From Enchytraeus crypticus (taxonomy: Eukaryota; Annelida; Clitellata; Enchytraeida; Enchytraeidae): a DNA stretch of 64,000 bases. The notes beneath the pieces were generated by a model. The model was not told the DNA's origin. It saw nothing but the letters and a program-made list of their open reading frames with translations, and ran no database searches. A program made the translations under genes and the position numbers. Location: contig CAJHZI010000241.1 in the NCBI GenBank assembly GCA_905160935.1, forward strand, positions 62,001 to 126,000, written 5' to 3'. This document shows positions 1 through 64,000 of this stretch, in pieces; the first letter of the stretch is position 1; the number at the start of each line of letters is the position of its first letter.

Positions 1-54
1 TATATTTTCCATTATATTATATTATTTATTTATTTTCTTATTTGTAATTCATAG

Positions 55-153
55 GGACCACTTCCAGAGACGTTTAATGATTTTTGGCGAATGGTTTGGG
101 AGCAGCGCTGCCCCACTATTGTCATGATGACTAAGCTGGAGGAGAGAAGTCGG
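55..153 (+). CDS. Lar: LAR exon 1 of window (D1)
   Basis: Acceptor TAG precedes GGA CCA CTT. The exon encodes [17 protein letters not shown] and ends LEERSR before donor GTTTGT; 33 codons, phase 0 at both ends. It is the D1 counterpart of the second half of the D2 exon at 6954-7088 ([17 protein letters not shown]). Confidence 0.93.
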
Positions 154-1322
154 GTTTGTATGAATCAAATGAAACAATGCTAACACTAATAATGAAGCTT
201 GGTTTGACGGCCATACCCTCATCCTGGAATGATGCCGAAGACTTCCTCTTTCTCCAGTGTTTTGCACAAGTGGCAGGTCCAAAGTACATATTAATACTCA
301 GAGTCTGCTTTTCGCTCTATCAAGAGCACTCAATAGATTAAATTAATCACTCCACAAATGGTAATGCTTTATCCATACCTATGTAGTCTATAGCTTTGAG
401 ACATTTGGCTTCTGAGGTGGTTTCCCTTTTCCTTGCTCAGTTCTTGCGTAGTTGCCTCTTACGACATCTTCAGTTAACAGTCGGTTTAATCTTCAGTGTC
501 CCGGACACAACACACATGTCATAATAATTACGTAGTTGTAACAATGGTTATATTAATGGCTATTATAGTTATAAATGATACAGTTTGATATCATGCCTGC
601 TTTATTTCTAATAAACTATGTTTTATTTTAATACAAGTCTAATTTATTGGTACGAGTTAGAATACATCATTCACACTAATGTACAGAAAATTCTTCTAAT
701 AGAAGATTCTTCGCTAGAACTCGATCCATCGTAAATAGAAACTAGATCTATTATAACTAAGTTATGTGTTTGGAGTTACTTAATAGAAAAATGAATTATA
801 GCTATCAATTGATTGAGATTAGAAAATCAGTAGCAATGTGACATATTTGACAACGCAGATTAAATGTGATCAGTATTGGCCGAATAGAGGCTCGGAGACG
901 TATGGTATCACTCAAGTAACGCTTCTGGATATAGTTGAACTGGCTTCATACACCATCAGAACCTTCCAAGTGTCTAGGGTAATTCTGCTGTCGTATTTAA
1001 TTATTATATTAATCTGTCGTACTGGTTTTTTAGTGAATCTTTCATAGATATTTTTATTTTAATCTTTGTATAATGTAGTTTAGTTTATATAACTCCATTG
1101 TTACGACTACTATAACTAGTATGATTATATTACTATTATTATTATCATTAGTATTTTTATTATATTTTTAATGCACTAAACTGTATAGGGCCCAGGGATA
1201 AAAATTAAGATAAAAGATTCTTTAATTAAAAGTTAAAAAATGAATTGATTAAAATAAATCTTTTACACTCTAGGAAGCAGCACTAGCCAAAGTGCCACGG
1301 AATATTACTCTGTCTCACACAT

Positions 1323-1390
<68 letters not shown>

Positions 1391-2191
1391 TGTGAGTAAA
1401 AAAACATGTGCGCAGTCTCACGCTCGCCCCTAACTTTGGTATTAGTGAACAGATTTTTTAACATCTTGCATAGGTATAATCAGGATAACATTTGCTATAA
1501 AATAACGTTAAGTGACTCTGTTAATTATTATTTTTGCGTTGAAGCAGTGCTTGAAGATATGCGCGACTGAAGATATTAATTTTAAGTAAATCAATCGCTA
1601 CAGGATGTTTACAAATCCGTGGCTTAACTAACAACGAAACACACGAAACAAACAGTGTTATACAGCTACTGTCAACTGTCAATGCATTGGCTCAAAATGT
1701 CCTCCTTTAGCGCGAAATCAAGCTTGGAGATGCTTGCGCCACTCATCTATTGCGTTGTCAATGACAGATTGTTGCACGTCTTGCCAAACGTGCACCAGGC
1801 GTTACTTCAATTCGTCCACGTTATTTATTTTCTTTTCGGCGCTATTTTTTTAGTAAGCAATCTAGCCCTCCCAGCGTCCAGCTTTTTATTGAAAATTCGG
1901 CAATCAACCAATGTACGCCATAACCCTTTAAGAGGTACAAGTTTTTTATGAGCGCTTTATCTTCATTAGTAAACACAATTTTAAAATTTCAACAAAAACA
2001 GACTATGCTTGTAAAATCGTCTGTTATTGCTTAAAATAAACCGAAAGTGTCACAAAAACTAGATTTAAGATTAATTCTTTTCTTCTTCTTTGTAATTCTG
2101 AAAATATTTTCAAAATCGGTTCACAAGTGTCAAAGTTGTGGACGAAATACTGCGCACATGTTTTTTTATGACTCACAGTGTATATACGATA

Positions 2192-2246
<55 letters not shown>

Positions 2247-2323
2247 ATTATTATTATTATATCTATCTATAACTACGACGTCCCTGACATCATCCTTGTA
2301 TGAGGAAACGGAAGTTAAACCTT

Positions 2324-2383
<60 letters not shown>

Positions 2384-5300
2384 ATATAAAAGAAACCCCC
2401 TCAAATGCTTCAAATATTAATTTTTTATTAAAGTATTACTGCGGTAAAGTAGAACATAATAGACATTTGACAAGGGTCAACTTGGTTAAGCGATTGAATA
2501 TTCTTTAGGTATTTTTTAAAATAGACTGTGATTGGAAGTTATTATAAATATGTGCATTGGACCTGAATTTGACAGAATACTAGACCAAGAGAATATATGT
2601 ATTATAAAATGGTTAGTTAGAATTAAGTTTACCAATGTCAGAAAGGGCATTCGGTTGGTGAGCGCCTAGGCCCGAGCGCCTAGGCTCCAGAAATTGCTAC
2701 AAAAATTTAAATAAATTGAAAAGTCTCAACAAGTAGGGGATTGGCTGGTGGTGTGGTGTAGGACAAAGAGGATTTGAGAAGTCTAGTTGTATCCCGACTC
2801 TAGTTAAACTGGGATTCAAGGGGGGGGGGGTGTTGCTACGAGTTAGAAATAAGTTAAAATATGAATTAAATTTTTGTTGCATATATTGTAGAACGGCTAT
2901 CATGAGAAGAGGGAGGTACGACAGTTTCAGTTCACGGCCTGGCCTGACCACGGGGTGCCTGATCACCCCAGCCCTCTCCTGCTGTTCATGAGGAGGGTTA
3001 AGGCCATGACTCCCCCCGATTCTGGGCCAATCGTCTGTCACTGCAGGTAGGCGCTTTGCAAATAATAATCAGAGATATATAAGAAGAAGAAGTTGTAGGA
3101 AACAATACAAAATGTAGCGCTAACCGTATTGCTATCTTGATTTTAATAAAGTAAATTTGCAGATAAATTTTAAGATTTAAAGTTAAATAGTAGGAAAATT
3201 TTAGATAAAACGAATCTAGTAGAAAAATTGTAAAATAAAAGTAAATTAATAGAAAAAATGTAAGATGAAAGTAAATTAGTACAAAAATTGTATGATAGAA
3301 GAATTAGTAGAAAAAGGGTATGATAAAAGTAAATTGTAGAAAAATTGTAAGATAAGAGTAAATTAGTAGAATATTTTTAAGATATGACAAAATAGTAAAC
3401 AGCCTGCAAGTTCAATGGTAAGCATTACTCATATAATTAAAGTAATACTTCTGGTTCAGTGTACTGTACACGATAGTGGGGTTAGTTTCTTAGTACTGGA
3501 TGTTCTTTTGAATGCATTAAGACTGTTACTCTCATGCCCTTTACGCGAGGCACGTATGAAAGTCCTCTAAAAGTTCTCCACACTTACACTCTAGTCTTCT
3601 GTGAGGTAATTCTTTAAAATAGATAAACTTTTCCTGTCGAACTGAAAACATTCCATAGCGCTTAATGTTTTCATGGACGCTGTTATTTCAGCGCTGGAGT
3701 TGGCCGTACGGGAGCGTTTATTGTGATAGACGCCATGTTGGAGAGAATAAAGCACGAGAAGACAGTAGATATCTATGGCCATGTGACGTGTCTGAGAGCT
3801 CAGAGGAACTACATGGTGCAGACAGAGGACCAGTACATCTTCATACACGACGCTCTGCTTGAGGCTGTGCAGTCTGGCAACACGGAGATACCCGCCAGGA
3901 ACCTGTACACCCACATCCAGAAGCTGAGCCAGGTTGAGTATGGCGGGTCAGACACTGGCATGGAGCTGGAGTTCAAGGTCAAGAAGTCATTGATTGATTT
4001 ATTAATACAATCGTTATGTTATAAAGTTCAATCAGTAAGTTGTTGAATAATGTACTGTTATACAATTTCTCTTATACTCATCATCATCATCATCTTCCCT
4101 TGAATCTCACTTTAACAAGGTCGGGATACAAATAGACTGTCTCAAAGCCTCTCTGTCCTTCATCATATCATCAGTCAATCCCCTATTTGAGACTTTTCCA
4201 TAAGTTTAAATTTTTGTTGCAATTTCTGGAGCCTAGGCGCTCACCAACCGAACGCCCTTTCTGACGTTGGTGTGGATCTTAGAGCTTTAGTCGCCTTCTA
4301 CGACACGTGCAGTCTCCAGTTGGCCAATTCTTGAAACATCTCAGACAACACGGGGAAATAATTTTTCGTATACTAATAATAATTAATTAATTAATTTAGT
4401 CAACGTATTAGTTTGTGGGATAAATTTTTTAATTAATTAATAATAATAATAATTACTTATTTATAAAATATAATTAATTAATCATTATTTGAATTAAACA
4501 GCTTAGCAATATGTCATCGTTGTAGTGTTAGATTAGTCGTTAAGCGAGTAATCTACTTTAGTATTCAAGGTTCTGTCAACATTTAATTTAATTAAGTAAG
4601 GTTAAAATAATCTAAGTCGAGAATTTATTGAAACTCTGCATGTATCGGAAGTCAGTAATTTAAAGAATTCATACGTTAATTAATTAATCTATTAGTCAAA
4701 AAACATTAAGTTTTGGACACTGAACCAATGATTGATTAATCCAAGGACTAAGTAGTTGAATATACAAGTTCACCATTTATCGTTCATTTGATCAGCGAGT
4801 TAGAAAGCGAGGATTGTCATGAGTCAATCAGCCAACGAATCATTTAGTCGTACTTAAATGAATTAAGAAGTCAGTAGTAAAGCTGGTAAAGCTAATGCTA
4901 ACGTCATTTTCCTCACTGGAAAGCGATATCACTGACGGGCGAGTCCAGGATTTGAACCCCGCACATAGTGATCCGCGGTCGAGTATCTTACCAACATCGC
5001 CACTGGCTCCAGCCACTGATTCCAGCCAATGATTCGCCACCGGATTTTTTTGTCAATAATGGCTTTAGTAATAATAATTTTGACTATTTCTTTAATTCTG
5101 CTTACAGAAACTGGCTAATCTGAAGGCCAATCCTTCAAAATTCATGAGCGCCAGTTTACCGTGTAACAAATTTAAAAACCGTCTTGTTAACATTCTACCA
5201 TGTAAGTTAAAATAATATTTGTAAAATTTATGTTTGAAACTTAATATACTTATGTATTTATTTAGCTATTTTACTGTTGATATTAAATATTGTTGAATAT

Positions 5301-8300
5301 TGCACAAAATATTTAACTCGTTATCCAATATTGCTGATTTACAATACGTTGAATCTATCTTGGAAATCAATGGCTTGAGGCTTTTTGATTTAAAGATTCT
5401 TGGCCAGTCATGATCATTTCTTGAGCCTTCATCAACTGACTTCTGACGGATAAAATTAGCAATTCGTATTCAATAGATTGTATCATTGAAAACTTGATAT
5501 TATTGGACGTCAATTTGAGATGCGGTTTCTGATTTTTATCATCAATAGGCAGAACACGAGTCAATAGTTCCATTATTGCACCTTTGGTTTGAAATACCTG
5601 TGTAATACTAATCTTCATATGCTGTATGTACAGAGAGTAGCTTTTTAAATGTAGGTTTAACGTCAAGGTCAGAAGCCCGAAGGGCGTCTCTTCAAGATGT
5701 CGGGCGTACCGGTGTACCCTGAAAAGTGAATGTCTGAGATTTTAATCTCTAATCAGCTGTACGGGAAATTGATCCCAGGTCCTTACTAACAGCCATTTAA
5801 AATTTCATGACATGCCTAACTCGCTTATACACTGAGTCATCGAGACTTTCATGTAGAGTAGTAGTTCTATGTTTTTGGTCATATATACGGACGGAATAAT
5901 ATACTCTATTAGGGTGTTATAGAAGTATTAGACATTGCTTAGTATTTGCCATTGACGTCCCTGATATTGCCTTATGGCGAGGAACCGGACGTTAAATTCT
6001 TATTGATTGATTGATTGATTGATTGCTTGTGTTTGAACTCTAAACAGACGAGTCCACCAGAGTCTCTCTCCAGCCAATCAGAGGCGTGGAGGGGTCGGAC
6101 TATATCAACGCTAGCTTTATTGATGTTTGTTACTTTCATTTTATATTTGTAATTTAGTTTTCTCGTACGCGCGTTGCATTATTTAAAAAACTATAAATGT
6201 AAGCTTGGCGAGTGTTTCTGTGTCACAAGTGTACTGTTTGAGACTCCAGGGCTTCGAACTCTTCTTTACCAGGCAATCCTATTTCCTGCAAGGTTACAAT
6301 TTTTTAATGGCTTCATTCAGTTTTGAATTTGGTCGGTTTAATTGATCATTAGTCTCACCATTTTTTACGTCACTTTCAGACACCTTGATAAAAATTTATG
6401 TTTCAATCGACTCTAAATTTCTGTTGATCGAAGGATATATGATGGCATAATGGTTACGTTGAAATGGGCTGGAAATCACAAGATTCAAGTGATCGATATG
6501 ATTGAGTTGTGCTACACATGATTTTCAAGACTGATTGATTTTTAGATTGGTTTAATAGACTAGTTGACAATAGATTGGTTTTTAAAGTAGTTGATGACAC
6601 ATACATCTTAATGTGAAGCAACTCAGATGAAATATCAATGTCTTAGGGTCGTGATCAACACTAAGCCTACCACTACTGAATAGTAAATTATACTGCCTGA
6701 ATGGTCGAGTTGGTAGCATGCTTGCCTGATAAGAAGGCTACTGATTCTAATTCCAGCCTGGTCATCTTTGGCAGCATCCCTGTAGCATGTAAACAGCCGT
6801 TAAAATCAGCCTAATAGCTCCTTTTTGGGCAGGTACTAAATCGTTTATAAAGCTAATTTAAAACCATTTTTAGCGTCTTTGTCTTATTTCACAATGCTGT
6901 CAGTGACGGAGCCAGGACTTTGCTGTAGCACTGTCCGTGTTGTTCTTGTACAGGGATACCGATATCGACACGCATATGTCGTCACTCAAGGGCCTCTGCC
7001 GGAGACGACGGAAGATTTCTGGAGAATGCTGTGGGAGCACAACTCCACCATCGTGGTCATGCTTACCAAGCTGAGGGAGCAGAACAGAGTAAGATTACAT
7101 TTAATGTAATTTTGAATTTTAATCTGTTTTAAATTATAAAGTATTATTGTTGTTTTTTAAAATTTCATTCCGTATAGTTACACACAAGACATACCACATG
7201 TACGCTACATAGTTTCCTTACTTGTGGATGTTTTTTTAGTTTTCGTTATTTCCTCCATTTTCTCTCTATGGTTATTAGTAATCGTTGCCTTTTGTTGGCG
7301 CTCCAATAGCAGCCGGTGCGGATTTAAGAATAACCTCCAACACCCCGGGATTATTTACTTTTAAAGCCGTCGACTCTCGGTCTTCCAAGTGGTCGCCCAC
7401 AAGGTACTAACCTCGCGCAACGTGGCTTTACTTCGTTCAATTGACAGCAGCTTAACTGAGTGCGCTAAGTCCCCGCTGTTACTGATCTATATCATTATAG
7501 ATCAGTAACAAGAAATATCACTGTAGATGACGACAACATTTAACGCTACTGAACCAAATCTGAACAGACGAGCAAAAGAAATTGTTTAGGGAACGTTTGA
7601 AATATATCTTACATGAAAATTTAATTAAGTTTTGGCTGAAATAGAATCAGTTGTGTTGAAATTAAATACGAAGAGATTTCTTGTCTTTGTTATATTAAAA
7701 CTATTTTGAATTATAGAAAGGTTAATTTTCACAGCAATAGTTATAATTAATTTTTACACACAAATTGTCAAATGCAACATTATCGAAGAAATTCTCTTGC
7801 AGAAGATATTGGTGATCGTTCGGGTATGCCGGATATTCTGTATATTTTGTACAATTAATTTATAAAATATATGTAGTAGAATGTATTAGGAGCTAACACA
7901 TTTAATTATTTGGTAACAGTTTAAAAGCCCGAAACCAATATTAACGTAAGTTTAATCTCACGAGTTTGAACTTTATTACGACGAGCCTAAGATTTGAATT
8001 CCAAACATACTCATCCTCAGACAGGCTCCTTACCGTTTGTCACTGTTTCTGCAATTAATTACCAGATTAATTATTACATGTGAATCGAGATTAATTAATT
8101 GATTGATTGATTTGATTAACTTGCAGGAGAAGTGTCATCAGTACTGGCCCAGTGAGCGCTCAGCACGCTATCAGTACTTCGTTGTTGACCCCATGGCTGA
8201 GTACAACATGCCTCAGTATATACTGCGTGAGTTCAAGGTCACGGACGCTAGGGTAGGTGAAATAGTTTTGTTTCGATAAGTTCAACTAAAAGGATGAAGC

Positions 8301-10929
8301 TTTAGTTTTTTTTAAACCATCTACTCTCTAATATACCAGACTTCATAAAAAAGGCTAATATTAACGTCAGTTCCTCACTCCAAAACAATGTCAGTGACGG
8401 GCGAGCCCAGGATTTGAATCCCGCACATACTGATCCGCGGTCAAATATCTTACCGACATCGCCAATGATGACGCCTTTACACTAATTCGATTGTGGTCGT
8501 TGATCGCAGAGCTTCTCGACTCTTAATTTTTCTGTCGCTTTTTAGGTGCTTTTTAAATTAAGCCTTAAGTATTCGATTGATTGAATGTAACTCAAGATTT
8601 TTCAATACTCCTGAAAGAATCGTGATCTTCGGGCATAATGGAGATTAATAAATGCCGATCATATTCCCGATAATATGTCTTTCTTTGTAGTCGCTTTCAG
8701 CGCCTTAAGCATTTTCTCGACTTCTCCTTTTTGTCACAAGTTTATTTCAGATTAATTTAACGTAATAATTGAATATAAAATAACTAAATAGGCTAGCAGA
8801 GTAACAGAGCAGTTTAAAGAGCAGATGTATTAAATTAGTTAGAGCTGCTCTATATTTTTGTTGTCGATTGTTTCTGATAGGATGGTCAGTCAAGAACCGT
8901 TCGACAATTCCATTTCACCGAGTGGCCGGAGCAAGGTGTACCAAAGTCTGGCGAGGGTTTCATTGATTTCATTGGTCAGGTTCATAAAACCAAGGAGCAG
9001 TTCGGCCAGGATGGACCAATTACGGTGCATTGCAGGTCTGTTGTGTGTGTGTATGTATTATAGGAACATTTATCTACTTGACTGAAAGCAGAATTTAACG
9101 TTTTTACCTAATAGCGCATCCCGTGTGGTGTCCGGGTTGCTCAAGAATAGACCAACCGTTGACTGCACGTGTCGTAAAAAGCGATAAAGCATTACGACTC
9201 AAGGCGCTTAGGCTCTAGAAATTGCTACAAAATTTTCTAATTCGACCCTCCCTAAACTGAGACTCAAAGGAAGATGATGGCGATAACGTAATAGCGCTTT
9301 CATGCATCGCGGTCTGTATGTGTTTTACTACACTTTCTGTCTTTATTAATACTGTCGCATTTGTATTAACATTTGGATTTGGATTAAGAACTTATAATTT
9401 TTGTATCTGCATTTATGCTCTGAAATATTTATTGGTGTTTTGCATTTCTATTATAGCCTGTATATTGACTACTGGTGTTATTTATAATTTGAGCATTATT
9501 GTTTTTGAATTTCTGTAGTGCTGGTGTTGTATTTGTGTATTATTGAACTCTTCCTGTAAAGTAGTCTCGAAGACCGAGTTCGGCCATGACACTGCTATAT
9601 AAGTTTTCGTTGTTAATAATAATAATAATATTAATATTATTGTATTTCTCTAGTGCATGTATTTATGTATTATTGTTCTTGTATTTCTCTATCGCTGCTA
9701 TTGTATTTAAGCATTGTTGTTCTTGTATTTCTCTAACGCATGTGGTGTATTTATGTATTGTTGTTCATGTATTTCTCTAGCGCATGTATTTATGTATTGT
9801 TCATGTAATTCTCTAGCGCATGTATTTATGTATTGTTGTTGTTGTGTTTCTCTAGCGCATGTATTTATGTATTGTTGTTGTTGTGTTTCTCTAGCGCATG
9901 TATTTATGTATTGCTTTTTATGTATTTCTCTAGTGCATGTATTTATGTATTATGTATGATGTATGTGACCAATGTGACCTTTCTGATCAATGTCAGAAAG
10001 GGCATTCGGTTGGTGAGCGCTTAGGCTCCAGAAATTGCTACAAAAACTTAAACGAGTGGATTAAGTCTATTCCTATCCCAAACCTAGTTAAACTGGGATT
10101 TAAGGGAAGATGATGATGATGATGTATTTATGTATTGTTGTTCATGTATTTGTCTAGCGCTGGGGTTGGCAGGACGGGGGTATTCGTAACGCTGAGTATT
10201 GTCCTGGAGCGAATGAGATACGAGGGAGTGGTGGATATGTTCCAGACAGTCAAAATGCTGTGGATGCAGCGACCAGCTATGATACAAACAGAGGTTCGAT
10301 TCTTAATCTTTTCTCAAAGATATTTTCATAGATTAGGTTGCTTCTAAATAAATCTAATGGAGATATCTCTTTCTGCTAAACGGTGCTGTACATAATGTAT
10401 GTAGTTGTGATAGAATTTGATGTGTAGCTGAAACATGTGTAGAAGAAAAATGTCTAAATAAATATATTTGTATATATAAATATATGAAATGAATCTAATG
10501 GAGATATCTCTTTGTGCTAAACGATACGGTACTTAATATATGTAGTTGTGATAGAATTTGATGAGTAGTTGTAACATGTTCATAAGAAAATTATCTAATC
10601 ACGCATTTTTTATCATTTAGCTTTCAATTTAGTGTTAGCTCTTATTTTTATTTGTTTTTTCGTCTGACAAGTTGTAGTGATATCACATAGAGAGATTTTC
10701 ATTTTAATTACTGACTTAATATTTGATTTTTATATTTAGCTATGGATAGTTATCGATAGGTGAAAGGACTAGCAGGCAGATATGGTCCATATGGATAGAT
10801 AGCTAGCTAGCTAGATAGATTGATTGATTAATTGATTGATTGATTAATTGTGTTATGCAGGACCAGTACGGATTCTGTTACAGAGCAGCCCTGGAGTATC
10901 TCGGGTCTTTTGACCACTATGCCAACTGA
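55..10929 (+). CDS. Lar: LAR-type receptor tyrosine phosphatase, 3' half (11 exons)
   Basis: This is the cytoplasmic part of a type IIa receptor protein tyrosine phosphatase (LAR/PTPRD/PTPRS/PTPRF group), a membrane enzyme that removes phosphate from phosphotyrosine in axon guidance and synapse formation. Exons: 55-153, 859-978, 2892-3046, 3692-3977, 5108-5201, 6048-6124, 6954-7088, 8127-8252, 8881-9035, 10158-10293, 10861-10929. All are GT-AG and all phases match. D1 runs to about 3977 and shows [10 protein letters not shown], then the P-loop [10 protein letters not shown] split across exons 3 and 4 (Cys-Arg catalytic pair intact). D2 follows with [10 protein letters not shown] (WPE in place of WPD, typical of the weakly active second domain) and an intact [10 protein letters not shown]. 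The end, [11 protein letters not shown], matches the conserved LAR C-terminus. The ectodomain, membrane segment and start of D1 (including the KNRY loop) lie upstream of the window. Family assignment is near certain; the exact paralogue name is inferred. Confidence 0.95.
245..515 (-). mobile_element. SINE-D copy in LAR intron
   Basis: CAAGTGGCAGGTCCAAAGTA, AAGAGCACTCAATAGATT, TATCCATACCTATGTAGTCT, GGCTTCTGAGGTGGTTTCCC and CCCGGACACAACACA (plus strand), in that order. Confidence 0.82.
859..978 (+). CDS. Lar: LAR exon 2 of window (D1)
   Basis: Acceptor CAG precedes ATT AAA TGT. The 40 codons include [14 protein letters not shown] and end TIRTFQVSR before donor GTAATT; phase 0 at both ends. The KCDQYWP motif follows the TKLEE helix in receptor phosphatase catalytic domains. 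Confidence 0.93.
1327..1386. repeat. (TA)n tract
   Basis: Uninterrupted TA dinucleotides. Similar tracts at 2191-2242, 2326-2375, 22433-22480, 38262-38310, 38350-38390, 38500-38565, 38665-38720, 44405-44463, 45362-45412, 45450-45484 and 45920-45972. Confidence 0.95.
2270..2326 (+). repeat. LINE-type 3' tail fragment
   Basis: GACGTCCCTGACATCATCCT followed by GAGGAAACGGAAGTTAAACC and a (TA)n tract; matches the 3' end of the LINE at 18957-20323. Confidence 0.8.
2635..2830 (+). mobile_element. SINE-C copy
   Basis: GTCAGAAAGGGCATTCGGTT, CTCCAGAAATTGCTACAAAA, AACTGGGATTCAAGG then a G tract. A 14-base GCGCCTAGGC duplication is present. Confidence 0.8.
2892..3046 (+). CDS. Lar: LAR exon 3 of window (D1 WPD loop)
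   Basis: It encodes [18 protein letters not shown], the WPD loop carrying the general-acid aspartate, and ends IVCHC plus AG, so the P-loop serine is completed by the next exon. 155 nt, phase 0 in and phase 2 out; donor GTAGGC. The D2 counterpart at 8881-9035 has the same length and phases. Confidence 0.95.
3160..3400 (+). repeat. Degenerate ~32-bp tandem repeat in LAR intron
   Basis: About seven units of AAAGTAAATTAGTAGAAAAA plus TTGTAAGAT with drift. Confidence 0.75.
3692..3977 (+). CDS. Lar: LAR exon 4 of window (D1 P-loop to linker)
   Basis: It begins C GCT GGA, completing [10 protein letters not shown] with the preceding exon, and contains [13 protein letters not shown] and [17 protein letters not shown]. 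It ends MELEFK, 95 codons after one shared base. The donor is AAG|GTCAAG, weak at +3 to +5. Reading through it stays open for about 23 codons before a stop. Confidence 0.94.
4075..4360 (-). mobile_element. SINE-C full copy
   Basis: Complement of GACTGCACGTGTCGTAGAAG, GTCAGAAAGGGCGTTCGGTT and the GATTCAAGGGAAGATGATGA end. Confidence 0.85.
4878..5018 (-). mobile_element. SINE-A copy
   Basis: Minus strand carries AGCCAGTGGCGATG, GTGCGGGGTTCAAATCC (B-box-like) and the GACGTTA end. In a LAR intron. Confidence 0.8.
5108..5201 (+). CDS. Lar: LAR exon 5 of window (D1-D2 linker)
   Basis: It encodes [20 protein letters not shown] plus one base of a Tyr codon, then donor GTAAGT. NKFKNR is the start of the D2 catalytic fold in LAR proteins. 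Phase 0 in, phase 1 out. Confidence 0.94.
5705..5862 (-). mobile_element. SINE-B copy, decayed
   Basis: GTGAATGTCTGAGATTTTAA, GGAAATTGATCCCAGG and AAATTTCATGACATGCC keep the family order. Confidence 0.45.
5950..6024 (+). repeat. LINE-type 3' tail fragment with (TTGA)n
   Basis: GACGTCCCTGATATTGCC, then GAGGAACCGGACGTTAAATT and a (TTGA)n tail. Confidence 0.75.
6048..6124 (+). CDS. Lar: LAR exon 6 of window (D2)
   Basis: It encodes [20 protein letters not shown] followed by ASFID, a segment almost invariant in LAR D2. Two starting bases complete the Tyr codon of exon 5; phase 0 out, donor GTTTGT. Confidence 0.95.
6690..6805 (+). mobile_element. SINE-E, tRNA-like head
   Basis: TGAATGGTCGAGTTGGTAGC resembles a Pol III A box and GATTCTAATTCCAGCC a B box. 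It lies in a LAR intron. Confidence 0.55.
6954..7088 (+). CDS. Lar: LAR exon 7 of window (D2)
   Basis: 45 codons: [17 protein letters not shown], then [20 protein letters not shown], ending REQNR before donor GTAAGA. Phase 0 at both ends. Confidence 0.95.
7362..7437 (-). pseudogene. 5S rRNA-like fragment in LAR intron
   Basis: The minus strand reads GAACGAAGTAAAGCCACG, GAGGTTAGTACCTTGTGGGC, GACCACTTGGAAGACCGAG, CGGCTTT. This follows the 3' half of eukaryotic 5S rRNA (GAAGTTAAGC...GGTTAGTACTTGGATGGG...CCTGGGAATACCGGGTG...GGCTTT). It is too diverged and short to be functional; it may be a 5S pseudogene or the head of a 5S-derived SINE. Confidence 0.5.
7478..7509. repeat. Perfect inverted repeat
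   Basis: 14-base arms GTTACTGATCTATA / TATAGATCAGTAAC around a 4-base loop TCAT, next to the 5S-like fragment. Confidence 0.85.
8127..8252 (+). CDS. Lar: LAR exon 8 of window (D2)
   Basis: 42 codons, [18 protein letters not shown] onward, ending REFKVTDAR before donor GTAGGT. Phase 0 at both ends. Confidence 0.95.
8351..8467 (-). mobile_element. SINE-A copy
   Basis: Complement of GTGCGGGATTCAAATCCTGG and GAGTGAGGAACTGACGTTAA. In a LAR intron. Confidence 0.8.
8881..9035 (+). CDS. Lar: LAR exon 9 of window (D2 WPE loop)
   Basis: It encodes [20 protein letters not shown] and ends ITVHC plus AG (phase 2). The general-acid Asp is replaced by Glu (WPE), the change known to weaken LAR D2 activity. 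The donor GTCTGT runs into a GT-rich stretch. Confidence 0.95.
9113..9292 (+). mobile_element. SINE-C copy with internal deletion
   Basis: GTGTCCGGGTTGCTCAAG, TGACTGCACGTGTCGTAAAA, TAGAAATTGCTACAAAATTT, AAAGGAAGATGATGG. Confidence 0.8.
9640..9960 (+). repeat. Minisatellite carrying copies of the exon-10 splice acceptor
   Basis: About eight units of 32-46 bases, each built on CATGTATTTATGTATTGTTG and ending TTTCTCTAG(C/T)GC. Exact CTCTAGCGC occurs near 9775, 9811, 9850 and 9889. The real LAR exon-10 acceptor reads CATGTATTTGTCTAG|CGC. The last unit is separated from the array by the SINE-C at 9985-10126. Confidence 0.9.
9985..10126 (+). mobile_element. SINE-C copy inside the exon-10 minisatellite
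   Basis: GTCAGAAAGGGCATTCGGTT, CTCCAGAAATTGCTACAAAA, GGAAGATGATGATGATGATG. Minisatellite sequence resumes directly after it. Confidence 0.85.
10158..10293 (+). CDS. Lar: LAR exon 10 of window (D2 P-loop)
   Basis: It begins C GCT GGG GTT, completing [10 protein letters not shown], then [20 protein letters not shown] and QRPAMIQTE. The acceptor ...TTTGTCTAG|CGC lies at the end of a minisatellite whose units repeat nearly the same acceptor (see 9640-9960). Donor GTTCGA, phase 0 out. Confidence 0.95.
10353..10602 (+). repeat. Tandem pair of ~110-bp copies in LAR intron
   Basis: CTAATGGAGATATCTCTTT through AGTTGTGATAGAATTTGATG occurs at 10353-10460 and again at 10492-10602, about 90% alike. Confidence 0.8.
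10861..10929 (+). CDS. Lar: LAR terminal coding exon
   Basis: 22 codons, [20 protein letters not shown] then AN and stop TGA at 10927-10929. The conserved LAR C-terminus ends the protein here. Confidence 0.96.
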   Translation, partial: DQYGFCYRAALEYLGSFDHYAN

Positions 10930-12560
10930 CTCGTAATTGGGGTGGAGCAAGATTCATGCCCCACTCCACACAAAGTTACCCCCAATTATTCGCCCCCAGA
11001 TCGCACCTTAGAAGAGGGCCCCAGTAGGAGGACGTCTGTGGTCACATCACCCTTGACCTGTTTCACTGGACGTCAGGATTTAGTGCGAGATTCATCAGAG
11101 GAATTTCTTCTATGAATGTCCAGCTTCAGTAGCGTCATGTTAGGCTGAAGCACAGGGCGTTAAAAGCTAGACTTTGATTGATATTTTGATCATGAAGGGA
11201 TATGTATATATTAAGTGTCAAAATGTTTAATTTGCCCATTTAGTATTTGATAACTTAAGTGGCCAGAATGTAATATAGAATCTATGATTCAGTTAACTGA
11301 TTAAATTATCTTATTAATCCATTAATGGATTGACTAGTTAACTGACTAATTGATTGGCTTATCTTTCCGTCATGTTACTCATTCATCATCATTAGAGTCG
11401 ACCGTTGAACTGAAACTTTTAACTTTTAATTTTTAGCGGTGAATCGTCTTTACCGTTGACCGAATACAACTATTATATAAAGGAGGCCATTAGTTGATAT
11501 AACCGGAAACTTCATAATAATTACCGTTCACTCTGAACTTAGATCGTGATTGTAAATAGTAGTTCCATTTTTATCTGTATGTCATATTAATCGTATGTGT
11601 TTCTTTGTATAAAGTTGTATCGGTTCTTAGATTTTTATACTAACGTTATGTTGACCAGTAAATTTACTCTTATTTCTGGATTACGAATACAGTTGTCGTA
11701 GGAAATCTGCAACTTCCTATTCAAATTTCAGAATTAAAATTAATTTACTTTACTACTCTTGGTTAGTTACTTTTCAAACTAATTCTCGGTTTCAGTATTT
11801 TTACTAGCAATTTTGAAGATAAAGGGTATTTGTAAAGCATTTTTCAAAGCATATTCGACTATGGTCTTCAGATTCTGAAAACATTCTAGATCAATCCAAG
11901 AGAGACTTTGACAACATTCTGGATCAATGTAAGAGCTAAACTGTTATACTTATGATTTGATTTGGTTGAAGGACTAGAGTTCAAATGATGTAACAGCATT
12001 TTATCTGCGTGACCCTCACTTAAAGTGGTAGTCGGCTAAGCGTAGAATCCTGCACAATCAGTTTAGAATCATGCAGCTATTTATTGCATTATTTTTTGCT
12101 TTTAGGTTATTCGGACATAGGATTGTGAATACTACAGCAGTCATTTCATCTATTAGCTTTATTTGAACAATGTATTGCAGGCTCTAAAACATTTAGCAAT
12201 GAGCTTTTAAGGCTGCTATTTGCGGCCTTAAAAAGCCCATTGCTAGGATGATTGAACATTCTATTATATAGTAGAATTATGTTATAATCAAAATATATTA
12301 TTAAATAATGTATATAATTTATTTTCTAATATACTATTTATGACTATTATATGACTATTGAATCATTTTATTCAAATCATGTTTTGATTAGTTTTTCATT
12401 AAAGTTTTATCTGTAATAATTTGTACTACAACTTTCCTCGCATTGAAACTTCTATTAAACGTAATGAGAATTTTGGTTCAACACATTGGCTAGATAAATG
12501 TTGGAGAATAATATAATTAGCCATCAAATCTACTTTCAGTTGTGTCGTATTGCTTTTTAT
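10930..12560 (+). other. Probable LAR 3'UTR; end not located
   Basis: No coding frame is seen after the LAR stop codon. The first few hundred bases are the likely 3'UTR. ATTAAA occurs near 12398 and AATAAA motifs occur further on (near 13380 and 14168), but in such AT-rich DNA they do not fix the poly(A) site. A strong hairpin lies at 12194-12245. Confidence 0.4.
12194..12245. repeat. Inverted repeat in probable LAR 3'UTR
   Basis: Arms of about 22 bases (TAGCAATGAGCTTTTAAGG and its near complement ending CCCATTGCTA) flank a loop of about 8 bases, with two or three mismatches. It could be a structured 3'UTR element or a decayed foldback element. Confidence 0.6.
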
Positions 12561-13782
12561 TTATAACATTAGCCACAAAATTAATACAAAATGGAAATGT
12601 TTCCTTCATATGTTGGCATACGCCTAATAATACATATGATGGAAGGTTTAGCGCAAATTTGTATCTTATTCTCAAAGACGATTTGATTTAGTTTCGAATC
12701 GTCAGTTATAGCGTCCTGCTTATCAGGCACTCGTGCTACAAAGTCAGCCATACAAATTCTAAAAAAATTATTTTCTATCATTAAGTGCTTACCATCCTTT
12801 AGCTACAATAAGATTACTGTGACTACGATTACATTGTATTAGGTCTGTCTGCGAACTCAAACACTCTCTTGCCTTTTAAAAGTAGTAAAGTGAATTATTG
12901 CACTATAGGATTATAATGCGATAATCATACTATGATTAAATATTAATTGATCAATAGAGACCAATTGGGTCTCTGATGTTGATGTTGGTTGATGAAAGAG
13001 ACGTCAAATTCTCGCTGCACTGCTGACACCTGTATGTTACTCGTCTTACTAGCGGTAAAAATAAAAATAATCTAAATCATCAACTTGATTTTTAATTAAA
13101 GACAAACACAATAGAAATTAATTTAAACAACAATATGGACGAAACAAAAATATTAATTTTAAAATGACACAAAATCTAACAGCCTTCAATTTAGAAGACT
13201 AAAGTCAATTTTCATCTTAATTTATTCCCTTTAAATTATATTAGCAGTATGAAAAACTCCTATTTACAACTTACGACTTATTAATAACCTACGTATACAT
13301 TATAATTAATAATGAATTTTTATACTTATTAATTACTGATATCCTAAACAGGATATATATTAACTAACATTAATTAGAAAAATAAATATAACGGTAAAAT
13401 GTACCTCCACTAAAGACAATTAATGCAGATTCAATTATGGACAATTAATAAATTAATCAATCAATACTTGAAAATTACTTTGCTAATAGTACATTCAGCA
13501 TTGTGGCCATTTGTGATAATTAGACACTTATTTTAATCATGACTGCGAATTGGTCAATGATGTGCTCACTGCTGAACGAGACAGATTAGGCGCAAGATTG
13601 TTGTTAAATAACGTACATCATAATAATTGTATTTCATAATTGTAGATTAAATCGAAGTTAGGTGAAATAGTAAACACAATAATATCGATCACTTCTGATA
13701 CCGTATGCTTAAATCGTTAGGAAATTTAGCCAATTATTCATTTACCGGTCCTATCGAACATCGAGATTTAATCCTTTTGTAT

Positions 13783-13905
13783 GGGCTGAATAGCCGAATG
13801 GATAGCGAGCTTGCTTGAAAAGCAACAGATCATTGGATCAAATCTTAACAGGGCCATTTCTGACAGTATCCATTGTATTATGGAAGAAGACGTTAAATTT
13901 AGCTT
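13783..13905 (+). mobile_element. SINE-E, tRNA-like head with LINE-like tail
   Basis: TGAATAGCCGAATGGATAGC head, a B-box-like GATCAAATCTT, and a GACGTTAAATTTAGCTTT end. Confidence 0.55.
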
Positions 13906-13967
13906 TATAACTTTATTTTATCTCTGGTCGGCTTAACTTGAAGTAGTTTACATGGGACTTTAGTTTC

Positions 13968-14130
13968 ATCATCATTATCGTCGTCGTCGTTCGTCACCAT
14001 CATCACCATCATCATCATCATTTTCATCATCACCATCATCACCATCACCACCATCACCATCATAATCATCATCATCACCTTCTTCTTCTTCCCTTGAATC
14101 TCATTTTAACTAGGGCAGGGAAAGTTAGGG
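13968..14130 (-). mobile_element. SINE-C 3' fragment with expanded CAT array
   Basis: A long (CAT/CAC)n array leads into TTCCCTTGAATCTCATTTTA and ACTAGGGC, the complement of the family's 3' end. Confidence 0.6.
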
Positions 14131-15970
14131 TAGGGTACGGTAGGTTAGGGACTTCAATTTACATATAATAAATTTATATATAATAAATCTGCAATCTGTC
14201 ACGCAGTACAGCATGACGTTACATTATAGGCTCTCTGACTCTGTTAGAGTCACTTAGAACAACTTTTATGAAATACCTTGTGTAGCAAATAGTATTTCTT
14301 TCATTCAAATTCAATACAAAAAATACAGAACATAAACTACATCTCGTACAATATTATACAGTATATTATATTGGCAATAAAAATATGAGACAGAGCTGAG
14401 AAGTAATCACACAGATAATTAAGAAATTAAAACTTAAAATTGAGATGCTTTGTAGACCTACAAGTGGAAAACAATTTTATATCTATACAATAAAATCTCC
14501 ATACAAAAATCGTTTCCATGGACAAGCACGCATATAAAGCAATGGAGCTTGCAATACTGAATACAAAAGTGGATTCTATCAATAACTGATAACAATTAAT
14601 ATAATTAATAATATTAAATTATTTAATCTAAATCTGGTCAAAGAGTATCTTACTTCGCATTTCTAATTATCTGATTTAGTTAACTCATCCGAATACGAAC
14701 AAGATTCGTCGTGTTTGTTTTCAGGATTCGCGGAACCATTTTACAATTAATATTTTTGCAAGAGAGTTTCTGCAAGAAATTTGTAATTAATTGCAAATCT
14801 GCAATTTTGCGTGAAGGTTGCACAATGGATTTGTCAAATATAGAAGATTTATCCAGTAAAGTTATCACAAACATCACACTTACATGTCATTTAATAAGAA
14901 GGATTATATTAAGTGTTTACTAAGCATAATCCATTTCTTCACGCATCCTGTAATACTTAGAAAATTAGAAATTAGAAACTGTTCATAGCGGTACAAAGAC
15001 ATAAAGCAAGCGGAATGACTACACGCAAGACTTGATTATGAAATACTGCACGTTTCATATCGCTTCTGAGTCGATAATTTGTTAAGACAAAAAATGAGCA
15101 ACTGTCTTTCCAGAGTTATTTATATGATATATACAATATATTCCTATGTACAATTGAAAAATTTATTAATTAAATATTCGTTCGACACACACAAGAACAT
15201 ACACCTCAGCACTGTAAAAGAGTGTCCTAAAACAAAATAATATAAAAAAACTATTAACCATAACTATAAAAATAAAATTAAAATTAAATTAAATAATTAT
15301 AGATTCAACCACATGAAAACCATGTTCTTAACTTTCATAATATAGCATTTGTATTGCTAAAGTCTAAATAAGTTAGCCACTATCACCTGTAGAAAGTTTT
15401 TTCAGATTGAGAGGCACAAGAAATACACATCTGTCAAGTACTTTTTTAAGAAACGATGCAATGGTATAATCAAGCAAAAAGTCTCTTAAACGCTTAAACG
15501 GTGATCTGGACAGGTTGTCACAGAAACAAAAAAGAAAAGTAACAAGTCAAATGTAACAATTAGGTTTCTGCAAGTCTTAATTCTGAACATTTATAAATAT
15601 ATTGATATAAAAATTGAAGATTTTTAGTGCGATAAATTTTGGTGCGTGAATTTTACCAATTGGCTCAATGTAAATAAGTCAATATCGCCAGGCACAAATC
15701 TTTCTACACAAATATTTGGTTTGGTCGTTTCTTTCGAATACGTTCGGATGTGCTAAGATTCTAACCAGGACACAGCAGTAACCAGAAATTGGGAGGCTTC
15801 ATCATAGCACATCGCGACGTCGACTATGAAGATCAGACTTTTGGTTTGACTTTTAGGTTTGTTTGAGAGTCTACAAAATAAATCATTAGATGGGTATAAA
15901 CTCCTTTCTTTTTCTTTGAATTTTTTTCACATATCAAAGGGATGTACTGAATTGCATTATATTTTGTTTA

Positions 15971-16097
15971 CAACTCTCTCTTAGTGAACTGCCAACTGGC
16001 AGATCCATGGTATACAACGACTCCGCGGAAGACAGAGAAGAGTAGAGAAGTTATATACCATGGACCTGCCAACAGGCAGTGCACTAAGAGAGAGAGT
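15971..16097. repeat. Foldback of LINE/SINE-D 3' ends
   Basis: Two opposed copies of the CATGGACCTGCCA...GGCAGTGCACTAAGAG end face each other across about 40 bases; the right copy retains AEDREE. Arms are about 42 bases with a few mismatches. Confidence 0.7.
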
Positions 16098-16099
16098 AA

Positions 16100-17989
16100 T
16101 AAACAAAGTATAATACAATTCAGTACATATCTTTGAAATATGAAAAAAATTAATGCAAACAACAACAGTAAAAAATTTAAGCTTACAAAAGAAGCTTGTA
16201 AAAGCTTGTAAAGGAAGTCCCAGCTCATTTGGACCGTTAGATACAATCAGATAACTGATTAACAGAGTATTAGTACAAACAACTGAATAGAATATATATA
16301 TCATGATAAAAAGTTAGCTTAATATTCTAAATGATTAACTAAAATCGGAATCTAACAAATATCAATATCATACATTAATTAGTATCGAATGAGAGTTTAA
16401 CTAATAACCTAATAATCCAAATCGCTACAAATCAGCATTTCGTTTTAATTAAAGCAAAATTTATAAATAAAATAATTAAATTATGAGTAGTTTTAATTTA
16501 AAAATTGCATGAAGCTCAATTTTCTTTATAAAATATATGCATAAAATGTACAATGTCTGTACTACGATTTAAATAAAAATAACAGAAAACATATTGTTTG
16601 AATAATGTACGCATGATTTTCTTTCTCTTAAAGATTAAAAATGAATTTTGCATCTACAAATGCAACGTTGACAAAAAAAGTGCCTAGTATCTGGCAGAAA
16701 ATGTTGATATATTACTGAGAAATTGTGATATTTTAATACTATTTTAGGTTAATTAACGAAATGCTTCATAAGCATCAAATCAGTATGTCTCATTGAATGG
16801 AGCTAGTGCTAGTGATATTTTAAAGCAATATTTCAATATTAATTCTGTTAATTATACCCTATCAAATTGTATAGCAAACATAATAATTATTTATAATTTC
16901 CCAGCATAAATGACAAAATATACTTAAACGGCTAATTACAATGACAAAATAGAATTCAAGCGCTTAACCTTCGTTGAATCATCTGAATTGGACTTGACAG
17001 ACGTTCATCGCATATTTCAAAACTTCGCTATGAATACGCATACAGCAGAGAGATGCCTATGATTTCCAGGAAATATATAGTAATAATAAATTACCTCGTA
17101 AAGCTGTAATTAATTTTAATTTGTAACTAAATTATATAATAAATTATAAATTATATTGAATGATTTCCATATATTTTAATTCAAAAAATTTCTTTACTTT
17201 AATAGACTGGATTATTTTAATGACTTTAATAGACTAGATTATTTTAGCGTGTATGATTTTAAAAGTCTAATTTTAGAAGCCTAATTCTTAATTCTAATTC
17301 CTAATTTTATCAGCTTTTGCGGGAGTCGATACATATTTAAGATGCAAATGTGAATACATATTTCAGCGCAATTTCAGGTTATTTAATGTGAAATATGTAG
17401 AAAATATTGCATTGCATTATTTAAATTATTTTAATTATTATTTAATAATGCATTGCATTGCATAATTTAGCCTTGCTACCTAAATCGGCCATAGTCTACG
17501 TCTAAATTACAGCTGCTTAATTGGTGACAATAACTATTAAAATTGAACATTATTTACAAATAAATCTTACAAATTTAGCAAATCTCTCATAAACCACATA
17601 AACGTAATCAGAGGCGGATTCGTGCTAACTTTCACTTCGAAGAAAGACTAAAAAACAAAAATTTGGAATTTGATGATTGGCATCATGATAATATTTTCAA
17701 TAATTATTCCCCAACTGAAAATGTTCCTGGGTTAGGAAGAGGGTGGAGAGGATATCTTTCAATCATCTATATCTGAATATAATAATGAAAGCAAAAATCG
17801 AATATAACAATAGCAACAAAAATCGTAGTCATGGTAACAGCTGAAAATCAACATGTAGTTGTCTACCAACTTGGTTGCCTAAGCAACGTCAGCATTTAAC
17901 GTAGAAAAATATGAGAATCCACAATAATGTTTTCACTCCTGACAGCGGAAGTGGGACACTGAACTATGGATAGTTTCTGTCGTCATAGT
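16100..17989 (-). other. AT-rich stretch downstream of gene Y stop, possible 3'UTR
   Basis: No coding frame is seen. It lies directly after the gene Y stop codon on the minus strand and may include its 3'UTR. I could not place a poly(A) signal. Confidence 0.35.
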
Positions 17990-18141
17990 TTATCGTGTTT
18001 CGTCCGGTTCTGGGTCGCTAAGCAATGCACCCGGCCAGCAGGGATCAGAGTTCAGATCGTCGGTGCTTTCGGGCGGTTCCCTCATCACGAAACCCAGGAT
18101 ACAGCACGGGAAGAAAAATATCCAGCCGAACAAACACAGGG
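17990..18141 (-). CDS. Gene Y terminal exon: membrane segment and cytoplasmic or luminal tail
   Basis: Acceptor TTGCAG precedes CC CTG TGT TTG. The exon encodes LCLFGWIFFFPCCILGFVM, a hydrophobic segment with a di-cysteine, then an acidic Pro-rich tail of about 30 residues (EPPESTDD, SDPEPDETR) and stop TAA at 17990-17992. It starts in phase 1, matching the donor of the exon at 20393-20619, which gives KRQKIVRALCLFGWIF across the junction: a basic stretch leading straight into a membrane helix, as in single-pass proteins. I do not recognise the family. Local GC is well above the surroundings, which supports coding. Confidence 0.5.
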
Positions 18142-18223
18142 CTGCAAGCCATCAGACAAGAATTCGAGTTAAAGTAAATACGATAAAAAACATCTTTCTC
18201 TCTTTATCTCTCTCTCTCTCTCA

Positions 18224-18330
18224 CTCTAGTGTTCTGCAAAGTGGCAAGTCCAAGACACATATTCATAGTCTGCTTTCACGCTCTGTATAGAGCACTCCAT
18301 AGGTCAACATATTACAACGATACAATAATA
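18224..18330 (-). mobile_element. SINE-D 3' fragment
   Basis: GTTCTGCAAAGTGGCAAGTC, AGAGCACTCCATAGGTCAAC. Confidence 0.75.
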
Positions 18331-18375
18331 CCTATATAGTAATCTATCCAATAAGGTTGTGCTCAGATTATATCA

Positions 18376-18572
18376 ACATCGTCATCATCGTTTTTCTTCC
18401 CTTGAATCCTAGTTAAAGTTCTGGATTAGAACATTTTCTAGCAATTTCTGGAGCTCAGGCGCTTAACAGTCGAATGCACTTTCTGACGTTAGTTTGGATC
18501 TTAGTGCTTTGTCGCCTTTTACGACAGTCCACGGTTGGTATTTTGTTTAGCAAAGCGGACACAACATGGGTA
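18376..18572 (-). mobile_element. SINE-C copy
   Basis: Complement of ACCGTGGACTGTCGTAAAAG, CAGAAAGTGCATTCGACTG and the GATTCAAGGGAAGAAAAACG end. Confidence 0.8.
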
Positions 18573-18902
18573 AACAAACCAAAACCAAAAACAGAAAGGA
18601 AATAAAACTGTGTATAGATAATATAAGAAAAGTATCAAATATGTACACCCGAATAGCCACTTACATGTATGTAAGAATGTGGTTATCTATTGACTATGGC
18701 GATCATACCATTTGAATGTTAGAATCAGTAGTTGTACCGTAATAAAACACAAATACTGACTTTGTGCATTTCTGAGATTTTACAAATTTACAATTTGATG
18801 TCTTGCAGTTTTAGACAACACTAATGTCATTTTGTAATATGTATGCAAAGTTATTGTTGTAATATGCATACAACTTTATTGTTGCGATTGTTACTTAAGT
18901 TA

Positions 18903-18956
18903 TTAAGTTCATATTAACCAATAACTTAAACGATCAAAAAGAGTCATTCAATAATT
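18903..18956. repeat. Left flanking direct repeat of LINE (probable TSD)
   Basis: TTAAGTTCATATTAACCAAT and following bases match 20324-20377 with about 7 mismatches. Confidence 0.7.
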
Positions 18957-20285
18957 CTTGAAATTGTTGAAGTTGAAATTGTTGAAGTTGAAATTGAAGT
19001 TCTGCCTTGGTTCTTCTAGATCTCTCTGCTGCCTTCGATACAATTGACCATGGCATTCTAATAAATAGGCTTAAATCTTGTTTTGGCATTTCTGATTCTG
19101 CTTTTTCCCTTCTTACATCATATCTCTCATGTCGCACACAATCAGTTGTTATTGGTCAAAATCGCTCTTCTGAACTACCCCTCCTACGCGGTGTTCCTCA
19201 AGGTTCAGTGTTAGGTCCATTGCTCTTCTCTTTATATATCACTCCTCTTAGCTACTTGCTTGCTCAGTCTTCCATAAATTTTCATTTCTATGCAGACGAC
19301 ACTCAACTGTATATTTCCTTTTCTAATCATGATTCCGATCAGAAACTGGCCCATCTCTCATCCATTCTAGACAAGGTTTATTCCTGGTTTTGTGCTAACC
19401 GTCTTGCTGTTAATCCCTCCAAAACTGAATACCTTTTAATTGGCACTCCTGTGCAAAGAAATAAAATTACTAATAATTCTGTTAATTTTCAGAATCTCGC
19501 TCTTTCACCTTCTCGATCCGCCAAAAACCTTGGAGTCATATTTGCTGAAAACCTTGACTTTAAATCCCATATCTCTTCTGTTTGTCGCGCTTCTTTCTTT
19601 CAGATTCGTCAGATTAGGCAAATACGCCCATCCCTTACTAGAAATTCAGCCATTATCCTTGCTAATTCTATAGTTCATTCAAAGCTCGACTACTGTAATT
19701 CATTATTACATTATTACATGGATAGCCTACTTCTTCTCTCAATCGTTTGCAGCACGTCCAAAATTCTCTTGCACGTGTTGTTTGCAAGTCCTCTCGACTT
19801 CAATTTCGCTCTCTTTCTTTACTTCGCAGACTTCACTGGCTCCGTGTTAATCAACGCATAAAATATAAAATAGCTCTATTAACTTTCAAAACTCTGCGAT
19901 TTGGCAAGCCTTCTTACTTATCTGAAATTCTTCTTCCCTATCGTCCCTCACGTTCACTTCGTTCCACCGATGCCAATCTTCTCTCTGTTCCAACGTTCTT
20001 TTTCTTACGCAGCACCCACAAACAGGAACTCTTTACCTGGTAATCTTCGCTCTTGTTCTTCTCTTTCAACATTCTCTAGCAAGCTTAAGACTTACCTTTT
20101 CCCACCGTATACGTAATCAATTTACCCTGACCATTTTTGATCACCGGACTGGCTTTCGTTTAGGACCTTACTTCTCCTCAGCACATTTCTTTTGCAGATT
20201 GGTCTGGGTGAATTGATCTGTAGTGATATGTGCTGTTGGGGACGTCCCTGACATCATCCCTGGATGAGGAAACGGACGTTACACC

Positions 20286-20323
<38 letters not shown>
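18957..20323 (+). mobile_element. 5'-truncated LINE (CR1/Jockey-like) in gene Y intron
   Basis: Non-LTR element opposite to gene Y. It starts inside the reverse transcriptase and ends in a (TTA)n tail after a GACGTCCCTGACATCATCC-type 3' end. A direct repeat of about 54 bases at about 87% identity flanks it (18903-18956 and 20324-20377), consistent with a target-site duplication. Positions 18958-18998 are a short TTGAAAT/TTGAAGT repeat before the recognisable element begins. Confidence 0.85.
19003..20116 (+). pseudogene. LINE reverse transcriptase, truncated and frameshifted
   Basis: The first frame (19003 to about 19740) encodes LLDLSAAFDTIDHGIL, RGVPQGSVLGPLLFSLY and the catalytic FHFYADDTQLY, then NRLAVNPSKTEYLL and SKLDYCNSLL. 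These are the classic RT palm and thumb motifs of the CR1/Jockey/L2 group. A frameshift near 19740 moves to a second frame (QNSLARVVCKSS, LHWLRVNQRIKYKIALLTFK). A second frameshift near 19990 moves to a third (RSFSYAAPTNRNSLP, FSSKLKTYLF, stop at 20114). The endonuclease and ORF1 are missing, so it is a dead copy. Confidence 0.92.
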
Positions 20324-20324
<1 letters not shown>

Positions 20325-20377
20325 TAAGCTCATGTTAACCAATAGCTTAAACAATCTAAAACAGTCATTAAATAATT
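20324..20377. repeat. Right flanking direct repeat of LINE (probable TSD)
   Basis: TTAAGCTCATGTTAACCAAT and following bases match 18903-18956. It lies about 15 bases beyond the gene Y donor at 20392. Confidence 0.7.
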
Positions 20378-20392
20378 TAAATTCGTTCATAC

Positions 20393-20619
20393 CTCGTACA
20401 ATTTTCTGCCGTTTTTGAGCGGCAGTGGGAGGGCATTTGTTGCTATTTACACCGTTGTTGCAATTACTACTCGTGCAACACCTAACGTTGTTGTTGCTGT
20501 TGTTGTTGTTAACACTTTTGACTGAGGCATTGTCGCAGGAAGAGCTGGTGCAGGAGAAACTGTTGCAGGACTTTATGTTTGTGGGTGACAGTAGATCCTC
20601 GCCTGTTCGCCGTCTATGT
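20393..20619 (-). CDS. Gene Y penultimate exon, Asn/Ser/Cys-rich
   Basis: Acceptor GTCTAG (minus strand) precedes A CAT AGA CGG; donor is CGAG|GTATGA. The 75 codons between are open: HRRRTGEDLLSPTNIKSCNS, then a low-complexity Asn run from CAA-type repeats with several Cys, ending CPPTAAQKRQKIVR plus one base. Phase 2 in, phase 1 out. The phase fits the terminal exon at 17990-18141. Upstream exons must lie at higher coordinates and were not found with confidence. An alternative is chance openness of repeat-rich DNA. Confidence 0.42.
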
Positions 20620-20699
20620 CTAGACAACAATGGAGTCACAAAATTGATTAAACAGTAGAAAATATTTATTAATAGTTATTGTTAGTAATTAAAGTTAAT

Positions 20700-21210
20700 A
20701 ATTAAAAGAGTCTATTAAAGAAATAGTCTATTTCTTTAATAGACTATTAAAGAAATTAATAGTATGTTGGTAAAGTTAGAACTTTACTAATAAAAGTTAT
20801 AAAGTTATACTTGAATGTATAACTTAATACTGAATACTTAGCGTTAAGTCTTATGCAGTAATATAATATAATAAAAATATAATATTAATGCAATTAAGTT
20901 ACATATTTATTTAATAATTTTAAAATGTATAAATTATTTAATTAATTAATTAATAGTATATATAATTAATATTAATTTAATTATTTAATTATTTAATAAT
21001 TTGTTTATTAATTTAATTACTTAATTTTATAATTTAATTATATATTAATAACATAATATCATTAATATATTATTATATAATATCTTAATATAAGTCGTAT
21101 ACTTAATTAAAAATTATAATGGAACTTTAAATTTTAATCCCATAATTAGAATACTACTATTAATTTAAAATAATAATGGTATAATAATGGTAAAAATAAT
21201 GGTATATCAA
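20700..21210. other. Very AT-rich stretch
   Basis: Simple AT sequence with many TTAATTAA-type motifs. A perfect inverted repeat lies at 20710-20744 (16-base arms, 3-base loop). No gene seen. Confidence 0.6.
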
Positions 21211-21211
21211 A

Positions 21212-21325
21212 AAGAATGTTAGATGATTTAAAGATCCACTGGTATGTGGACATGACTAGTTAAACGGAAGATACAGACGAGCGGAGGCGTTATATACCAT
21301 GGACCTGCCAGTAGGCAGTGCACTA
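21212..21325 (+). pseudogene. LINE C-terminal relic
   Basis: Same family as 46551-46740: LDDLKIHWYVDM, broken by a stop, then IPWTCQ and stop, followed by AGGCAGTGCACTAAGA. Confidence 0.65.
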
Positions 21326-21395
21326 AGACATAGAGACTATTAATTTATTTGCGACCTTAATGGTGCAATATTGTTTTAAAAGTGTAAAAGTCCCT

Positions 21396-21560
21396 CTCTC
21401 CCCAGTGTTCTGCCAAGTGGCAGATCCAAAGTACAATTCTGTCTTCACGCTCCTTAAAGAGCACTCCGTAGATCAACAAGTTAATCACTTCATAAAAGAC
21501 TATGCCTTATCCACGGGTTATGTAGTCCATTAGTCTGCATTAACAATTGAAAATTGTTTC
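21396..21560 (-). mobile_element. SINE-D 3' fragment
   Basis: GTTCTGCCAAGTGGCAGATC, AAGAGCACTCCGTAGATCAA, CTATGCCTTATCCACGGG. Confidence 0.78.
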
Positions 21561-21599
21561 TTCAATGCAATGTTGCCTTAAGAGTAAACAATTAATTTA

Positions 21600-22428
21600 A
21601 AAGAGTAAAGCTATTTTGGTTGTAAACATGTTAGCTACTTTAACAGCACGGTAAAACTTACTATTATAAAGTCACGCCACTGAGTTACAATTTTGACAGC
21701 ATACACTTCTTAAATAGTAAAAACTGTTTTAATAGTAATGAAATGCAACAGAAATACTTAATTGGTTTAATTACAAAAATGGGCTTTTTGTGCAAATTTT
21801 ATTTAAAAGTACAAAACCATTTTAACACAAAACTATCACACTATTAAACAAAATTTAACACAACAAAATTGTGTTAGTAATTTAAACATCAATTTAGAAG
21901 GCAATATTTAAAATAATTTTAAATACAAAGAAACTAATGTAATGATATTCTATAATAATTAATATTAGACTTCAGTCTTTTAAGACTTTTAGTACAGACA
22001 ATTCAGTCACAATCATTTCACATTACCTGGTTATATTTAAGTCGAAAGGTAGAGTTATTCTTTTCTCCTGATAAGCTTTCTTATACGTCTCTAAACTGCT
22101 TGCTATGTTCAGGTTATCTACAGCATCAAATAATATCAAGATTAATCGTATAAATGAGCTCTCTGTTATATGAGCACTTCAATTTTTGTGAGGGTATAAT
22201 TAATTTTTAAGCGATATTTTTAGAGATTTTTAAAATGGTTAGTACTTCAATAAACATTTGCTGATGTCATCTGTGTATTTTGCGCATAACTCTAATGACA
22301 AGAATTATTGTACGTGATCTTAAATTGTGTAATATAGACCTAGTCATCTATTTGCATCCTAGTCGATACCACAATGATGCGCCAGCATACTAGAATCACA
22401 ATATTTCTAATAACCATCACACTATTTC

Positions 22429-22482
<54 letters not shown>

Positions 22483-23860
22483 AAATACACAATAAATATA
22501 TATATACTAAATGTATATAAATGTATATATATATATATATATATTTATTATACATATACATAAATATTTATTAAACATATACATATAAATATATATATAT
22601 TTATTATACATATACATTTGTATATGTATGTATAATTGTATATACACGTATATCGACATTTATATTTCGCAATACACATAATTATGAAGTCGATAATCTA
22701 GTAAGCAGCAAGCTTGCATAATGAGCAAGAGGACACGGATTAGAGACCCAGCCGAACTATGTAAGTACACTTGTGGTGCAGAAACCAGACGTTATACTTA
22801 GTCCCGCAGCGTATTTTGCAGATAACAAATTGTGAGAATCGATCAAAAGCATTTAATAATGTTCAGTAGGCCTAAGAGAACAATTAGAGTGCTAATGTCG
22901 TCAATGACAACATCGAGAACTACAAATGATTCCATTAATGACAATTGTGTACAAACATACGGTGCCGTACAATAAGAGCAAAATTTCAATGAGTCAAAAA
23001 AGCGTCTTAAACCTTTGCCCATGTTGTTTTGTATGAAAAAAACTTAAATCTTTCTCAGACGAGAACATTATGAGTACAGGGTAAAAGGTCATTTGAGGCC
23101 AATCAGTGTATCTACGTTGTACTGAATAGTTGCCTACACCTGTACTACAGGTAGATTGTATAAGTCAATGCATCTAATTATACGTGTATGCTTGAAGTTA
23201 GAACTCATACAGCGCAGGCCTATTGTCGTAGTTTCTAGTATCGTACGTATATGGTAATGCGAGCATAGTGCAATAACAGTCAGTCAATTATTCATTAGAA
23301 AATTAAAGATTTTCTTAACGCAGTGCTTTGCAAAAATTGTCTAACTACAGTAGTAATTCATGTACATACAGTAAAATAATGTATAATAATAGCATTTCCA
23401 CTTACACACGTAGGCATATACATAAATCTGTATTACGCAAGCTATTTAATAGTCATTTGAAATGTATTTATGTATAGATTATAAATTTAGTATCACGTCT
23501 TAACTATTGTCAGAATATCAATAATAATAGAGTATCAAGTCATAATGTTGCCTCAAAAATGTTTCCTAGCCTAACACAAGGCAATATAGGCTTTCATTTG
23601 AAAATGTAAATTAAAGCTTGTTCTCAGCTCTTTGTCAGCTATAGTTTAATTAACGCCATTCGTCAAATCTTTACCGTCAAATAAAAGTACACGTGTCTTA
23701 AGACCCGCTATGGCGTGTTAAAATCAATCAAGCGCATCGTCTGTGGCATTCACAGTGTCCTTATTAGAGCAGAACAGTGGATCAATAACAGGTGTTTGAG
23801 ATATAGGCAATCACATTGGAGAACTCTTGCAACTCTATATAGCTCAAAAATAAATTCTCT
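21600..23860. other. No gene seen
   Basis: Unique AT-rich sequence with (TA)n and TATACA tracts at 22430-22660 and one SINE-E. Slightly richer sequence at 23580-23830 shows no open frame with splice sites. Confidence 0.5.
22684..22805 (+). mobile_element. SINE-E, diverged
   Basis: AGTAAGCAGCAAGCTTGC and GATTAGAGACCCAGCC resemble the A/B-box region; the end is CCAGACGTTATACTTAG. Confidence 0.45.
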
Positions 23861-23865
23861 GAATA

Positions 23866-24110
23866 AAGTAAAACACGCATTATAGTGAAATGATCAACTA
23901 AGTTGATGTCTATCATTTTTAATACCACATGTTAAAATCGTTAGGCAATTTAGACCATTTCAGTATAACCAGTCAAGGGAATGTCGGAGATTTTACTCTC
24001 AGATCAGCGCGGCTGGGATTCGAACTCACGAGGGTCCAATTCACCTCAGGATCTGTCATTTAAAAGTTCATGACGTAATCTATACCTCTAACCATTACAC
24101 TATTAATAAA
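23866..24110 (-). mobile_element. SINE-B copy
   Basis: The minus strand carries a B-box-like GAGTTCGAATCCCAGCCGC, then ATCTGAGAGTAAAATCTC and the GCGTGTTTTACTTTATT end. Confidence 0.8.
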
Positions 24111-24171
24111 TTCTGTGAATCTAAAACATCGGCGCAATTGAAATGAAATTAGTGACTAATAAATATAGACT

Positions 24172-24366
24172 TACCCGTGTTATGTTCGGGCGGCAGAAGA
24201 ATAGGCCAACCGGAGACTGCACGTGTCGTAAAAGGCGACAAAGCACTGAGATCCAAACCAAAATCAGAAAGGGCATCCGGTTGGTGAGCGCCTATGCTTC
24301 AGGAATAGTAATAAAATTGTCTAAAATCTGATCCTAGCTTAACTAGGATTCAAGGAAATGATGACA
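24172..24366 (+). mobile_element. SINE-C copy
   Basis: GACTGCACGTGTCGTAAAAG, CAGAAAGGGCATCCGGTTGG, AACTAGGATTCAAGGAAATG. Confidence 0.8.
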
Positions 24367-24369
24367 ATT

Positions 24370-25660
24370 ATAAATGTATATAACTCTATATTCATTATTT
24401 TTCTCAACCTTTTCTGGTCTTATGAACCATAGCCCATTCACAAGTCTACTCGTGCTAATCAGAACTGCCTATAAATGTAGGTGTTCAAACAGCGTATCAG
24501 GACAAATATTACTCCGGATTGTGCAATATTGTAACATAATATTGTTTATAAACTAATAAATTATAATTAATAAATAAATAAGAATTAATAAAAATAAATC
24601 AAAGTCTCTTTCAGCCAGTTAGCGAAAAAATTAATTTACAGAATAGTAGACAGCAAAAATAATTTATAAGACGACAAATCAAAGAAAAACTTTTGCAGAT
24701 CTACTTAATTTCACCAATAACAACTTTCACTGTAGACTAACGAAGAGCAACTTGAGTTTCATAACAATGCCTACAAAATGCATATCCCAGATTGGTTCGC
24801 ATCCTGCTAAGCCTGTATATCTCCAGTGCATTATCTTTCAATACAAAGGAGGCTTCGTGATCTAATTGTTAGCAAGTGGGCAAAGGGAGAATAGAAATCA
24901 ATAGATCTTATGTAAATATGCCTTTGTTAAGTCATTAGGACTAATGTTGCTGATTCTCTAAACCCAGTTTGGCCGCCAAAACTTTCTGCTAGATATTCGG
25001 TCATTTAGTATCGTTTATTTGTTCATCACAGCACAGATTATACAAACAATAGGAACCTGCATGTAGTTATATAAACAAATAAAAATACGAAAAAGGATAC
25101 CATAAAAGAGCCATAGCTCTGTTCGGTAATACCATAATTAGCAGCCAAAACTAATATTATTGTTAAAGATATTGTTTAATGTTGTTTTGCTCCATGCATC
25201 AAAATTTAAAACACGTCTATGGGGATTCTCACAAAGCTACAAAACCCTCTTTTGTTGTGGCTAATCAATAAATAAAAAACTGAGTTTAAAGAGAAATTAA
25301 TTATTAAAAAAGATATTGTCAAATGCGATCTGGCTGGGAATGAAATCGAAGGCTTTCCGTTTCTCAATCAAGCTTGCTGCCAATGTTGCTGCAGTTCTGT
25401 TATCCATAAGCATACAAGTAATTCTAAATAGCCTATGTGGATAAATCCCAAAACCACAAGCCAAATTTATCGTCAGTTTCTTATCTCGCAAGCATATCAG
25501 CGACGAGTACTGGAATTGAATTCTGACCCGATCTAGGACGGAACCCGATCTAGAAGTAGTAGGACAATTAACGGATCTACTGCCAATCAACCCCGAGAAT
25601 AAAAGTGAAGAAGCTGCTCAGCGCAGATTGAATTGCGCAACTAGGCAGCTAATCTCTTAA
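24370..25660. other. No supported gene; one 97-codon frame noted
   Basis: A minus-strand frame at 25297-25590 is open but resembles nothing I know and lacks clear splice sites. Confidence 0.45.
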
Positions 25661-25671
25661 ATAAACAAAAC

Positions 25672-26025
25672 TTGGCCAAGTGGCGGTCCAAGGTACATAT
25701 TCATACTCATAGTCTGCTTTCTCGCTCCATAAGAGCACTCCTTAGGTTAACAAGTTAATCCCTTCACAAAGTCTATGCCTTATCCATACCTTATGTAGCC
25801 TATTGCTTGGGAAAAATATGGCTTCTTAGGTGGTTTCCCCTTGCCTTCCTAAGTTAGGTGGATTAATTACCATTTAATCCTGGGGGAAAATATTTCATGG
25901 TGAGGTGGGTCCGCTCTTGCCATCCTCAGCTCCTGCCTTTAGTCGCCTCTTACGTACACGCGGCAGAATGTTTGTGGTTTCCCTATTCTGCAGTGGTCCA
26001 ACCACACCCGAACACAACACGGGGG
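25672..26025 (-). mobile_element. SINE-D full-length copy
   Basis: From AACTTGGCCAAGTGGCGGTC through TTAATCCTGGGGGAAAATAT to GTGGTCCAACCACACCCGAA and CACAACACGGGG; about 350 bases, a good reference copy. Confidence 0.88.
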
Positions 26026-26056
26026 AATAATACCAAAAGCAAATGGAACATTATCA

Positions 26057-26205
26057 TCATAATTATCATCATCTCCTCTTGAATCCCAGTTCAGCTAGGG
26101 TGGGGAATATTAACGTTTTAATTTGTTTTAGACTTTTAGAAAAGGTAGTAACAGTAATTCTGAAGTCTAGTTGCTCACCAACCCAATGCCCTATCTGACG
26201 TTGAT
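26057..26205 (-). mobile_element. SINE-C copy, 3' part
   Basis: CATCTCCTCTTGAATCCCAG and TTGCTCACCAACCCAATGCC on the plus strand. Confidence 0.7.
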
Positions 26206-27116
26206 TCTAAAAAGCAAATAAACCAAAGAAAAAAGACAAAAGAACACATAGAACATTAGCAGAATAAATGTTACATACTAGAACAATCAGGTGACATGTT
26301 GGAATCCTGGCTGAGGCGGTTTAACTGACAATTTGCCAGGAGTCTGGAACACGCTGTGGAGTCAATGATGGCCATCACTGAGAATCGAACCTCGGGAGAC
26401 CAAATCTGATGGTGACGATGACCTTATAGAATTTTATGAAATCGATACGGGAAATTCAATTTGCAGATTTCCGATATTACTGAAAGCTCCGGTATGATCA
26501 GACTCCAACAACAATTAAGATTTATTCAGTATTTCTTATCGTTTTTTCTCAATAGTTTGAAATTCTGTTTTGTTGAAAATATTCGCTTTTGACTAATTGT
26601 ATGTAAATAGATTCGCTTTTAACTAATTACATGTCTCTAGTGCTAGAGACGATATTCTTCTTCTTTCTGTTTCCGCTTCTTTTCTATACAAGATCTCGTC
26701 TGATTTTAGAAATGACTTTGTTGTCAAATGTTTTTCTCAGCTACAATCTTATCTATTGTTGCATCTCATTTACTAAAATAATTATCGCTCGCTCCTATAG
26801 AATGTAATTTGTATATTTCTAGAAAGTATTTCTAGATTATAAATAAAGCGACACTTCTTACGATATAAAACTAAGATGCCATAACAGTGTTCACGCTCTT
26901 ATACTTCGATGTCTCGATAAAAAGCTCAAAGTCTTTAATTAAGATTTCCAGTGTTTTGCAATGCACATTCACTGGATTCCAAAGACTCATCCGCGATTGG
27001 TTGAGCCCTGCTGAAATATCAAAATATTAATAATCATAGTCCTTGTAAACTCTAAATACAAAATGTACTTGCACAATGTGAAACGAACAGGTATAAATAC
27101 ACAAAGTAGGCCTATA

Positions 27117-27170
27117 ACGTCCCTGACATCATCCTTGGATGAGGAATCGGACGTTAAACCATTATTATTT
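27117..27170 (+). repeat. LINE-type 3' tail fragment
   Basis: ACGTCCCTGACATCATCC, then GAGGAATCGGACGTTAAACC and ATTATTATT. Confidence 0.8.
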
Positions 27171-27449
27171 TATGTAGTACTAATTGATATTCTATGAAAT
27201 TTGTAAGTAAAATAAATGTAGATGTAACAGTTTGAGCCTATTCCTACAGGTAGGAGATTTGTAGGAGTCTTTGCTTTTTAAGTTGGTAGCTAAGGCGAGA
27301 TGAACAGCCTAAAAATTACTTATGACAATAATTCAGTTTCATCGTCGATGAAGATTAAGATAATAACCGTTTATTCGAAAAGCTTCATAGTAAATCCGAC
27401 ATCACACTGGTACATGTACAATCCGGTGTTCGTGAGATTAATTACTCTC

Positions 27450-27745
27450 TCACTCTCCAGTGTTTTCCAACTGGCAGGTCCGAGGTACACATTCATAAAC
27501 AGAGTCTGCTTCACGCTTCATAAAGAGCACTCCGTAGATCAGTAAGTGAATCCTTTTGCAAAAGCTATACGTATGTCTTATCCATACCTTATGTAAACTA
27601 TAACTTTCAAAATTATGGATTCAGAGATGGTTCCCGTTGCCTTCTTCACTTCTTGATTAGGCGTCTCTTACGGTACGTGCAGTCGGTGCAATTAACGGTT
27701 GGTATATTCTTCAGTGACACGGACACAACACGGAGACATTAGCTA
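27450..27745 (-). mobile_element. SINE-D copy, C/D hybrid 5' end
   Basis: The 3' part matches SINE-D (TTTTCCAACTGGCAGGTCCG); the 5' part carries ACGTGCAGTCGGTGC as in SINE-C. Confidence 0.75.
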
Positions 27746-28028
27746 CCATATTCCTGCAAATCTGATGTTCTGCATCATAAGCGTCAATCAGTAAAAGCTC
27801 CGAAATCAACAAAAAACTATAGACGTCTTTGCTTCATTAAACTTTCTAATTAGGAATTCACGCTACTTTCTTTCAGTTTTCATTCATTTTAAGCAGAGCA
27901 TGATATGAAAGTTATTTTAAAATACTCTTTTACGAAGTATGCCGTTAGTCTTCTGGTACTGCTCTATAAATAAAACTAAAGTACTAAAGCAAATCTTCAC
28001 CTCTCTTCATTTTATAACTCGCAACTGT

Positions 28029-28156
28029 TAAAGATAATGTTAACGTCAGTTTCCTTTCTCGAACGCGATGTCAGTGACGGGCGAGCCCAGGATGTAAACC
28101 CCGCACATACTGATCCGTGATCGATTATCCTACCGACTTCGCCACTGGCTCCAGCC
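28029..28156 (-). mobile_element. SINE-A copy
   Basis: Complement of GGCTGGAGCCAGTGGCGAAG and TGTGCGGGGTTTACATCC. Confidence 0.8.
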
Positions 28157-28859
28157 CTGAAGAGACTCAATGGTCCGCCAAGAGAACGGTAGCTAGTTGT
28201 TTCAGAGGTCTAGATTTCAATCACCGATATGGCAACCTCAAATAACGGCCAACAGCAGGCTGTTTTATACTTAAACATTATATCATATAATTACGTATAG
28301 TCGATAAGTATTTAGCCAGACATTATTGGTCAACAGCAAGCCGATTTCGGAATAAAATTCCAAACAAATCGAAATGTGTTCGCGGCAAACAGCGAACGGG
28401 ATTTTGAAACACAAACGTAAGATTTGTTCAGTTGAAAATAAAACTGATACATTTAAAAAGATAAAATATTTAAACAATATCTTACTACTAGCACTCACTT
28501 TAAGCATTAGTCATATTATACTATAGTGTGCCTGTACTTTTATAGCAGCGTAACTATACAATCAGCTGAGCAGCGCATTATTATAATAGCCATGCAAGTT
28601 CATAACCAGGTCAAACAAGATTAAACCATTACGCCGGCCTACATCGTACAATGGGAAAACTTACGGCCTGAATTCGTAACTTTAATTCCATAATACACAT
28701 GAATAAGAAGAAAGCAGGTGATTGGCAGACGAAGAGGACATTTCACAATTTTATTTTCAGGTCAAAATGACATAAAAATGATAGGTCATGTACGACTGTA
28801 GAAAACTGAGCTTTCACTCGATTCACGCATGCGTGGTCAGTGAATATCAATTACTGGTT

Positions 28860-29092
28860 CACTTACTCTGCTTATTCGCTCGCTCTCTCACTCATTCACA
28901 CACTTACAAACTCACTCACTCACTCACTCAGTTACTCACTCACTAACTCACTCAGTTACTCACTCACTAACTCACTCACTCAATCACTCACTCAAATCAA
29001 TCAATCAATAAATAAATCAATTAATCAATTACTTAATCAATCTACCGATCAATCCATCACTCAATCAATCAATCCATCAATCCGTTTATAGT
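28860..29092 (+). repeat. (ACTC)n / (ATCA)n microsatellite
   Basis: CTCACTCACTCACTCAGTTA passes into AATCAATCAATCAATAAAT; the open frame across it is only repeat. Confidence 0.9.
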
Positions 29093-29717
29093 TAATAAAT
29101 TAATTGAGCAATCACTATATCGTTCAATCTCCAATGACACTCGCTCAATTGTTGCTTATTAGGTCTAAACTAGCTGAAGTTGGGTTCGGAATACAGTTAA
29201 GCGAAAATTTCTATAAGGATGTTCTTTTTAAAACAGATTTCTAAAGACCGGATGAACAGAAATAACAAACATAAAACCTCAGAAGTCAGGTTTTTTCTTC
29301 AGCAAAGACACTTTAGATTTCGTAATAGTAATTCAGGCATTTTGAAGAAAGTTAAGCATAGGCTATAGAAATTTCCGAGCTCTACTCGCGGTAATATAAA
29401 CACAAATTTTCCTGTTGGCTTAGTTGATAAACATACAATTTTTAAAAATAATAGATCTTCATTGAAAGCAATTTTGATATACCGATCTTCATTAGGAACA
29501 ACTTTGATTTACAGATCCTCTTAAAAGCAAATTAAATTTCAAACTGCGACAAAGATTTATCAGAAATTTGTAGTAATATTAGCATTCCATTTTTATATTA
29601 CCGATTAGTGTATAGCCCTTCTAAATCTTCAAAATTTATGAACCAGTTCATATTAATATTCATAGTCCATATTCAGTTCATATTCACATTTATAGGCGAT
29701 ATCGGAGATACAGGAAT

Positions 29718-29945
29718 GCTCCAATATGCAGTTAAATGCTCCAATATGCAGTTAAATGCTCCAATATGCAGTTAAATGCTCCAATGTGCAGTTAAATGCT
29801 CCAATATGCAGTTAAATGCTCCAATGTGCAGTTAAATGCTCCAATATACAGTTAAATGCTCCAATATGCAGTTAAATGCTCCAATATGCAGTTAAATGCT
29901 CCAATCTGCAGTTAAATGCTCCAATATTCAGTTAAATGCTCCAAA
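29718..29945 (+). repeat. 20-bp minisatellite, about 11.5 units
   Basis: The unit GCTCCAATATGCAGTTAAAT is repeated with exact 20-base spacing and single-base variants at 2-3 positions. Confidence 0.95.
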
Positions 29946-30117
29946 ATTCAAACACATTAGAAACACAACGTTTTATACTCAGTCCGAGGAGAAATTGAGA
30001 TCCAAATAAGTGCATGTCCGTTATCTGATCCGAAGATTTATACACACAAATACAATGAATGCCATGACTGGAATAATTAATAAACTATTCCCTTTCTATT
30101 CTGTTATTATTGCTGGC

Positions 30118-30205
30118 CTCTTTAGATTTATGCCATACGGCAGGTCCAGTCACAAAACGGTTCGCAGAGTCAGCTATCTCGCTCACAAAGAGCACTTTAG
30201 AATGT
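30118..30205 (-). mobile_element. SINE-D 3' fragment, decayed
   Basis: GCCATACGGCAGGTCCAGTC and CTCACAAAGAGCACTTTAGA. Confidence 0.5.
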
Positions 30206-30206
30206 T

Positions 30207-30442
30207 TTAATAGCGTAGGGGTAACGTCATGAAGTTTTAAGTGACAGATCCTGAGGTGAATTGAACCCTCGTGGGTTCGAATCCCAGCCGCGCTGATCTG
30301 AGAGTAAACTCTAGGACGTTCACTGGACTGGTTACACGGAAAATGGACTAAATGGCTTAGCGGTTTAAACATGTGGTATTAAAAAGTGATAGATATCAAT
30401 ATAGTTGATCATTTCGTTGTAATGCGTGTTTTACTTTTTTCA
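30207..30442 (+). mobile_element. SINE-B copy
   Basis: TAGCGTAGGGGTAACGTC (A-box-like), GTGGGTTCGAATCCCAGCC (B box), then GATCTGAGAGTAAACTC and TAATGCGTGTTTTACTTTTT. Confidence 0.85.
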
Positions 30443-31085
30443 TCGATCAAAAAGTTGATCCTATCATAAATGTAATATCCCTATCATACCATAGTTATTC
30501 CTATAGGGAATCGAACGTTAACCATTTATTTTATTCCTTGTAATATCAAGCCTTATTGTATTTTTTGTAATAGAAAATGTAGAAAATGTGACTCTGAGAT
30601 TGTTTTCCATTTACATCCTCTACTCATTCTTAGTCGTCTCTCGTACTACACGCAGGTGGAGGTTGGTTTATCATATTTTTTCAACAAATCGGTTAAAGTA
30701 GAAGCCTTTATAATACAAATAGCATCTCGAATTAAATAACACTAAACTGATTAATCGAATCAATTATTCTAATCGATCGTTCAATGACGGCTAAGTGTTA
30801 CCATGAACCTATGCAAATGATTAGAGATTAATTCATAACAGTTCTAGCAGACAGCACCTGCAATTTCTGCCTCATAAAATTTCAATTAGAATTATCAATG
30901 TTTAATTATGCCGTAAAAACCGGAACGATCAAGATTTGCCGTAAATTTCTACAGATTAGTTCAATGAATGCGGTCTACGCAGGTACAGTTGGACAGGTTA
31001 GACCTATAGGCCTACACTTGCACAATATACCTTAGTCACCTCACCGTGTTGAAAAATCATAAGTGAAGGTTTAGCTTAGAACGTT

Positions 31086-31238
31086 GCCATCGCCGATTAC
31101 CGACATGCCATTACCGACACGATGTCTGTAAGATATTCGACCGTGGATCAGTATGTGCGGGGTTTAAATCCTGGGCTCGTCCGTCACTGACATCGCTTTC
31201 GAGTGAGGAAACTAACGTTAACACTAGCTTTACTAGCT
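31086..31238 (+). mobile_element. SINE-A copy
   Basis: GTAAGATATTCGACCGTGG, GTGCGGGGTTTAAATCCTGG, CTTTCGAGTGAGGAAACTAA. The first 45 bases are irregular. Confidence 0.8.
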
Positions 31239-31700
31239 TTTAGCTTTACCAGAAGTTGGAGCTGACGTTAATGCGTCAGATTGATGTTGGTATTGAAATA
31301 TTGATATTGGTAGAATACTGCATTTTATCTCATTCTAATCATTAATATGCCTCCAAATATCAAAGATCTAGATTATTATATGCACTTGATTCTACCTCGC
31401 TAAAGGATCACATCATTGATCAATCAGCTAATTTACTTCAAGCATAGACTTCAGTGACAACTAATGTGTCAAAGAGTAGTTCTGGCTGGGGTCCTCTAGG
31501 ATATGAATTCAAGTTGTCCATATGATCTCTCTCAGTGGACGCCTACTAGCATGTCCATCATGGCATATTGCTCTATATCTTATATTCAACTACAATTGAA
31601 CAAGTCGTGGGTTTATATTTTTTAATTGACAGGATTTAAAGAAGGAGATTATTTTATATGTCAATTATACTAATCGTTATCATCTTTGTAATAATGTCTG

Positions 31701-31906
31701 GAATTTGAACGCGGCTGGAATTTGAACCCTCGTGGGTTCAAATTCCAGCCGCGCTGATCTGAGAGTAAAATCTCGGACATTCACTTGATTGGCTACACGG
31801 AAAATAGAATAAATTGACTAACGGTTTAAACATGTGGTATTAAAAAAGTGATAGATTTCGACATAGTTGATCATTTCACTATAATGCGTATTTACATTTT
31901 TTACTT
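31701..31906 (+). mobile_element. SINE-B copy with palindromic head
   Basis: The body matches the family, but the 5' part is replaced by a perfect inverted repeat of its own B-box region (31710-31753). Confidence 0.8.
31710..31753. repeat. Perfect 20-bp-arm palindrome on SINE-B B box
   Basis: Arms 31710-31729 and 31734-31753 are exact complements around TCGT; the right arm is the normal GGGTTCAAATTCCAGCCGCG. Confidence 0.95.
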
Positions 31907-32284
31907 TTTAAAATAGTTTTAGTATTTAAATGAACAGATAGTTGCTAGTGTTCGAAATGAGATCAAGTAAAATTATCCAATAAGTACAGTTGACTTCATT
32001 TCAGAATGCACATCAGTAGCATAGCCATGCAGAAAACTGCGATTTCATTTTGTAACAAAAAGCTGTTGATTTAATATTTAATTTGCTTATATAGTTAGAA
32101 ACTTATAATGATACGAGATAGAATAATACGCTTCATATTCTGGGAGTTTAGAAGAATCCAATGAAATTTATTTCATCAAAAATATTACTTTGGCGTGAAA
32201 AGTAAATTGAAAATATTAACTATATACTGTTCACTATGATTTGTATAACCAAAGCAACAATTCATGTCTCCAGATTAATAATGC

Positions 32285-32508
32285 TTACAACAGCTTACAA
32301 CGGCTTACAACGGCTTACAACGGCTAATAACGGCTAACCATGGTTTTAACGAATAACAACAGCGTACAACGGCTAACAACGGCTTATAACGGCTAATAAC
32401 GGCTAACAATGTTTAAACGAATAACAACAGCGTACAACGTCAAACAACTGCTTACAAAGGCTAATAACGGCTTAAAACAGCTTACAACGGCTAATAACGG
32501 CTCGACTT
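32285..32508 (+). repeat. 10-bp tandem repeat
   Basis: Units GGCTTACAAC and GGCTAATAAC alternate, with a longer repeat of about 75 bases containing ACGAATAACAACAGCGTACA. Confidence 0.9.
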
Positions 32509-32865
32509 TATAGTTTTAAAATACATCATAGCCAAAACGTGATAGCAAGTTAATTGCACATCTCTAACCCCCATAGAGCACAAAACTTACATTAGTGTAT
32601 CATGATTAACCATGACGATCAATCTAGGAAATATAACTCTATGTTCAAACTGATATTTTAATTAATTCCTTATATTCATTACAACTGTTTATTGTAAACA
32701 AAGATTTCATTCTTCAATGGATTTCTCCCGGTTTTGACACCTAAATACAGTACTTTTAAGTTCTAAAAGTTTATAACTTTACCGCACACAAACTGTGTCA
32801 CAAATATTCAATTTAAAATTCAGGGTCGTCCATCACCCCAAGCCTAACTCACAGTTCGCCACTAT

Positions 32866-32990
32866 CTGGAGCCAGTGGCGAAATCGATAAGATACTCGAC
32901 CGCGGATCAGTATGTGCGGGGATCATATCCTGGGATCTCCCGTCACCGACATCACTTTCGAGTGATGAAACTGACGTTAACCTTAGCTTT
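32866..32990 (+). mobile_element. SINE-A copy
   Basis: TGGAGCCAGTGGCGAAATCG and GAAACTGACGTTAACCTTAG ends are present; the B box is changed to GGGATCATATCC. Confidence 0.8.
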
Positions 32991-33264
32991 TTATGCGTAA
33001 TTTTTCCATTTGCCTCCTATTTACAACTTCGTGCCCTTTTCAACCCCCCCCCCCATCTATTTTGCAAACTACTCAACTTTGGTCGTTGCTAGCATTGCGT
33101 GGACGCCTCCTGCAGTACTTTTACTCGCCACGATTATTATTAGACTAACGAAATCCGGTGAATTGATTTTATAAGCACAGGCCGCAATAAATACTCGTTA
33201 TATATAATTGATGAATCGATGATGACTGGCTCTAATATCTCAGGCAGTAAGACAAATACGCACG

Positions 33265-33595
33265 TCAAAGTTCGTGCAAGCACACCAACACTAACACACA
33301 CTTACGCACATCACACACATACTCACCCACACACAGACACCAACATACAGACACACAGACACACACACACGCCAACACAAAGACACACTTACGCACACCA
33401 CACATACAGACACACACACAAACACACCAACACACAGACACACTTACGCACACCACACAGTCAGACACACACACCAACATACAGACACACTTACGCACAC
33501 CACGCAGGGAGACACACACACCAACATACAGACACACTTACGCACACCGCACAGACAGACACACACACCGACACAAGCACACATGTATATATGCA
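33265..33595 (+). repeat. CA-rich minisatellite (~55-60 bp higher-order unit)
   Basis: ACACTTACGCACACCACAC followed by AGACACACACACCAACA repeats about five times. Confidence 0.9.
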
Positions 33596-33599
33596 CATG

Positions 33600-36470
33600 T
33601 AGTCACAATCATATACATGATACCCTACTATCAAATTGTATCATTGTGAGCTGAGGAAAACGTTGAACGTCCATTTCATACAAGACTGATGTTAGGGGTA
33701 TTTCTCATCTCATATCACTGGAAATCTCTTCACCCAAACGATTTAAAAACATGAGCTAAAGAGAAATAAAAATGTTCCTAAACGGTGCCAGACGGTGATC
33801 AATAAGACAGTCAGGTAAGATGATATAAATCTGCCGTTGGCTGTAGAACCCCTTAGTTAAGATAAAAGTATTTATTATCTAATTTTTTGCGGAGAAAAGT
33901 CTTGCATAAAATATATATTTTAGAAACATGGATGAGGCTCAGGAGATGCTGCCGACTCAAAATAAAAAGATACGACAAATTATGTTTAATATTTGTTTTA
34001 TTAATTACTAATTTTTACAACATGAACGCTGATAAATAATTTTACCATTCAAACGTTTTGCAAGATGGAGTCATGGGATTTTACGCTTCATAAAGCATAA
34101 CCGTAAAGCAATGCTATCATTCACTAATAAAAAATATTTCTCAATATTATGCACTTTATTCTCATCATATTTTAACTCCAATTCCGACAAGCAAGGCTCA
34201 TTTATAAACAGAAGGGAGGTATATTTCCAGGAGAGGAGAAATTATATAAAAAGTGATATAAATTAAATATATTAATTACTATAATTAGTTAGTGTATAGT
34301 TATCATAATTACCGTAATTGCGGCTATATTGCGGCTATATCACAATAGACGGTTATCTAAAAATGTGACAGTGAAAAATACCACTTACATTTTTTCTAGT
34401 TATTAAGAGTTGAAAACACAACTGAAAAGTTTTACTGGAAAATCCATTTTAAGAACTGTATTAGTAATATCTATTGTATGACTTGATATCGAACTTAAAA
34501 GAGTATCCTATAATCCTTACAAATTCGAGACGTTTTATAGCATTTGCAAATCCTTTTCTTCACGTAAACTAACACGCTGAAACCAAAAACCGATCGTAAC
34601 TATTAAAGCGACTCGAGCGAGCGCTAAAATTTGATTTTATCTTGTTTCACTCAGCTAATTCTCAGAGGTTAAGGGCTTCGTTGAGAATATCAGTATCAAT
34701 CTGTCGACTGCAGAAATTTGTACCAAATTAATTTATTTAATTCGACAGAATTAAGTAACAGTGGAAGTGGTGATCTAACAATTCGTTAACACCGTTTTTC
34801 TTAGTTTCATTTTAACTCATATATATATTGTATAACCTTCAAATAATTTTATATAATAATTAGACTGTCAAGTAACGACGGAAGGCTAAATATCTAAATC
34901 AAAATTAAAATCAAATATATCTAAATACCTACGAGCTCTCAATGATGATCCCTGAATAGATCGAAGTACAAGCATTTAGATCTATTTATATTACCGTGAT
35001 TCAATTTTTCTTACAAGCATTTAGACTCATTTGTACATGTGTTTATTTATTACATATACATTTGTGTGTATGTATATTACATTTCTAATTAATTATATTT
35101 TTATACACATAAAAAACATATACAAGGTAAATTTTCTTTCAATAATCGAAGAAGGTAGCCTACATTTTGAGGTTTCAGAGTACCCTGAATACTTTGCTAA
35201 CGTCGCTTTAAATCTTCCAAAGTCACCATTCTCGTTTCTGTGTAGTTAATTTGAAATTTACAATTTCAAATATTACATTGCAGTGTATATATAATCTCAC
35301 AAGTGATGTGGATATGCATATTTGCAAGGAGTAAGAATAAATATCTGAAGGGAAGCCTTTCGTATTTTAAGGTTGTCTAAATATAAACACACAAGAGCTT
35401 CTAAAAATCTATCACGGCCTATAACTGCTTTAATGTGAAACCCCACACAATACGCTGACCGTATGGAGGCTATATGACTAATAGACATGAAAAGGCAACG
35501 ATTAAGTAAGTTAGATTTTGTAGGTAAAGTTCACTGCTCACAGTCTATACACTATGCTATACATAGTGAACACACATAGCATTGCATAGTGTATACCACT
35601 ATGCAATGCTATATTTTTTAGTACATCATTTCAGCAAAATTTCCCATGTCCAAAAGTGTCAAACGCAGCGTAGGTGATTATTTTCTTTCATATAACTAAA
35701 TCGAAGTTGTAGAGTGTATCAAAAACGTCATAGTACTTTTTAAAGAGAAGTAAGAAAAGAATTATGCAGATGCTGAAAATTGCCACGCTCTTTAAGTAGA
35801 CCATTTCAACTAAAGTAGGCATATTTACCACTAAAGTAAAACCATTCGCATATTTTCCTCAGTAATATTTTCTAAAAGTAACCAGAATGTTGAAATAAAA
35901 TTTTGAATCGACATCTCCGGGATAAGAAAGAATATCCATTAATTAATACAGTAAATTACATGATGAAAAATTGCATTGCCCTTATAATACCGATCGTTAC
36001 AATCAATAAATAGTCAAAATAAAAAATTATATAAAACCATATCAAAACCATAACAAAAGGCAACGATTACTAATTTCCATGGAGGAAAAGGAGGCAATAA
36101 CGAAAACTACAAAAACACAAACCAAGAAAGGAAACCACGTAGCACATGTATGTCATGTGTGTAACTATACGAACAAAAAATATAGATTATTCTATTGCAA
36201 AATGATTACCCATAAATCCGCCATTCTGTCAATCAATCTTTGCTAAATCAATAAATAAATCAATAAACTTAGAAACTAGAATATCCTCACGTTGAGGAGA
36301 GTAATAAAACAGCTGTGCCTCTATTATCCTAAAATTTTCACAAAGTGAAGTTCAGTTAGATAGTTTAAGAATCAGTGGACGGCTGTGAGACAGCGTCCAC
36401 TTGAGCTTTAGTCTGAGAGATTAAACTTCAGTAGGGAGAGATAAGTTGTGACCTGACGTGACATAAGGGC
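33600..36470. other. No gene seen
   Basis: AT-rich unique sequence. A cluster of short palindromes around TATGCAATGC/GCATTGCATA lies at 35530-35620. Confidence 0.5.
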
Positions 36471-36482
36471 CTGATCAGACTG

Positions 36483-37000
36483 TAGTGTACAAACAGGAGT
36501 GCACAAATGGTAGCGCACAAATAGCAGTGCACAATAGTTAATCATAAATAGTAGTGCACAAATAGTAGCGCACAGATAGTAGTGCACAAATAGTAGTGCA
36601 GTTATAGTAGTACATAATTAGTAGCGCACACATATTAGCGCATAAATAGTAGCGCACAAATAGTAGCGCACAAATAGGAGTGCACAAATAGTAGTGCACA
36701 AATAGTAATGCACAAATAGTAATGCACAAATAGTAGTGACAATTTGTAATAAACAATTAGTAGCGCACACATAGTAGTGCACAAATAGTACTGCACAAAT
36801 AGTACTGCACAAATAGTAGTGCATATTTAGTAGTGCACAAATAGCAGTGCACAAATAGTAGCGTACAAATAGTAGCGCACAATTAGTAGCGCACATATAA
36901 TAGCGCACAAATAGTAGTGCACAAATAGTAGTGCACATATAGTAGCACATAAATGGTAGCGTACAAATAGTAGCGCACGAATAGTAGCGCACAAATAGAG
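36483..37000 (+). repeat. 14-bp minisatellite, about 36 units
   Basis: The unit AGTAGTGCACAAAT (variants AGTAGCGCACAAAT, AGTACTGCACAAAT) runs about 520 bases. Confidence 0.95.
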
Positions 37001-37487
37001 CCACAGGTACTAAACCTGAAAATGTCTACTGTACGGGATAGGTTCTTATATTTAATAATTTCTGAGAAAGAAACGGAAATTTATTATTTAATCTTAACGT
37101 ATGAGGGCACATTTGAGCTGTCAGTATAATATACATTTATCTAGCTGGCCACCTCATAGTTAGTCAGTGACAAAAATACTCCAGAAAAAGAAGAATGAAA
37201 ATAAATTGATAAAAATAACTGAAATACATATAAACACAGAAAATTTAATCCCATGATACGTTTGACAGAATAAAGAAGGACAACTTTAGACTTTGAATAT
37301 TAAAATTGTGTAAACTGATCAATTTTATAGACATCAAATGATGAATTTGCAGTCCGTAGAAATGAGAGGTGGAATGCTTTGTGAGTCACACTCAGTTTAG
37401 AAGACAAAGTGGGATTAAGATAATAAGACAGACATTCAAAATCACAACGAGAGATTGGAGACAAATGGAGATATGTGAGATCGAAAG

Positions 37488-37642
37488 ATGGAGAGAGAGA
37501 GAGAGAGAGAGAGAGAAAGAAAGGGAGGAAGAGAGATAGAAAGAGAAAAAATATAGAAAGAAAAAGAGAGAGGAAAAGAGAGAGAGAGAGGAGAGATAGA
37601 AAGAGAGAAAGATAAAAAGAAAGAGAGAGAGAGAGAAAACGT
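37488..37642 (+). repeat. (GA)n-rich tract
   Basis: GAGAGAGAGAGAGAGAAAG and related purine runs. Confidence 0.9.
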
Positions 37643-37965
37643 GAAAGGTAGCGTGTTCGCTGATTTATTAAATTATACGGAAACGGCACACTCACTGTTA
37701 GCAGCAAAACTATCAACAGGCCGTTAGTTTACCATTAATGCAATGAGAGCGAGGATATTTTCCACTTCCCACTACACAAGTACAGAGCGATTATAAGAAC
37801 GTTCATTGGAACTTAGCACTGACTGAAGTACAGAACAGTAATCTGGCGTGGTTATTTCCACAGTGCTTGATATTATCAAGGCTATAACCACGGTGTTAAC
37901 AACTATGTAATTATATCAATTAACTCCTAACTCGATACACATCGTCATCTTCGTCGTTTTCATCG

Positions 37966-38092
37966 TGTTACTCGTGCGTGTCGAAAATCATGGCTGCCCA
38001 TGATACTGACCGATAGCTGCACGTGTCATAAGAGGCGACTGAGCACGAACTGAGGCGTCAACAGGAAACCAAATCAGAAGCTATATTATTCG
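37966..38092 (+). mobile_element. SINE-D/C 5' fragment
   Basis: CTGCACGTGTCATAAGAGGC, AACAGGAAACCAAATCAGAA and TATTCGAAAGCTG. Confidence 0.6.
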
Positions 38093-38273
38093 AAAGCTGA
38101 AAGTTACGCTAAGGTAAAGCTGTAAAGTATATGTTAACGTCAGTTTCATAGTATCATATCACGAAAATTATTGCAGTTTAGGACGAACATTTCTACTTTT
38201 GCTATTTACTGACTCCATCTAACTCCATTCTTCACTTCGCCACACCTAGTTTCGAGCCTTTCCAGAATATAAT

Positions 38274-38326
<53 letters not shown>

Positions 38327-38347
38327 TTATGTGTGTGTGTACATATA

Positions 38348-38384
<37 letters not shown>

Positions 38385-38494
38385 GCATAAGCTGTATATA
38401 ATAAGTGTAACGTATATATACATGTATATATTATATAGCCTATATATATTATATATATATAATATATATAGATAGGCCAATCAATCAATATGTG

Positions 38495-38544
<50 letters not shown>

Positions 38545-38665
38545 ATATATATATATATATATACCACACACACACAATAAGTGTAGCCTACATGTACATG
38601 TCTACAGTACATAGGCCTATTTTGCAATATATATATTATATATATATATAATGTATATATACATG

Positions 38666-38723
<58 letters not shown>

Positions 38724-39587
38724 ATATTCTTGTGTGTTTTATATAAACATATTAAGATCTTTATTTAAATTTTATATTAAAAGTCTGAAAAATTTTATAA
38801 CTCTGAAGTTTGCTCCTTATCTTCCGTCTCTCATTCAACAAATCATTCGCTGGTTTTCAACGTTCTATTAACGGTCTCCGTCAAAAGAAAGATACATCTT
38901 GTTAAAAGCAATATAAATTAAAATTCTCTGAAAAGATCTCAACGATTTAAAAACAAACGGCTGCCTCTTAATAATACATCTTCATTGAACAAAGAATCGA
39001 CGTGAAAAAGTGATTTAACTCATCAAGTATTGCCTGTATGAAATGTAGTACAAAGAAATTTGACCAGAAGTGACATTAGATATTTAAATGACAAACGGAC
39101 ATCAGACACCTGACGAAAAGGAATTAATCGTTTAAAGAGAATTCATTCCTTTGAGTTCAGGGGTTCAGGAGAAGGCAGTTGTTGTCGATCAACAATTAAA
39201 TATACAATAAAATTATTTCTATAATGTGTTACCATAAAACATTCAAGACAACTTCCATTAATATTTCCATACCTCAAAAGTGCTGTGAGAAAAAGTTCGA
39301 CTGTGATTAAGATATGTGGTAACCTACTAACAAACATCTTTATGCATGTTTAGATACAAAAGTGGTCATCAAAACGGTAATAAGTCTCTAACCAATTACA
39401 AAACAATGGCACCAGATGCACAATATGCCCCGTCAGTCCCAATTTAGCACTGGAGCTATTTTATTACAATTACAATTAAGCTGCCTTTGGGTTCATCGCT
39501 TAAAACCTATATTTAAATTTAATTACATATTAAACTGAATTTCTCTTCCGAGAGATTCCTAATGGCTGCAATCTCAACTAAACATTC

Positions 39588-39800
39588 AGTCATTGATTTA
39601 CAGTCATTGATTTACAGTCATTGCTTTACAGTCATTGACTTACAGTCATTGACTTACAGTAATTTGCATACAATCATTGACTTACAGTCATTGACTTACA
39701 GTCATTGACTTACAGTCATTTATATACAGCTGTTGACTTGCAGCCATTGATTTTCAGTTATTCATTTACAGTCATAGACTTAGAGTCATGGACTTACAAT
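39588..39800 (+). repeat. 14-bp minisatellite, about 15 units
   Basis: The unit CAGTCATTGACTTA with variants. Confidence 0.9.
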
Positions 39801-39951
39801 CATTAGCACATTGTGTCAGTGGCACACAGTCATGAATTACAGTAAAGTAACTGTAATCTACAAATTTTTAATCGTTAAAGTTCAAATTATTCGGTAACGA
39901 TTGCATTAATCTTGAATTTCCGCAGCAATAATTAAAATAATAGCTCATGAT

Positions 39952-40226
39952 AATCATCATCTTGCTCCCTTGAATCCCAGTTTAACCAGAGTCGTTATAA
40001 AAATACACTGTCTCAAATCCCCTCTGTCCTACACTACACCATCAGTCAATCCCCTATTTGAGACTTTTCCATTCGTTTAAATTTTTTAGCAATATCTGGA
40101 GCCTAGGCGCTCACCAACCAAATGCCATTCTGACTTTGGTATGGATCTTAGTGCTTTAGTCGCTTCTACGACACGTGCAGTCACCGGTTGGTCAATTCTT
40201 CAAATAACCCGGACACAACACGTTGA
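39952..40226 (-). mobile_element. SINE-C full copy
   Basis: TCCCTTGAATCCCAGTTTAA, GGAGCCTAGGCGCTCACCAA, ACGACACGTGCAGTCACCGG and CCCGGACACAACACG. Confidence 0.85.
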
Positions 40227-40229
40227 ATG

Positions 40230-42930
40230 AAAAAGTAATATAACAGTTATATATTAAATATAATATCAGAAATATATTCTATATTCTATGGCGAAAGCTG
40301 ATCCAGTTTCAGTTATAAATCTTCTTTAGAATGCTGAATGATTTTGACTGAAAGATGGCTTTGAGATTTAAAGTTTAATATGTACGGCGCCAAGATTATA
40401 GAGATAGGAGTTGATTGAACGCTTACATTTGATAATTAGAATCCAGTTTATCTTCTACAGTTTCTACAAACGTTTCACATCGACCTCCTAACTTAGCCTA
40501 CATGTGCCAATAACAAATACAATAGTTATTAATTTTTCTCTTCTAATCTCTGCCTCCAGTTCCATCTATACGCATACACGTACTACCCATACTAATTCCA
40601 TATATACGTTCTATCTATACTAATCTATGTAACTATCAAGTTGCTTACAATACGACCTACCCAATGTACCCATTGTACACATCCATACTTACAATCTTCT
40701 CTCGCGCTCTTTAAGGCCGAACCAGGCTATGCCTATTAAAACTTTCATTTAGCCTTTAGTCTATGACAAGAATATTATGTAGCATTGAGATGACTTTTCA
40801 CTACCTTCTTCATTTATCGATTACTTGAAAGGACGCATTACGACGTTTAGAAGTTAGGTAGGCCAATATGAGCTACAAGACAAAGTTCTCTAATAGGCCT
40901 ACATGTAGGCCTATATGTCTGTACTATCTTCGATAACCACTTCACTTTTATAGTGTTTATTAGTTTTATTTATTCATATTTTTATGAAACGTTAGTAATT
41001 TCATGATAATTTTTACAATATTTTAATTTGTTGAAGTTTTTTTAACTTTTAAACATAGATAAAGTCTATAGACACTGCCTCACAAGTAGGCTACATGCAT
41101 ATAAAATGAAACAGGGATAGTAGACTATTATTTAATAACTACTTTTAACCCGTATTACGGATCTTGATCAACGATGCTTGAATATGATTGCATTACATTT
41201 GATTATCTTTACATTAATTTGAGAGTTTGATAATTTCATATGTTTAATGGCGCGGCTTATACTGTTATACATGTATAATTAATCAAAACACTTGATAATT
41301 ACACTAGATGATGGTTCTCACTGAAGAGGTATTTATCAAAAATTAAAAACGATAAAACATGGTTCAGTTTGCCAAGTCTCAAACGGTGCAGAACGATTTC
41401 CGAATCTTTGAACTTGAGCGATTAGTTTGCAGAATGCAAGCCTCATGAACGTCCTATAGAAGTGATAGAAGGCTCACCTCTTGAACGAGAGATATCCAGT
41501 TCGAAACTAAGTTGCGACATAGATATTTTCTCTTCTGGTGGAGCGAATAAAAAGCCAGTTGTGTACACTTGGCGGAGTCCGCCGAGAAATAGCCGACCTT
41601 ATGGTTCCAATCCCTGTTTGATATCTCTATACTCACTCTTGAGTCTTGTCGACTTCGTATAACAGGACATAACATCACGTTAGAGGTAAGTCTGTTTAAT
41701 GCAAGAACTGCTTATATATGTAAAACCTATACATGAGATCTCATATGAAGCTTCAAGTCAGTTGTTTTATTGTCACGTATATTCGGTTCTTACGAAAAAT
41801 TGCAACAACCTTCTTTGTTCCATCAATTACATCAGTTGCTAAACACAGTTTAAAATAAAACTTAGCTGCAGCTGAATGTTTAAAAATGCCTGAATTATAA
41901 AGAATAACAGGTACAATAAGCAGATTGTAGTTTGTTTAATATACATGTATATACAACGCTTCCCATCAAGCCGACTCGACATACTCGAGCTACCGTACAA
42001 CAAAGATTAAGTTAACAGCAAGGTAGCGAGTTAACAATTAATTAAGCTTCACTGGTATAATGCTTTAAGTGACTGAATTCAGAGCTAAATGTGATTTATT
42101 TAGGGCCAACAGCTTAAGCGGTTATGCGCATATTAGGGTTAAAATTCAGTGTGCGCTGTAGAGACTAGAAACCAGTTTAAGTGGGTCATATCACTGTAGA
42201 CATAATTCTAATCGTATATTGTACTATCAGTTATCTGATTTAGATTTCAAGTGCTGAAATTTTAAACTTTGTCACAACAACAACCTTGAAGCACATGAGT
42301 TGCATATTGGCGAGAAATTCTTTGAATTCTATTAATCGAAGTCTGTTGGATGAGTCATATCACTAAACTGCCGCAGAAGCAAGAGCTGCCTAAAGGGAAA
42401 CAACTGGAAAATTGAGCTTTTGGGCGGGGTAGGTGCCTAACGCCATTATTAAGAGGGTTTTGAAAGACGAAAAATAAGACCATTTAGACGTTTAAATTAA
42501 TTAAATTCAGCGATCTTCTCCTTGAAAATCCATAAATTCATCAATAAATCAATTCATCGATTCGTTTTCATGTTGTTTGAAGATAATCAAAATTATCTAC
42601 AGATGCATGTTACCTTTCGATAACAAGGACGGTAACTAAATCTAAATCGTTTTCGTTAACGCTCAGAGAGCTGTTTAAAGGAGCTGAACCTCTGTTATTC
42701 CACATCCCTCAAAAAACGGTCAGGTTGTACCCGCTGCTCTTGCATAACTAAAGTCATCTGTTCAGAGTAGACTCTCATTTGAAGTAATCGTTACTTTATA
42801 GTTTAATGATGGCCCAGTTGCAGCCTCTTAGTAGATGATCTATGCGAACTTAACATCTTCATCTGATATCAACTTTGTACGAGAAAATTGACGCTAAATG
42901 TTTACTGATATTATGACTTGGGCTATGCCG
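40230..42930. other. No supported gene apart from the weak start exon at 41478-41520
   Basis: AT-rich unique sequence; GGCCTACATGTAGGCCTATA palindromic motifs near 40890-40915. Confidence 0.45.
41478..41520 (-). CDS. Weak candidate start exon on minus strand
   Basis: ATG at 41520-41518 opens MSQLSFELDISRSR and ends in a near-ideal donor (AGAG|GTGAGC), phase 1. The surrounding 200 bases are richer in GC than the neighbourhood. No matching acceptor exon was identified, and a second frame is also open across the donor. It could be the first exon of gene Y or nothing. Confidence 0.22.
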
Positions 42931-43050
42931 GCGGCTTGTTGGCAAGTTGCAAGACAGCGGATCAGTAGATTCAGGATTCAAATCTAATGTTCTCTCAGTC
43001 ACTGATATGCTATCGAGCAGGAAACTGACTTTGAACTTGACTTTTTAATA
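42930..43050 (+). mobile_element. SINE-A copy, diverged
   Basis: GCGGATCAGTAGATTC, ATTCAAATCTAATG and CAGGAAACTGACTTTGA remain recognisable. Confidence 0.5.
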
Positions 43051-44340
43051 TTAACTATGATGGATTCCGGAGGTTCAGTAAGAGAAGTTGGAAACCATAG
43101 GAAGCAGAGATGAGTTTTGACTTAGCTTAACAGTCCCAAACTCTCCAGTTTAGATGTTCCCTCCTACCTCTCACTATTTAATCTATCACTATTTTATCTA
43201 TATCACTATTTATCCATTATTATTATTGATATTATTCTTATTATATTATTGATACTTTTATAATTTTTATTTGATTAATATTGGTATTAATTGTATCATT
43301 ATTTTAACTATATCAGTATAAATAAAACGGAATTTAACTGTCGCTCCAGACCTCTGCACTTAGGGATTACGAACAATGTAACTTGCTAACTGCGGCATCC
43401 AGTCAATCCTAACCATTTAAGTGTTTAACTCATTAGCCTGAGTTATAAATATTCATTTTGAATAATCTTCAGAGTCTTGTGGTATTATATCCTTGTTTAT
43501 ATGGTGACAAGTCATTTCCTGTAACAGGTCCCGAATGTAGAATCAGTTTCCACTTTTATAGGGAAATTTGATTCACCTAATAGCTTTAAAAAAAGACTCT
43601 TAAATAGCAAATTTTTGACCGATCCTTCTCTGTAAATTCTGCGCTATGATCTACTTTAGGTGTCTCTAGGATTCTGAAACTTTAACTATATCAATTATTA
43701 TAATGTTATGGTTTTGTGATGCGTATCGTTATGTGTATTCTATTAATATTGCTTGTTGTAATGTATATTACTGTTGTAAAGCATGAGGTGCATTTGCACG
43801 ATACACATGTACATTACTCTATTAAACATTTAGGGGAAACTTAAATGCAATATTAGTATACTGTATTTAAGTTTCCGCTAAATGTTTGATGTTAAACTAT
43901 ATTAAAGTATGCTTATTACAGTATAGTGTATTACAAGTATGTTTATTACATGATTGAATACTGAATTGATCCACAGCCTAGTTGTAATTGAGCCTAGTTG
44001 TAAAAAGTTTTGAATTGTAATGTACTGTATGTCATTAAGTATGACATAGCTAGTCAAATTCAATGTAAGAAAATCCGAAAGAATTTTCAGTAAATCTAAA
44101 TTCAGCGATTCAGATAAGGCCTTTCTAGCAAAATCTAGTAGTTATCAAATTCAAATCCTCTTACTTAAAGAAACTGAAAGTAATCTATGACTTCAGAAAT
44201 GATGAGGCTCGGCAGCTCTGTAGTGTAGACAACAGAGAACGTTTTTGCTCGCCTATAGTATAGCGAATACTTAACAACTTGCGACGTAAGATATCATGAA
44301 ATAATTAACTTACTTTTATAAAAGTAGATTATGTAAATTC
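43051..44340. other. No gene seen
   Basis: AT-rich. At 43825-43895 two opposed copies of a TTTAGxGGAAACTTAAAT sequence form an imperfect inverted repeat. Confidence 0.45.
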
Positions 44341-44372
44341 ACGCAATACAATCAACGGAATACCGATGTATA

Positions 44373-44405
<33 letters not shown>

Positions 44406-44412
44406 GTCTATC

Positions 44413-44469
<57 letters not shown>

Positions 44470-44614
44470 TATATACATACACGTATATATATAGATATAT
44501 ACAGTATACATGTATATATATTTATAGCCTATATATATACAGTATAATGATGTAATGATTCTCTTTTGGTTACACTTCGGGGAAAAATAATTACTTGGTA
44601 GGATTATAACATGT

Positions 44615-44850
44615 ATCATCATCATCATCATTATCGTATTTCTCGTAATCCCAGTTTTACTAGGGTCGAGATTAAAGTTTTCCATTCGTTCTATAAAATT
44701 CTGTAGATATTTCTGGAGCCTAGAGAGATCTCCAACCGAATGCACTTTCTGACGCTGGTTTTGATCTTAGAGCTTTGTCGCCTTTTATATGACACGTGCA
44801 GTCCACGGTTTGGTCTGTTTTCAGCAGCCAGGACACAAGACGGGTATAAC
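44615..44850 (-). mobile_element. SINE-C copy
   Basis: CATCATCATCATCATTATCG, TTCTGGAGCCTAGAGAG, ATGACACGTGCAGTCCACGG. Confidence 0.8.
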
Positions 44851-45355
44851 ATTATTATTTTGTAAAATTTATCAAATATATAAGTATCAAAATTTAAATA
44901 TAATTAGGCCTATCCCTACAATTTAATACATCGCCTGTTCTCTGCAGGGTATTTTGTATTGTCAAAAAGAGACTGTAATTTAGGCTATATTACGAGCTAT
45001 GAATGAAATATCATTCTTCCTTGCATTAACTCTCACAAAAATTAATTTATAATATTTGACAAATTCATTTCACAACTACTTGCAATTTGTAGTCAACGAT
45101 AGATTTGTCCCAAACAATCTCGTATATGGGGACCTTCGTACAAATTGGCAGTTGTTGCTACTTTAGGATTTCCTCAGTATTTTTCCATATCTCGCAAGGC
45201 AATGTTAACACTTCATAAAATGTAGATAAAGGCTGGAAAGAAGCGATAAATAAAAACTTGATTAACAGATGACGATTGACATTAAACAGAACTCATGTTC
45301 TCTCTACCTCTCTAATAAACAATATATTGCTTTCCTCCATCTTTCTTTATCAATT

Positions 45356-45413
<58 letters not shown>

Positions 45414-45446
45414 TGTATATATATTTACACTGTATATATATATACA

Positions 45447-45487
<41 letters not shown>

Positions 45488-45624
45488 AGCAATATATTAT
45501 TTTGCCTCCATCTTTCTCTCTCTCTCAATTAATTTATATTTACTGTATATAATATATATAAACATGAAAATATATAATGTATGTATATTTCTAGGCCAAT
45601 ATATAGGCCTTACATATATATTCC

Positions 45625-45662
45625 GACCCTAGTTAAACTGAAGGGAAGATGATGATGATATA
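45625..45662 (+). repeat. SINE-C 3' terminal fragment
   Basis: CCGACCCTAGTTAAACTGAA followed by GGGAAGATGATGATGATA. Confidence 0.65.
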
Positions 45663-45691
45663 ATATATATACGTATATATATATATATATA

Positions 45692-45920
45692 TAAAGTAAA
45701 ACACGCATTATAGTGAAATGATCAACTATGTTGATATCTATCACTTTTTAATACCATATGTTTAAACCGTTAGGCATTTTATTCCATTTTCCGTGTAGCC
45801 AGTCCAGTGAATGTCCGAGAATTTACTCTCAGATCAGCGCGGCTGGGATTCGAACCCACTAGGGTGCAATTCACCTCAGGATCTGTCATTTCGTTACCTC
45901 TACGCTATGAAGACATTCTA

Positions 45921-45922
<2 letters not shown>
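45692..45922 (-). mobile_element. SINE-B copy
   Basis: Complement of GTGGGTTCGAATCCCAGCC with the AAAGTAAAACACGCATTATA end. Bounded by (TA)n tracts. Confidence 0.82.
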
Positions 45923-45975
<53 letters not shown>

Positions 45976-46496
45976 ATATACATTATAAGTATAGGCCCGT
46001 ATATTTAAATATAGTATACTGTATAAATAAACATGTATATGTATATTACATGTGTTTACTCGTGAAATGCTTAAAGATAGGAATTCAAATATCAAATATT
46101 GATCCGTTATCATAAACTTACAGTACATACGACGCAACACTAGTTAATTAGAGAAGTTCGTTTGTAAATTAAATATATTAAGATGTTTTAATTTAGTATT
46201 AATAATAATCTCACCTCAACTCCTACTTTGTTTTTTACACAGGTCGAATCGATTGGTTTAAATTACTGGTTATATATTGGTTTTTCGAAACACAAAAGAA
46301 ATATGCTATTTTAAAAATGAAAAAATAACTTGCTTTTGCAAAATTAACCATTATTCTATTTTAAAATTAAAATCAGGTGATATTGAAAGCTTAAGCTATC
46401 GAAAGGATATCAGTGACTGCCGAGCGAGAGTTTGACATAGAAAATACGGGGCTTCTAGCATATTTGTATTTCTATTTATACATGTAGCTCATTTTC

Positions 46497-46595
46497 CTTC
46501 CATTCTACCTTCTATGACCTCTTTTAATAGACTTTCCCCCACATTTTAAAGGGGAATATCTATTAAAAGAGGTCATAGAAGGTAGAATGAAAGGA
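46497..46595. repeat. Foldback of LINE 3' sequence
   Basis: Arms of about 43 bases (46497-46540 and 46551-46595) around a 10-base spacer. Each contains TGACCTCTTTTAATAGA or its complement. It looks like an inversion made during LINE integration. Confidence 0.75.
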
Positions 46596-46740
46596 AAAAG
46601 AGGCAGAGGCAGGCCGAGATTAGGTAGGTTAGATGATTTAAAGACCCACTCATATATAGACATGAAGAGGAAAGCGGAAGACAGAGAAGAGTGGTGGCGT
46701 CATTTACCATGGACCTGCCAGTAGGCAGTGCACTAGGAGA
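46551..46740 (+). pseudogene. LINE C-terminal relic
   Basis: Reads EVIEGRMKGKRGRGRPRLGR, LDDLKTHSYIDMKRKAEDRE, EWWRHLPWTCQ, stop. GRPR...LDD...AEDREEW is the standard C-terminal tail of many non-LTR retrotransposon ORF2 proteins. An inverted partial copy lies just upstream (46497-46540). Related 3' ends occur at 21212-21325, 16020-16095 and 50122-50165. Confidence 0.8.
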
Positions 46741-46772
46741 AAGAGATGTAGCCTTTAAGCAGAATTAACCTC

Positions 46773-47065
46773 TCTCATCACCTGTATATCTTCCATCTCC
46801 TCATATCTGATCTCATAACCACATCCCCGCCTCTCCTCATCTCTACATTTCATTATCTCTTGATTTCTTCATCTCATAATTTCTCAACTCTACATCTCCT
46901 AATCGCCTATTCTGCTCATCTGCATTTCTCTTGATCTCCTAAGAATCTCCTCATCACCATATCTCCGTATCTGTGATCTCCTAATCTACTTATCTCCATA
47001 TCTTCTAATACCTTATCTCCTCATCTCCTGACATGCTAATCTACATATCTTCTCATCTCGTCTTC
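46773..47065 (+). repeat. Degenerate CATCTCCTA-type tandem repeat beyond gene Z
   Basis: CATCTCCTAATCTCCTCATC-like pyrimidine units with much drift; it starts about 140 bases past the gene Z stop, possibly in its 3'UTR. Confidence 0.75.
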
Positions 47066-47200
47066 CCATATGTATGTCATAGGCACATTTGAACTATAAA
47101 ACAATGTTACTGTTATAAGGTGCATTAATTAGCATTTATGCTAACTTCATATCAGAGATTTAGTTTTAACATATCGTTAAGAGAAACATTTTGATTATGA

Positions 47201-47463
47201 TCAAGAATGCAATCTTAGAAATGCATGTGATAGTAAAATGCAAATAATTGTTAGAATATTAGTTAAGCTTTTAGCTGAAGCTCCAGTATTGCTAACAGTG
47301 TCAAGGTCACTCGTGACGTCACTTAACTCGAGATTATTCCTATAAAGATGGCGATAGTGTCCACTATGGGATCCCGGAAACGTATCCGGGTGTCTTCCTT
47401 CACTCAGTTTCACGGAGTACCTGCCGTATGGAAAGGATTGCCGCCATTGGTTACTCCAGCATC
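47201..47463 (-). CDS. Gene Z terminal coding exon with GPI-like tail
   Basis: Acceptor CATTGTTCCAG; stop TGA at 47203-47201. It encodes CWSNQWRQSFPYGRYSVKLS, a hydrophilic Ser/His-rich stretch, small residues NTGASAKS, then the hydrophobic LTNILTIICILLSHAFLRLH and S. The small-residue cluster followed by a short hydrophobic end without a cytoplasmic tail is the GPI-signal layout. Confidence 0.82.
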
Positions 47464-50400
47464 CTGGAACAATGGTAGGCCAGTAAACAAAATAATGAAC
47501 ATTTAATAAATGAAGCTTTGACAAGTTAATAAATGCAAATATGATCAGTTAATAAACCAAAAGAGGGTAATTCAATCAGTGACCCATTTAAAACAAATTT
47601 TAAACTCTAAATTTCAAAATAATTTGCAAGGGAAATTTACAGTGAAAATTAGTGGAAATATTAAAAGCTGACACACTAAATCTATGCATGTAGTGACCCA
47701 AAATTGTGGTTTCTATATATTTTTAATTAGATTATTTATACTTATATTATTTCTTGTTATTTGAAAGAAACTAAGTTAAGACGGATCGGATATTTGAAAA
47801 TAACTTCATCAAGAATAAGGAATTTTAGAATAGCAGAAATAGAAGATTTCGATCTAGAAAATTGTAATAATGGAATTTAAAATATATCTTAGACTCTTCT
47901 TATCATGGATTTAGATCTCGTTTTAAAAGTTAAAGAAGAAATATCTTAAATTAAATTAAAGGTTTTGAATATTTTTATTATAAAAGTGGACAAGAAATTA
48001 GCACATAGTTACATTACTTACATACTGAAAATGCCTACTGGTTAGTACGGCACATGAAGGAAGTAAAAGTACACACATGAATTTTTAAATTACACATCAT
48101 GTTCGTTACCTGTTCGCTGCTCCAATACGAACATTTCTCGAACAAATGAAGTCGTTCCGATGTTACACGAAGGATCCACGGCGAATATTAAAGCACTACC
48201 TTTTCTTTCAAAATACTGCAAACCAAAATAAAATAAATGCTATAATTGCTAATAAGTTAAAAAATTAAAAAAGCAGCCAATTCGCAAGTAAAAAATGCCG
48301 GAATAAATCTTGAGAAATAGTACAACTGATCGCCCTATTGAGGAGTTGCATAAAATTCAATCTATCAATCAATTTATCGACAGTCAATCAATCAATCAGC
48401 CAATAAATCTAATCAATCAATCAGTCAATGTATCCATTACTTAATGCACTTTGTCGGTTATACTTTAATTTTAAAAATGCAAATAACAATCGAACGCAAA
48501 ATGTATTTATTGAATTATTCAGTTATGAAAACATTAAATAATTATTAATCTCTTAATTAATAGTTACCTCCAACAAACTCCTTTTTTTCCGAGCCACTGC
48601 GAAATAGAAAAAATAGTACTGCAAGTGTCTTGTGTGGTAACTTACATATAAGTGGAAGGGCAATTGGACGTCACATTGGAAGGATTATATTGTATTGTAT
48701 TGTACTGTATTGCACTGTATTGTATTGTATTGTATTGCATTGCATTGTATTGTATTATTGTATTGCATTGTATTATATTGTATTAATACTTACGAAACAG
48801 TTTGCTATGCCACTCGGGTCATCGAGAATCCTCGCCACAAGCATTTGTCTTCCGTTCTCCTTCCACTGCTTCACACACTCCAGCTTAAACCCTTCACGCG
48901 CAGAAACAACAAGAAACAACAACAACTATAATGATAAATAACAACAACTCTAATGATAAACAACAACAACTATAATAATAAACAACAACAGCAGCTATAG
49001 TGATAAACAACAACAGCTAATACGGTGCATAACAATAGCTAAAATTATAAACAACAACAGCTATAATGATAAACAACAAGAGCCATAAATATAGCTATAA
49101 ACATCGATATCATTATAGCTGTTGTTGTTTGTCAAAACAACAACAGCTACATTGATAAACAACAACTGCTAATTGCTAGCACAGTAATAGCAGTAGTGCT
49201 AAACTTCAAATAGTAAATTTCAATAATTGATTAATAGCAAAATGCAATTCTATTACAAATACATGTAATTTTAAAAAGCCAAGGAAGTTTTTGCTTATGT
49301 TTGAGACTGAGCAGATCTATATCACATCTACTGTCAGTGATGGTAAATTCGAAACCTAGGTCTCTAAACTAGGAGGCACTTCTACTACCACCAGGCATAG
49401 CATTGTTTAAGGAATTTTAATAGGTGGGAGGGGGGTTGCAGAAAATGGTAGAAGTTATAATGGACTGACTGGGAATGCACATTATGATAAAATTTTAAAA
49501 GACAACAGAGGGTACATCAGTTCTAAAAAGGTCGCTCAAATTTTCTGCCAGTTCCAAATTTTTCACCGTTTTTCAAATTTTTTTCTTCAAAACACAAAGT
49601 ATCAGACTTTTTTGAGGCGCATACGGTCGTTTGTGTGAGTCATTAGGCAGCTGAGACAAATCTCATGGGCTGGGGAGGCCAGCCCCTGACTGGTGGGGGG
49701 GGGGGGGCAATTGACCCCTTCAGGTCCACATGTTAAAGAGGTTATAACCTAAGCAATTCAATGGGTACGCATACAATTAACAATAATTAATACTATAATT
49801 AGACTCTATAATAATTAATGTTATTAACCAAAGTAAAACTTTATATTTGTCTCTGTTATTCCATGAACACGCGTCCTACAACGTACCCGTAAACGATGAG
49901 CAAGAATTGATGACGTGTATAACAGATGTGACGTCACAACCTATGTGTAAAAAACTGTCACACATGTCTGCCGCAGTGTGAATCCGGTAAACTCCCTCTA
50001 GCGGGCAATCAGTGACGTCCATCGACTCAGCTGTTGCATCAATTAACCCAATCAATCAGTAGATCCATAATCTACTAATAGTTTAATATAAACAAATCAT
50101 CACATTGAATCAATTAATCTCTCTCTCTCTCTTAGTGCACTGCCTACTGGCAGGTCCATTGTATATCGTTAGAATGACTCTTCCTTTAGCCAAACCTGCT
50201 TTTTTGTTTTATTTACTCCGTAAAATACAGCTTCTGAATTAGCTTGATATTGCTCTTCACCTACATTGACATAGGCCAATATTCGTACTTGATTAACCTA
50301 ACAATAAATATTTAATTAATTAATATAATAATAATAATTTCATAAAATTTAATAAAATCACAAGAAATAAAATTAAATGAAAGCATAGCAAAGAATATAA

Positions 50401-53400
50401 GATTAAACTACGCGTCTCAACCAATTCAAAGCCACATTATTTTAATTAATAGTATTATTTTCATTACTAAATCCCTACATAAATATCACAAATATTTAGC
50501 ATTTTAATTGTATAATAAAATAATTTTAATTGCAATTATCCCCGTGTTGTGCTCGGGTGTGGTTGGACCACTGCAGAATTGGGCAACCGCAAACAATCTG
50601 CCGCGTGTACGTAAGAGGCGACTAAAGGCAGGAGCTGAGGATGGCAAGTGGGGACCCACCTCACCATGAAATATTTTCCCCAGGATTAAATGGTAATTAA
50701 TCCACCTAACTGAGGAAGGCAACGGGAAACCACCTCAGAAGCCATATTTTCCCAAGCTGTAGGCTACATAAGGTATGGATAAGGCATGGACTTTGTGAAG
50801 GGATTAAACTTGTTGATCTAAGGAGTGCTGTTATGGAGCGAGAAAACAGACTTTGAGTATGAATATGTACCTTGAACCTGCCACTTGACAGTGCACTGAA
50901 AACAGAATTGCAATTATAATAATTATTGATATCGTAAATTTTAAAAACAAACTTCTTCTGAAGAGCAGTCTTCTATTGGAGGAAAGCATTTCTGTATCCA
51001 GACACTGGGCGTCGTCAGGTGAGTTCACAAATTTACCTGCAAATAATAACTGTTACTGTAAATAATTCCATAGATTAATTGATTAAATTAATTATTAATT
51101 AATTCTACTGGATTAATTACTGTCGTCTACATAAGGAAAGGAAAGTATGTACAAAATTATACTTACCCACTACTATATGTTTGGTTTGGCTATTCATAGC
51201 GCACACAGTAAAACTCTAATAAAAGTTTGTATTAAATATACAATATATTTAATAACTGTTTGAATGTCAGTAAAATTAATTTATTGCTTCGAATAGGTTA
51301 AAAATGGTACAATTTAGCGAACCATTGATGGCCAGTATCCCACAAATAGCTCGAGAATCCGAGATAGTAAAATCTCTGACATTCATATAACCGGAAACAT
51401 ACTGCAGATAATTGATTGCTTTTGATTTCAAACTGCTTCACGGATTTAACATGCGGTAGTAAAAGTGCTGGATGTCATCGCTGACGAACTTGCAGTGTAT
51501 AGTGTATTTTTAGAATGATCACTTGCATGATGAAAGAAGGTGCAAATCTTAGCGCAGATGATTAAGTGAATGCAGTGATTAAAGAGGTTTTTTCGAATTC
51601 AAGACAGCCAGTAATGAGCTCTGGAAGTTAGAAAGATCTCAGATCTGCGCTGGTTACCAGGTGCAAAATAGTAATCTAACAATAGCTGTGTGTATTCCTG
51701 AGAGTCGACTAGAGCATATGCGGCATTGGTGAGATGTGCGGACTAGCAATTAAATGTTTAACCACTAGTAATTGGATAATATCAGGCTGGAACCATTGGC
51801 GACATCGGAAGATACTCGAACGCGGATCAGTATGTGCGGGGTTCAACTCCTGGGCTCGTCCGTCACTGACATCGCTTTCGAGTAAGAAAACTGACGTTAA
51901 CCTTAGCTTTTACTAAGTAAGCTAAGTTTACTATATTTATTCTTTACTACTCAAATAGTCAGTTAGGCAGGATTATTTATTTCCTTTATGGTAATTTTTG
52001 TTTGTTTAGTTTATGTTGTGATTTTCATACTGCCATTAATCTGGCGTAATAAGCATTTACGCACTTACGCCTGTATGGAACGTGGACTTTAAGGAATGCA
52101 AATATTCTTCTGAAGCTCTAGAGGTTTGGCTGTGAAGAAGATTGGATTAGAACAGGTAGACTGTTAAAATGTAATTTTTTTATTTCTAAATATATTTTAC
52201 AGGCTACAAAGCTAAAAAAAGGTAATGTTAGCGTCAGTTTCCTCATTCGAAAGCGATGTCAGTGACCGGCGAGTCCAGGATTTGAACTCCGCACATACTG
52301 ATCCGCAGTCGAATATCTTAGCGACATCACCACTGGATCCAGCAACATCGCCATTGGTTCTAGCCACTGTAAATATTATGCTAAGAAGAGAAGATTTGCT
52401 AAAATATGCAGTTGAACGAAGAATGGAAGGAAGGGGAGTGAGTTAGGGGAAGACTGATAATATAATAATTGAAAATTAAATGATAGGTGAGTATTCTTAT
52501 GTAGATATGAAAATAAAGTTAAAGGATAAAATATGTGTAGAAGTTTTATGTCTTAGACCTGACACTAGGCAGTGCACTTGAGAAAGGAAAGAAAAATTCA
52601 AAGCACAGATAAGCATTTAAATAAATTCTCTGCATGATCAAACCTTCATGCAATTCTATGATGTCTTCTTTCCTTTTGAAGAACTTGATACACTGATATC
52701 GTGTGACGCTAAAATAAAACCAGCTATAGATACACAACTGAAGCTCATTCGAATTTCTATATAATAACTTAATAATCGCTAGCTGGAGCCAGTGGCGAAG
52801 TCGGTAAGATACTCGATCGCGGATCAGTTAGTGCGGGTTCAAATTCTGGGCTCGCCTGTCACTGGCATCGCTTTCGAGTGAGGAAACTGACGTTAACCTT
52901 AGCTTTACCAGCTATAGTGAGCAGTCAAATCAATTGTAATACAATTGAGATAAATATTTTAGATTCCCTGCAGTAAATAAAAAAGTTAAACATAAAATAT
53001 GTTGGTCATTACATTTGAAGCTTATCCTAGTGGTATAGCTTGTGTGTAGTGAAAAATGTCGGCAATATCTTCACGGCCGTTAACATGCTAAAAGTTGTTC
53101 TAATTGAAAACATGATCGACAAAGATGTATGCTTTTAACTTCATCGCAAACTTCTTCTATGGGTAGCAATGCACCATCAGCAGGCTTCTTTGAGCTTTCT
53201 TGATTTACGATGATTGCTGAAAGCTTTCAATTGAATGATTGGTAAATTTCAGGAGTGACTATAATGCAAATATAGAAGTGAGAAGATTTGTAACCACGTG
53301 ACAATGATCATTTGATAGTAATTCGTACTTGTTGGATCAGGCTGCTACACCCGATGTGGCTTTTGCTTTCTAAGCTAGACCTACTTGCCCTTTCGTTGTT

Positions 53401-55171
53401 CGCTGAGGCATGCAGCATTGAGCGGAGCTTGAAATTTATTATTAGCTTATTAATTGATTTATCCCCTGTGTTGTGCTTGGGTGTGGTTGGACCACTGCAG
53501 AATAGGGAATCCGCAAACAATCTGCTGCGTGTACGTGAGAGGCGACTAAGGCAGGAGCTGAGGATGTCAAGAGGGGACCCACGTCACCTTGAAATATTTT
53601 CCCCCATGACTAAATGGTAATTATCCATCTAACTGAGGAAGGCTACGGGAAACCATCTCAGAAGTCATACTTTCCCAAGCTATAGACTGCATAATGTATG
53701 GATACGGCATCGACTTTGTGAAGGGATTAACTTGTTGATCTAAGAAGTGCTCTTATGGAGCGAGAAAGCAGACTTTGAGTATGAATATTCACCTTGACCC
53801 TGCCACTTGGCAGTGCACTGAAGAAAGAGAATTGATTGATTGATTGATTGATTGGATGATAGATCGATAGAAGCAACAAAAGAATCGCTGTCACAGAGAT
53901 GTTTGGTAGCTTTACCAGCCATGTGAGACCACGGCGATAGATACGTGCTGAATCAAGGATGTGCTGTTTGGTCTCAAAACCCTCATACATCTGAAAGACT
54001 TTACAAATTCTGCCGGAGAAGTGACATCAGACCTAAAGGAAGCCCTAATGTATGAGTCGTCTCCTATCTCTGCCCGGTATAAGTTACGACCACTTAAATC
54101 TCTCCAGGAGGCTCTTACTATCCACCAGGGGTAGACACAATCTGGTGGAGAGGTCCACTCAAATATGTCTGAAGCATAACATAACGAAATATAACATAAA
54201 AGTCACTAATAAAAATTAAACAATCATTACAGTGAAATGATCACCTATGTTGATATCTATCAATTTTAATACCACATGTTTAAACCGTAAGGCAATTTAG
54301 ATCATTTTAGGTATGACCAGTCCAGTGAATGTCCGAGATTTTACTCTCAGATCAGTGCGGCTGGGATTTTAACTCAAGAGGAAACCACTAAATTATCTCA
54401 GGATCTGTCATTTAAAACTTCACGACGTTACCCCTATTCTATTAAGACATTACTGCAAGGTAACGTAACATAAATTAACTTCAAATAACGTTTCGAAACA
54501 TAACCTAACACCACGTACCGTATCATGGAGTAAAATAACAAATTACGGTAACATAATATAGTATACCTTGAAGTAACTAAATTGAAAAACATAACCCATA
54601 ATAACACAAAAGATTTAACTTATAAATTAAATTCTAACCGCACACTATATAGGCCATAATAACATCAAACCGTATTACAACGTATTACCGCATAACAACA
54701 TTTCATAAGACATACCGACAACATATAGCTTAAAAAGCATACAACAGTGGTCCTAACATAGCATACATGTACGTATACGATATGACCTCCAAGATTTTAC
54801 AAGGTTTATATTAACTGTTATAATCAAGATACCATCAGTATATCTGGTCCAATGTCCTACATAGCAATGAACATAGCTGTACATGTAAGTTACTGCCAGT
54901 CAGACAATTGCAATAATTATGATTTAGTTTCTCCGAGTCCGGATATATTAAACTATCGTTTTACCCTGAGTGAACTCTAGAACCATGGGACCATCTCGCG
55001 GTGAAATAAGACCTCTACAGGAAGAGTCAGCTGACATAGACATGTAGATAACTGTGCCGTGGACTCTGTACATCTGCATTACATTATTATTATTATTAAA
55101 TATTCATATTATTATTATTATTATTATATTACAACAAGCTGTAAATTTTATTATTATTACTATAATTAATA

Positions 55172-55208
<37 letters not shown>

Positions 55209-56638
55209 GCAGAATAAATATTATTATTATTGTTGTTATTATGGTGGAAGTGTTTTCCATGTTTCTGGTTACGTAGGACACTAACAGCGTCCACATAGTG
55301 TTTCTGAACCACATCACGACCGTCACCTAACACGTCAGTGATCTCATTGTCGAGGTTCAACTGTTCACCAGTAATTTGTTCATTGAACTCTTCCAATTCA
55401 GTGTCCTGCAACTCACCGGGCTCGCTTTCCGCAACGCTATAAATCCTTTCCACGATTCCATTAGCCAGTAGTAGTAGTAGTAGTAGCCAGCCTGAGTACC
55501 AGAGGAGCCACCGCATTCGTCAGGCCTCTGTTCCATTGTCCTCTCGTGAGTCCCGTAGTTCTTAGCCTTCACTGTTTTAACGCGCCTCTGGTCGTTGTGA
55601 TATGTAGCGACCCACGTTCGGTTCGTGAAAATTTCATTCATTCTCTTTACCACACTCTCTGACTCTTCAAGCCCTTCGACAGGCTGACTGCTTAAATTTC
55701 TCCGAGGATCGACCAATGTCAGCCTCGATACCTGCCTCTTCCTACTCGAATGGAATTTATTCCTACCATCCCTGGAGGCACCCATGAGGGTCTCGGCCTT
55801 CGAGCATCTAGGGGATATGGCGTTGGTACGTCGTGGAGGACAGGGCTGAGAGGCGGCGGAGAAACGCTCCCTGAGGCTGTAGCCCAGGACTCCCTGTACG
55901 AGACGGCGCAGTGAGATGGGCTTATAACCTCGGCGCACTGACTGAATAGCCTCTGAGTCACTCTCCAACAAACCTAAGGAGCTCTCTTTGTAGATAGCAG
56001 TCACAGTTGGGGTGGAAGTTAAGTCAGAGGTCTTGTAAGGGAGCTGTGCATGTGGGTAGACTGTTGAAGAATGGCGGGGTGAAATTAAATTCTGAGTGTG
56101 AGCCAAGCTGTTGGAGAGAGAAGTAGAACGAATTAGATAATCAGATGCAAGAGTGTTTTCAGTTGTAACATAGCTATCTGTCCGATTTGCACTAAAGGTC
56201 CCCCTTACACAGATGGAATTATATCTCTGTAGGCAGATTGAGAGTCCCTGTCTCAAGAAGCTGGTTTCGCTCTAATCTCCTGTAGCGGCGGATAAATGAT
56301 GACCCAATGAAGAAATAAATTCGTTTCCTTCCTTATTCATAGGACCTAAAGTCTCGAGAGCAAGTGGTATGAAACAATAGCTACGAGACAATTCATGATA
56401 TTTGCTTATTTTTCTGTCGGCGGCTAGTTCAGCATTTATTTATTATTATTATTAATATTATTATTATTATTATCAATATTATTAATATTATTATTATTTT
56501 TTAAATACCCCGGTGTAAAGAACCTGGGGTTTGATAAAAACGATTCAAGCAATACGTGCTGAATCGCCGCCCGGCTACTCGAGGTCATCAATCGGCTTAA
56601 AAGAATTGTTGAAGAAGACTGCAAGATTATTATTGCTA

Positions 56639-56669
<31 letters not shown>

Positions 56670-59292
56670 TATTATTATTACAAGAGCAATACTGCAATAT
56701 GTGAGATCACATAAATAAAGCCAATATGAATATATTACTTTATGAAAAATGAATGATTATCGTATAAATATCGTATTTAAACGAATGGAAAAGTATCAAA
56801 TAGGGGATTGACTGATGATATGATGTTAAACAGAGAGAATTTGAGACAGTCTATTCGCATCCCGAAACTAGTTGAACTGGGATTCAAGGGAAGATGATGA
56901 TGATGAAATGAGTATCGTAATAAATGTGTTTATGTTATAATTTTACTGATAGCGGATGTAGTTGAATGCTTAGGACGTCCCTGGCATCATCTACTGGTCA
57001 AGAACCGGTCGTTGAACTTATATTTATTGGTAGAAATAAACCACTAGTTACAATCTCGGTTAAGATTTACGTAGTTCAACATCATGTTATTCATATCTAA
57101 ACAAAAAAGTAAACAAAAACTAATTTGCATAAGAAATTAGTTTGCGTACATTGGTAGAATGTTTTCAATGTATGGAATATAATAAACTTTGCAAAAATAT
57201 AAAATTTTCAAATGTTGTTTGCTTACCTGTGACACCTTTGAATGTCAAAACTGGCTCTGATTTCGTAAGAAATTGCGTTTCAGTTTTATTAATATCAGTG
57301 ACGGGATGAGACCAAGACATGTTTTGAGTCAAGACAGTCTAGAGACAGTATTTTATTGTCTTGGTCTTGGTCTTGCAAAAACTGTCTTGGTCCCATCACT
57401 GATAATATTGGCATAAAAGATCACAAGATTAGGTAAAGATCCTAAATTGTGCTTTGATGGCGACACTACGCATCGCTTAGTACTCTATCCATGCAGCTAA
57501 ATTAAAGTTAAATCTGTGAAAATAGGAATAAATAAAAATAGGAATAAAGTAAAAATAATAGAAATAACTCATTTAATTAAAACAAATGATCGAGATTTTA
57601 CTCACAGAGCAGCGAAATCTTAGTGATAAATCGCTTAGTGGACCCCGTCTCAATCCTAAAGAGTTAAGGCCAAGAAGTTTAAATATTGTGTAGGATTTTC
57701 CAGCGTCAGTCCATCCACCCACGCATTCCAGGTCCATATCTACAGGAAATGACAAATCAGTCAACAAGTTAAAACTGAACATCAGTATTCATCTGTTGAT
57801 TAGTTTTATGGATTTCCACCATCGAACAGTTTTTGAGCCTGACTCGTTAGCTTATATTTAGTTTGAACAGTGCTCGTTGTTTTCACTCGGGTTGTTGTCG
57901 TTGTTATCACCATTATTGAACAGAAAGAGTTTTGCTAACATTATATGAACTGGCTTCATTAATTATGTTAATTTAGAGTTTATGTTCTTCCGTTTAACCT
58001 ACTGTTGTTGCTTATTTTTGGAGTAGATAAGGAGCAGTCCAGATCAGAAATGAAAGCTTTATCCTGACAGTACCAAGTGTTCGCAACTGAATTTTTATTT
58101 TTCTTCTGGAAGAGAAAACTCATGTCTCAATGCAGTCTCGAATTTTTTAAATAAATTAGTTTAGTTCGTTCCTTACAAATATTTTAAAAACATTCGATAA
58201 TTCTAGAAATTGGTTTTTATTTTCAACCCGCCAGTTTCTGGCCCATTGTTTAGTTCTTAACATGAAAATAGTTAATTGTATAGTTACCAACGATTTTACT
58301 GTATTTAGAAGTGTAATAGAAATTTCTGTAATTCAGACTTGAGTAAACTTTGCTTGATATTAAGTGCATTATACCTCTCACAGAGGTTAGGCTCTTTAAT
58401 GGTAGCTTCGTGATTCTCATGATGATTGTTCTTTCATATGATTGCATGTATATTTCTGTCATTTGTATGATTAATCAGTACCGAGATGAGCAAATAAACG
58501 ACATGATAATTAAACAAAAATTAATAGTATTGAATATTAACAATATTTATTACTAATTTATTTATTTTAACGAATGGAAAAGTCTCAAATAGGGGATTGA
58601 CTGATGGATGATATGATGTAGGACAGAGAGGATTTGAGACAGTCAATTCCTATCCCGACCCTATTTAAACTGGGATTCTAGGGAAATGATGATGAATTAA
58701 TATTGTAGAATATTAGCAATATTTATTACTACTGGTGCGAGAAAGTGTCATAAATGTACAGATACTAAGACAATATTAGCAATTAGACATCAGATCGCAA
58801 TGAGACTGTAACAAACCGTATTCATGAGTATAGGCAGCATCGGGACAGTGGCGAAAGTGGAATCTAAACTGAGATGGATTGGCGCAGGATTTTGCGTGAG
58901 AGAGGGGGTTCCGGCATTCTCCCCCACTGTTATTGGTATAGATGAAATGATATGATGCCGGCAGGAGAGGACAAAGTTGCTCGGGTTCACTTCTCTCTAG
59001 AGCAGATACAAATCACGTGATATTTGTGCAAAATAGTAAGATCTAGACTTACTAAATAGTACAAAAGCTCAGTAGTGATTTTTGTATAAATCAGACGATG
59101 ATAATAATAATAACAACAACAGCAACAACAATAATAATAATAACAATTTAAAAAATAAATAAATATTAATAATAATAATAACAATAATAATAGAGATTTA
59201 AAATAGCGTGTAATGAGATTTCTTTAAATAATATCAAGATTGAGTTTTGAATAAATCTCTCTTTCTCAATCTCTCTTTCCTCTCTTCCGCTC

Positions 59293-59341
<49 letters not shown>

Positions 59342-62300
59342 TCACTATTATGAGCGTCCAATTTTTTTTCAATTTTCATTTTAACCAATTTTAATGTTTC
59401 GGTTTCATTCAACATGCTGATTCTGTGGCAAATCTCATTGTATTTGACGGTCGTCAAAAAAGAGAAGTCATTTTGAAATTAAGTTATCAGACTAAGAGGA
59501 GTTTAAATAATCATATTATACCTCTAATTAAGGTGTGATAAACGTCGCTCGAATGCAGAAATGTACAGATTCTATATAGAGAATCTCTTCCAACGCAAAA
59601 ACCTGCAAAAGATAGTAATTCACACTCAAGACCAAGTAATTAAAATAATAATTGCTATTATCAACATATTATATTCTAGTTAGGTCAGATAATTTAAATG
59701 GGCTGAAAAAATTGGAATTTGTGAAGAATGAACCATAATGATGTTTTAGAAATGCGGTACTTTCGAGTGTACTATTAGGCTCTCCAGCTCGAAATTTCAT
59801 TTGAAAATTTGCCCAACTTATCGGAATAGAGGAAGAATGACAAATACTTTTGAAAATAAAATGCATTTCTAATTAAAAACATTTAAGAAATGCAAGAATT
59901 TCACATTTTTAATATCTTATCTCATACTCTAGTTAGAACAACAACAACAACAACAAAATAGAGAGCTATTGTCGTCAAGGACAACATCGAGCGAAACTAC
60001 TGTATTAACAATAACTACATATTATTTTATACAATCAGTCAATCAATAATCAATAAGAACTTAACGTCCTGTTCCTCGCCATTAGGTAATGTCAGAGACT
60101 GACAGTCACTAATAGTTAGAGACTCGTTGTAATAGACTGACTCGTTACAAGTAACGAGTCAGTCTCTGAAGGAAGGTTGAGGTTATTGTGCCACATATTG
60201 AGAATGCATGAGGATAGATATGCAAAGACTGCGATTAATTGGAAGCCAAATCAAGGAAAAGGAAAAGAGGAAGACACAGAAGTACTTGGTTTAGCATGAT
60301 CCACAAATGTTGAAATGTAGAACACTGAACATTTCTTGGCAAGAAGTTGTGAGGGTTGCTGATGATAGGAATGAATGGAGGAATGTTGCCCCTCTATGTT
60401 CTGTTCAGAACGCAAGGAACTGATGATGATGATGATGATGACGATGATGATGATGATACATGATTGTAAGAGAGCTTCGTTGGCAGCATATATAGCTTCC
60501 ACCCAAGTTTATGCATATAATTTTATGTTTAACAATTATATTTGAATTGTTTGTGAATTAGTTGTCGCTAGAGTTAAATTCATCGTTATAGCCTTTCTTT
60601 GACTTTCAGTTCGTATAAGAATGAAACATAAAATTATGCGCACTTACTTTCCTTGTACTGCAGTATATTGACATGTCGACGCTTGATGTAAAGGCATAAA
60701 TAGCAGACTTCTTTGCTGTTCTCTATTACGTAGAAATCTTCCCTGTTCTCGAAACATTTACCCTTGACCCCAAACTCTGACCCCTTGACCTTGACCTGAC
60801 CCTCTTCTTCGTTTAGCCAATCACCGCGAAGATCTTCGGGAAAGTAACAGAGTCCAACTGCGCAACGATATCGAATTATAATAGTAAATAATAATAATAA
60901 TATCAATAATAATATTGAAGAATAATTGCTACAAAAACTCTAAAAAATGCTAACAAAACTTAAACGAATTGATCAAGTCTATTCATATCCCGACCCTAGT
61001 TAAATTGGGATTTAAGGGATGATGATGATGAATATCGAATAATAATATCAATAATGGAAAATATCACTTAGCATGTGTTATGATGAGCTTAACGTCAGGT
61101 TAATATCTAGAAGGGATACCTGAAACGGGAAAGATTAATTGCATGATTGATTGATGTGAATCTTGTTGACCTATCGATATACAGTTAGAAAATACTCGCG
61201 TACTATGTAACCTTATTCAACTCATGTGTAATAATTCCCGCGTTGTGTCCGGAACAAGAAAAACAGACAAAACGTTAACGGCTCGTGTCGTAAGAGGCGA
61301 CTTAACAAAAAATGAAGAAGGCAACGGAAAACCACTTCAGAAGCCGTATTGTCCCAAGCTATAGTCTGCATTAAACTGATGGTAAGGCTTACCCTCTTGT
61401 GAAGGGATTAATTCGTTAATCGATGGAATGCTCTTTGTGGGGTGTGAAGGCAGAATGTGACTGGGAATATATGCGATAGACCTTCCATTTGTCATAAATC
61501 TTTTACATACCCACGACAAATACATGAGACTCAAGAAACACTAGAGTTTCTTATTTCTCCTACTATAACTTTTCGTCGACTCCTAAGAAATCACGTGCAG
61601 TTAATGGTTTGAATAATGTCAAAATCTGGAGTCAAGTGCGGAAAATTTTGCAGAATCGCCCTTTAACTGACTAACTGGTGACGTCAACCTTTGTTCAGCT
61701 TGATGTACGGCAAGAAAGGGCAACGCTTGACTGATAAGATAAATGATTTAGTCGACTCAAGCTTCCAGTCCCTTCCTGGAAACAGAGAGTTATCGAGGAT
61801 TTACTTTACATTGTGTGTTAATCGCACGACGGATTAGACTGTGGAGGAACCGTACCGAAGCTGGTCTCGATCCAAACACCAAAACCTATGCCAGTAGACA
61901 CTGAAATACTTGAAGACCCCAACCCTGTCCATAAAACTTCGATTTTCTATATTTATTTTTACTGCTATATTACAGTGCTTTGTGGTTACCTGGAGAAGCT
62001 TTCGGTTATCGAGCAGGAAACCTACTGCAGTAAAAAGCTGGTAAACCTAAGGTTAACGTCAGTTTCGTCACTCGAAAACTGTGTCAGTGACAGGCGAGCC
62101 CAGCATTTAAGCCCTGCACATACTGATCCGCGGTCGAGTATCTTATTGACATACTCTTACAGTCGGTAAGATACTCGACGTACATGTAGATGTGTAACCA
62201 AATTATGCTACACAAATACATGTATATAACCAAATGCAACCTCAAATACTAATATAAAATATAAACTGAACAAATAATATTATAAACTGCGATATTCGTT

Positions 62301-62734
62301 TAGATTTCTTGATAGAGAATAGACTTATACAATTTACTAAAACGAATTTAACTAGCGCTTTCGAGCAGGTGCTACGATAGATTAATTAGAGGTGTATATA
62401 CAATTTTATTTATTTGCTTGTATTTCATAAAGATGATTAAAGATAACTCAAGACAAAACTAAAGCCAACTTTGACGTTAGTTCCTATTCCATAGCATGTC
62501 AGTGACATGATGAACACTAGACTTGAACACTGAACCTACTGATCCACTTTCGAACAACTTGTCAAAAAGTCAATATCTCAGCCCAGCTGAGCTAAGTTTA
62601 AGCTACGTTTCCTGTCTGGATAGAATACCAATAACAATAGCAACAACAGTACCGAACTGCAGCTCTCTACCACGACAACATCGAACAATATAAACCAAAA
62701 TCAAACTGAGGATAAGTTGGCTAGGGTGGAACAT
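47201..62734 (-). CDS. Gene Z: cysteine-rich, probably GPI-anchored extracellular protein (12 exons)
   Basis: Exons in transcript order: 62653-62734, 60648-60857, 58817-58996, 57606-57739, 57227-57338, 53916-54168, 52644-52708, 50953-51036, 49887-50030, 48794-48891, 48110-48215, 47201-47463. Splice phases match at all eleven junctions and the total is 1731 nt, giving 576 residues plus TGA. The product has a signal peptide (MFHPSQLILSLILVYIV), then module 1 (CYFPEDLRGDW...KEVCYLC...HVNILQYKE), module 2 (CPL..GGECRNPLSHAKSC...FRHCPDA...LECVGGW...RFRC), module 3 (FEWTSPPDCVYPWW...GC..YQCIKFFKR..IIELHEG) and module 4 (DCPLEGVY...C..GC..INSC...LECVKQW...CFYFERKG). It ends in ILTIICILLSHAFL, like a GPI-anchor signal. 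Sequons NNS, NMS, NKT and NST are present. From memory this resembles the DUF7042-DUF7045 invertebrate family; function is unknown. The first and fifth exons are the least certain. Confidence 0.78.
48110..48215 (-). CDS. Gene Z exon 11
   Basis: Acceptor GGTTTGCAG; donor ACAG|GTAACG. 35 codons: YFERKGSALIFAVDPSCNIG, TTSFVREMFVLEQRT. Phase 0 in, phase 1 out; joining to exon 10 gives NCFYFERKG. Confidence 0.8.
48684..48785 (+). repeat. (TATTG)n tract in gene Z intron
   Basis: TATTGTATTGTATTGCATTG ending ten bases from the exon 10 donor. Confidence 0.9.
48794..48891 (-). CDS. Gene Z exon 10: module 4, second half
   Basis: Acceptor GCGTGAAG; strong donor GTAAGTATT. 32 codons: FKLECVKQWKENGRQMLVAR, ILDDPSGIANCF. 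Phase 1 in, phase 0 out. Alternative acceptors upstream run into an in-frame TGA, so this one is required. Confidence 0.82.
48908..49172 (+). repeat. ~23-bp AACAACAGCTATAATGATAAAC tandem repeat
   Basis: About nine units of ACAACAGCTATAATGATAAA; an inverted unit at 49110-49130 makes a foldback. Lies immediately upstream of gene Z exon 10. Confidence 0.85.
49887..50030 (-). CDS. Gene Z exon 9: module 4, first half
   Basis: Acceptor TGCAACAG; donor ACGG|GTACGT. 47 full codons: ESMDVTDCPLEGVYRIHTAA, DMCDSFLHIGCDVTSVIHVI, NSCSSFT. Four Cys spaced like those of module 2. Phase 1 at both ends. Confidence 0.82.
50122..50165 (-). repeat. LINE 3'-end fragment
   Basis: TTAGTGCACTGCCTACTGGC on the plus strand is the complement of the common LINE/SINE-D 3' end. 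Confidence 0.6.
50536..50897 (+). mobile_element. SINE-D full-length copy in gene Z intron
   Basis: Complete from CCCCGTGTTGTGCTCGGGTG to AACCTGCCACTTGACAGTGC and ACTGAAAACAGAA; ends about 56 bases from exon 8 of gene Z. Confidence 0.88.
50953..51036 (-). CDS. Gene Z exon 8: end of module 3
   Basis: Acceptor TTATTTGCAG; donor AGAA|GTTTGT. It encodes KFVNSPDDAQCLDTEMLSSN then RRLLFRR. Phase 1 at both ends; joining to exon 7 gives ELHEGKFVNS. A SINE-D copy ends about 56 bases further along on the intron side. Confidence 0.7.
51345..51490 (+). mobile_element. SINE-B copy, decayed
   Basis: GAGATAGTAAAATCTCTGAC, ACCGGAAACATAC and AACATGCGGTAGTAAAAGTG match in order. Confidence 0.45.
51786..51912 (+). 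mobile_element. SINE-A copy in gene Z intron
   Basis: GTGCGGGGTTCAACTCCTGG and CTGACGTTAACCTTAGCTTT. Confidence 0.8.
52210..52342 (-). mobile_element. SINE-A copy in gene Z intron
   Basis: Complement of GTGCGGAGTTCAAATCCTGG and CTGACGCTAACATTACC. Confidence 0.8.
52644..52708 (-). CDS. Gene Z exon 7: module 3
   Basis: Acceptor TTTTATTTTAG; donor GAAG|GTTTGA. 21 full codons VTRYQCIKFFKRKEDIIELH plus E; one starting base completes Cys. The YxCxxFxxR..xIEL motif is the most distinctive part of the module. Confidence 0.82.
52781..52913 (+). mobile_element. SINE-A copy in gene Z intron
   Basis: GAGCCAGTGGCGAAGTCGG, GTGCGGGTTCAAATTCTGG, GAAACTGACGTTAACCTTAG. Confidence 0.82.
53459..53828 (+). mobile_element. 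SINE-D full-length copy in gene Z intron
   Basis: Complete from TCCCCTGTGTTGTGCTTGGG to CTGCCACTTGGCAGTGCACT and a (TTGA)n tail; ends about 90 bases from exon 6 of gene Z. Confidence 0.88.
53916..54168 (-). CDS. Gene Z exon 6: module 3 core
   Basis: Acceptor ATGCTTCAG; donor GGCTG|GTAAAG. It encodes IFEWTSPPDCVYPWWIVRAS, WRDLSGRNLYRAEIGDDSYI, FVKSFRCMRVLRPNSTSLIQ, VSIAVVSHG. The split Cys codon (TG|C) is completed by exon 7. 253 nt, phase 1 in, phase 2 out. Sequon NST. Confidence 0.85.
54214..54453 (-). mobile_element. SINE-B copy in gene Z intron
   Basis: GATTTTACTCTCAGATCAGT and AATACCACATGTTTAAACCG on the plus strand; ends about 45 bases from exon 6. Confidence 0.78.
55417..55516 (-). 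CDS. Possible alternative first exon of gene Z with its own signal peptide
   Basis: ATG at 55516-55514 opens MRWLLWYSGWLLLLLLLANG and continues IVERIYSVAESEP. The donor CCCG|GTGAGTTG is strong and phase 1, exactly the phase that exon 6 (53916-54168) needs. The short isoform would be 370 residues, modules 3 and 4 only. An in-frame TGA precedes the ATG. The Leu run comes from a (CTA)n repeat, so chance cannot be excluded. It could also serve as an internal exon from an acceptor at TACTCAG. Confidence 0.45.
55417..56256 (-). CDS. Long unexplained open frame overlapping the alternative exon
   Basis: A 299-codon minus-strand frame (56256 to 55357) is open in a locally GC-rich block. Up to the donor at 55416 it would encode a basic, Ser-rich product with SSRKRQVSRLTLVDPRRN and MNEIFTNRTWVATYHNDQRR, in a different frame from MRWLL. 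A good acceptor (CTGCCTACAG before AGA TAT AAT) fits phase 0. I do not recognise it. It may be an alternative exon of gene Z, a nested gene, or the 5' leader of the alternative transcript. An ORF this long is unlikely by chance. Confidence 0.35.
56779..56911 (+). mobile_element. SINE-C 3' part in gene Z intron
   Basis: AATAGGGGATTGACTGATG, TTTGAGACAGTCTATTCGCA, AAGGGAAGATGATGATGATG. Confidence 0.8.
56973..57030 (+). repeat. LINE-type 3' tail fragment, diverged
   Basis: GACGTCCCTGGCATCATC and ACCGGTCGTTGAACTTATAT. Confidence 0.65.
57227..57338 (-). CDS. Gene Z exon 5: inter-module linker
   Basis: Acceptor GTCTCTAG; strong donor CACAG|GTAAGC. 37 open codons: TVLTQNMSWSHPVTDINKTE, FLTKSEPVLTFKGVT. 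No Cys; sequons NMS and NKT. Phase 0 in and phase 1 out fit both neighbours exactly. Its 5' half lies in one arm of an inverted repeat (57290-57405), so part may be exonised repeat, or the true linker exon may be elsewhere. Confidence 0.5.
57290..57405. repeat. Inverted repeat overlapping gene Z exon 5
   Basis: ATCAGTGACGGGATGAGACC on the left faces TTGGTCCCATCACTGAT on the right, with a (GTCTTG)n spacer. Confidence 0.7.
57606..57739 (-). CDS. Gene Z exon 4: module 2, second half
   Basis: Acceptor TTCCTGTAG; strong donor GTGAGTAAA. It encodes MDLECVGGWTDAGKSYTIFK and ends LSLRFRCS. The ECxxxW...RxRC layout repeats in module 4 (LECVKQW...NCF). Phase 1 in, phase 0 out. Confidence 0.8.
58572..58695 (+). 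mobile_element. SINE-C 3' part in gene Z intron
   Basis: AAATAGGGGATTGACTGATG, ATTTGAGACAGTCAATTCC, AACTGGGATTCTAGGG. Confidence 0.8.
58817..58996 (-). CDS. Gene Z exon 3: module 2, first half
   Basis: Acceptor GCTCTAG; donor GTTTGT. It encodes EPEQLCPLLPASYHFIYTNN, SGGECRNPLSHAKSCANPSQ, FRFHFRHCPDAAYTHEY. Joining to exon 2 gives LQYKEKRSEPEQLCP. 180 nt, phase 1 at both ends. Contains sequon NNS. Confidence 0.85.
59289..59340 (+). repeat. (CT)n tract
   Basis: CTCTCTCTCTCTCTCTCTCT; a second lies at 63546-63600. Confidence 0.95.
60050..60098 (-). repeat. LINE-type 3' tail fragment
   Basis: The plus strand shows AAGAACTTAACGTCCTGTTC, the complement of the shared tail, next to a CAATCAAT run. 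Confidence 0.65.
60134..60165. repeat. Perfect inverted repeat beside LINE relic
   Basis: 15-base arms AGACTGACTCGTTAC / GTAACGAGTCAGTCT around AA, just upstream of the LINE relic at 60171. Confidence 0.9.
60171..60432 (+). pseudogene. Second LINE C-terminal relic
   Basis: Reads LRLLCHILRMHEDRYAKTAI, then shifted frame RKRKRGRHRSTWFSMIHK, stops, then WQEVVRVADDRNEWRNVAPL, CSVQNARN and TGA, followed by a TGA/GAT array. The LRM...KR.GR.R.TW...W.....ADDRNEWR layout is the C-terminus of another non-LTR family. All three frames are used, so it is old. Confidence 0.8.
60648..60857 (-). CDS. Gene Z exon 2: module 1
   Basis: Acceptor TTGCGCAG; donor GTAAGTG. It encodes GLCYFPEDLRGDWLNEEEG, GKCFENREDFYVIE, EVCYLCLYIKRRHVNILQYK. 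Four Cys in a CxFP-GxW-C-CxxC-HxNxLQYKE arrangement. 210 nt, phase 1 at both ends. Confidence 0.85.
60927..61032 (+). mobile_element. SINE-C 3' part in gene Z intron
   Basis: ATTGCTACAAAAACTC, ATCCCGACCCTAGTTAAATT, GGATGATGATGATGA. Confidence 0.75.
61226..61505 (+). mobile_element. SINE-D copy in gene Z intron
   Basis: CCCGCGTTGTGTCCGGAA, GTGTCGTAAGAGGCGACTTA, AGGCAACGGAAAACCACTTC, GTGAAGGGATTAATTCGTTA. Confidence 0.8.
62034..62155 (-). mobile_element. SINE-A copy in gene Z intron
   Basis: Complement of GTGCAGGGCTTAAATGCTGG and CTGACGTTAACCTTAGG. Confidence 0.75.
62463..62600 (-). mobile_element. SINE-A copy, diverged, in gene Z intron
   Basis: ACGTTAGTTCCTATTCC, TGTCAGTGACATG and ACTGATCCACTTTCGA keep the order of the family on the minus strand. 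Confidence 0.5.
62653..62734 (-). CDS. Gene Z exon 1: signal peptide
   Basis: ATG at 62734-62732 opens MFHPSQLILSLILVYIVRCC, a hydrophobic core of about 13 residues. Donor TTCG|GTACTG is phase 1, as exon 2 requires. A shorter donor (GTAGAG, exon end 62671) is also phase 1. An in-frame ATG 8 codons upstream (MCADCKIP) is a possible longer start. The exon was chosen because it is the only signal-like, phase-fitting frame upstream of exon 2 that I found. Confidence 0.5.
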
Positions 62735-63169
62735 TGGAATTTTGCAATCAGCACACATCCGATCATCCAAATGGCTGAGCCCAAATAAACAGAACGTTCT
62801 CACTCGAAATTAAAACGCATACCCCAAGATGGCAAAGTTGACATCGCCAGGGGGTTATGAATGTGTAAGGGTGGCGGAGGGCGTAGAGATAAGACTCCGA
62901 CAAGAGGCCCGCTATGGTCGATTATCCGGTATCGACACTCGATCATTGTATCTGTCCGGATTGCTTTCATCGCCTTCATCATAAACGATGATTTCAATCC
63001 CCTCCCCTCTTTTCTTCCCCTCCCTGTCCATTTTCAAATCACCCTATTGAATTAATAATTTGGTAGCATGGTGCATAAGGGATACCACCTCGCATTCGTC
63101 AGGAATGCAATTGTTATTCAGTTATATACAGTAGAACAACTTGATACTGGCCAACATACAACTTCCAAC

Positions 63170-63306
63170 TGGCTGCAGCCAGTGGCGATGTCGATAAGAT
63201 ATTCTACCGCAGATCAGTAGGTGCGGGGTTCAAATCCTGGGCTCTCCCGTCACTGACATCGCTTTCGAGTGAGGAAACTGACGTTAACATTAGCTTTACC
63301 AGCTTT
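63170..63306 (+). mobile_element. SINE-A copy
   Basis: Complete: TGCAGCCAGTGGCGATGTCG, GTGCGGGGTTCAAATCCTGG, GAAACTGACGTTAACATTAG, TTTACCAGCT. Confidence 0.85.
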
Positions 63307-63546
63307 TTATAAACGTATTTGTAAATTTTGCTTTCAGTACTGATCTGTTCTTTGAACTCCAATGTGACGTCGAGCACTTAAGCGACATGTCTGATTTTTG
63401 ATGAAGTCGTTTAAAAATCAAATCAGATGTTATGTTCAGAAATATTGCAAGAAAATGGTATCGGATGTTAGAGACCTTAAACCACAACCGTTGTTGAGTT
63501 TGACGACACTAGAGATTATAGTCTGCACTGTTCCGGTACTGTCTAT

Positions 63547-63585
<39 letters not shown>

Positions 63586-64000
63586 ACTCTCTCGCTCACT
63601 AGTAGTGTACTATCCTGTAGCAGGTCCCAGGAATATAATTCTTCCAGTTAATTTATGTTTTCCTGTTCATTTGTACATGTGTTTTTTAATTAAAGCTATC
63701 TCCATAGCTTCCTCAAATGCTAATCAATTAACCTATGCTCAAATCCGTTTGTTTATTAGTTTACTAGTTTGTGCTATTGATGTAGAGTTTTGCGTAAACA
63801 TATCGGTGTACCAACTTCTGGTCAATTCCAATAGAGAACAGGTCTCGAAAAGGCTTTGTTCTAAATAAGCCGTCTATTTCTGTCAAATACTGAACTATTG
63901 GAGCTTAGTATAAAGTGGTGACTGTTGCAGAAGATTGAGAACCTACGCTAAAGCGTCTGCAGTTCGGTCTTACGAGCGTTTTGTCTAAAAGTTTCGCATT

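Follow-up and report, generated by a model that had tools for sequence, protein, structure and literature searches.

Two described proteins serve as points of reference for the one analysed here. Lazarillo is a lipocalin that sits, GPI-linked, on the surface of neurons in the locust (PMC10746777), and Tp0751 of Treponema pallidum (5jk2) is described as a non-canonical lipocalin fold (PMC5040251). A third point of reference is the DUF7044-DUF7042-DUF7043-DUF7045 family, which is already known to Pfam by name, without a described function. Literature searches found no paper containing the four DUF names or the Pfam accessions PF23069-PF23073, none on the DUF family in lophotrochozoans, and none on lipocalins with molluscs; for tandem or multidomain lipocalins they listed two, among them the one on Tp0751. 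We know of no described counterpart of a multi-barrel, GPI-held surface receptor. Here we analyse a member of this family in a window of 64,000 nucleotides of Enchytraeus crypticus DNA, compare it with its homologues and paralogues, and ask what kind of protein it may encode.

The gene runs on the minus strand from an ATG at 62734 to a TGA at 47201, and its 13 exons (Table 1) amount to 1791 nt, or 597 codons including the stop, with no internal stop; all junctions are GT..AG and the phases agree throughout. A sequence-only reading of this DNA had proposed a multi-exon minus-strand gene with the same start, the same end and matching phases, all of which stand, but its 12 exons and 577 codons give way to 13 and 597 because the homologues require exon 8 and a longer exon 7. 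Once exon 7 is extended to 53916, it restores with exon 8 the corresponding piece of module 3, and the codon split between them yields a conserved cysteine. We rejected a 12-exon chain of 551 codons, which was phase-perfect yet, by comparison with the homologues, missed both exon 8 and the last part of exon 7; matching phases alone therefore prove no chain. This shorter chain was the query of the first Pfam, protein, PDB-sequence and paralogue searches. A small exon at 48596-48568 was also discarded, as it breaks the frame and has no equivalent in the homologues.

Table 1. Exons of the predicted gene, with window positions, content and support.
Exon	Positions	Strand	Length (nt)	Content	Support
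1	62671..62734	-	64	start codon and signal-like sequence	
2	60648..60857	-	210	module 1 (DUF7044), CYFPEDLRGDW entry	Pfam, spliced alignment
3	59522..59602	-	81	module 1 end (TLIR)	spliced alignment
4	58817..58996	-	180	module 2 (DUF7042) start	Pfam, spliced alignment, paralogue introns
5	57606..57739	-	134	LECVGGW, module 2	spliced alignment, paralogue introns
6	54965..55073	-	109	module 2 end, SADSSCRGL	spliced alignment, paralogue introns
7	53916..54168	-	253	module 3 (DUF7043) start, phase 2 end	Pfam, spliced alignment, paralogue introns
8	52644..52708	-	65	YQCIKFFKRKEDIIELHE, module 3	homologues P0001 and P0002, spliced alignment
9	50953..51036	-	84	module 3 end	spliced alignment, paralogue introns
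10	49887..50030	-	144	module 4 start, CPLEGVY	spliced alignment, paralogue introns
11	48794..48891	-	98	LECVKQW, module 4	spliced alignment
12	48110..48215	-	106	module 4 end	spliced alignment, halting inside at 48123
13	47201..47463	-	263 (stop included)	stalk and hydrophobic GPI-like tail	

The exons were aligned with a spliced aligner (GT..AG introns, three phases) using a profile of seven homologues from which the window protein was left out. At two intron penalties it gave exons 2 to 12 with identical inner splice sites, beginning upstream of exon 2, with scores of 728 (penalty -14) and 688 (penalty -18). At penalty -14, where the gene scores 728, seven controls stayed at 51-94: the region's own plus strand, minus-strand DNA from two other stretches, three versions of the profile with shuffled columns, and the profile reversed. 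A weak intron penalty had produced spurious micro-exons, near exon 5 among other places, and they vanished once the penalty was raised. The inner-exon structure is established at the level of sequence, the predicted splicing resting on homology and conserved introns, and the two terminal exons have weaker support. Exon 1 is proposed from a start codon, a splice site and a hydrophobic core (hydrophobic 11-mer 3.18), with an alternative in-frame ATG at 62758, 24 nt 5' of its start codon; the spliced alignment gives it no homology support, entering instead a Met-free frame upstream of exon 2. Exon 13 is the sole candidate within 9 kb downstream under a filter of phase, early Cys and hydrophobic end. 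Likely last exons with a hydrophobic tail were found at three of the five paralogous loci scanned (C388, C638 and C164, the first two each with a second, weaker candidate), and none was found at C774, where 181 bases are left, or at C362.

The window holds other features, some of them in the introns. Intron 5 contains a 304-codon open frame, from stop to stop (55360-56271, minus strand), with no Pfam match, which is perhaps part of a mobile element. A repeat of about 380 bases lies in two copies in intron 9 (50526-50906) and intron 7 (53450-53828), 87-93% alike piece by piece, and one of about 100 bases, SINE-like by look, occurs in five copies in both orientations (51809-51910, 52805-52906 and 63196-63297; inverted at 52218-52343 and 62031-62152). 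On the plus strand are a protein tyrosine phosphatase exon (3666-4043; Y_phosphatase E 1e-18) and a retroelement reverse transcriptase fragment (18998-19858; RVT_1 E 2.1e-22).

The window protein belongs to the DUF7044-DUF7042-DUF7043-DUF7045 family. The final protein matches DUF7042 in two stretches (110.1 bits, E 9e-32), DUF7044 at residues 25-104 (71.2 bits) and DUF7043 in two stretches, of which the best is in module 1 (64.0 bits; residues 25-96; module 3 alone reaches 32.8), for a cut-off of 27, and the same three models were already matched by the 551-codon chain. Module 4 alone stays below this cut-off with both DUF7045 (17.8 bits) and DUF7042 (19.3 bits). In the homologue P0001 the DUF7045 score is 28.0 bits over the whole protein, with its best stretch in module 2, and DUF7045 alone does not decide membership, because P0003 and P0005 are also without a precomputed match to it. 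The relation to DUF7042-DUF7045 that the sequence-only reading had proposed is thus borne out for three of its models, with DUF7045 below the cut-off. In the protein search the 551-codon chain hit P0001 (573 aa, E 3.7e-67) and P0002 (375 aa, E 1.0e-45), and a profile search matched six proteins, five of them new; a further protein search with a seven-row profile added no new member. The lophotrochozoan homologues that the earlier reading had proposed to look for are present in a mussel, an annelid and a ribbon worm: the matches include Mytilus californianus LOC127727229, an Owenia fusiformis protein and Tubulanus polymorphus LOC141899597, all unnamed or uncharacterized. These three share with the window protein 26-29% identity, the order of domains, the cysteines, a similar length, a hydrophobic tail and, in module 1, both the G-x-W and the basic end, except that the N-terminus is missing from the Tubulanus record. 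The seven homologues are 24.5-34.8% identical to the window protein, the six full-length proteins counted have 26-29 cysteines, and 25 of 29 cysteines are conserved, so the Cys pattern is kept across modules as had been anticipated.

The family has expanded by paralogues in this genome. In the assembly that contains the window (524 Mb, 802 contigs), a search at E 0.0012 or better found at least ten more loci (C388, C774, C638, C164, C189, C554, C362, C126, C407 and C556), with weaker single matches besides; "about ten" is to be read as a lower bound. Seven were rebuilt by spliced alignment with a profile that included the window protein, so that their residues lean towards it, and are 28.9-39.1% identical to it. 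Their introns were compared with those of the window gene, and 61 of 80 match in phase and in place (within two residues), one agreeing pair in C388, which flanks a three-base artefact exon, being counted twice. Because the aligner was given no intron places, this agreement supports the splice sites of the window gene. By window intron, it amounts to 7/7 in five cases, and to 6/7, 5/6, 5/6, 6/6 and 3/6 in others; the introns on both sides of exon 3 are common to all seven rebuilt paralogues, and the two outermost, which few rebuilds reach, give 0/2 and 0/1. Of the 19 introns that do not agree, 13 are scattered over C774, C638, C164, C554, C362 and C407, and many of these are probably micro-exon artefacts. 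The other six are one extra phase-2 intron in module 1, lying 23 residues ahead of intron 2 of the window gene in all six paralogues that cover the place; exon 2 of the window gene is without it, and the gene has probably lost this intron. In a tree of 15 rows, where three of the 12 inner branches are well supported and seven are open, the window gene groups with C388, C774, C638 and the homologue P0002 (100/99).

Tandem duplication of an A-B unit of two modules, with phase-1 introns at its borders, gave rise to the body of the protein: the module profiles pair 1 with 3 and 2 with 4, and the order of intron phases repeats. Profile comparison with hhalign joins module 1 to module 3 (E 2.2e-5, probability 76%, 42 columns) and module 2 to module 4 (E 1.2e-10, probability 97%, 95 columns), no column shuffle out of 100 reaching the observed score for either pair, and gives E 0.014 or worse for the other four pairs. 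The phase order 2,1,1 / 1,0,1 is found in modules 3-4 of the window gene and in modules 1-2 of the paralogues. Direct reading of modules 2 and 4 places in both 1) a phase-1 intron five residues ahead of the LEC Cys; 2) a phase-0 intron one residue past the next conserved Cys; and 3) a closing phase-1 intron three residues past VLE. The phase-2 intron does not sit at quite the same point in both halves: it precedes the pair's second Cys by seven residues in module 1 of the paralogues and by six in module 3. An ancient internal duplication had been suggested from the sequence alone, citing LECVGGW and LECVKQW, both of which are present in the spliced protein; it is here sharpened to the A-B unit.

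Structure models suggest that each of the four modules would fold into a calycin/lipocalin-type meander beta-barrel, module 1 carrying a conserved G-x-W on its predicted first strand and a conserved basic residue on its last, as in the lipocalin SCR1 and SCR3. Both motifs are found in the sequence of module 1; Y/F replaces the W of G-x-W in modules 2 and 4, and module 3 keeps the W, with a G that is not constant. For module 3 of P0001, Tp0751 is the best match in structure, with 11% identity over the match. Tp0751 has GxW on strand A and a basic residue on strand H (PMC5040251), both seen in module 1 here, and it is a single bacterial barrel, unlike the four modules; even if the fold were shared, that would not show a shared function. 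The barrels of TbpB and factor H binding protein are those of bacterial surface lipoproteins, and the likeness to them may be one of common arrangement only. The modules could instead form a separate, non-calycin beta fold rich in disulphides, and serve an adhesion or recognition receptor that works through its surfaces, without a ligand pocket. We regard this as a serious contender, though with clearly less than an even chance. It would fit the weak structural matches of a second structure model, the high cysteine count, the divergence of the roughly ten paralogous loci, and the PDB sequence search, in which neither the 551-codon chain as a single sequence nor a seven-row profile matched any solved structure (a row at E 0.69 with the former was taken as chance). 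No lipocalin model is among the Pfam matches of the spliced protein.

How the protein would be held at the surface can be weighed along the same lines. A signal-like start and a hydrophobic end, both announced by the earlier reading, are present; the start was judged by hydropathy and by look because P0002 and P0004 lack their N-terminus, and the hydrophobic tail is common to the window protein and all seven homologues. The window protein and five homologues stop only a few residues after a short hydrophobic stretch, the pattern of GPI signals, which argues against a secreted protein or one held by a C-terminal transmembrane helix; about ten residues follow the stretch in P0001 and P0002, as these alternatives would have it, and we consider them unlikely. 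We keep to the GPI reading, at the strength of prediction: the product is a secreted, probably membrane-anchored animal protein, predicted to be exported, disulphide-bonded, attached to the outside of the plasma membrane through a putative GPI anchor on a short stalk, and possibly glycosylated at up to two sites (N140 and N327; four sequons had been claimed). That the locus is a pseudogene or a chance chain of exons is very improbable: the incomplete 551-codon chain did match in phase, but the absence of inner stops, the intact splice sites, the 25 conserved cysteines and the introns conserved in paralogues all speak against it.

Taken as a whole, the 13-exon gene would encode an A-B duplicated, GPI-held row of calycin-like barrels that binds an extracellular ligand, a reading that we hold tentatively, at slightly under an even chance. 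A barrel might hold a small hydrophobic molecule in its interior, or the barrel rims might bind a protein partner; the divergent paralogues, about ten in number, may diversify this recognition. Lazarillo has one lipocalin domain, compared with four modules here. Binding at the surface is proposed by analogy with GPI-linked lipocalins such as Lazarillo (PMC10746777), and the likeness, if the fold reading holds, lies in a lipocalin-type barrel, a GPI anchor and an invertebrate cell surface; a role in the growth of axons is not implied here. It is possible, if rather doubtful, that DUF7042-7045 represents an unrecognised animal family of tandem lipocalin-type GPI barrels, built from a six-exon A-B unit, with about eleven genes in this genome and the role of a multi-barrel receptor. 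For this family the analysis offers a first hypothesis, made up of a corrected gene model, an A-B-A-B duplication marked by its introns, and a fold that can be tested. Should the barrels bind ligands, these proteins would form a family of surface receptors, with members in a mollusc, an annelid and a nemertean at the least.
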